In this document: in pieces, positions 1 through 64,000 of the stretch
How the letters are laid out: every line of letters begins with the position of its first letter
Position numbering within the stretch: the stretch's first letter is position 1
DNA from: Hydractinia symbiolongicarpus
Lineage: Eukaryota > Cnidaria > Hydrozoa > Anthoathecata > Hydractiniidae
Direction: 5' to 3'
Assembly (NCBI RefSeq): GCF_029227915.1
Contig: NC_079877.1
Span: 22,841,851-22,905,850 of the forward strand
DNA length: 64,000 nt
The notes under the pieces: model-generated
Databases searched by the model: none
What the model saw: the letters and a program-made list of their open reading frames with translations, nothing else
What the model was told of the DNA's origin: nothing
Translations under genes and position numbers: made by a program

Positions 1-441
1 CGTCGCCTTTTATCGTAAATGCTGCGAATGCCCTCTAAACAAAATCATTGTAGCCAAGTCCTTATATTTGCCGCTAGGGAATTTTACCACAGCTTAGGTT
101 TTTTTCCAAAAAGATAAAATGTTGAATTTTTCTAAAAACCTGGTCAAGCTTCGAAAGTTACGAACGACGAAAAATACTGTTTTCAAATTAGTGGACACAG
201 ACAATGTTAAAACATCAACAAGTGAAGAAAATTTCGGCCGATAATATTTCAGCGATGAAGCTGCATTTATTTCGTTCGTTCCAACTTTAGATTTACTTGC
301 GCTCCTTTTTAAAAGCCTGTGCGTGAATTCAAAGAAACCAAAATTCTAACCAAGGTAATCATTATTCTTACTTTTCTACTGTTCTAAAAAGAGACATACT
401 GCTTTTAACATCCCAGCCTAATATTCTTATAAAATACATAA
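1..441. other. Non-coding, no gene seen
   Basis: AT-rich sequence without a convincing reading frame, splice-bounded exon or RNA gene. It ends at the left pogo-type terminal repeat that starts at 442. Confidence 0.5.
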
Positions 442-3400
442 CAGTTGACTCTCTCTAATCCGAATATCAAGGGGACAACTTTTTATTCGGATTACAGAGG
501 GATTCGGATTGCAGAAAGTCTTTCTAATTCGAATTTCCAGGTTTCAAGGGTTAAAATTCAGATAAGAGAGAGAAATCGAACTTTTTTGAAAAAAATTAAA
601 AAGAAAAGTAAGGTGAGAAATAAAAACGAGTAAGTTTGAACCAAAAGAAAAGAACTTACTGATTTGCGTTTTCTTGCGATTTCTCTTCGTCTTACAAAAA
701 CATTAAAACATTCGAATTCGACAGAGATTCAACTTACGAAAAACAAAAACATTTGAAAGTGTTAATGGTATGTTTACATTTAAAAATTCGAATTATAGAG
801 AGAATTTAGCCGAAGGATTATAGAGGTTTTTTCGGATTGCAGAGATTCGGATGGTAGAAAGTAAATTATGAGAGTATTTGCGCCCCGCCGAAGGGGCGCA
901 CATTTAGTGGACCGCGGGTATATAGTGTTTGTTTTATGTATGGGAGAAGTTTTTTTCTTACTCTCAACTTCGCGGGGGAACTTCGGCTCGAACATCCAAC
1001 CTAGGTTTGATATAACACAACCTGTGTGTTTGGTACCATCAAGACAAAAATAACACTGATCGAGCAAAACTTATCTTGTCTCGGTTTCTTTGTTGTCTCT
1101 GAAGATTTGACTGCCATAAAAAATATTAATCGAGATTCTTTTGTTATGTTAATTTAAAGCTTTGTAATATTGTCTCGTTTAATATGCTTAAATGTCACTG
1201 CAGCCCACGTGAATTTATCTTCAAGAAAAGGTTTGTTTTTCTTTGTCCAAGTTGTTTCGAAACTTGTTAACAGTAAGTAGAAGGATTACTTATATTTTAT
1301 ATGAAATTAAACTCAGAACGGTTTATGGCGTTGATCCAAAGGCCGCAATTTATAAATGCATCACAATTTAAAGTCAATCAAGAACAGAACATTCCGTGTA
1401 TGGCCATGACTAAAACTGCTTGCATTTTGTTGGTCTTCCCTTCCCGATGGTCTGGCTTGTCGTAATAGCTTTAATGATGTAGCTAGGGAGCTAAATACTT
1501 ATTTTTAAATTCTTGCATTTTATAAGTTAATAGTCGTAAAACTACTCTCACTTGTACTACAGCTATCAAGCTAGAACTGCACAAAATAGTGCTTTCATTA
1601 GAGTCCCTTTTTTCAGAAGCAACAAAAAACTTTTATCCTGCCCTGTGTAATTTTATCAACGAGGGTGCTGATAAGCCACATACACCGTAAAAAGTATAGG
1701 CGTTTTGGGTGAGTAAAATAACTTCTAAAGGAACCTTTGTGAGGCTGCTATCATGTATTCTTGCGGTCAGAATGTTCTCCTTCGTTGCTATCCGATGGAG
1801 AACAAAGTGGACTTTTCACGGTCAAACCTTCAAAGTAGCAACCTTACTTAAACAGAATTTACAAGTAAAACGTCGTTAAAATGTCGCAAAATGGCAAAAA
1901 TTAAGCAGTCTCTGAAACATATTAAAGATTTGACTAAAAAAAAAAAGAATTCCTTGAAAAATCCAGTATTGTATTTATGAAGATTTCACCACAAAAACAT
2001 TAATTACGGCATTTGTACCCCATTTCATAATGGCTGCCCGTGATTGGTTGACACGAATCAGACCGCAAGAATATATATAAAAAGATATTTGTTGAATCAT
2101 GAAAAAATATTGTTGTTCATTGCACGGAACAGTCAAGTTGAACTGATAAATTAACCAATAACATAACATAGTTAGCCCTTGCAGTACAACTAGACGCTAC
2201 CCACAGTATGTTACAGGTTTCTTTGTTTTCTTCCCTTTTTTATGTTTTTTCTTGAAATTATAAATGATGTTGTTGATTTATCAAATCTGACAAATTTATT
2301 AATTGAGTGTCTACCCTTTTTTGTATCAACTTGTTCAATTCAATTCGAAAACAATGACCAATCAATTTCCTCGATAATAAACAATCAAATTTGTAAAATT
2401 CAATAAATCGATTTCAACAAAATAAGTCCTGTATTGTCCACAGGTTTGAAAATCTTGTATCGCCTGCTTAATATTATACTTGTTTAACAATGATATCAAA
2501 GCCAGCTTGACTAAATTTATATATATATTTTTATTTATATAGTAAAGCTTTTGTGTATCACATGGCATTGATTTGTATCTTTTTAATAAATTCTAACTTT
2601 AAATCAGATAAGTAGACAATAATTAAACAACCTAGTATTAATTCAGTTCTGGTAAAATTGTATTCTTCTTTCTCAATTTTAAATATACTTTCTTTTTCAG
2701 ATCATTTGTTATGAAACCATGCACCATCAGCAGTTTCGAAAAATCTTCAACGAGAGAAATTTTTAAGGATTTTATTGGTAACTTAACAGAGTAATAATTC
2801 ATTGAAATTGAAATTGTTCAGAAGTTATTATATATATTCGAATCGTGAAAAAAATCCAGTTAAAGTTTTAACTATTGTTTTAGAATATATACTATATATA
2901 TGTAAAAAAAATTATTTTTTATTTATCAAGTTGTATTTTACGCAATAATAATTGAGAATTAGGATACTTATGATGTGTTTATATACCCCATTGTTCTCCG
3001 TTTTAAAGTCTACTTCAAATTTCAGAATCTTTTAGGCTAATGACGGAAATCTTCAAGTCGCAGGGCTTCTTATTTAAAAATTTTCCCCTGGGCAATAAGC
3101 TTATTCACAAGCCTCTATGCAATTCCGTACTGCATTTCTATCATATTCGTCATATTTGGCGGAAAAATGTTTCAGCAGAATAGCTTTCAGACACAATTTG
3201 TTATTACAGCACAAGAATTTTTGGAGTTTGGATAAGTCATAAATGTATGCGTAAGTCTTTTGAACGCATTTTAACTAAAAATCAAAAGCAATGATTACGT
3301 GAAATTACACAACAAGAAGGCTGAAGGCGTTTAAAGTGTACATATATTTAATCAAGATCTAACTTTATAGATAGAGCCTTAGCCAAATGTGAAAATAACG

Positions 3401-3648
3401 AAAATAATAAGTTCTAACACTGCAGTTTTTATAGATTTCAAACGTCCACCATTTTCCATTTTAATTTTAAATCCCGTTCTAAATTTGAATGTTTGAAATC
3501 GTTATTAGTAATTCGGGGCGCATTAGTGGTAACTATGGCTAGTTTAAGGAAAATTGACGGTGACCTTTAACCTGTTCGGATTATGGAAAGATTCGGATTA
3601 TAGAAAGATTTGGATAATAGAGATTCGGATTAGAAAGATTCAACTGTA
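442..3648. mobile_element. Pogo/Tigger-type terminal repeats, possibly one 3.2-kb element or two decayed MITEs
   Basis: The left end reads CAGTTGACTCTCTCTAATCC from 442. The right end, around 3617-3646, is its imperfect reverse complement and ends CAACTG followed by TA at 3647-3648. TA target sites and repeated 'attcgga' blocks inside the ends are typical of the pogo branch of Tc1/mariner. A second, inward-facing right-arm-like block lies at 781-866, so 442-866 may be a short MITE and 3570-3648 the end of another copy. No transposase reading frame was recognised inside. The repeat family is well supported; the exact boundaries are not. Confidence 0.5.
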
Positions 3649-5050
3649 CTTATAAAAAGTGTGTACCCACAATAATTGAAATACATAATTAGAATACATG
3701 AGGTAAAAACAAAACACGTCTTGTAGCTGTATTTATAAAATCAAAAAATATAATACAATAAATATTTACATATATTATATATCCTAATTATGCAGAAACT
3801 ATATAATTATGTGCAAGAAATGTGAATTGTGTGAGTGGGAAAAACAAGACTTCAGAAACGAAGTTTAATCCTAACCGTTATAAATATCCAAGATAATCCA
3901 TTCGTCTCCTATTGAAACTGCTATCGATAGAAATTATGCGAGATTGATCTTAGACACATTGCAGAGACATGAAACTATTTTTTACCAGCAATTCATAAAA
4001 ACTAACAAAATGTTCACTTATGGTGTAATTCTGACAAAAAAAGCATCTACTACCAATTACTACAAACCAGTAAAAAAACAGAATAACAGATTTTTATGCT
4101 TTTTAAGAAATGATTATGTGGTCAGTCATGGAATAGTCAGATGCAAAAAGTATCGCTAACTTTCGCTTGCTAACTCTGTATCACTTAGCAATAAATCAAA
4201 GGTATTTCCTTTAAATTTGCATAATTTTACTCATAACATCCACCTTCGAGGGAAATTGAGTGTTTCTTTTCAAAAAAAAAAATTTGTAAACATTCCCAGC
4301 TCATCTATCAAGACAATAGCCCAGTATAAACGTAACCTGTTTTGTCAGGATTGACAAAAAACAAAAAAAAATTACAGTCGTTAAGGTCTCTGGAAAGATT
4401 CACTCATGCAGAAAATAATATAAAATAAAGTAGGTTCTAGAGAAGTTGATGATCGGTACTCACAATCTATTTAGATTTTAGATGCTACACCAAAACACTA
4501 AATGATGCAAAGAAGCTTCACATGGCATTTCCATATTAAATTTCTTAGACAGTCACTTTTCATTTTTTTCCTGAGTATTAGTCTAGTGTTTCTCTAAAGC
4601 AAATTTTTTATAAGCAGATTATCTTATAAACTACTATGATATATTTATAAAAAATCTTATTTTTCTTAATTGTGCAATTCACAATCCACTTATTCAAATT
4701 CATTTTGTTGAATTTAACAAATTTGAACGTGTATCACTTTTCTTTAAATTACACTATTCAAATTCAATATGATGAATTTGATTGGTGGAAAGTAACTGCT
4801 ACCAACCAACTTTTCTTAAACTGTACAAAAAAAAATACAACCAAACACACTCTGTAAAATAAAATTCACAAATTTAAAGGGAAAAAGAATGTTTTAGATC
4901 ATATTAAATTTGACGTTTAATGGATAGTGAATCGCTGTTTAAATATTTTTATTTCTTGACTCTATCAAATTGACAATAAAGTGATACAGTGTATTGCCTA
5001 CAATGCTATAATAATATAACGCATAATTTCAAAATTCTGTATAAACAAGC
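3649..5050. other. Non-coding, no gene seen
   Basis: AT-rich sequence. It holds an open frame of about 71 codons at 3944-4159 that lacks an ATG start and recognisable homology; it may be a transposon exon fragment. Nothing else could be supported. Confidence 0.4.
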
Positions 5051-5357
5051 TACCTTAAGGGAAGAAATTTTCGCGGGAAGAAAATTTCGCGGTTTTCGCG
5101 GTTTTTGGAAAAAACCGCGAAATTTTCTTCCCGCGAAAATTTTAAAAATTCACCGACCGCGAAATTAAATTCCCGCGAAATTTTTCGAAATTTGTTGACC
5201 GCGAAATTAAATTCTCGCGAAAATTTTTGATTTTATTTGCATTGGAATTATAAATTCAGTGAAAACTGAGAATGGAGAAATGGCATATACATAAAAGTAT
5301 CTTTTCTAACATAAGAGATGCTCTAAGAATTACAATAATCAATAAAACTTTCATTAA

Positions 5358-5981
5358 TCAATCAGAGTCAATCGTGATAATCTTTTCCGTTTTCTTCTTG
5401 CCATCTCGCCTTTTAGTAGTTGTTTTAATGCTAATGGTCTTGCTAAAAAAACTTCGGATATCTTTCTGATTGCTCGCTTCATCTTTGGACTTGCTCTTCT
5501 TCGATTGGGATGAAGTGGAAGGTAAATTGATGCTTTCCTCGGTCACATTATTAGGTTGTAAAAAGGATCCCAGATTTTCCTCATTCTTGGGTTCAATGTA
5601 CAATTCCTCTATAAGTTGTTTATATTTTTCCATCAACAGAAGGTTAATACAAATACCAGCAATTTTCACTGTGATTTTACATGGAATCTCCATACCGCCT
5701 TGAACGATGGGAGAGCGTCTATAATGTTCACTTGTAAGCTTGGCATTAACGATTGCTCCTCTATCCATGAAAAATTTTGTAACACGCGAGATCTCTCGTG
5801 GAAGATGACCAACTGCATTTGTATCTCCTATTTCGCAAACCTTGATCGCGAAACGATCAAAGGGATTTCCAAACTCGTGATGACATTCTAGAAATTGTTC
5901 TCTCTGAGGATTCCAAAAGCTTTTATAATAATGGTATCCTCTTACTGCTGCTGAAAATTCGAAAACTTTACTGTACGCCAT
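5358..5981 (-). CDS. HIRAN-domain protein carried by a transposon
   Basis: An intact single-exon frame of 207 residues. Residues 1-115 match the HIRAN fold: 'AAVRGYHYY' near the start, 'NPFDRFAIKVCE' around residue 40 and 'VGHLPREISRV' around residues 57-67. This is the conserved N-P-x-D-x-x-A-I-x-V and G-x-L-P pattern. HIRAN domains bind DNA 3' ends or damaged DNA in HLTF and Rad5-type remodelers; here no helicase or RING domain follows. The C-terminal 70 residues are low-complexity, rich in Ser and Lys, and may contain a nuclear localisation signal. The gene lies fully inside the terminal inverted repeats at 5053 and 7158, divergent from the gene at 6581. It is therefore most likely a transposon passenger or accessory protein. 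I recall similar stand-alone HIRAN proteins being highly repeated in invertebrate genomes. The domain call is firm; the role in transposition is inference. Confidence 0.8.
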   Translation of the reverse strand: MAYSKVFEFSAAVRGYHYYKSFWNPQREQFLECHHEFGNPFDRFAIKVCEIGDTNAVGHLPREISRVTKFFMDRGAIVNAKLTSEHYRRSPIVQGGMEIPCKITVKIAGICINLLLMEKYKQLIEELYIEPKNEENLGSFLQPNNVTEESINLPSTSSQSKKSKSKDEASNQKDIRSFFSKTISIKTTTKRRDGKKKTEKIITIDSD

Positions 5982-6092
5982 CTTACAGTGACAGTAACTT
6001 TCTTCTGTACTTTCTTGTTTCCTTCTTGTCTCAATAAGTTTGTCCTCATTGTTTGACTCTCTTTTACTTCAGTCTCCTTTACTTCAGCGAGT

Positions 6093-6371
6093 AAGGGGTT
6101 TCCCCCTCAAACAATAGGATAAACACGCGGGAAAATTGTTGTCTGGAAAATTTTTCTTTTCGAATGTTCATTTATTTGCTCTCATCGAAGGGTTTCCCCC
6201 TCAAACAATAGGATAAACACGCGGGAAAATTGTTGTCTGGAAAATTTTTCTTTTCGAATGTTCATTTATTTGCTCTCATCGAAGGGTTTCCCCCTCAAAC
6301 AATAGGATAAACACGCGGGAAAATTGTTGTCTGGAAAATTTTTCTTTTCGAATGTTCATTTATTTGCTCTC
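6093..6371. repeat. Three tandem copies of a 94-bp unit
   Basis: The unit starts near GGGTTTCCCCCTCAAACAAT and recurs with an exact spacing of 94 bp (TTT anchors at 6099, 6193 and 6287) with almost no divergence. It sits between the two divergent genes of the HIRAN transposon, so it may hold their promoter. Confidence 0.9.
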
Positions 6372-6580
6372 CCGAAACAAAAAAAAACCATTGAAAGTTT
6401 TTAATAGAAATTCGTCTCGTTTTGGATATATAGAAATGGTCTATTAAACCACAAATTTTGTATATTTGTATTGTTCATCGATCAAAATATCTTTCACTCG
6501 TGTTCTTGAGTTTGGGTGATAAACTGACACATGTAAACAAACGCGTTCATGTGAAAAAGACAAAACAAGACGAAAGAAAA

Positions 6581-7020
6581 ATGTCAAGTTCAGGTAACAC
6601 TACTTTTTATTATTAACTTTCATATTGTAATACTTACTTTTTAAGCAAAAATCTTCCGAGTTTAAAGCCTTGTTAGAATTATTAAAATTCTAAAGCAGTT
6701 GATATTTATTTGATACAAATGTAATACCCAGATATCCCTTTAATTTTTCAGAATCGTCGCGTAACTTGCAGAGAGAATCAGGTTTAGGACCGTTAGATTT
6801 CCAAGCTGCTGCCCAAGCCGCATCTACTCCTCGAAAGACCAACAGAAAGTCCTACCAAAAATGGTCAAACGAAGACAGATTTAATATCGGATACGTAAAC
6901 GAAATCGTAGAAAATGATGAAGATGACGACGACAATGATGATGATGCAGAATGGGGGTTCGAAGAAGACTTTGATAGAAACGCATTTGACTTCATTATCG
7001 ATGATGAATGTAACGAGTAA
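6581..7020 (+). CDS. Transposon-encoded protein, internally deleted copy
   Basis: Two exons: 6581-6593 and 6752-7020, joined across a GT-AG intron (6594-6751) in phase, giving 93 residues. The N terminus reads 'NLQRESGLGPLDFQAAAQA' and continues into 'RKSYQKWSNEDRFNIG', the start of a helix-turn-helix region I associate with repeated invertebrate transposon proteins. At about residue 53 it jumps to an acidic tail (a run of Asp and Glu) resembling the end of a much longer protein. The central region expected of a transposase is absent, consistent with internal deletion in a non-autonomous copy. It is divergent from the HIRAN gene and within the same terminal repeats. Alternatively, the short acidic product could be expressed as a regulator; nothing in the sequence decides this. 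Confidence 0.6.
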
Positions 7021-7160
7021 TTAACAATTTAGAAAGACTATTTTTTCTCGACCGCGAAAATTATATTTTTTTCTCGACCGCGAAATTAAATTCCGCGAAA
7101 AAAATCGTTTTGATCAACCGCGAAATTAAATTCCCGCGAAAATTTCTTCCCTTAAGGTAA

Positions 7161-7466
7161 TTACCTATCACATGTTTAATCTAAGAATGAGAAAAAGTGA
7201 TACAAAAAATATATCTAGTTTCTATAAAAATGGTGAGAAAATTTGGAATACTACGTACTATACCATCTTTTTTCTGCATTCCTTAGTTGTTCAAATGACA
7301 TAAAAAACTAAATACATTGTCAAGGAAAACATTTAGCCAAAGAAAATAGAGCAACAGGAGAAATGTGCCACTTTTTATGGATAGAAGTGGATTGGTAAAT
7401 TATTGTAAAGAAAATTTATTAGTATTATGACCTCCTTCGGTATGTAAAGATCTAAAAAGGAACTTA
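7161..7466. other. Spacer between transposons
   Basis: Non-coding AT-rich sequence between the HIRAN transposon and the older interrupted repeat. No gene or regulatory site was recognised. Confidence 0.5.
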
Positions 7467-7518
7467 TCTTAAGGGAAATAATTATTACCCCAGAAAATAT
7501 TGAGCTAGAAAATATTGC

Positions 7519-7524
7519 GGAATT
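7519..7524. repeat. Left target-site duplication GGAATT
   Basis: Six bases directly before the left terminal repeat. The same six bases follow the right end at 11053-11058. Confidence 0.85.
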
Positions 7525-7555
7525 TACGATGGCCCTGAAGGGTCATACACTTCTC

Positions 7556-7740
7556 ACCAAATTTTTTTACTTCCCGCTACTTTTTTTTCACTTCCCGCTT
7601 CTTTTTTTACTTCCCGCTTTTTTTTTTACTTTCCGCTACTTTTTTTTTTACTTCCCGCTACTTTTTTTTTTCACTTCCCGCTTCTTTTTTTTTCACTTCC
7701 CGCTTTTTTTTTCACTTCCCGCTTTTTTTTACTTCCGCAC
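7556..7740. repeat. Left subterminal array of the IS3EU-like element
   Basis: About nine units of CTTCCCGCT followed by a T tract, mirrored at the right end of the transposon. Such arrays are usually transposase-binding regions. The 72-codon frame across them is low complexity and not a gene. Confidence 0.8.
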
Positions 7741-8150
7741 GCTTTGATCATTCTCGCATCTTTTTCTACTCTTTCGCGCTCCATATTATCAACAACTAGG
7801 TGGTGGCCAACTAAATTTGGCAGATCTTAGATGGTTTTATTTCAGTATTATCATTTAAGTTTGGTTTATCCTAGATCTAGATAATGTTATAATTTAAGTT
7901 TGGCGTCGTAGTTTGGTTTATTCTTGATCTAGTTAAATACGAGCTCTAAATTGTGTTGTTTATTCTAGGGATAAAAGCTGACACACTGGGTAGGGAGGGG
8001 GGGGGGGGGGAGAGATTCATTTAATATTATAGCTATCTTTACTCTCTTCCTGTTCTGCTATGATCAATGCATGGCCATGAGCACTGTAGCTAGCTAGCTT
8101 ATGCTTTGCTTTTATATTTTAGCTAATATTGAATAGATAATATTTTATCG

Positions 8151-8897
8151 ATGGATAACGTTTTGCGTAAAACCATTCGAACTGAAGTAAAAGCTGTTTT
8201 GAATGAGACCAGCAACAACCAGGGAAGTTCCTCAACAGATGATAGCAACCATCCTGTTGGCGATGAAAAAAAAAAGAAAAAAAAGAAAGTAGAGCACAGG
8301 TTGAGTAATTTGTTGTCAAAAATAAGATCCACACCAAAAAAATCAAAACCCCAGTCAAAGAAAGTAAAAAAATTGCAGCTAAAGTATGAAAGATATGATT
8401 TTGAATCGTGCAACTACAAACTGGTTAAGATGAAGGATGGTGGTGGACCACGGTTTATAGATGTGGAGCATCCCACCCCGATCACTTTCAGGGAGATAAG
8501 ACGTCAAGCCACATCTTTGTATTTTGACAATAATCACTGCAATTTTTTTTTTGAACATTTCATTAATTGTGATGTTGAGCTATCTACAATTAGTGGTCGA
8601 AGTGTTGAAGATAATTCACAAAGAGATTCGTTTAGTTTCCTGAAGCGGTATATACGTGGTTTAGAGTTGACCATGTTGAAGAAATTCATGCAATTTTTGA
8701 CCGGTTCTGATATTTTGACAGTCAACAAAATAGATATTGATTTTATTAAATCTGAAAGCGTATTTTCAAGAAGACCAATTGCTCACACTTGTGGTCCATG
8801 CCTTGAACTGCCAAGTACATACAACAGCTTTTGTGAACTGCGTGAGGAATTTCACAAGATACTCCAGCAGGAGGATTGGGAGATGGATATTATGTAA
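8151..8897 (+). CDS. HECT-like C-lobe protein carried by the IS3EU-like transposon
   Basis: A single-exon 248-residue frame starting at the first ATG after an AT-rich leader. Residues 1-65 are lysine-rich and charged. Residues 75-115 contain 'YKLVKMKDGGGPRFIDV' and a following 'FREIRRQATSLYF', a segment I associate with transposon-linked G2E3-like proteins. Residues 165-245 resemble the HECT E3 ligase C-lobe: 'LKKFMQFLTGSD' corresponds to the 'LLQFVTG' strand. 'PIAHTCGPCLELP' with 'YNSFCELREEFHKIL' corresponds to the 'AHTCFNxLDLPxY...LxEKLxxAI' block, which carries the catalytic thioester cysteine. The large N-lobe that binds the E2 enzyme is missing or greatly reduced. The gene is convergent with the transposase at 9581-10756 within one pair of terminal repeats. 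HECT resemblance is judged by eye; ubiquitin-ligase activity is unproven. Confidence 0.65.
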   Translation: MDNVLRKTIRTEVKAVLNETSNNQGSSSTDDSNHPVGDEKKKKKKKVEHRLSNLLSKIRSTPKKSKPQSKKVKKLQLKYERYDFESCNYKLVKMKDGGGPRFIDVEHPTPITFREIRRQATSLYFDNNHCNFFFEHFINCDVELSTISGRSVEDNSQRDSFSFLKRYIRGLELTMLKKFMQFLTGSDILTVNKIDIDFIKSESVFSRRPIAHTCGPCLELPSTYNSFCELREEFHKILQQEDWEMDIM

Positions 8898-9580
8898 TTA
8901 CTTGTGTTTATAGTATATATAAGATGAAATGCTGGTGGCAATTCTGTTCTGATATTATGTTTGTTTATATTATTGATGCCTATTTTTGTTTTTTAAACTT
9001 TCTACATTTTTGATAGGGCTTGGTTTAGATTAAAAAAGTTTTAGAATTCATGCATCGGATGTGACTTCTATTTGAAAATTATATTTACTTGTTTCAGATG
9101 TTGTTTTTGTTCTAGCAATTTTGTTAATGTATATAGCCCCACATGAAAATAATTCAGTTGTCTCTGTGGAAATCAATTGATATCCCCATTGCACATATTC
9201 CCAAATTTCTTCAACTTCGTTCCGGGGGCATTTTGCCTTTGTGATAAATTTGATAGCAGTGGAAATAATTGGCTGCTCTTAATAACGGCTCAGGGGCCAA
9301 GATACCCTGGGACAAGGATAAAATTTCTTCTTTTTTTATTCAACATAACAACTGAGTGTGAGATATGAAATATATATGAGTATTTTCTATATTTTATTTC
9401 TATTTTTATTTTTAACCATTGTATATATACATTGTAGATTGTTTTTAACATCATTAATTATTTGCTACCACTTATTAATTTTGTCATTGTTAGATTCTAT
9501 ACCTCTCCATGTATGCAACATAAAAACGTAACAATGTTACAAATAATTGCTTAGTGCTCTGAACTTATTTTTATAGACTA

Positions 9581-10756
9581 TCAGGAAAAATGTGCTATTT
9601 TTTCGAGTAAATAAATGTACAGATTCAAGGCCTCTTCAGGGTTAACAGGACGATTTAATCCGTCTCTTGCAAGAAAATACTCTGCGAATTCTGTAAATTC
9701 GCTTGAAACATCTAACACGTTGTTTTCGACCACAGGAAAAAACTCATCGACTTCTTCTTGATCAACTTGTTGTAAAAAGTTTTCTGCCTCATATAAATGA
9801 GGGAGATGAAACATACAGTTTGGACGGCCACTAGGACCATTGTTTCGACTTTTAGAAATTATGTGCGAATTCCAGTGTGACATGATTGAGCACAAATCTT
9901 TTCGAATTAATGGCATGAAACAAAAGCGAATGCAGTCGAGTAATACCGGATCTAATGTGTCAAGCATATCGAGGTCAGCTAAATCTGCAAAAAAGCGCTT
10001 CCACCAACCAATTTTGTCCCTTTGTAACATAGCCCAGTATGATTCAATTCTTTGATTTTGTGGTGAACTTATTCTACTAAAACTGTCATTCACATTTTGT
10101 CCTCCTGATAACGATCTAAGGTAAATATGCATAGGCTCGATTAGTGAGTGCTCGGTACCGTCATCTGCTTTTATCGTCAGTGGCACTCCCTTTAATTTAG
10201 AGACAGCTTCGAGATAAAATCCTGCAACCACCTCTGGAAGTTTATTGCTTGCTCCAACTTCCAGCCAAATAAGCTTCCTAGAAAAGCCGTCTATGCATCC
10301 ATGAATACTGAATCCATAGGGTTTAAGCTTATCATGACCGTCAATGTGCCACGCAAAATTTGGACCGGGAGATCTGTATTTGCGGCGGTGAAGTCTTTTT
10401 CGTCGTCGTAAGTCAACACCTGTTGGGTCGAGTAGCTTCATAAACTTTCTCACATCTTCCCTTCTACATGCAATGCCTTTTGAAATCAAAATTCTATGAA
10501 TTCTACGATACCCCACTCCTGCACCACTTCCGCTCAGTTCATCTCTAACAGCTTCCCTAACCGTCATACGAGGACTTCTGTTATTTGATAGAGGTCTTTT
10601 GCGTAATCCAAAATAACGTAACCATCTTTTAACAGTCGACAAGCTTACTTCATAGTTATGTTGTATCCTGAGAAATTCAATAATTTCAGTGTATGTCAGC
10701 CCTTCGTTGAAATACTTTACCACTACTGTTTTTATCTCATCTGGAACCGTCGCCAT
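9581..10756 (-). CDS. IS3EU-like integrase-type DDE transposase
   Basis: An intact 391-residue frame starting 'MATVPDEIKTVVVKYFNEGL'. Residues 1-55 form a helix-turn-helix (IS630/IS3-like, 'TYTEIIEFLRI' with 'LSTVKRWLRYFG'). Residues 60-120 form a second DNA-binding segment ending 'RRRKRLHRRKYRSPGPN'. The catalytic core follows: the first Asp in 'WHIDGHDKL' (about residue 138), the second in 'IKADDGTEH' (about residue 199) and Glu in 'QNQRIESYW' about 40 residues further on. This gives a D...D(39)E triad of the retroviral-integrase (rve) type. It should cut and paste the element by binding the inverted repeats at 7525 and 11052. The start codon lies only about 50 bp inside the right subterminal array, so that array probably also acts as promoter. 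No frameshift or stop was seen, so it may be active. Confidence 0.85.
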   Translation of the reverse strand: MATVPDEIKTVVVKYFNEGLTYTEIIEFLRIQHNYEVSLSTVKRWLRYFGLRKRPLSNNRSPRMTVREAVRDELSGSGAGVGYRRIHRILISKGIACRREDVRKFMKLLDPTGVDLRRRKRLHRRKYRSPGPNFAWHIDGHDKLKPYGFSIHGCIDGFSRKLIWLEVGASNKLPEVVAGFYLEAVSKLKGVPLTIKADDGTEHSLIEPMHIYLRSLSGGQNVNDSFSRISSPQNQRIESYWAMLQRDKIGWWKRFFADLADLDMLDTLDPVLLDCIRFCFMPLIRKDLCSIMSHWNSHIISKSRNNGPSGRPNCMFHLPHLYEAENFLQQVDQEEVDEFFPVVENNVLDVSSEFTEFAEYFLARDGLNRPVNPEEALNLYIYLLEKIAHFS

Positions 10757-10804
10757 GTTTGAATGTTGTCATGAGACAATAAAAAAGTGCTTGGAGTGAA
10801 TTTT

Positions 10805-11016
10805 TATGTAAGTAAAAAAAAGCGAGAAGTGAAAAAAAAAGCGGGAAGTGAAAAAAAAAGCGGGAAGTGAAAAAAAAAGCGGGAAGTGAAAAAAAAGCGG
10901 GAAGTGAAAAAAAAGTAGCGGGAAGTGAAAAAAAAGTAGCGGGAAGTGAAAAAAAAGTAGCGGGAAGTAAAAAAAAAGTAGCGGGAAGTAAAAAAAAAAT
11001 CGGGAAGTAAAAAAAT
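10805..11016. repeat. Right subterminal array of the IS3EU-like element
   Basis: About ten tandem units of GCGGGAAGT followed by an A tract (period about 18-20 bp), the mirror image of the array at 7556-7740. It lies immediately upstream of the transposase start. Confidence 0.8.
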
Positions 11017-11052
11017 TTGGTGAGAAGTGTATGACCCTTCAGGGCCATCGTA

Positions 11053-11058
11053 GGAATT
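11053..11058. repeat. Right target-site duplication GGAATT
   Basis: Direct copy of 7519-7524, directly outside the right terminal repeat. Confidence 0.85.
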
Positions 11059-11781
11059 AAATATTGTGAGTTTGGCTAAAATTCACAATCTTTTCTTCTG
11101 CAATTTCTAGGCATGATTAGCAATTTGCATCTTCTTTTTCGCAACTTTTAGAAAAATTACACAATTCGCTATCTTTTTTTTCGCAATTCCAAGAAAAAAA
11201 ATTTTTGAATGTAATTTTTTCCATTTTTAAGAAAACTATTTCTGTCGTTGTTTTGCTATATGAAGGTAACCTCTCAATTATTTGCATCGAAAGAAATGTT
11301 TAAATCTTAATGACTAAGATGAAAAAAATTATCAAACGAATTCAGGGAAAAAAAAATTATAGATCATTGCTTCAATTTAAAATTTTCAATTTTTTCAATT
11401 TCATGATTGTATGAACAATTCGCAATCTTTATTTCTGCAAGTTACAATTTTTTTTTATCTTTAATTCAGCAATCTTTTTTGTGCAAACTTTTATTCCCCT
11501 AGGGTAGTATACCAGTTCTAAAATAACCGGAAGGTTGTGGAGAAGTGTTAGGCTTCGTAGTATGACTATTGCATGTCAACACAATTGAGGACAAACATCT
11601 ACTCAATTATTTTGAATAAAAAAATGTGTACAAAATTGGTCACAAAAAACATAACTTATATGTTTACCAAACTTCGTGACTCTTTGGGAGACAAATCAAT
11701 ACAAATTCAACTAAACAAACGATTCAAAACAAACACCTAAAATTTTAATTTAGTGCAGCAATATTGACATAAAACAAGAAT

Positions 11782-14700
11782 TTAAAAGGATACTAGTATG
11801 TTCCATGGACCCAGACGAACAAAAGTTGGAATAAATCCTTTATATAAAGCCATAGCACCTTCGGTTTTACATGTCTAAAAGTCAAAAACACTTATATACT
11901 AAAAAACTTAAAATTGCACAAAAGAAAACCAAAAAAGCAAAGATAAAACAATGAAAGTTACCCTAATAGCACAGTCTAGTGAACTAGTGTACAAAGTGGT
12001 TGCTGATGTGTTTGCCACTTTGCGTTGATTCATCATTCGTGTCTAAAATGAAGATCAATACTTCAGCTTAACAGATCATAAAATGTTATTTTTTTGCACA
12101 AATCATGATTAAAAACTTTAAGAGACTTTCTTTTCAACTGGAGAAACTAAAAACATAACAGTGATTGGAGCAAAGGGGAGCTGATAGTTGGCATGAAAGC
12201 ACAAAATATAGTAGAGAAAACTCACTAGGTAGGTAGGACATTAGAAAATCCTATAACTGCAGCTTACAGATCAGTAAATATGCATACCTTAACAACATCA
12301 ATTGGATTTGAAGCTATTGCTCCAGCTAGTCCAGCAATAATACTTGACCTAAAAGTAGTATTGAAAAATTGTTTTTGTGAATATTATGTTCTATAAATAC
12401 ATAGGGTTTCCCATCCCTATTACCTAAAGGGCTGAATTTTGCGAGTTCACTTTTCTTGCTATCTCTTTGTCAACATATACGTATTATGATAGATCCTAGC
12501 ATGTAGAATCTATCATAATGGGACTTGTGTAATTTACAGAATAGAAAGCACAATCAATGTTGGGATCATTCACCAATCTCCACTTTGACATTTTATTTTT
12601 TTATTTTTATTTCATTCATTAAATACAAAACATTATATTGTATTTTTAGCACTTAAACACATTCAAATTGCATATGTGTAAAAGTCCAGCTCTGTCAAAG
12701 CTGTTGTATCCAAAAAGCACCTAGGCAATTTAAACAGTCTAAAAACTTTTTAAAACATGATTGTGCTACTCTAGCTAAAACAACTAAAACATGATTGTAC
12801 AAGTGAAGGTTAAATATCACCCCATTGTAGGGTAGATATTTTATGGAAAAATTGTACATGGTCTAAATAATTCTACATTTGTTAGAATAGATTTGTTGAA
12901 ATTGTTTGAGTCTTTGTAAATCATTGTCCATCTTAAGACTATTTTTATAATCACTAATATGCTAACAATTTAAAATAAAAATGACAAAGGTGATCAAACG
13001 TTGACAATACATTTTGTTTATACAATGCCACCCTGCTTTTATTAACCAAGCTACTTATGTTTGTAACATAGTTGAGCACTGTTTTTTAACCAAAAGGTTG
13101 TGGGTTGCATTTCTTTCATAGTGAGGAAAACACCACCATTATTATTTTTTAAGTTAACCGACCCTACTGAGTTTTGCTAAAAAATAATTGTTTGGGGAAA
13201 AAAATTCTTTTTCTATTGTACTTTTCCAACAACAAAAAACAAAGCAAATGCATATGTTCTGGCATGAAAAGCTTTCCATTACAACAACCCACCATATTCT
13301 TGTCAATATGTACAAACGCCTGTTTTTGTTTGATATAAGAAAATCGTTATTACACGAGTAATTTATTAAAATACAACCAAAGTTTTACAAAGAAGAGGTG
13401 TGTAATTATCAAGCCCTTTCAACCTGCATCTAAAATTATTAGAGTCACAAGCAAAAACACAAAAAATGGACAAAAGGGAAACTTCTACAAAAAATGCATC
13501 ATTCAACAGTCACCGAGGATTATTCAACATGCGTAATTTTTCTCTTTCCAGTTGAGATATTTAAATCATGAATCTGGACCTCAAACTGGCACTTCATTTT
13601 GCTATTTTAGCATTGTAGCTACTGCACGTAAAATGACAAGCTTATTTAGATCGTAAAAATTTGGCATTTAGCACTGCGGAAATTTACTGAGATAAAAATT
13701 TTGTGACAAGTGCTAAAACCATTATCTTATTTAATACTAAAAAATAAGTTTTTGAGGAAAAAACACATTTTAATCCTTGGTGTGGATTCAATTACTTAAA
13801 CCACGAAGTATTTTACAATTGACTTTCTTGCTCGGTTGCACTCGTCCTCTCAATAATAAATAGATTGTATGAAAAACATATCTTAAAAGTTTCTCCGCAC
13901 CCCAGGTGTGTATTTACAATGCTTGCTCAGAGCCATTGAACTTGATTACAAAATTTTTACAATGTTAATCGCAACATTTTAAACAAAAATTTTTCCCCAA
14001 TTCCTCCCTATAGCTATAATAGACACAAAATTCTACTTGCAAGACATTTTGTGAAGTTGGCTTAATTATGTAATTATTCAGCATAATGTTACTCGCAATT
14101 AGGTTAACAAAATATGAAGCCAAAAATCAGCTACAAAACGCATTTACAAAAAAGACTAGTATTTGTTTGCTATGATTTTAATATGAGGAATTTAGGAGTT
14201 ATTTTTTTTTGTATATAGGAATAATGGAACCTTTAAAGGGAAGATTTTAAATTGTGGTCTAGGATCACCATAAAATGAAGTTTTGCCACCTGCTTAAGCT
14301 GTATTTCCCCTGATTTTTCTCATTTAATCCAATATATAAAATAAATCAGAATATCTACTATTATAACGCATTTACAAAATCAATAAAAATCAAAACAAAA
14401 CAACAGTGAATGGAATGTTCTCAAATGCATTTTAGATTACTTGGCATAATTTTAAAAGGGCTAATGACATCAAGCTAACAATACCAACATTTTGTTATAT
14501 TCGTTTTGTATCATACTGCATTCATGGTATATTTTATCACATATGTATGTAAAAATCCCTTAAAATTTGTGAATGAGCGTTAAATGCTAAGATAAAGATT
14601 CTTTTCAAAACTAGCTGTATTTTATCATTTTTAAAACAATATAACTAGTTTATTGAATTGTACAGACAAATAAAGACAAGATAGTGCACTTACAAAAAAT

Positions 14701-17700
14701 GAGTTGCTGGATTGTCACCTAAAATTTCTGAATCAACGAAACATCTTTTGGAAAAATCATATACTGGCAACTCAACTCCAGCAACAACTGATGCTCTTTG
14801 AGCTGTTGGTCCTACACCCTACAAAACAAACACTAAGGCATATTTTTTATAAAAATAAAGGACAGGCTCAAGTTTTTTAGTTACCAATGGATTACATTTA
14901 AAATTGTTATGGTGATTTATCAATAAAACAGCATGTCCCTTACCCGATATAAACCACTTAATCCTTCCATTTTGTATATGTTGACGAACGAATGAAGCAT
15001 ACTATGTTCAGCTATTACCGTACCTGCCGTCTGGGCCTGGAGACGCACTTTTAAGACATCAGTTGGATTACATAAAGCAGATGAAAGAGCACCTGCAACT
15101 ATACCAGCAAACATATTTAATGCCAAAGTTTCATCTTTTGGATCCTTTGTTATCAAACGTTTGATTCCATGGTAAAGTCCAATTTTAATTGTTCCATATG
15201 TCGCTTGGCGTAGTAATGCAGGCTTTATACCATTATACAAAGCTGTCACACCCTCTTCTTTGCTAATCCGGTACATTGCATGTAACATACCTCTGTATCG
15301 CATTTCTTTTAATGAATTATTGATTACTTGACCTTGAACTTGTAGCCTTGTTTTTGTTGTATCAATAGGAAAAGTACCTACAATAAAATTTTTAATTTAT
15401 TATTCCTTTATAATGGCAAATTATATAATTAAACTTTAAACACAAGACCCCTCCTGCATACTTTTCACCTTTGTACCATACACTAAAATATATAGGAAAG
15501 TGAAGTACCTCATGAAAAGCATATATAGCAGGCAAATATTATTAGTTCTTATATCGATCTTAAAGTAAATGTTGCACAGGTAATTTTTCTGGTAACAAAG
15601 AAGAAGCTTAATTGTTGACAGGCCTAATACCTAAGGTTAATTATATACTTTTATATATTTTAATATAATTAATAAACTATGCAAACATTTAAATTTATAT
15701 TTTATATATTATAGACCATAACTTTGTCAACAGTGTTGGATTGACAAATTAGAATTTCCAACCTTAGAAAATCTGAATGCTCCACGAAATTTTATCAACT
15801 TACTTTTTATGTGTTTCAAAGTTATGCTTGCAGAATGCGAGTTGTGTAAAAGAAGAATGAAGATTATAACTGTATTATCTTAAAAGAACCTTCGGTACAG
15901 ACAGAAAAACAACACAATTTTACACTTTGATAGACACCATATTGTGTGTCCAAAGTATGTCTATGCATCTACAAAATAAGCCTTTAACCAAAGTGTAATG
16001 GATAATGATGCATGTCTGAACAGAATGAGCAGATATCACAATAACATCTTCAACTCTAATATCAAATGTGTCTAGAAGCACAAGCAAGAAGAGTGCATAT
16101 ATACCATGCTGGCAATTGAAATCAAGTACACCCATAATCTTCAGCAGAACACCAGAAAATGTTTTTGATTGATGAATCTGTGCAACATTTAGCAGTTTAA
16201 AATTTCTCACCCGATTGGGGCATGTCTTACTTAATTTGGAAGTTGCAGACCTGCAAGATTAGATAAATTTACGCAACAGGTAATGAGAAGTTCCGAATGT
16301 TTAAAAAGTCTTAAATGAGAGAGCATTCCTAACACCCAAGAAAAGAAGGACCACATACGCTGAATTGCCTATTTAGGCCAAGTTATAGAAGTTTGGGAAT
16401 ACAAAATTCAAAATGCATAGATGAGTTTCAATGTTTACGTTTTTACAGAATTCTTGTGTATATGTGCAGAAAAAATTAGAAAAATCGGTCTAAAAAAGAG
16501 GTCTAGGGATTAGAAACAACATGCATCACGATAAAAGTCATCTATTGGAATACACCTCTTCACAGTTCCGTGAATTTCGCGTGCGAAGATCACGTGACCA
16601 TTATGTCATCCTTAAAAAGATAATCGCAATCACACAATCTGAAGAAGACATTCTTATTTTCAACTCACGCTAGTACGAAGTCATGGATATTTGTCTTAAA
16701 ATACAGAAAATTTTGTTGAAAATATGGAAAAAACTGCTGAGAGTGGAAAAAAAGTGTTCCAGAACTTGTGCTGTCATTAACTGCAGTCATAGTGAGTACG
16801 ACTTGGATGTTTGGGACAGCCAAACTTGTGAAACCCACAAAGTTGTCAGGAGTTCTTGTTGCTGTGTAAAACCTTAAGAGTGAGTTTTGATGAAGTTGTG
16901 TTAAGCACTTCTTAATGAAGACCTTGCTGATTGCTTCAAAATATCTGTTGGCTTAACTAGCAACATTATAGATTTATGGTTGAAAGCTGCTTCAGCAGCA
17001 TTGAGACCTATTGTATATGTACCAGACGAAGATAAAATATCCAATACTCTACCAAAAAGATTCAAATCATTGCCCAAAATGGATTCAATTTTAGATGGCA
17101 CAGAATTTTTTATTGAAAAGCCAAAAAATCTGGACCTTCAAAAGTTAACTTGGAGTGAGTATAAACACCACCACACTTTAAAAACTTTGGTATGTGTTGC
17201 GCCTAATTCTATGATTGCGTTTGTTTCCAAAGCATATGGAGGTTCTATATCAGATAAGTAAATAACAAAGCGTTGTGGCTATCTTGATTCGCAACAGTTT
17301 ATTTCGTATATGGCACCTCCTGGACGAAAAGGAGCTGCACAGATGACACCTGCAGAAGTTAAAAAAATGAAACACATTGCAAATTTGAGGATTTTGGTGG
17401 AACAAGTCATCAGACGAATGAAAACGTTTCGCATACTGGCAACTATTTCCATGTTAAAACTTTTTGACTATGTGGTAACGATATGTGCAGTCCTAAGCAA
17501 TATGAGAAAACCTATTTATTTTGATTAATTATATAACATTTTTCTAGGTTTATTATACTATATTTATTGATAATGTGAAAAAGACATTTTGAAATCTTTG
17601 AAAATTCATTTTAATGTGTAAAATTTCAAATGTTACATGTAAAAATTATCAAAGATTTAAAATGTCTTGCAGTGTCTATTTTTCATAACATTAACTATGA

Positions 17701-19155
17701 ACTGTCATTTTTACAAAACGAGCAAATCCACAATTTCAATTCTTCAGGGACATCTTCTTGTTCTATGATAATTACACACCCATAATTTTGTTTTATCTAT
17801 TTTAAGATTGTTGTGAATATAGATACATTTTCTTCTATACTATTGTTGTTTTCAATTTTGAATGATTTTGCAGCTTCTATTACCTTACAAGGTAAATTTT
17901 TCAGTTGTATTGTTTTTGACACAACTCTACGCTCACCTCGTGTAATTTCAATAAAACAACTGTCAGGTGGTACATTTTTTTAGCTTTTCAAATAGGTGCT
18001 CTCTTTGTTTGTTTGGATTTTGAAGTAATTTAAGCTGTGATGGATTAGCAAAGCTAGAAAACTGTAGAAAAAAAAGTTTTATTACTTTCTGCAAGATAAT
18101 TTTGCGTGGTCTTTCCATACGTTTTGTAATGATGTTTGTTGAATGTCAGCTCCGAAATGGGTTTGTGAACAAGTACAGTTTTACAACCTCTTGGTACGTT
18201 CATTTAGCTAACAAGCTTGTACAAGACGGTTTCGTAGCTCGTCATAGCATGTCATATTTTCACCACTAACGTCAAAATTTTTACAAGTTTTTTTAGTCTC
18301 GTTGTTGTACGTTAAGTCCTTGCATTTTTTCCCACCATGTGCTCTCCTCCTCCTTGTTGCGCAAAAATACGTAATCGAACACGCTCAAACATGTTCTGTA
18401 AAATAACCCAACCAAGGCTGATAATGTAAATAAATATTGCGGTACAGTTGTGACAAAATAAAAACGAACTTTTCGCTCGCATGTTTACGAAAAGTGGTGA
18501 CGTTTTACGTAACATTGACAGATTTTGTAATATACCGAAAGCATTAAAACAGTTTTTTATGCATTTAGAGCTTTTACCAACGGGGAAAAACACTCTGAAA
18601 CGATAGTCACTTTCATATCTACTGCCATCTTTGTTTACATTTTATCTTCCGATTATGCGCGCGCATCTTAATTACGTAATCATTATATATATATGCACAC
18701 CCACATAATTTTTGAAACTGCGAACTTGTGTATTGTTTTTTCTCAACTATATATTGTCTGATCTGTTAAGAAGCAGAATTTACTAATTTGGGGGTCAGTT
18801 GTTGTTTTTCACTTAATATTTTTTATCATTCTGGTCTGTTGCTTATAGTTTGTCTTTTTTGAATCAGAACATTATGTCTCAGCTAAGAGCTAAACAGGTC
18901 TTCAAGAAACAAGACTACAACACGAGCAATTATTGGATACAGGTTAAAGCTTACATCCCACTTGAAAGCAAGTTGATTTTACATAAAATAGCTTGGTAAG
19001 TTGTTTAGGAATCCTTTTATTTTTTTAGTAAATCTCTTTTGGTTCTCAAGATTTCTGATTTAAATGACGGAGAAAATGAGCTTACCGTCGCGAGACTTAC
19101 CCATTTCTGCACCCATTGACGCCAAACCTCCAAAAATGAACGGTTTCACATCCAT
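11782..19155 (-). CDS. SLC25A30: Mitochondrial carrier, SLC25A14/SLC25A30 (UCP5/KMCP1) type
   Basis: Six coding exons on the minus strand: 19155-19101, 15377-14944, 14818-14694, 12348-12288, 12042-11962 and 11874-11782. All junctions are GT-AG and in phase, giving 282 residues. The start '[19 protein letters not shown]' and the line '[13 protein letters not shown]' are typical of SLC25A14/30. The three carrier signatures are present: '[11 protein letters not shown]', '[11 protein letters not shown]' and 'NPIDVVKTRMM', each a PxDxxK motif at the end of an odd-numbered helix. The protein should sit in the mitochondrial inner membrane and exchange small anions; the exact substrate cannot be read. 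The last exon ends '[11 protein letters not shown]' then stop, about 14 residues short of vertebrate relatives that continue through helix 6. Intron 1 (3.7 kb) holds a dead transposon. The gene is divergent from cyclin B3. SLC25A14 and SLC25A30 cannot be separated by eye. Confidence 0.88.
12349..14693. other. Intron of the carrier gene
   Basis: A 2.3-kb AT-rich intron between carrier exons 3 and 4. No exon, repeat family or RNA gene was recognised in it. Confidence 0.6.
15378..16682. other. Proximal part of carrier intron 1
   Basis: Non-coding. The 96-codon minus-strand frame at 15920-16210 has no recognisable domain and is probably chance. Confidence 0.5.
16683..17528 (+). pseudogene. Dead THAP/DDE_Tnp_4 transposase (ISL2EU- or Harbinger-type) in an intron
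   Basis: Three frame segments of one ancestral protein. 16683-16877 carries a zinc-ligand N-terminal domain ('[16 protein letters not shown]', then 'CETHK' and a Cys triplet). From about 16915 to 17260 come '[13 protein letters not shown]', '[18 protein letters not shown]' with the first catalytic Asp, '[11 protein letters not shown]' and '[13 protein letters not shown]'. From 17265 to 17528 come '[20 protein letters not shown]', '[18 protein letters not shown]' with the final Glu, and '[14 protein letters not shown]'. In-frame stops lie between segments. The stretch that normally follows 'SDK' and carries the second catalytic Asp is missing, so the copy cannot be active. It lies in carrier intron 1, antisense to the host gene. 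The family call is firm; the choice between ISL2EU and Harbinger is less so. Confidence 0.8.
17700..18640 (-). pseudogene. Decayed convergent transposon gene with a PHD-like tail
   Basis: Minus-strand fragments, broken by many stops, lie convergent to the dead transposase. Near 17700-17770 the translation contains '[16 protein letters not shown]', resembling the end of a PHD-type zinc finger. Near 18640 a possible start '[20 protein letters not shown]' is seen. ISL2EU elements are known to carry a second, YqaJ-nuclease gene, often with zinc fingers, and this may be its remnant. No YqaJ core was recognised, so the identity is tentative. Confidence 0.3.
18641..19100. other. Distal part of carrier intron 1
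   Basis: Mostly AT-rich. A short open plus-strand frame begins at an ATG near 18871 ('[20 protein letters not shown]') and ends about 41 codons later. No family was recognised, so it is not called as a gene. Confidence 0.4.
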
Positions 19156-19745
19156 TTTAAATTCTTCGTTGCTTTATTTCGGGTTTATAGCTACCTACAA
19201 TGATACTTCCAACCTTTGTCCCCAGCGACAGCAAAAAATACTAATTTAAAGTTTTTAAATCGCATGCAGGCATGCTGCACATAGCTCCGTCTGCCATTAC
19301 TGTTGTTGTCTGCAACAACCTAATACACAAGTTCTCGAAAAGGAACATAATAACTCTGACGACAACACGCCACTTCACTTTATTACTTTCTAATAAAACA
19401 TGTTGTGAAAAATATTATGAATCAGGTAAATTCATTAACAAATAAAGAAAACTGCCTCTTAAACACAGTACTTTCGTTTTGTTTTTTCTTTAGTTAAAAT
19501 TAACAAACCAGAAACATGAAAACGAAGTTGGTACATTTCTTTTTTTTAAAAAGAAAAAAATCAATAAAATAAAATACTTTCATTGGCCAACCAAAATAGC
19601 CAATGAAATCCTTAAAAACGTAGCAGCCGCGAACGTATGAAATAAACAGTTGAAATCCACTCCGGCTGTTGAGGGAGCATTGAAGGCGCTTTTGGTTATT
19701 CTAGGTAAAAATTTTCACGAAAGCACAGTTTGCTTTTTCAATATA
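19156..19745. promoter_or_regulatory. Shared divergent promoter region, carrier and cyclin B3
   Basis: 590 bp separate the start codons of two divergently transcribed genes. It contains two CCAAT boxes in opposite orientation (ATTGG at 19582-19586 and CCAAT at 19600-19604). TTGAA elements occur downstream at 19650-19654 and at 19680-19684; the latter is followed at once by GGCGC. Paired NF-Y CCAAT boxes with a CHR-like TTGAA close to the start are a known feature of G2/M gene promoters such as B-type cyclins. The elements are read directly; function is inferred. Confidence 0.5.
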
Positions 19746-22078
19746 ATGGAAAACAGCGTTAATGTATCAGAGAGAACGAAACGACTTTCCACTCGAAAGG
19801 TATGTTTTATCCAGTATTTACCAAGCTAGCCTTTTTATCCTTATCTTAACTATCAAGTTGTATAGTTATTGCAATACTTTTTCTTCTATTACAGGGAACA
19901 AGGAAATTTACACAATTAAAAAAAAGCAACCAAGAGAATATGGTAAAAAAGAATGTACCTAATAAGGGTGACAAGCGCAGTTTATCTCAAATATCACCTG
20001 GAAAATCAACAGCTTCTAGGAAGCGTACTGCGTTTGGTGATATTACAAATGTAAGTCCTTCCTACTTATGGCAGTTGGGTAATAATAATAGTAGAAAATC
20101 AATTCCAATGCATTTTTTCCATGGGCCACCTAAAATTTCTGTGAACGCATGCAGCAAGAAACAACAAATATAACAAATGTAATGAATATTCGCTTGGTCA
20201 AAGCTTGTGTAATAATTTAAAGAAAATGCTTGATTTTTTAGGCTATTCAATCTCACTCAGAAAGGATAGCATTGGGAAGAAAGAAGTCTCTAAAGTCACA
20301 AAATAAGCCACCAGTTATATCACTAGCAAAAACAAGAAGTAGGAGATCTGTGACAAATTTAAGTAAAAGTCCTGAAAACAAGGTTGAAGTTACAGACCAT
20401 GTCTTAGAAGACGTTCTTTGTACTGAACTTATTAGTTGTGCTAAGAAGACTGAAAGTGTTAGCAGCATATTGGAAACCAGTGCCAGCGACACTTCAATGG
20501 CATCAGAACTTAATAAAAGTAAATCACGCCCTGTGCCTACCCTTCCAGCATCTTTCCTTGTCAGTGAAAATGAACAGCCAATTGATGAAAATATGAAGGT
20601 AAGTGTGATAAAATAAAGGTTTAGTTTATATTCTACATATTCTATCTTGTCAAATGTTAAACCAAAAGATATTGTGTGTTTTAGAGAGATGCTGTGGCAA
20701 CCCCTGGATTAAAACCTTTTGACATTGATATAGATCCTAATGTAGTCTCTGAATACGCAGAAAGTGTCTTTATAAATATGAAGAGAAGAGAAGTAAGTTG
20801 TGATATACATTTCTTGTCTCAAAGTATTCTGATCTTCAAACAAAAATTTGTTTATTCTTTTTTTCCATCAAAGTTGATCATAAAGTTTTTTAAAAAGTAG
20901 TGTCTTGGATAATGTTTCTTAATTTTTTTGGCTGTTGTGACATTTAAGTGTGGTTCTAACATTTATTTTTTGTAGAGAAAATTTAAAGTTAAAAATTACC
21001 CTACACAAAGCAATGCTCAAACAACAGGACCAATGAGAGCTATACTGGTTGATTGGCTTGTTGAAGTACAAGAAAATTTTGAATTATATCATGAAACACT
21101 TTACTTAGCAGTCAAATTAACAGACAATTATTTGCAGAGTAATTCAACTCCAAAGGAACTATTACAGCTCGTTGGTGCAACATCTCTTTTGATAGCTTGC
21201 AAAATAGAAGTAAGTAAAAAATATAATTAAATTTACAGAGTACTGCAACCAGTGGCTCCACATTTCAGTAGTTATATCTGGATGTTTCAATGTCTTAATA
21301 CCTTGTTGGAGTTGGGTTTGAAATTATTTTACATCAGTCAAATTCTAATTCATACAGCCTGTTTTGAAATGTCGAAAAAATTACTTAAAAATCTTACAAG
21401 ATAAAAAATTGGACAAATATTGTTTTTTTGGTATTGTCATGATTGTGACAGCCTCAAAGTTTCCGTAAACTGCATGTTTTTTCTATTTTTACTCTTAAAT
21501 ATTTTAGGAACGCCATCCACCTCCACTTGATGATTTCCAGTTTATTTGTGACGATGCTTATACACATAAGCAGTTCGTTCAGATGGAATTAAAAATTTTA
21601 AAAGCACTTGATTTTGATATAAACATTCCAATATCCTACAGATTTTTAAGGAGATTTGCCAGGGTAAATATTTTCTTTGTATTAACTTTGTAAATTATCT
21701 ACTTTTTTAAAAAAAACAAGTGATGTTTAAATTTTTTCATTTTAGGTCACGTCAATGAGTATGCAGGTGCTTACTCTATCCAGATATATTCTTGAACTAT
21801 CCTTGCACGAGGCACAGTTTGTCAGCAGTTGCTCTTCAAAAATAGCTGCAGCCTGCTTGTGCTTGGCTTTAAAAATGAGAGATGAATGTGAATGGGATGT
21901 GAACTTTTCATATCACACAGGATATTCAGAAGAAGAGCTAACAAACCTGATCATAGCGTTGAATGCTATGGTTTCTGAAGCATCCAAAAGTAAATTACAA
22001 ACTGTTCGAACCAAATATTCTCATCCTATTTTTTACGAAGTGGCAAAAATACCTGCTGTTGACCCACTGTTGCTATAG
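19746..22078 (+). CDS. CCNB3: G2/mitotic-specific cyclin B3
   Basis: Seven exons, all in phase 0: 19746-19799, 19895-20050, 20242-20598, 20685-20792, 20976-21209, 21508-21663 and 21746-22078, giving 465 residues. The N-terminal half is basic, disordered and Ser-rich, and contains a destruction-box-like 'RTAFGDITN'. The cyclin N-box includes the signature 'MRAILVDWLVEVQENFELYH', then 'LLQLVGATSLLIACKIEE' and 'RHPPPLDDFQFICDDAYT'. 'FDINIPISYRFLRRFAR' leads to the C-terminal cyclin fold with 'KIAAACLCLALKM' and 'YSEEELTN'. The 'ERHPPPLDDF...ICDDAY' and 'FDINIPI.YRFLRR' lines separate B3 from B1/B2 and A cyclins. The product activates CDK1/2 in mitosis and meiosis and is destroyed by APC/C. A possible poly(A) signal ATTAAA lies at 22220. 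The first ATG of exon 1 gives the in-phase start. Confidence 0.95.
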
Positions 22079-23049
22079 TACACCTTTTTACTTTTTGCAC
22101 TATTTGGTGACCGACAAGCAATCTTCATTTAAGAAGTTTCCATAGATTTGTATATTTGTATATAAGAGATGAATGTAATATCTTTTTACTTTTAAATTTT
22201 ACTTTGGAGTGCAGAAGAAATTAAATAATTTTTCTGCAGCACATGATACAGGTAGAAATTCGGTTGCGTGATAAATCTTTCTGTTCACTTCCCTAAATTA
22301 CAATTTCGTATTTATTTTTTATTTTTGACTTTGTTTTAAATCACAAAGTATTTTTATTTGGGTGTTTTTACTTCAGTATATCTTCTACTTTCAACAGCAT
22401 ATGTGTGTCATCTTTTTATCTATTTTACGCCTAGATTTTATTGGACAGTATTTTTTATGAGGATAGAATTTTATCCGAAATATTTAACTGTATATGTAAT
22501 TACAATAACAAATTAATTTTTTGTGTTGCATATACCCCTGCATTTATCGCCAGCACAATTTTATCACCAAATACATAGCTCAGGATGTCAAGAAACACTT
22601 GTCAATCTTCTATCGCGCCTCTCTTTTAGACAAGGACTGCAGTTTCTTTTCGTATCGTGATTTTTAGATGCAGATTATAGGAAAAAAAGAGCTATCAAAA
22701 AAGTACGACTTTATCCGCTTCAGTGTAATTTTTTTATGTGAAATTTTGTTTTTCTACACTTAGTAGCCTTACTAACTACACAAATCTCCCTGATCACTAA
22801 AACTATATCTTTTTAAATCTTCGTAGCAGCCAACGCGCTTTTTTGATTGATTTATGCAAGGTTACACGCTGTGTAAAGATGACACTACCCCGAGTTTTTG
22901 TAAGCTTTTGATAGCGGTAGTTGTATAGACAGAAAGGCGAAAATTTGTTTAGTCTCAACATTTTAAAATGGGTGGTTATGTGATAAAATATTCCAGTTGG
23001 GTACAGATCAAAGATTACTGACTCATAGATTTGCGTTTTCGTATTTTCA
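22079..23049. other. Cyclin B3 3' untranslated and intergenic sequence
   Basis: AT-rich, with a candidate poly(A) signal ATTAAA at 22220-22225. No gene was recognised. Confidence 0.5.
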
Positions 23050-23783
23050 TGCGTTTACATTGGAAGTGTAAAATTTTGCTCGAATTATAAAAAGTATTAT
23101 ATTTTATCACTGATGTAATATAAAAAAGCAGCAACTTGTGTTTCTATTGAAATTGGTTGTCTCATTTGAGTAGATTCTTTTGACAAAGTTCCGGGAAGCT
23201 AGTTTGTGACACCAACCAGATGTTGGAACAGAACCGTTCATGAATTTTTCCTACCAAGCTGATGTTCGCCCTGTTTTTACCCAGCATCTTCGTGAGTCCC
23301 TTTTTGTAACCATTGACTTGACTCGTTTATTCTCCTTCAAAGACAACAATCGTTTATTAGTTTTCATTTGTAATTGTCTGTTCCGCATTATTAGACACAT
23401 TAACATCAAGGTCAACCGGGCAGACGCACAAGCAGAAAGAAAAATGTAAGAAAAATAACGTAATAACTTTATAAACGAATCCATGCTCTTCCTAAGATTT
23501 TTTTTACTGATAAATGATCATTTTTTTGCTTATAAACACTTCATACGTAATAAGATTTCCCAAAAATCCCGTTTTCATTTGTTTACACAATGTAAAAAAA
23601 TTGAAAACGAAAAAACTTTTTCAGTTTACATTGCGTTTTCAAATTTATCCGTTTTCATCAAAATTGTACCTCAAAACGGATGAATTATCGAAAAACGTGT
23701 GTAAACGCAATCCGGAAAAGTTTCTATTCTTAGTAACATGACGCAAGAAAACGGATAAAATAGCATCAGTGTAAACGTAGTAT
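23050..23783. mobile_element. Harbinger-type remnant
   Basis: The ends, read inward, are GCGTTTACATTGGAAGTG (from about 23051) and, on the minus strand from about 23783, CTACGTTTACACTGATGC. On the minus strand near 23250-23330 the translation reads 'RDSRRCWVKTGRTSAW' then a stop and 'EKFMNG'. This resembles the conserved 'RRFWVRPGR...WW..F' start of HARBI1-like transposases. The rest of the transposase is absent. Several 'tttacac' and 'aaaacggat' repeats fill the right part. Probably a deleted non-autonomous copy. Confidence 0.45.
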
Positions 23784-25126
23784 TATGCCTCCGGTGTGAA
23801 ATATGAATCATTTAAAAATGTATGAGCCTCAAAAAAAATGTGAAAATCTGATCAACCAACTAAATGTCAAACTAAATAAAAGTATGTGACCGGACTAATG
23901 ATAATTAAAAAAAAGATACTTCCGTTTTACTATATGGACAGATCAAGTGTTAATCGGAATGTCCTTAACCTCTTAAACTATAAATATTCTCAAATCTGGC
24001 TTTTGACTTTTTAATGTCTCTCCGACATGACGGGACCCTTAATTTGTCAGAAGAGGACACTGACGTCATCCTACGAAGGTTAATATACAAAGGTTCGAGT
24101 TGGAAATGCTAATATTTAACCTACTTTGTCTACAGGGTGTTTATAAAAAAAAATTATAAGGGGCTTGCATGCCTTTATCATTGCGAAAATTTCACAATTT
24201 CCCGGTAACTATTGCCCCGCGTTTTAAACTAAGTTCGACTTAACAGGAGCTTTTTTTAACTCAAACATTCGTTAAATCGAACTATTTTTCTTGGTGCCTT
24301 GGTTGGAGGTTCAAGTTGTCACTGAATGTCAATTTCTTTCAAGTCTTTCTAGCTAGCTGTAATTTTTATTTCTTCTTGTCAAAGTGAACTGATAATGATT
24401 GAATAGTGTTTCTTTTTAACCATTACTTCATTCCTCACAACACATGTGTGGTACATATAGCTTGCTAAAGCTAGCTAGTTGCTAAAACCAACCTCAACAA
24501 TATGTCATCTCTTGTCTCTCTGTAAAAGTCAGTAATTTGAGTTTTCTTCGATTCCAACATCTTATCCATGTTAATATACCACAAAGAGGGTTAGTCACAC
24601 CATTTAAACGTGTTAATAAAAGGTAAAATGCCAGTTAAAAGCAAAAAATTAGTTCAAGAAACATCAGACAGGATTTTGCATTTCTGCCTCTTTTCGCAAC
24701 ACTAACCAGAATAGTTATGAAAAACTGACCATGAAAATTATTTAGGCTATCGAGAGAAAAAAAATAAGCAAAAAATTTTTTCCTACAAAGCGCTTTGCTA
24801 GTGCCCAGACCTGCGGGGTATGAAACTCCGTAATAAACTGGCTGTTGTCTATGATGAAGGTTAAATGGTTTTTTTATGCAGTATTTTCGTGCAGTGTTCT
24901 TGCCCGATTTAAAATTAATTTTTGATGCGTTAAATTAACTTGTCTTTATTTAAATGCTTTTGTGTTTTTTTCCGAAAACAGAAAAATACTTAATCTTCTA
25001 TGCCCGATTCTCTTTGGTTGTGTGGGAATTACAATCGTTTCTCATGCTTCACGTGAACAATATAAGTCATTGAAAAGATAACAGTTCCTTTAGTAACACT
25101 CATGCTCCTACATAGTAATATATAGC
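23784..25126. other. Intergenic sequence, repeats only
   Basis: No gene seen. A segment near 24215-24320 contains 'ttcgacttaacaggagc' and 'gttaaatcgaac' blocks reminiscent of pogo/mariner subterminal repeats, too weak to delimit. Confidence 0.4.
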
Positions 25127-25417
25127 TTGTTAAAGCTTATTAAATCTGAGGTAAATAAAATTGAAACAGATGTCAAGAAACAACACGAAATGTCATTAGA
25201 AAGTAGAGTTAAAAATCTTGAAAACAATTTTCCATCTTCACTATACAAAACAATTACAGGTAAAAGGAGCTCCAGTTGGTCAGTATTTTTACCATTGGAA
25301 GAATACGCTTTTGTTTTAAATAAAAGAGAATTTAGAGATGCTATCCATCTACGATATGGTTATAATTTACTGTACTTTTACTTCATCAGATTTCTCTTTC
25401 AGGTGGTATTGGTGTAG
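25127..25417 (+). pseudogene. Retroelement-like C-terminal fragment
   Basis: An open segment contains 'SSSWSVFLPLEEYAFVLNKR' followed by 'FRDAIHLRYGYNL'. I recognise this as a line found downstream of reverse transcriptase in invertebrate retroelement proteins (typically W-L-x-x-L-P-I-x-E-x-x-F-x-L-x-K-x-x-F-R-D-A-L-x-L-R-Y-G-W). The Cys-rich part that usually follows is missing, and nothing upstream continues the frame. A broken fragment of uncertain clade. Confidence 0.5.
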
Positions 25418-26357
25418 AATGCTACAATGTTGCAAAAATAATTGCTGTTGAAACGTAGGGGGTTTTATGAAATGATACTTTTCATCGTTATAGCTCTTTC
25501 TTACTTCTGCGTTAACAAACATTTCTCGGATGTGATGGAAAAACAGTCAAGAATAGAATAGAAATAAATCTTTTTGACCGCACGAAAAAAATGGATATTC
25601 GCCTTCGAGAAACATTTCGACATGGTAAACTTGATTTCTTTCCCTGGTTCTTGTCCACGATATTAACCTCCAAACCGAGCTATCAAAAAGTCAGCGTCGT
25701 GTGAAACTACCTTTGTTTGATTGAGGCTCGACTTTTTTTGAATTAGAGTATCTTGCGTGCCATTATCCTGTCGCTCACGCAGACATTTTTCAAGCAAAAA
25801 GCCCAGAAAACAAGTTTGAGTCACATGTTATTTTGAGCTTTCTAAATAGATAATGGCCTTCTTGACAATTATAGAGCAAGTTTGTCTCAATCATTATGCG
25901 TTATAAATGAAGAGTTCTCGTCAGTTCTGTCTCGCATTCAAATACTCGATAAACAAGTTACCAAAGTTTACATGTATTTCACTTTTATGTACCAAACTGA
26001 TGATTACATACATTGTACCAATTCAAACCGAAACTGATCTGGTCGTCTGAAGAACCAACTTCTGCTTCTTTTTTGTATTCACGGTTTTTTCTATACAGAA
26101 AGATTGGAGTAACACTTATAATTAGTCCAAGAGACTAGAAGATTTTTATCCTGGATACTAAAAAGTAAAGCTACCCAAGACTTGCAAGAAGGAAGAAAAA
26201 CGAATACATTTAACTTATAAACTTGTACACATACAACATATACCATACAAGTTGTGATCACTGTATACAGAACACCACCTCACTGATCAACATTTAATGT
26301 TTTTGTTTCTGTGTATAGTCTCAGCAACGAGCGGTTACTAGATAAGAATTCTTAGTA
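25418..26357. other. Intergenic, no gene seen
   Basis: No supported reading frame, repeat or RNA gene. Confidence 0.5.
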
Positions 26358-26545
26358 CAGTAAAACCTGTTTAGCGGACATCCTGCATAATGGACACCTC
26401 TCCACAACAAACACTTTTCTCAGAAACGAAAAAACAAACAAAAAAAAAACAGGAATAAACTCACATGCATCTCTAATCAGACATTTTTTCAAGGTCCCAA
26501 ATTGCATTATCCTTAACACTGTCCTCTCTACAGTGGACACGCTCA
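26358..26545. mobile_element. MITE-like fragment (Tc1/mariner-type end)
   Basis: It begins CAGTAAAACCTGTTTAGCGG and continues with 'acatcctgcataatggacac'; the interior repeats 'tggacac' near 26530. This resembles terminal sequences of mariner/Tigger-type MITEs ('acctctaaagcggacac' style). A matching right end is not clear. Confidence 0.4.
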
Positions 26546-27035
26546 ATAATGAGTTATATTTAGGAGGATATATCCTCCAGGTTAAAGAAGTTCACTCGAA
26601 GAGATAATTAGAGGATCGAAATCAACCAATCAGATCACAGCAATTAAAGTAATTAACGTTTTCACGGACTCAGATGGAAGCAATAGATTGATTAAAATCT
26701 TTCCTTTTTCCCAAAAGCTCGATCTTACGTTTCTTTTTTTTAAAAGTTCGTTTTTTGTTACGTTTGTCCCGAACAATTTTTTGCACTTTTTTCTAAATGT
26801 TCGCCTTCCGAAGTGTGGGTAAGCATATTTCTGGAAGTTGAAAGGAAATACTATTTTTATGAGTAGTTCTGTCTATATCATTTGACGTTACTTCACTGTA
26901 CACAAATGTACCGATAAAGGACACATTATATATCAACAGGGAATTACTGCTAAATGATGATGAGTATGAGAACGAAGCACGAAGTCCTATTGACACACTA
27001 ATGTCCTTGGTCGAAGTGGTGCTTCAAAAAGTTCA
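26546..27035. other. Intergenic, short palindrome
   Basis: It contains a perfect 16-bp palindrome GGAGGATATATCCTCC at 26563-26578. Otherwise no feature is recognised. Confidence 0.5.
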
Positions 27036-27450
27036 GTGTGTATGCCATATATACCAGGGACAAGTAACATACTTCGCCGGGTATCGAAAGATCATAAAAT
27101 AAAGCCAGTGTTTCAATCTAAAAACACGCTACGTAGTATACTGTCGCATCCGAAAGACAAATTATGTCTAGAGAGTCAACAATGTAATCTTGTCTACGAA
27201 ATCCCGTGTAAGGATTGTGATGCTGTTTATGTTGGTGAAACAAAACGAATGTTTAAACAACCTGTGCATGAGTACAAAAGAGCCGTATACAACGCAGATA
27301 CAGAAAAAAATGAGATTGCGGAATATAGCTGGAAGAATAATCATGTTATTGGCTGGGACAATAAAAAGATCATAGACCAAGAGTCTGGTTAGACAGCAAG
27401 AAAAGTAAAAGAAGCCATAAATAGTATGATTATGATCATTTCCCGTCGAT
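27036..27450 (+). pseudogene. Penelope-like element fragment with GIY-YIG endonuclease domain
   Basis: The frame runs 'CMPYIPGTSNILRRVSKDHK', then 'FQSKNTLRSILSHPKDKL', then 'CNLVYEIPCKDCDAVYVGET' and 'HEYKRAVYN'. This is the conserved linker and GIY-YIG nuclease of Penelope-like retroelements: the 'YEIPCxxCxxxYVGET.R' line with its tyrosines and the downstream His. The frame stops at 27392 (TAG where Trp is expected) and continues for a few codons as 'TARKVKEAI' before decaying. The reverse transcriptase core is not found upstream, so it is a 5'-truncated dead copy. It lies just downstream of the peroxidase-glycyl radical gene. Confidence 0.8.
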
Positions 27451-28194
27451 GACAGCTGCCGCTGTCAAAACGTATCCGAGAATAAACTCGCTTGTTCATG
27501 AGCTTATAATATTTATATTATTTAATGACAACGACTGAATAGAAAAGTGGTAATATTTCCGAAATAATTCTTACCAGATACCAGATGCTTGATACTAGAT
27601 GCTGACAAACCCGTGGATTTTTCCACCGGTTAACAACTAACGATTATTTGTCTACTAAGTTATGTCCAAGATTGTACCCACTTTTTTAATTTCGTTACAT
27701 GCTCTGTATGATAAAGTTTGTGTGCCGGCTGTGAGGAGTGAGGGAAAGCAGAAGGAGAGTGGTGGAGTAGCATCAAAAGCTGGCGAAGAGAGATAAGAAA
27801 TTTGCCTGATGTTTTTCTAAAAATTTTGAAATGCAGATTGCCTTGCTGAACGAAATAAACTGGATATACATTGTACAAAATAACAAACGGACGTCGAAAT
27901 AATATCTATTTCTTATTACATTTTCTACAAAGTGCGAAATAAAGCGACAACACTTTTCTTTTTAGGTAAATCGTGTTTATTTCACCTTCTGACAAAACCA
28001 TATAAATTGAGAAAAAAAATGCAAAATTTTGGGAAAATTGCAAAATTTATTCCAGCAAAATATTATGACTAGCCAATCTAGCGAAAATGAATTTTTTTAA
28101 AAATTATTCCCTTTGACAGTTGCTATTAAAAAACAAAACTAAACAAATTCTACAAAATTATTATAAACGATAATGTATATTCAGAAATGACATG
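27451..28194. other. 3' flank of the peroxidase-glycyl radical gene
   Basis: Non-coding. It includes a copy of the dispersed hairpin CCGTGGATTTTTCCACCGG (27611-27629). A minus-strand AATAAA at 28046-28051 lies about 145 nt after the stop codon of the gene at 28195-35076. Confidence 0.5.
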
Positions 28195-31100
28195 CTATTT
28201 GTTTTTATGCATCTTGTGGTCAACAACAACCGCGTAAGGACGTCTCAAATGTTGATGCTAGAAATAAAAGGAATAAAGAAAATAAGAGTAACTAAATCAA
28301 ATGTGCACTACCCCATTCATTAAAACATTTTTTCTGGTTTGAAAAGTTCTTTTAAAAATCGGTGTTACAATGTCACCAGAAAATACAGGCTTAATAACAG
28401 ATTAAAGATGGCGTACCTGATGAGCTGAATAAAAGGAAACATAGAATTCAGACCATCCACCAGTTCGAACACGCAGAAGATCGTATTTCTCTGGATTCTT
28501 TAATGCCGCGTTGTAACTTGAATGGTTTGCACAAGTAACTAAAAAAACAGCACCGGAATAATAACTGTTACGAAGGCAGACCTAAAACTTTTATGGAACA
28601 TATTCTACAAACTTACTGGTGAGAATATTTCCACCCAAGCGTCTTTGACCTTTTGCATAATGTTTTATGAAGTCCGATAAACTATCCTCATTCGTGTTTT
28701 CATCAATTGTCAAATCAATCTCAGAACCATTTGGAAATCCGGTTTTGATGGCATCGATGTCCCAATACTTTAACAATCTAAAATAGTACAATAATGTACG
28801 AAATCTTGTTCAGTATTACACCGATGAAAATTAAAGAAACATGCGCGTACTTGTATATATTTTCTTCTCGTCGCGGTAGTTCCGGCAAATCTTGTGGAAT
28901 TGGACCAGGACTCATATCAGAAGCAATTGGCTGACCTGTAATGGTTAGCGAAGGTTAAAATTGTTTGAAGAAAAGTTAGTAACAAAGCAAATGTCCAGAG
29001 ACAGGCACCTACCTCTTCTTCTACCATCTGCAGATGCCCCAATACCAAGCCCCCATCCGACATAACCTTCAAAAGATCCTGATCCTAACATAAAGTTAAT
29101 AAATTTGGATGGATCGCTTGTCGTGCCATAACGATCATTTAGACTTTTTAGCAAATCCTTTAATGGATACTTGTCAGAGGTTGTTACTTCTTTAAAAGCA
29201 GCAACACATTCGTTTGAAAGCCATTCTGCGATTCCCTTGATTGTTTGTGGACGATAGCTGGAGTGAAAGTTTTTAAGGCTGTACTTTTCCTTAGAGCGCT
29301 GACCTATTTTTGGCAAGTTGAGCACGAATTTTCGAGCCAGTTTCATATTTTCAGAGCTGATAGAACAGCTCAGTTGGCCATCGGCTGGATCATGATGTGG
29401 TTCTTGCAAGGAGAAACCCCAATCAGCATGCAAGGTTTTTACCATCTGCTCGAATGATAACATCGATTTCTCACCGAAACACAATTCTTGAATTCCATAA
29501 AGAGAATCAACCGTATTGGCAAACGAAATCAACATGCAACCAATTATTTTTATAGCAGCACCACCATTGTAGATATCTCGACCTGTTTCCAAGCAACCGT
29601 CAATCATACATGACAACAATTGTGATGCGTATGCTTTATACATGTTTCCATAGTTGCTAAGCAACCCGAAGATGGCGTCATGAATTTGTAATCGCAGATG
29701 TTTGCCAAACTGCTTCTTCAGATCTTCCATATTTCTGATGTCACCAGAACCAGGCCGAAGTTCCCTTGACACAGCGAAGCCTCTCATCCCGGATGGACCG
29801 GCTTCACTGATGGTAGCCCCGCGGTTAATTGTCATCTCCAGAACTTGTAACAATGGGACATAACAAAATGAGAATTCAGTTTTACCTGGTACAATTGGCT
29901 CGTAACAGCCATCACTGGAATAGTCGATTGCATCATTTTCACTGATGTTTGTCGACACAAGGGCAGGGATCAGATATTCATCCCTGAGCAATACCGGATG
30001 TGCACCTCCACTTAAGATTGCTTTACTAGCCTCCTTAATCAAATCAACGTCCATATCAGAATGAAGTCGCAATGATAAGCATGGTGCATTTAAAGGTAAT
30101 CTTCGCGCTGCATTCAGACAAAGTTTTGCAATCGCGATTCTGGATGCAGAAGGTGGCTGTTTTACTCCATTTTTGTCAACTGAATATCCACCAATAGTAG
30201 CTTGCTGAACCCACTGATTATTACCATCTCCTCGACCGAACTTACCATCGCTCCTGTATGGGACTGCTATGCACCCAACAGCGTACAAATCTCGTCGCGT
30301 CTGCCGGTTTATTTGTGCTCGTTCGCCTAACTTGATCCAGAAGCAGTCGATGAGATCTTGGTTGTTAGGATTTGTAGAATCAAAGAATTCTTCCAGTATG
30401 ACATCCAGCCTTCCAATAGAAACTGGTTCACAACACAGATGCAAAGAGATATGCAACACCAAAAGCAGTTGAAGAGCTTCCTGAAGATCTCTCGGTTTGC
30501 CTGTGCCATCTGTCTTTCCATCCCCGGAGTCACCATTTGCTAACCATTTTAGGCGAGCCGCCATTGCTGTTAAGTTGTCTCTCTCCGATTTTGGTAGAGT
30601 AAATCTAATATCGTCCACACTTTGCCCTTTAGATGCTAAATGTCCAGCAAGCGAGCCATAATTCTCCATATACTTTTGTATTCCAACAAAAGCAATTTTG
30701 CAACTTTCCAAGTACTCCCTTTTTTCTCCTTGTGTAGTAGGATCAAAGCTACCAATCATTACGTCTAGTTCTTTAAGAAACGCTGGAATTCCTTTTTGGA
30801 TGATTTTTTTGTAATTTGGGACGACGTGGCCAAAACCTGATGTTTCTGATAATTTAGCCGAGTAAGCCATTATGTTTTCAGCGGAAAGTTCTGTTTCAGT
30901 GTCTTTCACATAATATGGCATTGCAATCTGCCCAACACCCAAGCCGAATATGGGCATTTTACCAGCTAGTAAATCCTTCGGATCTATTTGAAATAAATCA
31001 TTGAGCCTGCCATAATGATTTTCAATATCATTAAATTGGTTTGTCGTAAAGATGCATTCCAGGGATAACCTGATAGTCCAAGCCTTACGAACGACCAAGG

Positions 31101-34100
31101 AAAGGGACATAATGTTAGGCAAAGTTGCTTTAGGAGCTACATCTTCAAGATGAGGTATAGGGTGGCATGTCTTCTCCTGAAACCAAGTGTGATCCCATTG
31201 CTCAAACATGGCAACCAATAAGCTTAAAACTCTTCCAGTTGGAGGGTCAGGATAAGGCTTGTACCCTATTTTACGATTCTTAGAATCACCCATCCTGTAA
31301 AGGTATTCCTTGTGATTGTAGAACAGATAATCGTTGGCGGAAGGCTTGATGTTCCAGTGATCCAACAGCAGATCGTGGTGGGGATTGTCGCCAATGGTAA
31401 TGGTTTCGTCGAATTCCTTCATTGCAGGCACATAATAAAATGCACCATCGGTAGTAGTAACAGTTGAAATCAACAAGTCATTTGTGACCGACTCTTGAGT
31501 ACCAACCATGTTTTCCAATAATTTTTTGATATACGTGGTCGACTTTGCAACAGACATGTAAAATATACCATCTTCTTTGTTGGCGCCGCCAAACCCACCC
31601 TTATGTTCATCATCAACCTCCACAGCAAATGTCATTGAAAGGCGATGTATCTTAAAATTGGATCGAGCGTTGTGCGAAGGTTCTGTAACATGAGCGCATT
31701 TAATGTGAGCTCTTTCACTCTTCGCCATTACTATTGTACTATCCTGATGTCGACCCAACATGCGCGATATGTCTGAAGAATTCTTTTGCCCCAAAATATC
31801 CCATGTGAAGAGAAATCTCTGATGCAACATGTAGCTCCCGCCTGGCCACCCATTTACACCACCCACGCAGCCAGTCGACTCCTGAATTATCATTGGATCA
31901 GTTTTGTTAGCCAACCCATCCACAAACAAGCCACTAATAACATCCTTCGCATCACATTTCTGTTCCTCCTTCTTCAGATTGAACTGTGAAACAATGTTAT
32001 CCACTTCAGCTTCGAATTCATTTACTCTTTTGGTGAAAAGGGCATCACCAGCTTGGTTGGTACGTACAGCGATGATACAAAAACCTGAAAATAAATATCG
32101 AAACAGGTACGTGTTATTATCACCACAAATACGAAGCAAATAAGAGCTTGCTGGTTAGAGCTATTTTAGAAGTAAAAACCTTGGCGCAAATAACTTCAAA
32201 ATTTATTTTTTTGCTTTTTAACTTTCGCGAATAGAAAGAAAGGGGAGGAATGATTTATATATGATTTATATAAAATTACACCTTGCCTTGGTGTATATAA
32301 AGACAATCAGGGACTGTACATTGGCTCTCTTTAAGCGGCTATGGAGAAATTTAAAAAGAATTGCCCTTAAGCATTCGATTTAAAAATTTAATCCAAAAGT
32401 ATTTGCAATTAATTGTGATACGAGCAGCTTTTAAGTGAGAATAAAATTAGATCAGGAGAAAAATAAAACATACAAGCGTTTTACCTGCAGTATTCACAAA
32501 TTTTTTACTGTGCGGAACGATATACATTCCGTCGTCTCTTTGCTCTAATTTGCCAGCTTTTTCACGCCATCCTGAATTGTTTTTGTGTACATCTTCCCAC
32601 ACTTGTGGATCGAACCCTACCACAACATTAAACTGTCTAACATTGAACTGTTTCCATGTATTCCGGATTAATGCTTTCAACGCAAGACATGCCTATTGCA
32701 CAAAAAAATTGTATTATTTGTAATTTAGGGATTCATGCATTGGAAATAACAATTTATGCTATAGCGGTTAACCCCCTGTTTTTAAGGGTGTTGCGGTAAT
32801 TTTACCACTGCCATATAATTTGAGAGATGCAAAAACGCTACGAAACTTTGCATAGTAACTGATAAAAAGAGAAGTGTTTAACGGCGAAAAATTAATGCTG
32901 ACGTTATCATATTACAGCTTTTTGCAATATCTTCGGATTCTGTCATAATTGCCATGTCAAATGACAAGAAAAATTAGATCATTTATAACAATCTATGTTA
33001 AAAATGCTATAACGAAAAAAAAAGAGATCTTATTTTTAAAAAACCACCCTTTAACGTTGATGAAACTAAAAATTTAAAAACTATGAATTTTGTTCTACGG
33101 AAATAAAACTTTCCACTTTCCACAAAGTAAATGCCATAAAATTTCTAGCCTATACCTCATCTGGAACAAAGTTTTAAAAATAAACTGAGGAGAGTGGTAA
33201 AATCACGTCTTCCCTTAAAATAAGGTTAGATGAGGACATTATTTATGGTAGTAAAAACAGTTTTAAATTTTTATCATACTATCCTGAATCGGACCTTGTT
33301 ATTTTTATGAAGAAGTATTAAGTGTAACTTAGGAAGAATTTAAAAAAGATGAGTGACAATTTAGAAAAGCGTGGCTAAGATTATAAGAACATCTCGTGCT
33401 AGCTCGTGGTGAAGCTTAATAAACTTTCTAATCCAAGTTAAAAACATCCAGGCTGCGAATAATTTGTTTCTTTAAAAAAAGAGGTGCTGTGAGAAACTAA
33501 CACAAGTAATGATCTCTCGTAGAAATGTGTGATTTGGTATGGGCTGCGGTCCGTCATGGTAGTAACGAAAAGGGGCGCGAATAGTATCAAAATCAAAGCC
33601 ACCACAAATAGTGCGCTATATTGAACAAAAGTTTTTGTTTATGTATCGTTTTTTTGCGTATAGCAGCATTTTTTTGTTGTTTTCTTATTATCGTGTAGCT
33701 TTATATAGTATACCCAATATAATGAAACCAAATGAGGGTGTTCATTGTCTTGAAATTATTGTTTTGATTTACTGTATGTTGACAATGTTATAATGTTCGA
33801 AATTGACTCGAGTTGTGTGCATTCCACAATTATCGAAAAATAGTCACAACTTTTAATATTTTTCAATTTATTATCATCTCTTTCTTTAAGTCTATGCCTT
33901 AATATTTTCTATCAGATTCTATCATTGTATATTTTATATTTTAACAAATACATTTTTATTATTTATCATCATAGTGTTGTGTGAGTGTTCAAACCGCTTC
34001 AGTTCTTGTTGTTTTTACATGAGACATTAGAAATTCGATTGACAATACTTTATGTTAAAACTTGACATCCATGTGTATGTGTACAAATCAAAACATCATT

Positions 34101-35076
34101 TTACGACGTTTCGGGTGTCATACACCCATTTTCAAGTAAAATAATTATACAACATGTCTATATAAACAAGAACGTTGCCATAGACACAAGATATATAAGC
34201 ATAATCAATACAATATTTAAGTATAAAGTATGTGTACAATACAAAGTGTGATTAAACCGGACGGTTTTCTTGTTAATTTTTTTTTATACGAGACCATTTT
34301 CAGGGTTTAAAGGTACAGTTTTTTGTTCGCAGATAAAATAAAATAAAATTTCTAGCTGTCATGTAGCGGTTTTTAGTTTCATGTTGACTTTGGATGTAAA
34401 GCTAAATTCACACTGAAAACGCAGTTCCTCGCGGCGCGCCACATAGCCGAATGACTTTTGTATTTTTTTTGTTCACATTAGATTTTACAAAATGTGTGGA
34501 TGAAATTCCTATACAGACAATACGAGGTGATTCAGTAGAACTTTAAAAACAAAAACAAATCCAGAAATGTTTCTAAGTGTTCAAATTTTACTTTTGGTTT
34601 TGATATTACAAACACAGAATCGAAACTATAAACTTTACGAAAAATGAAAGATATTTCCGTGTGTTATTTTTGCGTTTTTAGTATATAAGAAAACAAATTA
34701 ATGAAGCTTCGGCCATTTCCAACTTTATTGTTCTTACAAAATTGTTCTTACTTTTAAAAGGGAAAGATACCATTCTTATCTCCAAAGCTCTTTGGGATTA
34801 AAACGTTGTCTTAAAGAGCTCTGAGGTCGAGAATGAGAAAGATACCTGTTAAGTATCTGTTTTAAGCCTTCACTAAATTTTGAAGCCACACACAAAAATA
34901 ACAATTACAGGACCATGTCAAAGAAACAAAAACAAAATAAAAACTAAAAAAAGAAAACTTACACCAGATTTGTCTGTCGTTTCTGTTGTCACTTTCAACA
35001 CGTACATATTTCCATATTTGGGCTGCGGATACAGCAAGCCCTCTTGCATAAGAAATTCAGTTTCCTCCGCTGCCAT
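28195..35076 (-). CDS. Fusion of Dyp-type peroxidase and glycyl radical enzyme
   Basis: Seven GT-AG exons, all in phase: 35076-34963, 32692-32485, 32084-29013, 28935-28851, 28777-28617, 28538-28417 and 28257-28195, giving 1,274 residues. Residues 1-304 look like a whole dye-decolorizing peroxidase: 'NVVVGFDPQVWEDV' (about 60), the 'GLFVDGLAN' motif with catalytic Asp163, 'GGSYMLHQRF', and 'AHIKCAHVTEPSHN' (233-246) with candidate haem-ligand His. 'EDGIFYMSVAKS' closes the domain. From about 420 to the end is a glycyl radical enzyme: 'GCYEPIVPGKTEF' with thiyl Cys834 and base Glu836, 'GIGASADGRRRG', and near the C terminus 'LLRVRTGGWSEFY' with radical Gly1241. The GCxEP motif puts it with diol-dehydratase/CutC-like enzymes, not true pyruvate formate-lyase, which has Cys-Cys. 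The substrate is unknown. A radical-SAM activase is required and none is nearby. The start is the first ATG after a TATA box. Domain calls are firm; physiology is inferred. Confidence 0.88.
32693..34962. other. Intron 1 of the peroxidase-glycyl radical gene
   Basis: A 2.27-kb intron. It contains a Penelope-like terminal segment near 34085-34230 and otherwise no recognised exon or repeat. Confidence 0.55.
34085..34230. repeat. Penelope-like terminal segment
   Basis: The stretch 'acgacgtttcgggtgtcata' and the following 'cacccattttcaagt' is the kind of sequence that marks the ends of Penelope-like elements. No coding region is attached. The family is recognised from the phrase only. Confidence 0.4.
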
Positions 35077-35174
35077 TTCCCTGCAGTCCCAGTTGCTTAT
35101 CAAAAACAATCCAAAGTAAAGGCTACTTGCAAGCCTTTGTGGAAAATTTGAGCTAAATGAGCGAGATGGACCCG

Positions 35175-35182
35175 TATTTATA
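35175..35182 (-). promoter_or_regulatory. TATA box of the peroxidase-glycyl radical gene
   Basis: Minus-strand TATAAATA lies 99 bp before the ATG at 35076. With usual spacing, transcription would start near 35145, leaving a leader of about 70 nt without upstream ATG. Confidence 0.6.
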
Positions 35183-38100
35183 CAACAATCGTTAGGCTAA
35201 TTATAGCTTAATTTTAATATCAGACGGACACGATCTTTTTTCAACCAATCAGTTTTCGTTTATATATAATGAACTGCGAGATTTTAATGGATTTTAAATG
35301 TAAATACGAGTTAATGGTTCTCCTTCGCAGTTGTTAAATATTGTTTCCTGGACCGGGTGGATGTTTACATTATTCCACTTACCAAAATAAAATTAACGTG
35401 ATTTAAGAAACACAGTTTTTCAAGACAGAATTTGAAAGTAAAGAAAATCACTTTTGTGTTATCTCCTGCAACAAGAAAATAATAAAAGCAAACAAAATGG
35501 GGACTTTTTACATGCTTGATTAATCTTTCTATATTAGATATTATCAAAACATCAGAAAAAAACTAAACTTTCTACACATTTTGTTTGTCAAGGTATAGTG
35601 ATAACGAAAGGAATAAACCCTTCTTCTTGTTCCCCGTTCTCCGTGTCCAACTTTCTTTGACCGCCAAACCTAATAGTGCCCAGGGCGTTGGTAAAATTTT
35701 AAAGGAGCGTTCATCTCCAACAATCATCCACACATGATCTGACTAACAAAACCGGGAGGCAGGAGCATCCATCCTATTTGCTTGATGCGATTTATAAAAT
35801 GTTAACTATGCAACGAAAACAAGAAAAATAACTTCGATTAGCAATCGGGGAGTTGTTTCAAATCTCATGCTCATTCGCTCATTTCAGAAATCGATTTACT
35901 GGGCCTAATGAAAAGGGGGTATTTATTGAAAATTTTTTTAAATAATATAATAAAATTTATTATGAAATATCGACTAATATTGTCGGCCCAAATGCTATAT
36001 AATAATAAAAACGTATAGACATTTTTAATAAGAACACCAAAATTCTAACCAGGATTTTATTCTTGCATTCCAGCATGATATTCTTATAAACCTTATTCTT
36101 ATTGCAAAAGAAAAAATTTAATATACTGAATAAATCATCAAGGACTGTTTTTTTCGTTCACTGAAAATTATATGAAGAATACAATGACTTCTGTAAATCT
36201 AGTCTCTATCTGGATAATTGTGAAATCATCAAGTGATAAATAAACAAACAAATAAATAAATAAAATAGTAATAAATAAATAACACCAGATTAACCAAACA
36301 GGAATAACTTGGATTTCTCAACAGAAGTAGGAATAAGCTTATTTTAACATTTCTATTAGTGACAATCCAAATTCAATCAAAGAAACCGCAAAGCATTCCG
36401 TGACGTCAATGCATAAGCATCGTTGAGAATAAGAACTCCCCCTGTCATGAGGACACTAGAAAGTTAACATGGATTTGCAACTAGAGAACATACAACGTAT
36501 CAAACATTTTAAAGAGGAGAGTAGAAAAAGGCAAGGCTAAAAGAACTTCATCCTGTTTACAAAAACTAGTAACTAAAATAAAAACATAATAAATATGGAA
36601 CATTACAAATGTCCTTTTAACCATCTGAACGCGATTTTTTACTGAAAAGTCATCCAACTGACTCGTTAGACAATTGGTATTCTCACGCAGTCGTACGTTG
36701 AAACTGAAAAAAAAAGGTTCTGGGACTGAATTTTTTCATGAATAAAAAACAATCTGGGACATGAAATCTCCTTATAACTCTCTCTCAAACTATCAAAAAT
36801 CATTTTTGCTTGTGGTTCTTTAACTCACTAACCTACGATGACTGTTAAATGACCACTTTGTTTCCAGAGCCAATTTCGCTTTTGTGTTATGGCGCCATCT
36901 TTGATAACGAAAAGCAAAATATTTCTACAAAACAAAAAAAATAAGGCTACCTTATAAAATATAACGAAAATATGGCCTCTTGATCTTTATTGCTGTGGCT
37001 GACGACTTTGGCGAAGCTGCATTTGCAACAAAATCACTAATTTTTTTTCGTATTTTTTATATGGAAAAAATATTCCATCAGCAAAAGGAAAAATACAAAC
37101 ACTTCTAAAACGTCTTCCTCATGCGTTTATTTGAAGCATTACGGTGAACACTAAAAGTTCCCAGAAATATTCTAATATTGTGAGCTGATCATTAAGAACA
37201 GAATTTAGCTGAATTATTCAACAAGTAAGGATTAAGCAACATTAAGCTGTAGCATTGAGCTTTGGCCCAAAAAATGTGTACCAGTATTTGCGCGTTTCAT
37301 TAAGACACTCTTGTTTTCACGTTGTCAAATGTATCGCCGGTAATAGGAAGGCATGTTTCTGGCCATGCATGTTGGGAAAAATATGTCTTGGGCTCGTAAG
37401 AACACATATAAAAATACAGTTTTAAGAGAAAATCGTCTAAGTGAATTGAAAAAAGTCAAAGTTAGCGATTTCTTTTTTTTGGCCAAAACTCTAATCTTAG
37501 TGGAGGCTAGGGTTGAGTGCGTGACTACTTTATTGGGGAAAAAAATGTCTGAAAAAAAGTTTGTACATCTCTTTGTCCAACAAGGTCGTTTACTGGGAGA
37601 AGGGGTGTCGTCTTTAAATAAATCAACAAATTAATTTCCATGAAAGGAATTTAGTAACTTTGCAGATTTGTTTACAGTTTTCCACGAAAGTTTTAATTAC
37701 CAGGGTTTGGGGAGGAGGGGGTGAGTTAGCCATGGGTACTTGCTAAAAAATTTAGACTTATCGAAAGTTTTTCGCAGTTTGACTTATCGAGCAAGTTTTA
37801 CACGAAAGCATTATCAGTAAGATTTTAAATTTAAGGAGAACTCAAAAAGAGTCCATGTTTCTGAAGTTAATTTCCGGGGGTTCGAGTTATATTCAAAAAC
37901 CGTTCTTTACGAAGCAAAATTAATTCTTTAACTAAGCCGATAAACGTTATCTTTAAACAATTATCACTCTAATGCGCTGACGTAAAATGTACTGTCTTTT
38001 AATATGAAAGAGGAAATTCGTGACGAGCCATATCTTTGAAACAATTATCGGTCTAATTCCATGCTATCAAAACTAACACAAAACTGTTTTTTTATCAAAC

Positions 38101-38900
38101 GGTATTATTTTGATAGTCTGTTGCTGTAAAAGAGGAACTTCGTAGAACCTAAGTATCTCCATCGTAGAGCACTTTGGGACTTCCCTGTGATAATGCTTAG
38201 AGTGAGATTCCATGTTTAGGATTGTCTAAAAAAATTTTAACCAGCGTGATTCGGAACAAGAATCTCAATATTAATAATACCTGTCGCCTGTGCATCCAAA
38301 TAGTACTCAGATCTCTACTTTGTGATAGAATTGCACGAAATAGAGATATCCAAATATATTTACGGCAGGCGTTACACTAAGGACCGGAATGTGTACCATG
38401 GGTGATTATCTGCTATATTTATATCCATATTTGATCTCTCGTGCTAAACCTGTCCGAATCTTTCTTGTGATTGGTAGCTCATACTTTTACAAGTTTCGAT
38501 AAATATATTATCACACTTTTAGCCATGTATAAATTTTAAACAAACCTAATTTTATGTTTTTGACTACAAACGTATATCGAGAGGATCAACCCAGAGTTAT
38601 TTTTCACTTATTGATGCGCGGTAGTCACATATCAGAAAGCAAAAAATAATTTTGGTTAGCCAGCTAACTAGCTTGCATGACTTACGCCGTAATGTTATTC
38701 AAGGTTTTGATTTAATCACGGTATACGCGATTGTTGAAACCGGTTTCAAGTTCATCTGAGGTTAAGAAATCTTTAATAGGACAATGTATTTTTCAGTAAT
38801 GTTGAAAACTTTATTTTTATAAATTTTTAATCTTATGTGAATTAAAAAAATTGCAAATTCAGGAAAAAGTCTTGAAACATTTGTCATTTCTAACATTATG
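35183..38900. other. Intergenic, no gene seen
   Basis: AT-rich. It holds a short (AAAT)n/(AAATA)n tract at about 36238-36280. A segment near 37740-37930 has 'acttatcgaaagtttttcg' and 'ggttcgagttatattc' blocks that resemble pogo/mariner subterminal sequence. The 93-codon frame at 37353-37634 has no recognisable domain. Confidence 0.45.
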
Positions 38901-39385
38901 TTTCAATCCACGCCCCAGGATCTTTTGGTCCCTGGGCCGTTATTACGGAGCGACACGCTCCTCACAAAAGCAAACTGGAAACATGGTTGATCCAGCCCTT
39001 GGACGAGTGTTAAATACCGCAAGCAATTTTCCAGTAATGTGAAGACTTAAAGCAAAGTTTTTTAGAGAAGAACTATGGTGCCACCTCACAGAGAAAAACC
39101 ATTCCTACATAATTTTTTTGGTGGACAACCCATTACAACAAACGCCAGCACCCTGCAATGTTCTGTCGCTTCCATACCAAGTCGCGATTGTTAAACCGCA
39201 AAGCGTTTTCTTGTTCACTTTAGTAGTAAGTGAATTTACTAGTCGTTAGCCCGTGGAAAAATCAACGGGTTCGCCGTCCTTTTTATACCGCATTGCGTGC
39301 GTCTCGCTACCTACGCAGCTAAGCTACCATTTTGCGTTACAGACTGACGGACGGACCGACGTATACTGGTATTATAATATAGATG
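38901..39385. repeat. Dispersed short repeats
   Basis: Two repeat signatures lie close together. 38910-38970 contains 'ccccaggatcttttggtccc' and 'gggccgttattacgg', matched in inverted orientation at about 9283-9322. 39240-39385 contains a copy of the CCGTGGAAAAAT hairpin, then a GACGGACGGACC run and a 'attataatatagat' end. Both look like non-autonomous elements with no coding capacity. Confidence 0.4.
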
Positions 39386-40087
39386 CTGGGCAACAATGTT
39401 TATATTGTTTTCACCAAGCCGGCTTTTACTAAGGTGCAGTTTGTGTTATTTTAGCTACCCAGTTAGAAAATGATAGGTACGTATTTACCTATAAAATTTT
39501 AAATGGTCAAGTCTTTATGTTATTTTGCACTCGTGAAATTATAAAGTTTATTGATAATGGCAGTTATTCTGCGCACAATGCAACAATATCGGTAACATTC
39601 AATTTTTGGTAAGTTTACAAACTATAACTTTTCCCAATTTTTAGTCCAATTGCAAAATTATTTATCCCCGAAATACTCTTCAATATGCCATTCGTTAAAC
39701 TTAATCCTGAAAACAGTGCATGTTAAAATAACACAAGCTCCTCCATAGGATCTTCAACTTCTAAAAAACGGGATTGAGAGTATATGCTTTTCCATTCATT
39801 CACTGCTAACAAAAACACGAGCCGAGACATTACGACCTGTGTGAAAGAAATGAACCCTAACATAATTATATCTTCTTTTTTTCAGTGACAAAATATTCTA
39901 TCTTGTCGTAGATCTGGACGTAGAATTGACATTCAAGACAAAGAAAGAAAGGAAACGAATAAAACAAAGCACAGAAATTCACTGATATTTTTTTTTAACA
40001 AAATTTAAATATTTACTACCTAATACAAAATATGTAAAAATATATAAATAAATAAATATAAACATGCAATAAACACATACGATTCTT
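39386..40087. other. 3' flank of TMCO3
   Basis: Non-coding sequence downstream of the TMCO3 stop codon at 40088; a minus-strand AATAAA lies at 39547-39552. No other feature. Confidence 0.45.
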
Positions 40088-43000
40088 TTAATGTGGTAAC
40101 TTTAATCTCTTGATAATCGATTTCATATTCCAGGAGTGTTTATGAAGAACGGAGGAGTGCACCGTTCTCCATACCAGTGGCGACAGAAATAAACTTAACG
40201 TGGTTACTGATAAAATGGTAAGATACACCTAAAAATGGATGGAGTCTATATAAATTTCTTAACTCAAATTTATACTAGGGTTATTATAGTTTTTAACTGG
40301 ACAATGCAAAAAAGAGATGTTAAGGAAAACAATTATTCCTGATAATAACAACTCCCTCCTCCTCATACTTAAATTGGATAAGATAAACATACCTCTCTGC
40401 CTATCAAACCGTATCTTCTGGCTCGACTACCCAAAACAAACGAGAACTCGCTTATCTGTGCCAAACCTGCCGCTACTAGCCATTTGGACTGATTTCCAAT
40501 TGGTAGAAGTTGATGCAAAACTGTTGACGTCAGCAGAAACTAGAGTAACAAGTAAACTTTTGGTCAATAACACATGACGAAAATACCGTCTTGAATTAAC
40601 GACTATACGTTCTCCTTATAAGCAACTCCAATTTTAGAATCAGGTCTTAGGTTGCTACAGGGCCTTTTTGGGCTTTTTACTTAGGTGGTTGATTATCACC
40701 TACTTTTTTAACCAACACAATACTGGCATTGTGAACCTGAACCTGGGCCTTTTAACACACGTTACGAAATTATCTCCGAAGCACACTATATTGCCGCTAT
40801 GATATAATGCTGCTTGTGGGAGGACTATTGCTATTATTCAACTAGATAAGCTCTCCTAAAATGCTGGGGGTAAATATGTATACTAACCTTCGTGGATATT
40901 ACAAGGAGCGTAATTGGAATGAATATAGCTATCTCAGAGAAAACGAATGAAGGAAAAATGTGGAAACCTGAAAACAAAAAAGAAGAAGATGCAATATTTA
41001 TTCACATTTACAAAATTGTAGAGGCACGGCATGTATTTGTCTGCAAATTAACACTTTCGATAGATTTGTAAGAAATTTGAGTTCAGCTCTATTTTCATAG
41101 CATCTATCACAACAATTTTCGGAAGTGTCTTTTTTGTCGATTGCATCCATCATTTTTTTGTTCACCTGCGGACGTCTTACTTATCTGGGGTCCAACTAAA
41201 CGAAAGTATACTGTACTACGACTATTTTTAATATCAAAGCATTTTTAGACATTGTTCCACTTTTTTACTTGTCATGATATCCATTACATGTAAAATTACA
41301 TAACAGTAAGAATTTTTTATAGAGCAGACCGTCTGGTCTTCAAAATCAACTCTGGATCAATAAACTTTCAAACAAAAGCCGCAGCAGTTCACTAGCGGTC
41401 CTGGCGTTTACTTCATAAACACAAAACTTCAAACAATAAAAACTATAAATTAAATCCTTCTAACCAATAGAAGCAAAAAACAGTGCTGCAAAAAAATCTT
41501 TTAGCGGCTCCACTATGACCGATACCTAAACAAACGTAAAAAAGAAGCTACTCTACGCAACCAAATAACCAACCGTTAATTTATTAATTTATTGAGATGA
41601 GCAAAGTCAGTGTTTATCTTATTGACCAGTTAAATTTTGTATATAATGAAATTTAAACAGTATGTCTAAATGCAAGTAGCTTGAAGAAAAGAATCAAAAA
41701 CAATGTTGCATTGACATAATTAGCCAGCGTAAGTTAGGCAACAATGCGTTAAGTACCTGTTTAACAGTCTGCTCACCCATAGTTCCAACAATCCCACCAC
41801 AGATGAAACAACCCAATTCCATCGACACACCAAAGTATTCAGTAAGCTACGAATCAGAAATGAAGAATTACTAAGTGGAAATGATATTCATAGCATAACA
41901 GGACGCTAGCCACAAAAGCGTTTGACTTCCAGAATGAAATCTGCTAGTTATAAAAAGTCACCAATATTGCTTCTCATTGATAAAGTAAACAAAAGAAAGT
42001 GAAGCAAGTATGCACAGTTAGATGTGCTTATCAGGGCATGGAACGCTGCCGAAAATTTATTAAAATTTTTCCAACACAGTTTTTGTCTGATAAGGTTTTA
42101 TTTTTAGTTGGGAAGGATGTCGTTGGATATAAAATATTTAGCGACCATGCCAAAAAAAGAAAAAGAAAAAAAACTCTCAGTGTCTGGCGTCTCCGACAAA
42201 CATTCCTCTTCTTTTTTATATTATACCCGCTGGATAATTTTTACAAAAATATTTCCAAAAATGCAAAAGATAAATTCATAAAACATAATTATTCATCCTG
42301 TTAAAGGGGCAGAGCAACCAATTAAATTTTAAATTTTATATTACCAGTAATTACGAACTAATACAAATAAACAAACAAACCCAAAACAAACAAATAAGCA
42401 AAGGCTTAGAATATAAAGGTAAAATCATCAAGACAATTTATTCCAGTAAATAACAAAGTTGAAATACTGAAACAACCGTTTAAAGTTAAATGACGAGATG
42501 CACATACCATGGTGATGGTGAATAATAAAGTTGAAATTCCGAAAACCAAAGTTTCATGTGAACCAAATAAACTTAAACCCCTGAAATAAAAGAAACAGCA
42601 TTTTTTTAAATGCCAAAAAATTACAAGATTAGATTATAAAATGTCATTAAATTCTAAGACATTCCAATGCAAGAAATGTAACAAGCTCTAATTCTTATAT
42701 TGACCACGCCTTTCACTTGAAGACAAAGCTGAGTAATCGAGAAAACTCTTGTTTTCAATACCTTTTTTTGCAATTAATTGCAGTGACTTCTGTAAACTAC
42801 TTAAAAAATAGTGATTATTTGCATTGTTGTCAGTTAAAAAACTCAAGTGAGACATGTGGTAGTGCATTTGACATTCTCTTATTTATTTATTGACAGAACT
42901 ATCTAAGGCATTCATCTCGTATCTCAAACAATTCCTAAAGTTACTCTGGCTTTTGGTCTTAGAAAAGTTAATACCAAGCGTCTAAATCTAGCAAGAAAAA

Positions 43001-46000
43001 TGAAAAAGATGCATATTTGAAATGTCTTACAGTAACTGTGAAGAGATTCGAACTAAGGAGACTTGTGGAGGCGTGCATCCTTAACACAAATGACCAAACC
43101 GAAAAACCTAACGTCCTAAGTCTTAAGTCTAGAAGTGGAACAGGGTTAAAAACTCCCATGCAGTAGATACATATAGATAATAATAAAACCTACCTAAATA
43201 CTTTAGCTGCTAGATATTTGGATATAACAAACGCCATAAAACATATTCCCATCAGAGCAAAAGCCAGCTCAACAAGAGTAAAAAACAGTTCTTCGGCGGG
43301 ACCTGTTGCAAATAAAAATGTGTTATGAAACTATACCTTGTACATCTACTCAATATACACAAACTTAAAATTCAGTTAAGACACACAAGCAAAAGAGCAG
43401 CAGCTAGAAGTTATCGAATCAATTAAATTAATAAATAAGTAAATAAGATTGAAAAAAGCACAAGCGATTGAAAAAAGCACAAGCGATTGAAAAAAGCACA
43501 AGCGATTGAAAAAAGCACAAGCGATTGAAAAAAGCACAAGCGATTGAATTTATATTGTTTATTAGGTATTTAAAAAGAAATTAACATGCAAAGCGAAACA
43601 AGTAGTAATTTCTTTTGCCAAAGTTTGGGCAATATTGTCTGTTGGAAATTCCCTCTATTAATTACTGCAGAAGATTTACATTGCATTTTTTGGGTGGAAA
43701 ATTTAGAAATTTGTGCTGGGCAATAAATGCAATTCTACATACCTCCGAAAGTACCATGGAACCAATCATGTAAGGCTCTGTTTACTGGTACATGCGCAAA
43801 CGAATGACCTTTCTCTGCATGGCCTGCAAGGATTGGAAGAACAGCCATAAAAAGCCCAAGTAAAGAATCTTGAAGAAACAACATAGAGAAAAGCAGATTC
43901 CAATAGTCATCACTAATGCCATTTTCATGTTCTTGTGATGCTGTAAAAGACAGAAAGTATAAGAACACATGCCATGTGAAAAGAAGATGCCTGATCCATT
44001 TTATCATGACAGGTGGACTAAGTCAAAAACTTTCTTTCCGACATACCACATAGTTGAAATAAATTCATCAATAGTGAGAGTATTTTAATTTTTAAACAAG
44101 CACAAACTTCAAAAAGCGTCATGGTAAAAAATCTCCAATATTCCACATAGTTTAAGCAATTCATACACCAATTTTATGGAATGTAACAATAATGGTGTTT
44201 TTAACACTGAAAAACTTACTGCATATTAAACAGTCAAAAAAATACACAATTAATTTTATAAATTTAATTTTTACATTATAAAAAAGCAACAACAACAAAA
44301 CTGAAACACTTACGTTTTTTTGACTTTTTATAATTATCAAGGAACTTTGACACCATGGGCGTACTACTGAAGGATAAGCATAAAGTCACAAAAAAACTTT
44401 GTCTGGGTAAAATACCAAACACTGTACCCCAGAACAGTCCAATTAAAACAAACAAAAGCATTGTTGAAATTGTTCCAGTTACAGCTTCACGCAATACCTA
44501 AAACAAGACATGAAATAAAGTGTTTTATTGAGAAGTCACAGTTTCTTAATTTAAAACTGTCTCAAATTCACCAGGTACTAAAAAAGTTGAATAAACAAAA
44601 TGGTAAGCTTGTAGATGAACTCACCTTTCTTAATTTGTCAGGTGAGAATTCCAAGCCAACGGAAAACAAAGTAAAGAAGACACCAAATTCGCCAATGGTT
44701 TCAATTTGAACGATACTCTATATATACAAACAAAAGAGTTAATAGTACATATAATAGTATTTTAATGTTTAAAAGGAAAGTACGTAGAAGTTGGTTGAGT
44801 TTTATATTGTTCAACTGTATTTTCTCATTCTGTTCAAAAGCAACAACCCGCTAAAAATGTGTATTAGTATTACTTCATTGCGTTTGTTTTGAAGCTTCAA
44901 ACTGCATTAAAATTTGAAGTTCAAAACTGGAACCTATTTATAACAATTCTAATGCATACCACCAACTATGCCACCTCTGCTAATAATGATTGCCTGTCTT
45001 CAACATGGGATTCCAGTGACATTATTATTTCAAGTCAACTTAAGTTCTTTCACACATACTTCTAAGTGGGCTAAATTTATGTTATAGAGATTCGAAATAT
45101 GTAAACATATGACCTCAAAACGGATGTCTACTACACCGCTGGCACACATAAAAATGAAAACAAAAAGTGAAGGTATATAAATTGAAAGGTGTAACAAGTA
45201 AAAAATTACCTTTATATACCCATACCCAGATGGACCAAGTATAACACCAGACAGAATGCATGCAAAGATGCTGGGCAGTTTACACAAGTTGCAGACCAGT
45301 GTAAACATAAATGACAACATAAGCAGATACATTATTTCTTTTAAAAAAATGTGATCAACATGTGTGATAGTGCTATCCTTTGGTTTTGCCAACACAAAGT
45401 GATTTGATTCAGAATCAATAAGCATAATCACACCCTCCGTGTCCTCACCACCTATAATAAATATTAGTATATTAATACAGTTTTTAAGTTGTCAATTGTC
45501 TGTAGCTTTGAAATATTTTTTCTTGTCATTAGTTTTCATGTTCTATTTTCCACTTCTAAGAAATCTTATGAGTGAGTGCTTTTGCATAGGCAAGAAAAAG
45601 TTTGACGGCTATTTGAAAACTTTAATTTTCCATATTTATGCCAATCAATAAAATGCCTTAAAATTTTCTGTCATAAGGAATAAAAATTAAAAAACAACTG
45701 AGGTGAGCTGCCTACAGAAATTAAAAACCTGTTGCATTGAACGCTCCATAACTTTCCTCAAGCTGTTTGTACGGCCACGTACAAAGAAGTAACACATCAC
45801 AAGTTTTTCTGTCGTTAAATGTAACCCCACAAGGAGATCGAAAAATACCTGGAGATTGTGCCGACACATGTAAAGAAGTTCATGAAGAACAGAGACCAGT
45901 CACATGGAAAAATAGACTTTGAAAACTCAACTACCATCCAACCCACTGAGTAGCCAAAACGAACAATGAGTGTGTAAGTGGAACTAAGTACTCCCATTGT

Positions 46001-46663
46001 TAAAATTCAAATCAAAACCTTCATACCATCCATTTCTTTTCCTCCAACTTTGATCACAGTTTCAATGTCAATTTTGCCATTTTGTTCCCTGATTCCATGT
46101 TCGAAAGAATCTGCGTTTAATTCACCTTCTAATTTGTCCGCTGCAATCGCAACATCACCTATCATGTCGTGAACAAATTTTTTGATAACGGTATCGTAAT
46201 TTTTATTTTTTTTATTTTTCATTGTCTCAGTTTGTTCTTCTTTTTCAGCTTCTATAATCTGATTAAATTCTTCTTCTGCTTTTAACATGGAGGTCTTTAA
46301 CTGCTCTAGTCTCTTTTTGCTAGTTTCTTTCAGTTTCTGTATAGAGCGGAAGTCTCCCTTCAAGAAGCTTTTTAAATTTTCGACTGAATTGTACAATGAT
46401 GTCACAGAGTCATTCATCTCTCTTTGGAACACGTTAATAGCTTGCAATCGATATTGTTTTGCTTTGTTAGATATCTTTTTATTGTGTTTGACAATATTTA
46501 TTGTATTATGAAGTTTTTTATCCACAGTAGCTTTGTGAATAAACAAGTTGTCTATATTTAACTTTTGACAAACACTAATTGGCTGTTTCTTTAATTTATC
46601 TTGTGGTATATGCACACCAATGCAACAATTCAAACATAATACAACCCAAATAAGCTCCAGCAT
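40088..46663 (-). CDS. TMCO3: TMCO3-type cation/proton antiporter (CPA2 family)
   Basis: Twelve exons: 46663-46027, 45451-45210, 44717-44625, 44497-44314, 43940-43743, 43303-43194, 42580-42508, 41846-41757, 41525-41465, 40967-40888, 40539-40393 and 40228-40088, about 684 residues against 677 in human. Residues 1-21 are a signal peptide ('[16 protein letters not shown]'). Residues 30-200 form a long coiled coil, then '[17 protein letters not shown]'. The exchanger domain follows with conserved lines '[16 protein letters not shown]', '[20 protein letters not shown]', '[14 protein letters not shown]', '[15 protein letters not shown]', '[13 protein letters not shown]', '[14 protein letters not shown]' and '[19 protein letters not shown]'. 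It resembles KefB/KEA K+/H+ antiporters and should act in an internal or plasma membrane. Exon 43303-43194 is 110 nt where flanking phases demand 109; an extra T in the TTTTT run near 43260 breaks the frame. Either a sequencing error or a real frameshift. Confidence 0.92.
43447..43545. repeat. 19-bp minisatellite, five copies
   Basis: Unit GATTGAAAAAAGCACAAGC repeats five times without change from 43447 to 43541, then breaks off. It lies in a TMCO3 intron. Confidence 0.9.
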
Positions 46664-47246
46664 TGCTAGAGATTGTTTGCCACTACAACTATATACAAAG
46701 TAAATTATATGTTTAAAAAGACTCGTGTTTAAGTAAAGGAAAAGGGGTAAATTAGCACTGAACAATCAGATTTCAATTTCAAAAGCACTTAATTATCTCC
46801 TGAATTATCAAAAAAGATTTAAAGATAAAACAAACAAATAGCAATAAAAAAACACATTTAAATTTAATAAACTAGATTATATTGATGTAGAAAAATATCA
46901 TATTTTAATCTATTACCATAGCGACTGAAAACAACAAAAAGAATGTCTTTAAATCTAATGCATCAAAGATAACAATTATTAGCCATTTGAATTACATAGA
47001 TATTAAGAACATATAATATGACTTGTGATTCAATTTTTAGCTAGAAAAGTTGATATCAGACACAATGTAACAAAGAAAAATAAACACAAAAAAGAAAAGA
47101 AAACTTATATATTTACTTTGAGTGTCCTTTGCACAAATATATAAATGACTAATAAATATTACAATTATTTTACCCAAACTAAATCTTACTACAAAAAAAA
47201 TTCAAATTATTATATTTGAAGAGAATAAGTTATAACCATGCGCTAG

Positions 47247-48936
47247 TTATTGTACTTCGATTCCTTGCATCTGTATGTCAGACATGCCTTCAATGGACGA
47301 ATTGACTGCTAACATTGACGCATGCACCATGACAACAAATATTGAGGCACCTGACAAAATATAAATAAAGGGTATAAACACAACTATAATATGTGACAGA
47401 ATGCTGCTAGCAAGGGGAAACTTAGATGATAAGATTGTATTTGAAAAGCAGGCATTTCTTTGGGTATATACAAGAAAATTATAGCTTGCAATAGGGCAAT
47501 TTTAATTTACAAACTCAGGTGGCCAGAAATGATAAAAGACAACATGTATTTGTTCTGAACATTACTTTCTGCGTATTTTAAAATATGTCAGAGAAAACTG
47601 TAAAATGTGTTGTACGACTAACAAAAATTCAGACGATAACTTTTATAGTAAATCATTTTACAGTTAAATTTAAATCAAAAATGATAGAATAAGAGTATTA
47701 TAACCTATTATCCAGAAAATTGTGGAGCCTGCTGATGCAAGGAACAGGAGGGGCAATGAGATCAAAAATACCAAGCCATATTGTTCTGTTGTGGACATTT
47801 CTCTACCTATAAAGGATGCATTAGAGAAACAAAAGTTAATCAGTGACAATAACATTTCTGTATTCCCTACAACATAATAGCTTGTAACCATAAAATATAT
47901 TTTATCATGTTATAAAATAAAAAATTCTGAAACCATACCTAAAAGTTTGATGGGTTGTCCCTTTCCTCTTGTTGATATATAATAACATCCACCCATTGAT
48001 GTTGACAAACCAATGAGTAAAAGTGGTGAGGTTATTCTGGAAAAAACAGTTTCAAAAATTATCCATAAGGTTAAAAAACTAGGACATATAATAACACATT
48101 ATGTTGTACTTTGAATTTTCATGCAATACTGTCTAACTATATTATATGATTATGTACACGGTCGCCATATGGAAATTTGATTGTTGTACGTGGGAGCTTG
48201 TGGATTTTTCCCACGGGCTAACAGTATATTCAATTCAAGGTGAAGAGACAGGCTATTTCGCGCTAACAAAGGACCACCAAACAACCGCGAAAAAGGCTTT
48301 TCACCTTTGTGGGATAGGTTTTTTTCTATGGAAAAATAACTGCCACAAGTAGACGTTTCTCAGGGTGGGTGGGTCTCTTTAAAAAGAAACGTTGGACGTT
48401 TCTCGTGGCAATGTGAGTATGGATGAGGCCCCTAATGCATTGTCATGGAAGCCGTAAGAAGCTGTAAACCCTTACTTAAAAGTTAATTTAGAAGAGGAAA
48501 TTGCAGAGTTGCTCCAAAGCCATTTGACTTTATATGGTCCTGCTCTTTTAGCTATCTTTGAATGTCTGCAAAATTCTGTAAAAATTGGCAAGTTGGCTAT
48601 GCACAGATTAGTCAACAATTTTTAATAAATTCACATTATATAAATTCAACAAACTCACATGCAATAAATGGCCAATAAAACAAAAATTGCAAAATAATTT
48701 GCTTGGTAAAGTTTAATATTTGCAAAGACACGTTTGCTGATATCAGCAGCACTAGAAGGTTTTGAAAACCTTTTTGCATTAAAGAATTCTCCCCATGGTC
48801 TCACTTCTGATCTTCTAGCAGAAAACCATTGTTTCATTGTCTGTAGTCTTGTCCTATCATCTGTTGATAAGGATGCTGTGGAAAGAGTATTTTCTATATT
48901 CCCAGAAATGTCGCTCAGGCTGAGATTCGTCGCCAT
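47247..48936 (-). CDS. RABAC1: Prenylated Rab acceptor (PRA1 family, RABAC1-like)
   Basis: Four exons: 48936-48659, 48036-47939, 47806-47705 and 47350-47247. All junctions are GT-AG and in phase, giving 193 residues (human RABAC1 185). The cytosolic N-terminal part ends in the PRA1 core 'MKQWFSARRSEVRPWGEFFN' and 'RFSKPSSAADISKRVFANIK'. 'YQANYFAIFVLLAIYC' leads into two hydrophobic hairpins ('ITSPLLLIGLSTS' and 'YGLVFLISLPLLFLASAGST') and a last segment 'GASIFVVMVHASM'. PRA1 proteins sit in Golgi and ER membranes, bind prenylated Rab GTPases and help load them onto membranes. The ATG at 48936 is the first in the exon with the expected N-terminal length. It lies 584 bp upstream of TMCO3 on the same strand; no functional link is evident. 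Confidence 0.92.
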
Positions 48937-49343
48937 TTTTAAGAAAATTTGTTTATCTGTTTGCCGTGTTGGTTTTTTTAAGTGTATTATGTGTAACATA
49001 CAGACCAGAATTGCATAGGTTACTACATTCTTCTTCGTGACCCCTTCTTCACCATCCGGACCCAGCTTTTATTCTAAATGAGATTTTTTATATTTTTTGA
49101 GACGATAGAATAGTTCAATACTTTGGTTTAGGCATATTTTCAAAATTTTGTCTCATCTTTTCTTTTTGACGTTTTTAAAAACTATGAAGTGAAAGGTTAA
49201 TAAAAAATACAACAAATTGGATTCGAAACAAAATACAAAATGAATCGAATATCCGTGGCAGCAGCTTTATGGTTTCAGTATTTTTAATTTATTAATTTCT
49301 TTTCGTTATTTTTTTCTTATATAGAAAGAGAGTGGAATTAAGG
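48937..49343. other. Upstream region of RABAC1
   Basis: AT-rich sequence upstream of the RABAC1 start, presumably its promoter. No clear TATA or other element was recognised. Confidence 0.45.
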
Positions 49344-50030
49344 CAGGGTCTCTCTAATTCGAATTTCAAATTGTCAAAAAATTCGAAATAGAGAGAGAAA
49401 TTTTGAATTTTTAAAAAAGGGTTTTTTGAGAAGGGTAAGATTTTTATTGTTTATTACTACATGTTTAACTTTCTTTTTTCTTTTAAATTAATTGGTTTAA
49501 AAAAATCATCAATATTGGATTTTTTTTTATTCAAAATACGATCTAAATCAACAGCTCTATTTAGATTTTTTAAAGATTTTAAAAATTCTTTTAAGAAGTT
49601 AGAGAACAGACTGTAGTTCTCCGACATGCTGATGGCGTTCGCCACATCTGCGAAAGTTGGTTTGGTAGTAACGGTTTAAATATCACAAATTCGAATGGTG
49701 CCACTGCTTTCAGGGTTTCCAGAAACCTCTGCGATTATCTCAGCTTCGGATAAGGTGCTACTGATCGATATTTGAAAATCAATATCTACAAGTTCTGCCG
49801 TCATTTCATAATCGACATGGAATTTATAATTTATTGTTACAAGATGTCTCCCAATGTCTTTATCACATTCTCTTCGAATTCTAAATCAGCAATAAGATCT
49901 TCTTCGTCATTTAAAGCTCTCTCAGTTGAGATTTGGTTGACAGAGAGAATTATACCCGTTGGGATCTGAAAATTTGTTGCAATTAGAGAAAGATTCGAAT
50001 AACGCTGTGTCGAATTAGATATTGAGATAA
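49344..50030. mobile_element. Pogo/Tigger remnant
   Basis: The left end CAGGGTCTCTCTAATTCGAA at 49344 is matched loosely, in reverse complement, by 'aattagagaaagattcgaat' and 'gtgtcgaattagatattgag' at 49981-50027. Inside, on the minus strand, is the decayed C-terminal part of a pogo-type transposase (49460-49990). The N-terminal and catalytic parts are deleted. Confidence 0.6.
49460..49990 (-). pseudogene. Pogo/Tigger transposase C-terminal fragment
   Basis: Reading on the minus strand: 'TLSEAEIIAEVSGNP', then 'TTKPTFADVANAISM', 'FSNFLKEFLKSLKN' and 'KKKSNIDDFFKPINL'. This is the usual tail of pogo/Tigger (jerky-like) transposases: the 'LSDEEIVAEV' line, a helical pair, and a PCNA-interaction-like Q/K-x-x-I-x-x-F-F motif. 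The frame is broken by stops upstream, and no DDE domain remains. Confidence 0.65.
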
Positions 50031-52398
50031 ACTGGATAAATGTTATCTTACTTCATTTTTCTTTAGTTTTGAAAATAATTTTCCCCTAAATACAGGCACC
50101 GGTGCAATAACTAGTAATTATTTTCTGAAAAATGATGAACAACATGTACATTTTGTTTTGTGCTTTGTCCCTGGAATTCGCATGGATGCAGTATCTCGCG
50201 TAACTACGTTCTGCGTGAATTTCATATTGTGCGAATTTTAGATTGCGCGAGTTTTAGCATGAGTAAGGTATGTTTGTTTGTGTGAATGAAACCATTTGCA
50301 CGAGACTTCGATGAAAGAAAGGCTTCGGATATTGAATGCCAATAAAAAAGAATACAACCAAGCAATCGACGTATTCGGTTAGTATTTTAACCGCAAAAAA
50401 TTCGTTTGCAGTGTCATTTTTTTACCAACACTACTCTTCCTCCGGTTTTTCATTGATAATAAAAATCAAGCTAAATCTCCTTGCTAGTTTTAGATATGAT
50501 GCTTTTAGCTTAGCATTGCATGCTACCTCAACAAAAAAGGGAAATGGTTTGAATTACAAACATAAAATCTTAAAAACTAAAGTTGGTTCTTTTTAAATGT
50601 CCACTTCCCACTTTTTAAATGCGCAACATCCTTTAACATCTAAGGTTGTTGCTTATTGAAAAGTCGCTAGTGACTTACCGCAAGACCTAAGTGTTAAAAA
50701 AATAAGGAATCCTCATCCTGGGATCCAGATCGATACTTCTCTAATTAACCATGATATTTTTCTATATTATTAATATAAAATATAATTTAAACGTAGATGA
50801 ACATATGATAAAGAGAGAAATCCTGTCTTTATTTCTTTTGTTTCCAAACACACAGTGTTCAACTATGTCCTTGTGTGTGACGAAATCCAATTTCATGGCA
50901 TTAATAATATTGTCCTTACAATGCGCAGAACACAGTTCGAGGAGATTTTGGCGAAAGGTAAATCTGACTAGTTTAGTCTAGTGAATTCACTTTTGAAGTG
51001 TTTTTTTGTCAAGCTTATGCTATTAAAAGTAACCCTTTTCTTCAGTGTTTATGGTATTCAAAATATAACAAGTCTAAAACGGCTGTTTAGGATAATATTT
51101 TGTAAGGAAAACTTGTCCGAAGAAAAAATTGTCCTACCTAGACGTAAAGACTCTTAATTTTTTTAGAATCCATCAATCGGTAACACTTTATTTTTTAGTA
51201 TTCCAAAGAAACAATAATTCATTAATTTTGCATTTGAAACCTAAAGATATCTGAAAAATGGTGAGCTTCCACAAAACTTTTTTCACTCCGGGACCAAGCA
51301 GGTAAATGACACACTTCTTCGGTTACTTCAGAAGAATTGCGTACGTTAAATTTCCAGTAGTTTTGACCTTTGTCAATATTTGGTGCTTCTTTTATTTCGG
51401 GACACATTGCTTATTAAAAAAATTCTCAAAGCCAGTGTTTTGTAAAGTAACTCGGAAAAAGTGTGCTGTAAGAATTTCATTTGGCGGATAACTTAAATGA
51501 ATAATAATTTTCGGCGGGAACCTTAATTTGACGGGATAAATCTCGTTGGTGCGAAAGAGAAAAAGAACCCCCGGGGACGCTGTTGCTCCTTCTCTCTTGT
51601 TTGTTCAAGAAAAACATTTCTGGACCTTAAAATGGTGTATAATCCTTCCGTGTTTTATTTTAAGTGATCCTTACTTGATATGCACCTTCTCATTATTTTT
51701 TTTTAAATGCGTTAAAAATAACGAAATGTAGAACATGTATGAAATGTACGACTGCTGGGACTACATGACGATTCGGTTAGTCTTATTTAACAATGCATAT
51801 AATAAGCGTTGGCTGGTAGTTCTAGTTTAGGCTGTTGTTTATTCTGTAATGTGTCGTTTTTATTCATGAATACACAACCAGATTAACCTGCCTGGCTAGC
51901 TAGCTAGCTAGAGCTTTGAAATTCTTTTATGTTTGTTCGCTAGCTTTACTTAGCCAGTCTTCTTTATTTTATTTATTTATTTTCTTCAGGAAAGTTTATT
52001 GAATGGTGTGTTTAGGATAAAAATTTATCAGACTTTGTGTTTAGGGGTCATCAATGAAAATTTCCTTGTTTTTTTAGCATATGCCCCTTCTCCCCTTCCT
52101 TCTGTTAGTCAGTCAGGGAAATCCTCTTAAGCTGTATGTATAGCCTAGTTGGAGATTTCCAAAAAACGCTGTATCATACAGCTTAATTAGGAGGTAGAAA
52201 AAGTTTTACCCCGATTTCTTAAAAAATAAAAATTTTAGCAGAGTCACCACTGCAGCTCTTTCATCGTCAGTTTAACCACTACATTATAAAAAAAGAGGTA
52301 TTTCCAGCACCCTGGCTTCAAAAGATATGGAATGGAAACAATGGTTCATCGTAGTGATAGTCCATTTAAGCTGCATATACTGCATCCTAGTTAGGATG
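50031..52398. other. Intergenic, no gene seen
   Basis: No supported coding region. Short open frames at 50336-50596 and 50751-50981 have no recognisable domain. From about 52120 the sequence carries repeated 'ctgtatcatacag'-type motifs (see findings). Confidence 0.45.
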
Positions 52399-53292
52399 TT
52401 ACGTCACATGATACAGCCTATTTAAGCGTCCATTTTTAAAACTTCAAATTTAGCGAATCTCTTGGATGCTACGAAAAAACTAATTTATTGGAGATGTTTA
52501 TATGCACGTAAATATTGGATTTATTCAGTTAGATGCTAAAATTCAGTTAAATGCATGTTTTGGACGATCGAAGTTTTGTGCATCTTACTAAGCTGTAAAA
52601 CGCCTAATTAGACTGTATCATACATCCTAAATAAGCTGACATCCAAATTAAACTGACTTAGTCAAGTACAACCCTTAACAAAATATCGTAATTACTGGAT
52701 ATAGATAGCTGTATCTAAATATGTGATAACCTTATGGGTTAAACTTTATTCTAGGTGGAAAACCCTTCACATTCTAAATGATACATGCTTGTGAAGTAGT
52801 ACCTTTTGTGGTCAGACTTTACCTGACAAAGTGTGACGATTACATTACGTCACATGATACAGCCTATTTAAGCGTCCATTTTTAAAACTTCAAATTTAGC
52901 GAATCTCTTGGATGCTACGAAAAAACTAATTTATTGGAGATGTTTATATGCACGTAAATATTGGATTTATTCAGTTAGATGCTAAAATTCAGTTAAATGC
53001 ATGTTTTGGACGATCGAAGTTTTGTGCATCTTACAAGCTGTAAAACGCCTAATTAGACTGTATCATACATCCTAAATAAGCTGACATCCAAATTAAACTG
53101 ACTTAGTCAAGTACAACCCTTAACAGGATACCGTAATTACTGGATATAGCTAGCTGTATCTAAATATGTGATAACCTTATGGGTTAAACTTTATTCTAGG
53201 TGGAAAACCCTTCACATTCTAAATGATACATGCTTCTTGTGAAGTATTACCTTTTGTGGTCAGACTTTACCTGACAAAGTGTGACGATTACA
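52399..53292. repeat. Tandem duplication of a 446-bp segment
   Basis: Copy 1 starts TTACGTCACATGATACAGCC at 52399 and copy 2 starts with the same bases at 52845; copy 2 ends near 53292. The copies differ by only a few bases: a 2-nt deletion in 'cttacaagctg' and a 3-nt insertion in 'tgcttcttgtgaag' of copy 2. No reading frame spans them. This appears to be a recent local duplication. Confidence 0.9.
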
Positions 53293-55056
53293 TGACCAAT
53301 TCTAAAGCTACCCAAAAACGAGGTCAAGATGTTGGCCTAACATAGTTGGCGTGGTTTGCGACCCTTTTAGCAAATTTTAACAACATTCATTTAAAGCAAT
53401 GCCAAAGCAAGAATCAGCTGCTTGTTTGCTTTCAGCATTAATTCCTTTGATAAACATTGTCATTGCCTTTTTTTGCCTGTTATGATGCATGGACCATACA
53501 GAACACTGTAAACATTCACAACCCGTCTATGTTTTCTTTCAGTTGGAAAAATCTGACATAACATTTATCCTGCAATTGCAGTATGTGAAGAGTATGAAGA
53601 CTCAGAGGAATCAAACGATTGTTTTGTTTTTTAAAGAAATATATAACCCGTTCTAGTTTTAAATAGCAAGATGGATCTTTATTTTCATTTAAAGTGGGAT
53701 TCATTTTTTTAATTTATTAAATACTTAAAAAATTGCAATTAGTTGTCTTGTTGTGTTGCTCGTAAAACATACATACCACTATTGTAGTAAAAAAAAATTT
53801 GTTGCCTTGGAATTAAAACAGTTTTGACAAATAAATTTTATCTCTGTCATAACCACAGGGTGTGAATGCCAGCATTGGTAGCCTGCTGAAATGGTGCATA
53901 AGCTGCACAATCAAGGTTTCGTTAAAAATACTGCTAAGGATGCCATGTTATAAAACAATTACACCACAATTATTACAGTATCGCTGACTGTCTGTTTGAA
54001 TGTACCACAATTGCAGTAGTACGATTCAGAATATTAGACTTTAGAGTTTTAAATTTTTAACTAAATAATGTGGCGATTATTTTTAAAAATTATGGCCACA
54101 GAAAAAAAGATACTGCACAAAGTGGTACAAAAAGCACTGTGACAAGTAAGAAATGTATTTTCTAAGTAAGGTAGATTTTCTTTTTACTTCAAAAATGTGT
54201 TTGTTCCCCTAACTGTTTTTTTGCAAAAACTTATTTACTCCTTCCTCTCTTTCTCAATCATGAATCTTTCACCTGTGTTGCTTTGTTTAGTATTCAGAGG
54301 TCATGCTTAATAGCATCATATGAATTAAAGTTTCTTTAGCGCTACTGTCAATCAATCAACCAAATTTTCTGTCTTAATACTCTTCTGTCTTATTATATGT
54401 CTTTTACTATTACTAATAACTATGCAAAAGGTCAAAAATAAAGTCAAAAATAGTCCTTTTGTTGTTTTCGTTATGGTGTAGTGCAAAATAATTTTCTTAT
54501 CATGGTTGTTTTTCAAAATGCCTTTAAAAAAAGTAGTTTTTATGTATTTATTCTGCAATATTGATGAGATTCTTGCATTAAAAACGAAAATTTTGTATGT
54601 CATTGATATACAGGGAATAAAAAATGTCTATCAAGGTTTTTGGGATTTTTTAAAAATCTTTTTGCACTCTTAAGATTAAGCTTTAAAGATTTCCATCTGA
54701 CCTTATGACATTGTCATTGATGTTATAAGGTAATAAGCATTAATTAATACTTAAATATTGTGCAAAATTACATAATAGCAAAAGTTTTAATAATATCTTT
54801 TATATGTATATAAGATATTATTAAGTTATTATATTTTGTAGTTTAAGAATGATCTTTTCTTCAATAATTCTTTATAGGTAGAAATGTAATGTCAGCATTT
54901 TTTAAAACTTATAACATAGTTTAAGTAGTTCTGTGTCTGGTAAATCTAGTTTTATTTTATTGAACGGAGTTGTACTGATAAGAGGGCTGCCACAATTTTA
55001 TATGAATTTTGCTTTTAAAAAATAGATTGTGTTAAACATTTTATGCTATGTAAAGA
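53293..55056. other. Intergenic, upstream of the coiled-coil gene
   Basis: AT-rich. No gene, recognisable repeat or RNA was seen. A leader exon for the gene at 55057 could lie here but no signal identifies it. Confidence 0.4.
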
Positions 55057-57414
55057 ATGCATGAAAGTGCTGAAAAGAAAAACTTACAATGTTATGGTTT
55101 AACTAATATGAGTGGTAAAGTTTTGCGACAAGAAGAGACATCTTCTGGTTACAGCTCAAGAGAAAGCCTTCATGAAGGTGCAAAACAACCAGCTGTTCAA
55201 GACAGTGAATCCAGTTGTTCGTGCAAGCGTTCAAATTCCAGCAAATCAACACAACGATATTATTCTCCATCATCGTTATCCGATCTGGACAGCATCAAGA
55301 AGAAACCATCGTCGAAACATTCCCGTAGTGGTTCACCAAGCCTATGCTGTAGTCAGAATGGATCATTGCATCGGGTGAATGAACAATTGCAGCTTCAAAA
55401 CCGGCTTTTAGAAGAGCAGAATCTAAGTTTGTTGGAGGAACTGCAAGTATCCAGACGATTTTATCAGGGCACATTAGCCGACTTAAGCTCAAAACTTTCT
55501 GCAGGTATGTATATTATTCAAATGAAACTTTAACGTTTTTGTTAAAACTGTAAGCCTTAAAAAATCTTTGAACGCTGTTAAATTTGTAAAGGAGTTTGAT
55601 GATTTAGATATACTCAGTGGAAATTTACAAAACAATCACAGTAATCTTTGTAAACAATTTTAAGTGAAGGTGTATGTTTTTTTACTTGAATACTCGTATT
55701 AAATTTTAAGAATGTTCATGGAATTAGTGTTGTGTATTCTTTTCCTGTTTACAGCTGAAAATCGGATTAAACATTTAAAAGAAGTCGTGAGTACCCAAGA
55801 AGAAGCAATTGGTGCTCGAAAGGTTCGCCATTTCTTATACAATTTTTTTATTGCAATTCTACTCTCCATGCCTCAAACGTGAATTTTTCCTTGATGTAGT
55901 CTTTACTATTGTAGCTACAGTGATTTATATCTGTAACGTTTGTAATGTATTATATGTGTAATAATTGAAGTTTATTCAATTGTTTTTAGGAAGATACCGA
56001 TGTTAGTATCAGCAGTATCCCTTCTTCACCAAACCTCCAACTAGAAACACCTGTCTTTGGTAGACGAAAACAACACAAAACAAGCAGTGTTGTCAATTTT
56101 CCATCTTCACAAAGAAACCGAGGTTCATTTTGCGACACGCCTCAATCAGTTGTCTCTGCTGCTGGCAGTATAGTGTCGGAGTGTTCTGGTCGGACAAAAC
56201 GCAGTCCATTGCAAGGAAAGAATTTTGCTCGCATGAAGGAGGTATGTTGAAAGAAATTATTCTACAAAATGTAAAAACTGGAATAGAACAAGCTCTACAA
56301 GTTTAATTATTTGACTTTCTTGAACGATCACCACCAAAAATTCAATTGTTGTTCTTTGTAATGGGTTTTTTATGATCTATATTTTCTCTAGGAGCATCGA
56401 GGATTAAATTTTCTTTAGGAAATATTTTGTCGGCATTAAATTTTTTGTTTATTTCAGCATCTCTTGGAAAAGAATCAAAATTTAAAAACCGATATAGAAC
56501 TTCTAAAAGTGAAAACAGATGTACCGCGGTCGGCTTCTGTTCCAGTGCTATGGCCCGAAAAATCTCAAGTTTGTATATACTTGACTAATTCTCCATTTTG
56601 CATATTTTTTTGTACTTCCATAAACTTCATTTGTTTGTTACCATTTACATAGGAGTTGCCGAATATCAAGCAGTCAAATAAACCAGTTAATGCTAAGAAC
56701 TGTATAGATGAAAAAAACCCTGAAAGTTCTTATGCAAAGCAGGTAGGCTGAGATACACTTCAGACATATAGATCTCATTCTCACAAACAACATACCCCTA
56801 ATTGCAAACTAGTGTACCTTGAGCACATACTTCTTTTGCTTCTTATGCTGGGGTTCATTTTTAAATCGAAGAAACAGCCATGATTGACACCGTTTTTAAT
56901 AACTCTGGGAAACAAAAGTTTTATAGAGTAGAAAAACATTGTGTTGAAAATTTAATTCGTTTTATGGTTCTATTTTTATCGTGGCTAAAATGTATGTCTA
57001 TGCGAGAAAAACATTTGTGCTGCGGTTTTAATAAATATTTGTGCAGGAAATAAATACAGCATGCGTGCGATGGGCGAATTTCCGTGGATTTTTCCACGGA
57101 CTACAGACTAGTTTGTTATAACACTTTAACATATTTATCAACAATTCTATCTGTCACTACTTAGAAACAATTAGAAACTAACGAAAACATAATTTTTGTT
57201 TAAATCGTTTTCTTGAAATATCGTAAAAATTGTAGTAAAAACCTTTAAAACGCCCAAACAATGGCGAAATTACCCCTTATAATTGTCACAAAAATGGCAG
57301 GCATCCTGATTAGCCCCAGCAGTGGTTAAACTCTAGTGTTTGTGATTTGTTTCTTGCTTCTAGGTTGCCTCGGAGTCGAAGAAAAAATCGAAAAGTCGAC
57401 ACAAGCCACGTTAG
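55057..57414 (+). CDS. Unrecognised Ser-rich coiled-coil protein
   Basis: Six exons: 55057-55504, 55755-55822, 55990-56241, 56458-56568, 56653-56742 and 57364-57414. All junctions are GT-AG and in phase, giving 339 residues. I do not recognise the family. Residues 25-105 are Ser-rich and disordered ('SSGYSSRESLHEG', 'SSSLSDLDS'-like). Residues 108-172 form a coiled coil: 'RVNEQLQLQNRLLEEQNLSL', then 'AENRIKHLKEVVSTQEEA'. A second disordered Ser/Pro region follows ('ISSIPSSPNLQ'), then a short coil 'ARMKEHLLEKNQNLKTDIEL' and a lysine-rich tail 'SKKKSKSRHKPR'. The architecture is that of a cytoskeletal or centrosomal scaffold, but this is only a class guess. The ATG at 55057 is the first in this frame; an upstream coding exon is possible. 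The splice structure makes the gene itself credible. Confidence 0.7.
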
Positions 57415-60400
57415 TCTGGTCTGGGAAATTATTATTTAGTAAACGAATGACGGTAACTGTACAGTTGAACATTTTTTTCCGATAATTTTTTGCAATGTTT
57501 TTTTTATTTTACCATGACTTGTCAAAAACACGAAAATTTTTACATAGTATTTCCTGTGGGGTTTTGAAATGTATTTGTGCCAGGTTGCTTTATAAAACGT
57601 TAACGATTGTAGAGTTGGATAGAGGAATGATTTGGGATATAAAACCGATAAAATTTACTAGTTATGTTCTTGTTAACCAATTAGCATTTTTTAATTTAAC
57701 AACCCTTCGACTTCTTGCTAAAAACGTATAATTAAAACCCGTTAACGTTAGAAAGTTGCTCATACTAAAATGATTTCTCGTGTCAAAAACCACAAGGTGG
57801 CCCTCGTAAATACTGCACGGGACTCATTCTTAAATTTTGACTCAATCTTCAAACCGCCCTTCCCTAGGAAAATTATTTGCTATTAAAGAATTTCTTTTCA
57901 GTTGACCTGTTGAAATGTTTTACGTGACTCACAGAAAGTTCGGTGAAAGGGATTTTAACTTCCAGAGGACTTGGGTTTTTACATTTAAAGTTTTTTACAA
58001 TTTTGTTATTCACTGCTGAGATTTATACTCGCAAAAATTGCGATTATCATTCGGAACAAAGTTTCTGGTTCTGTAATATCTTTTCTTTTATTTGACGTGA
58101 AAGACTTACGTTAAAGCAAGTCTTTCAAAATGGATGTTTTTTATTTATTTATTAGCGTTAGTTCTGCAAAATACACAAATGTTCTGTGGATTGTTAATGT
58201 TTTGTTCGAAATGTAATTTTTATCTAAGAGCTGTCTTAAAATGTGATAGCTTTTACCTAAAAGGTGGAAAATTTCGCGAATTTTATACATTTTTATTTAA
58301 AAGAAAGGAATTGAATGAAGGAGCATGCAGTTGCTTGAAAATATCGTTCGGCATACGCTTCTTTCCTTTCCATTCCAATTTCCCGTTGCTTAACACACCT
58401 CTGCAAAGCCAACAAATTTTTACAAATTTGCCTTCCATCTAAATCATTACCAGTGAAATGTCCGTTCCTTTTCCATTTCGAAATTAAAATTCCGCGAATA
58501 TTTTGTCCCTTAAGCCACCTTTTTTTATATATTTTTATATATATTTTTAATTTATACTCTAAAATGTAATTTTATTCAACAGCTGTTTTCTGTTTCTTTG
58601 TTTCTTTTAGCCGATTTAATTTTCGCATTAGACCGTGACGTCAGCAAGATCTCAACACCATAAAAGTGCAGTTGTGTGGGAAAAAAATGGCCCACTCGAG
58701 CGATAAGTTTTTTTCTCCTCGCTTTTTTTATTTCGTCTCGATAAGTAAAAAATATTAAGAAAATTTTTAGTGAGGCATCCAAACATATATTTTTTTTCAT
58801 TCTTTTATGAATATAATGTGATAAATTTATATTTTGTTTTCTTGTACCCAACTCTTAAAACTAGTACAAAGTATACCACGGCACTTGTAAAACTTCGTTT
58901 CTGTCAGACTTACCCTTCTACGACGGTGACGGAAATATCTAGGCAAAATTCGGGCAAAAACCACAGCTGGAGCGAAAATATACTTTCCCCTTCAAGAAAT
59001 AAAACTGATTGCGAACCTTCAAGTATTTTTTTGCTGATGCTTTTGGTAATAGAAACACCGATCAAAGAATTGACTATGAAAGAAGAAAAATTCTGTTTCA
59101 GTAGAACAAACAAGAGGTTGATGTTTAGATAACTCATGTCTTAGTATAGGTTAACGTTAGACTTTGTTAAAATCAGAACGATAACATGATGTTCAAACAA
59201 CAACTCGACTATAAAATCTGCATTGTCAATTCTTCTTTTACCTTGCAATAAGGGACCCCTTAAACATGGTATTCGCCCCGGAGCAAAACGCACCCCTGGA
59301 CAACTGGAACCCTAGGGTGGAATTCACCTCGCTTACGGTAAAAATCTTTTATGTGGTAACACACGTATAAATGTTTACGCCAGGGTAAGTCCACCCTAAT
59401 TTTGCCCCGGAGCGAAATTTTACCTCAGGGCTACTAAGTATGATTTTAACGTGTAGGAAAACCATTAAAAACGCCACACGTGGATTTAAAGGTGATAGTG
59501 ATAAACGAAAACGTGGACAGCCTTCAAAAAAAGGCTGAGAAAGAAATAGGGTGAAAGCCAGAGAAGCAAATCACGTGACGAAGGCTGAGATTAGATATAG
59601 CAGAAGAAGAATCACTTCTGGAAATTGTGAAACGATAAACTTGCTTCTGCGATAAGGTGGACGAACGTTACAAAGAAAAATAAACAAACAAAAAAATAAG
59701 TGAAAAAAATTAAATGCCTGCTGGGAAGTATTATTACATCAGCCGCTGGATCGGTGACGCGCGCAAATTAAAAAAAGAACTGGGAGAGAGTAGTCTTGTT
59801 ACGCTTGGATAAAGCCTCGTACATTGAAGTTAGAACAAACGTTAAAAATTAGAAAAACTTCACTGAGAACACCAAACCTTGTGCAGAAGAGAATGAAAAC
59901 GGTTAACTTTACCGAAGTTAAAAAATGGTTAGTATGGAGGTTAAAAAATCGTATCGCTTTGTGGCAAAAGGATATAAACAACATAAAATTCAGTTGTGGC
60001 AAGGGAGGCTTTGCCCTTTTATAACCGTTGCACCGAATTTGCTGTTAACAATAGTAGAAAGAACGTTTTAACAACATGTTATTTGGATTTCTATTGGTAA
60101 TAATTATGTAAGAATTGTAATGAAAGGAAAGAGAAATTTGGGATGTGTAGAACAACTGACATGCAGAAAAAAGGTAATTCCCGAGATGCAAAAAACCGAT
60201 ATTATTAATTTGGTATTTAAATATAAGATTCAAAACCGTTACTCTAACTTCAACATCTACGAAAAATGAACATGCATAAAAAATGGAGTCGTAACGGCAA
60301 AATTGGCGGCAAAAAGCGTTTTTGTTTTTAAATGTGTTAGCCAAACATAAACTGCGAATACGATGTGGTTGGCTGCTTGAGTGAATGAATATGCATGGAT

Positions 60401-61929
60401 TTAGGTTGGCTACAAAGGAAAAATTTAAATTTGGCGTATGTTTAATTTTGCGATAAGAAACTGCATTTAATTAGCGTAGATTAAAATTTGGCAACGGCAA
60501 AACCTCATATCGTATGAATGTAGAATTAATTTACCCATACCAACCTCGTCATGTATTTTTGTCTAGTTTTTTTTGACCTATCGCTCTACAAAATTTAAGT
60601 TTCATTTTTAGTTTTAAGGTAGAAACAAGAAGCCCTGGGGGCTCTAAGAATTTCCGCTCGCTACCAAAACATTTGATCACAACCTGCTTCTTCATTGTGT
60701 TATCGTGCCAAACATTCGAAGAGGTTTGGTGCATGAAGCTCTGAAGATAAAGCACACAAGTGACATTATATCTTACAACAAACGCAAACAAAACGAAACG
60801 TGTCATAATAAACTTACATTTTAAAAGAAATTGCTAACAAAAAATACAGCCTTTCATTCATGGTTGAAGGTCTTGCGATTAAAATGCTTACTTTCTAAAC
60901 GGCAATTAGTTGACAACAAAATTTTGATGTCACCATCATGTTCAGCATACTTTTTCTGTTAACTGTGCCAAATTTTGTCGAAAACAAATACCAATTTGGC
61001 CTGAAACGTCATTTAGATGACTTGCCAGTACTTAGGGAGTTTGGGTACGAAGTTTAAATCTGTGACGTTGCAATTGACCATTTGGGACAGGGTTAGTTAG
61101 TCAGTTATACCAATGCTATCCTCCTCTCAAATGAACGTGAAATCCCAGGGTCGATATTTTCTCAAAAAATGCTCCTAAAGAAAAAAACGACGGTTTTAAA
61201 GAATTTCATACGCCTTCGGGCGCGGAAATTCAATAAGGTAGATGTAAAAAAAAAATAAACAAATCTTGCTCTTTCTTCGATTAAAGTACAAACATGACAT
61301 TTTCAGAAAAATACTTAAGTTTTAAATTAAAACCAACATATATTTTTCTTTTTAATTCTTGTTGTTATAAATGTGAAAGAAAAAGAGAGAAAAACGAAAG
61401 TTTCGTCGAAGTGTGTACTTAATTCATAACATCCAAATTTTTTTTCATTTTTTTAATGTAAATTTTGACATAAAAACCGAGGAGTCTGATAAAAGATTGC
61501 AACATATGCAAAGAAATGTTGCAACATTATGTTCTAACTTTTGACAACTTTCACAAACTTTCCTTATACGATTCCCCGTTGGAAACACAAGCAATACTTC
61601 ATAGATCAAACGTAAGTCAAAATTATTCCAAATTTTATTAACAAAAACAAGGCCGTCAATATGATGCTAAAACTGGGGTGGGAGGGAGGAGGGGGCATAT
61701 TTTAGTGACGAAGGAACTCCCTAACCATCGTGATTGGTTTCGACGCACATGCAAAAGGGCTTATATTTCACATTTTTAAATACCTCAAATGAACTCTCCC
61801 AACCCATTTCATGCAACTTTAATTAAGTATAGAGTGTTTATTTTTGACCAAAAGAGTAAGGAATGTATGTTTCAAATTATTACACACAAATCATATGAGT
61901 CATATTCAGTGTACTGAATGTATACCAAC
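57415..61929. other. Intergenic, no gene seen
   Basis: Long AT-rich stretch without a supported gene. A block at 59250-59440 repeats 'gccccggagc' twice and looks like part of a repeat. Open frames at 58134-58442, 58770-59132 and 60045-60344 lack recognisable domains or conserved composition. Confidence 0.45.
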
Positions 61930-62485
61930 TAAACATTTATCAAACTCTTATTTTTATGTTTAAGCTTGAAAACAATATGTTACCAAGAGTATTTAATAAT
62001 ATGTTTCGGAAGATACAACATAAATATCCATCCAGATTTTCAATTAACAGTTTTTTTCAACCTAGGATTAATTATACAATCACAAAGTTCTCTATAACTA
62101 GCAGAGGACCTAAATTGTGGAATACATTTCTTGATAACGACATAAAAACTATTACATCACTTAACGAATTCAAACATAAACTAAAACATAAACTATTGAC
62201 TACTGACAATCTATATTTATTTTAGAACACATGACAGTTACAACGTACGACACATATAACACAACTTCTCATCATCTTCAATGCTAACCTTTATATAGGT
62301 TGGGGGCTTGGTGATAAGGCTATTATAGCCTTCTTCTCGCTCCTGCCTTTTTCTCCCTCTCTAGCTAATATTTTTGGCATATGCAATCCTATCTTTAGAT
62401 TATACGATATAATAGCTTAAGATTTGTATTTTATTCTTACTAAAAACTGTAAATTCTTCAACGGCGAAATAAAAAAATAAAAAAT
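61930..62485 (+). mobile_element. LINE (non-LTR retrotransposon) 3' end
   Basis: It includes the coding tail at 61956-62225, a 3' untranslated region with a pyrimidine-rich block near 62325-62365 ('cttctcgctcctgcc'), and an A-rich end 'aaataaaaaaataaaaaat' at about 62467-62485. The copy is strongly 5'-truncated, as usual for LINEs. Confidence 0.6.
61956..62225 (+). pseudogene. LINE reverse-transcriptase protein, C-terminal fragment
   Basis: The 89-codon frame begins 'FKLENNMLPRVFNNMF' and includes 'RFSINSFFQPRINYT', then 'KFSITSRGPKLWNTF', then 'SLNEFKHKLKHKLL'. This is the conserved C-terminal region after the reverse transcriptase of CR1/L2/RTE-type LINEs ('yNLRs...PrvrT..gk.Si.yrGpkiWNsLP...k...sl..FKk.lK.yLL'). 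The polymerase domain itself is absent, so it is a truncated, inactive copy. The frame ends properly, consistent with the natural stop codon. Confidence 0.75.
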
Positions 62486-64000
62486 GAGCTATACACTTTT
62501 TTAATAACAAAACGTAAACTATTCAGAGAACAATATATTTACTTCCTTGTAGCTACATTTTGTATTTTACAATCATCTGTAGTAATTCGCAAAAATTGTT
62601 CAACTTGTTCATTGTGTTTCGATACAAACTTATTCCCCACTTGACTCATAACTAATTCGTCAGTTAACTTTTCATACGTAAATAAAAAATTATGACGTCA
62701 CTTAAAGTATATCCGCCATTCCTATTTTTTTGTTAAAAAATACATTATATGGCAAAAAATTGTGTGCCTATGTTTATTTGGGAAATCGTACAGTTGAGGT
62801 GGGGAATATGACGCTAGGTCGCAAATGTTTTTGCTGCGGTCAAAATACTGACCGCGTTTCTTGATTGGTTACTTCTTTTTCTTTCCTCGCTTGGTCATTA
62901 TCGGGAAATTTTTGTTTTGAGTACGAATGACCTTACTCACCTGAACAAATTTAATTAATTCCAGTACTATTAAGAGAGTAAGATGCGACCACACTGACTT
63001 TGTGGTCATTGGTTAATTTTAATTTGCGGTATGGTTTGAGAAATTTGAAATTTAGGGATTTGATCTGACATATTAGCTTGCGTCTATGCTTTTGTTTGAG
63101 TGAAAGATAATTTAATATCCGTAAAGAAAGTTTAGTTAACTAGGCGAAACTTCGATATCTGGCAAAGTTGAAAGTTTTGAGCAAAATACTTATTTTTTCT
63201 TAATCAACTTGAGTAAATTTAAATAATTCGAACACGGTTTCTTTTAACTAAAAATTTATGTTTGTAAGATCTGCCAGTGAGCATATCTGCCACCACTGCA
63301 TAGAGGTCTCACTTTCTTAACATGGCTCTTATAACTAATAATAACTAATGTGGACTAGGTTTTAAATGTGAGGGGTGGGCGGAAGCCTCTATTTGGTCTA
63401 ATTCGGTTACTTACCAACCTATTAATTACCATTTAGCGAAAAAGTGGCTGGGTTGTTGGTGTCGTAGACCCGGATTCAATGTCTATATTCGTTGTCAATG
63501 CTGTTATTCATTATTTTGCCTTCTCTTCTAGAGAATGATGCGAGCCCTCCATGCCCCCCATTCTTTTTTATAAACAAATAACAAGTTAATAAGAGATGAA
63601 TTAAGACGGCACGGGCTTTCATCATAGGCTTACGTCACATACCGAAAGTTTAACCCAAAAGTGGTATACAAGCAAACGGTTGAAAAACACATGAAATTTA
63701 CAAAGTAAAAGGTATATTGTTATACTCCAAACAAATATGGATAATATCTACATGATTTTTTTGATACGTGGGGTAAGTTTTAATGATGGTTAAGTATAGT
63801 TATTCACAGTTCTTTTAAATACTTTTTAGCGGCTCGCCTGCTAATTTTGTTCTTTTAACCATTCCAGAGAGTTTTTGGCATTTTAATTAAGGCCTAAATA
63901 CACGACGCGACACAAAGTACCTGCAGTCTGTTTGACTATGCATAACGTTTTGTAGGCACGTGTGAGAGCAGGGGTGTTGCATTTTTTAAGACGGGGCAAA
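62486..64000. other. Intergenic, no gene seen
   Basis: No supported coding region, RNA gene or delimited repeat up to the end of the window. Confidence 0.45.

Follow-up and report, generated by a model that had tools for sequence, protein, structure and literature searches.

A DyP-type haem peroxidase fused to a glycyl radical enzyme in Hydractinia: a possible peroxide-driven glycyl radical enzyme

To our knowledge, all characterised glycyl radical enzymes (GREs) are activated by a radical-SAM iron-sulphur enzyme and operate in the absence of oxygen, and glycyl radicals are themselves oxygen-sensitive. In the window analysed here, a stretch of 64,000 nucleotides from the hydrozoan Hydractinia symbiolongicarpus, a gene on the minus strand at 28195-35076 almost certainly encodes a two-domain enzyme, with an N-terminal DyP-type haem peroxidase and a C-terminal GRE. 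What a haem peroxidase does on the same polypeptide as a GRE, and what supplies the radical, are the questions that this locus raises.

The gene consists of seven exons, which together encode 1,274 amino acids in a single open frame, and all six introns have a GT donor, an AG acceptor and matching phases. The DyP domain starts in exon 1 (34963..35076, residues 1-38) and continues in exon 2 (32485..32692, residues 39-108), which contains 'VVVGFDPQVW'. Exon 3, of 3,072 bases (29013..32084, residues 108-1132), holds the remaining DyP domain and the linker, and it extends through the greater part of the GRE barrel. It is followed by exon 4 (28851..28935, residues 1132-1160), exon 5 (28617..28777, residues 1160-1214), exon 6 with the glycyl-radical loop (28417..28538, residues 1214-1254) and exon 7 (28195..28257, residues 1255-1274 and the stop codon), all on the minus strand. 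Because exon 3 alone spans residues 108-1132 and carries parts of both domains, the fusion is not an artefact of joining two neighbouring genes. Bacterial contamination was likewise excluded by the introns, by the great length of the contig that carries the gene, in an assembly of 480.9 Mb and 76 contigs, by orthologues in Hydra and Clytia, and by a paralogue on another contig (C2); the same window also holds a mitochondrial-carrier exon. The paralogue, a second copy of the gene, is approximately 64% identical over the large exon and retains the Cys, the Glu and the glycine of RVRTGGW.

A close relative, P0001, likewise has 1,274 amino acids and is 97% identical to the window protein (38 differences). 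The longest contig in its cluster is 3,973 bases, which is too short for an intron-bearing gene of 6.9 kb, so that P0001 most probably represents a spliced mRNA in which both domains are encoded. The sequence-only reading, which had proposed a peroxidase and a full GRE on one spliced frame in an animal, is thus borne out by the seven exons, the consistent splice sites and phases, and the profile matches described below; its suggestion of an RNA check is answered by one probable mRNA in this relative, and not for the individual sequenced here.

The peroxidase part matched Dyp_perox_C (PF20628, Pfam) at residues 161-330 with an E-value of 2.4e-10 (40.8 bits against a cut-off of 20), and Dyp_perox_fam (TIGR01413, NCBIfam) at 11-330 with an E-value of 5e-22 (78.6 bits, below the cut-off of 100.5). 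A confident structure model of a bacterial relative, P0027, shows both the DyP and the GRE folds. The pocket residues of DyP enzymes are present as His234 (31705..31707), which we take to be the proximal haem ligand, Asp163 (31918..31920), by homology presumably the distal acid, and Arg255 (31642..31644), presumably the distal arginine. Among 98 fused rows of the alignment, His occupies the first position in all, Asp or Glu the second in 88 and Arg the third in 88; these and the other row counts are not independent, because some rows are identical or near-identical pairs (e.g. P0042 and L001). Both distal residues are missing in 10 of the 75 bacterial fused rows, where the acid is replaced by His and the Arg is lost, with the haem-ligand His kept. 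GXXDG is a motif of DyP peroxidases, and its first Gly is replaced by Leu in the window protein. The YfeX-like DyP peroxidases (5vj0, 5gt2) stand alone, whereas the DyP domain of the window protein is fused to a GRE. Haem binding and peroxidase activity are properties that we predict from conserved residues.

The GRE part contains a PFL-like barrel domain (Pfam) at residues 515-1035, with an E-value of 5.6e-63 and over the cut-off, and a PFL2-3 match (NCBIfam; E 2.6e-48) below its cut-off. The Gly_radical profile (PF01228) gave an E-value of 0.029 and 15.4 bits against a cut-off of 22.2, and unfused relatives in loci L076 and L079 scored 31 bits. Of the profile searches that had been suggested, those for Dyp_perox_C and PFL-like succeeded, and that for Gly_radical stayed below its cut-off. 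The positions that had been read from the sequence for the active site were correct: GCYEP occupies residues 833-837 and RVRTGGW residues 1236-1242, which places the thiyl-radical cysteine at Cys834 (29905..29907), a glutamate at Glu836 (29899..29901) and the glycyl-radical glycine at Gly1241 (28456..28458). We take the Glu836 position to be the catalytic base of GRE dehydratases. Over 143 rows, from bacteria to animals, Glu and Gly are present in every row and Cys in 141; the glycine is found in 23/23 animal and 75/75 bacterial fused rows and in 45/45 rows without a DyP part, among which P0020 is counted although it lies inside the animal clade. The two rows that lack Cys are P0035 and P0087, and the rows outside this count include P0029, with Asp at the glycine position, and some truncated ones. 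His527 (30826..30828) aligns with His164 of glycerol dehydratase and is His in 98/98 fused rows and in 44/45 rows without a DyP part. The glycerol and 1,2-propanediol dehydratases (1r8w, 9rcp) have no DyP domain, in contrast to the window protein. In a pairwise alignment, His281, Ser282 and Asp447 of glycerol dehydratase, presumably its glycerol-binding residues, correspond to Glu660, Pro661 and Ser846, and since the pocket residues differ, glycerol is unlikely to be the substrate. A glycyl radical in the window protein is predicted from these conserved positions.

A DyP-PFL fusion of this type, with an N-terminal DyP and a C-terminal PFL-like domain on one frame, is already in print. The sequence-only reading had not settled whether the architecture was described; the fusion from Chaetomium was reported in 2016 (PMC5041501, citing Strittmatter et al. 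2014). That paper calls the fusion unique and its significance elusive, notes its presence in other distantly related prokaryotes and eukaryotes, and reports a 3-fold induction of the gene by H2O2, an 18.5-fold induction by peroxyacetic acid, and a putative PFL activase in C. cochliodes. The Chaetomium copy is fungal and said to be derived from bacteria, whereas the window gene falls in an animal clade, in trees without fungal sequences. A figure legend in the same paper includes deuterostome and mollusc DyP sequences, which may be fused or stand-alone. A table for a Porites coral after red-tide or toxin exposure lists a 'dyp-type peroxidase family protein' with the values 1.03, 0.0076, 1.64 and 0.0010 (PMC7006924), and PMC11879061 names a 'Dyp-type peroxidase' from Schistosoma; either could be a fused or a stand-alone protein. 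PMC8526580 merely cites a GRE paper. Among the papers listed by a literature search, with most subscription journals and bioRxiv outside its coverage, one was seen to describe the fusion (PMC5041501), and none was found that proposes activation by the peroxidase or describes the animal clade. New here are the animal clade, the second copy in the genome, the pairing of unfused GRE and DyP genes in 5/5 loci, and the scarcity of activases in bacterial hosts.

To place the animal copies, relatives were taken from a protein search (7,992 candidates scored) and from species genomes of bacteria and archaea, a scan of which yielded 95 relatives, the 80 best being used. Among the best 120 of 311 protein matches, the closest named relatives are from Hydra vulgaris (56%) and Clytia (52%), and the named animals are Hydra, Clytia, Acropora, Macrobrachium, Halocaridina, Patiria, Branchiostoma and Mytilus; P0001, P0002, P0007-P0011, P0014, P0015 and P0020 were called animal from their position in the tree. 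The bacterial relatives span at least 10 phyla, including Bacteroidota, Pseudomonadota, Myxococcota, Actinomycetota and Cyanobacteriota. When the GRE parts of 145 rows were placed in a tree, one branch (support 100) separated the fused group, 99 rows in all, from the rest, and another (98) set apart 24 animal rows. A mixture-model tree of 57 rows again placed 21 animal rows on one side of a branch (99); it was built without an outgroup and is no test of the fused group. Supports are SH-aLRT values from quick searches. The 145-row tree omits P0005, P0006, P0017, P0028, P0029, P0031, P0034 and P0082, loci L038, L040, L046, L073 and L074, and all Pedobacter rows except three; L029, L032, L044 and L049 had no GRE match in the list of open reading frames and are absent from both the tree and the neighbour counts, which cover 76 of the 80 loci. 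Inside the animal clade, a cluster forms around Hydra, Clytia and Acropora (96 and 89) and then joins crustacean-like rows (100 in both trees), to the exclusion of the deuterostomes, a branching at odds with the species tree. That the animal copies form one clade suggests one early entry. The simplest reading is that the gene entered once, early on, and that duplications, losses or a rooting error account for the branching; transfer from one animal to another, or repeated entry from the same donor group, may also explain this topology.

Outside these groups this old family is rare. Queries with unfused GREs found the seed genome only in the sampled genomes (1/240, 1/396 and 1/397), and the seed genome G309 holds one fused and one unfused copy. 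One plasmid record covered at least 80% of P0042, and none of the phage records did. Bacterial hosts include Acinetobacter, Pedobacter and Corallococcus, genera that we take to be aerobes, and a few from anaerobic groups (Desulfobacca, Scalindua). With many hosts in aerobic genera, the earlier suggestion of an anaerobic or hypoxia-related enzyme is unsupported.

DyP and GRE are coupled not only as fusions but also as neighbouring genes. In all five of the unfused GRE loci examined, a DyP gene follows the GRE gene. In the Bacteroidota loci L076, L077 and L079, a lone GRE is followed by a DyP with a HAD-like tail, the DyP being identified by Pfam in L076 and L079 and by phmmer in L077, and the tail being recognised by eye. 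The same order occurs on a Hymenobacter plasmid (L094), where annotation splits the GRE into two adjacent genes, and in the genome of an acidobacterium (L117). A member of six Pfam-named families (S1/P1 nuclease, 5'-nucleotidase/metallophosphatase, PLD-like, PF04185, DUF2608 and Endonuclease_NS) lies within four genes in 26/76 bacterial loci, or 33/76 when four extra neighbour groups are added (one gene each from L056 and L042, a HAD-like gene and the DyP-HAD gene), although the families were chosen from the neighbours themselves and the count is thus not independent. A known defence system was excluded for P0027, the L076 DyP gene and the L045 HAD-like gene, which matched no PADLOC model; PLD-like, trypsin-like and ATPase neighbours gave weak or partial matches to some PADLOC models.

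The activase of a GRE is commonly encoded next to it. We performed profile searches of the host genomes of 43 of the 80 loci and then of the other 37, representing 79 distinct genomes, together with 14 control genomes. TIGR02493, the PFL-activase model, was over the cut-off in 5/79 distinct bacterial host genomes (5 in the first 43, 0 in the other 37) and TIGR02494 in 3/43, as compared to 3/14 controls for each model. All five over-cut-off activases flank a conventional GRE, as do two weaker ones (G302 and G311), and at 1e-8 TIGR02493 had no match in 19/43 and 20/37 genomes. Matches above 65 bits were found in nine genomes, in seven of them beside a conventional GRE; the exceptions are G008, with an activase fragment (116.6 bits) and no conventional GRE, and G317, with a 79.8-bit match and no GRE beside it. 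Gly_radical was over the cut-off in 7/43 genomes, strongly in the same five that have an activase; in G040 and G043 the score was 31 bits, and the match coincided with the unfused GREs of the family itself.

Fer4_12 was over the cut-off in 29/43 host genomes, as compared to 10/14 controls, so that radical-SAM proteins of a generic kind are widespread. Strong Fer4_12 proteins (96-135 bits) without a conventional GRE occur in 4/43 (G001, G016, G019 and G022), and within 12-14 kb around the Fer4_12 genes of these four and of G018 there was no DyP-GRE or conventional GRE. The one Fer4_12 protein that was typed (L103) is NrdG-like, and the weaker activase matches that were inspected are AmmeMemoRadiSam, MoaA and NrdG-like proteins. 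An AmmeMemoRadiSam or strong Fer4_12 protein might act in trans on DyP-GRE. A radical-SAM motif scan of the loci gave eight open reading frames in seven loci, of which that in L039 is an activase and that in L056 resembles MoaA; those in L002, L037, L043, L055 and L057 matched none of ten radical-SAM queries at 1e-3, and L045 has a 25-bit radical-SAM match lacking the motif. Several host genomes are incomplete metagenome-assembled genomes, in which single absences mean little; it is the pattern over many cultured species that counts. In most of the bacterial host genomes searched, no recognised activase was found. In the animal genome, an exon-by-exon profile search, by which intron-split genes are poorly seen, gave no match to TIGR02494 or TIGR02493. 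This absence is weak, because Radical_SAM, searched in the same manner, matched one exon only, which by eye reads as lipoyl synthase.

DyP enzymes react with peroxide to form ferryl haem and protein radicals. We tentatively propose that the peroxidase supplies the GRE radical in place of an activase, which would make this a peroxide-driven GRE; we favour this because the steady partner in the bacterial loci examined is a haem peroxidase and not an activase, and because DyPs form radicals. In such a mechanism, reaction of the DyP haem with hydrogen peroxide would produce a ferryl species together with a radical on the protein, and the oxidising equivalent would then move to Gly1241, or directly to Cys834. 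Ordinary GRE chemistry could then follow, in which the Cys thiyl would abstract hydrogen and Glu836 would act as base in an elimination on the substrate. The wider claim, of an aerobic GRE class that is switched by H2O2 through a built-in or neighbouring haem peroxidase rather than by a radical-SAM activase, and that entered animals before the cnidarian-bilaterian split, is possible and on balance doubtful, the more so as the branching of the animal rows departs from the species tree. Class I ribonucleotide reductase is oxygen-dependent and class III is a glycyl-radical enzyme, with thiyl chemistry common to both; by analogy only, DyP-GRE might stand to other GREs as class I stands to class III, with the same chemistry and another radical source. 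The Streptomyces DyP DtpA, which the radical copper oxidase GlxA needs in order to mature, could serve as a loose precedent for activation by a peroxidase, although its authors suggest oxidation of Sco-bound Cu(I) (PMC4736821). In the ten bacterial fusions that have lost both the distal acid and the distal Arg, a peroxidase-driven step is doubtful. Also counting against activation by the peroxidase are the putative Chaetomium activase (PMC5041501), the strong Fer4_12 proteins without a conventional GRE in four genomes, the matches in G008 and G317, the low sensitivity of the activase search in the animal genome, and the damage that oxygen does to glycyl radicals.

A rival reading is a radical-SAM activase encoded elsewhere, whether canonical, NrdG-like, AmmeMemoRadiSam or of an unrecognised kind, which makes the glycyl radical while the DyP does something else. 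The glycine and cysteine are indeed retained as in activase-dependent GREs, the C. cochliodes report (PMC5041501) and the four Fer4_12 hosts agree with it, and we consider it rather unlikely: no single candidate is common to the hosts, many of them have no TIGR02493 match at 1e-8, and where a genome does have a match above 65 bits, in seven cases out of nine it lies next to a conventional GRE. The earlier guess that the peroxidase protects the radical, or the iron-sulphur activase, by removing peroxide is possible and has less explanatory power. Glycyl radicals are destroyed by oxygen, which DyP enzymes do not remove, their substrate being peroxide; bulk removal of peroxide needs neither fusion nor strict gene pairing; and the missing activase in most bacterial hosts is left unaccounted for. 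The aerobic lifestyles of many hosts, and the increased transcription of Chaetomium DyP-PFL with peroxides (PMC5041501), speak for protection, which we nevertheless judge unlikely.

It is quite improbable that the two domains act one after the other on the same substrate, which might be a phosphate ester. The phosphatase-, phospholipase- and nuclease-like neighbours at 26/76 loci (33/76 by the wider count) would suit such a pathway, but they come from unrelated families and are absent from 50/76 loci (43 by the wider count). Retention of the GRE fold for a non-radical role could explain the sub-threshold Gly_radical score of the window protein, the many aerobic hosts, the missing Cys in P0035 and P0087 and the missing glycine in P0029; the near-complete conservation of Cys, Glu and Gly over the 143 rows, from bacteria to animals, makes it very improbable.

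If activation by the peroxidase is true, it would provide a second way to start glycyl radical chemistry, perhaps one workable in air, in a family that is kept in animals, is scattered over bacteria with many aerobes among them, is linked to a haem peroxidase and mostly lacks a recognised activase. Hydra, corals, shrimps, starfish and amphioxus would then also possess a radical enzyme that is as yet unstudied.

The Hydractinia genome contains a second DyP-GRE gene (L081), located on another contig of the same assembly (G000:C2:23986958-23988562), which is approximately 64% identical to the main gene and retains the GRE catalytic motifs. Within the window, similarity to a Penelope-like retroelement, including a GIY-YIG-like end, was recognised by eye in frames 3' of the main gene (26863-27392, plus strand); a Pfam search of these frames returned no match. 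On the minus strand, an open frame of 395 aa (9581-10768) contains the integrase core domain PF24764 and represents a domesticated integrase or a transposon remnant, and a HIRAN-domain frame (5358-6068) and a mitochondrial-carrier exon (14920-15396) are ordinary neighbours.

In ten bacterial fusions (L043, L045, L057, L059, L075, P0030, P0033, P0035, P0036 and P0040), the distal acid of the DyP pocket is replaced by His and the distal Arg is lost jointly with it, while the haem-ligand His is retained. A predicted fusion from Mytilus coruscus (P0029) carries an additional C-type lectin domain and has a broken glycine loop, features that are possibly the result of a gene-model error.

One downstream gene is common to the bacterial loci L056, L058, L067, L069, L070 and L072; it had no match in a Pfam search and, judged by eye, resembles a histidine phosphatase. 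A PF03781 gene (formylglycine-generating-enzyme-like) lies immediately 5' of DyP-GRE in Asticcacaulis and a Pseudomonas (L095, 6322-7326; L055, 8723-9823). Near L094, L117 and L028 we observed genes for trypsin-like proteases, a STAND-type ATPase, and TIR and CHAT domains, a gene company like that of bacterial conflict islands.

Unrelated hydrolase-type genes were repeatedly found near bacterial DyP-GRE genes (L001, L004, L010, L018, L019, L024, L026, L028, L030, L041, L043, L045, L053, L054, L059-L065, L073, L075-L077, L079 and L094), and their families are S1/P1 nuclease, 5'-nucleotidase, PLD-like, PF04185 phosphoesterase, DUF2608 and Endonuclease_NS. These recurrent neighbours may be a clue to the substrate, or may constitute an effector set.
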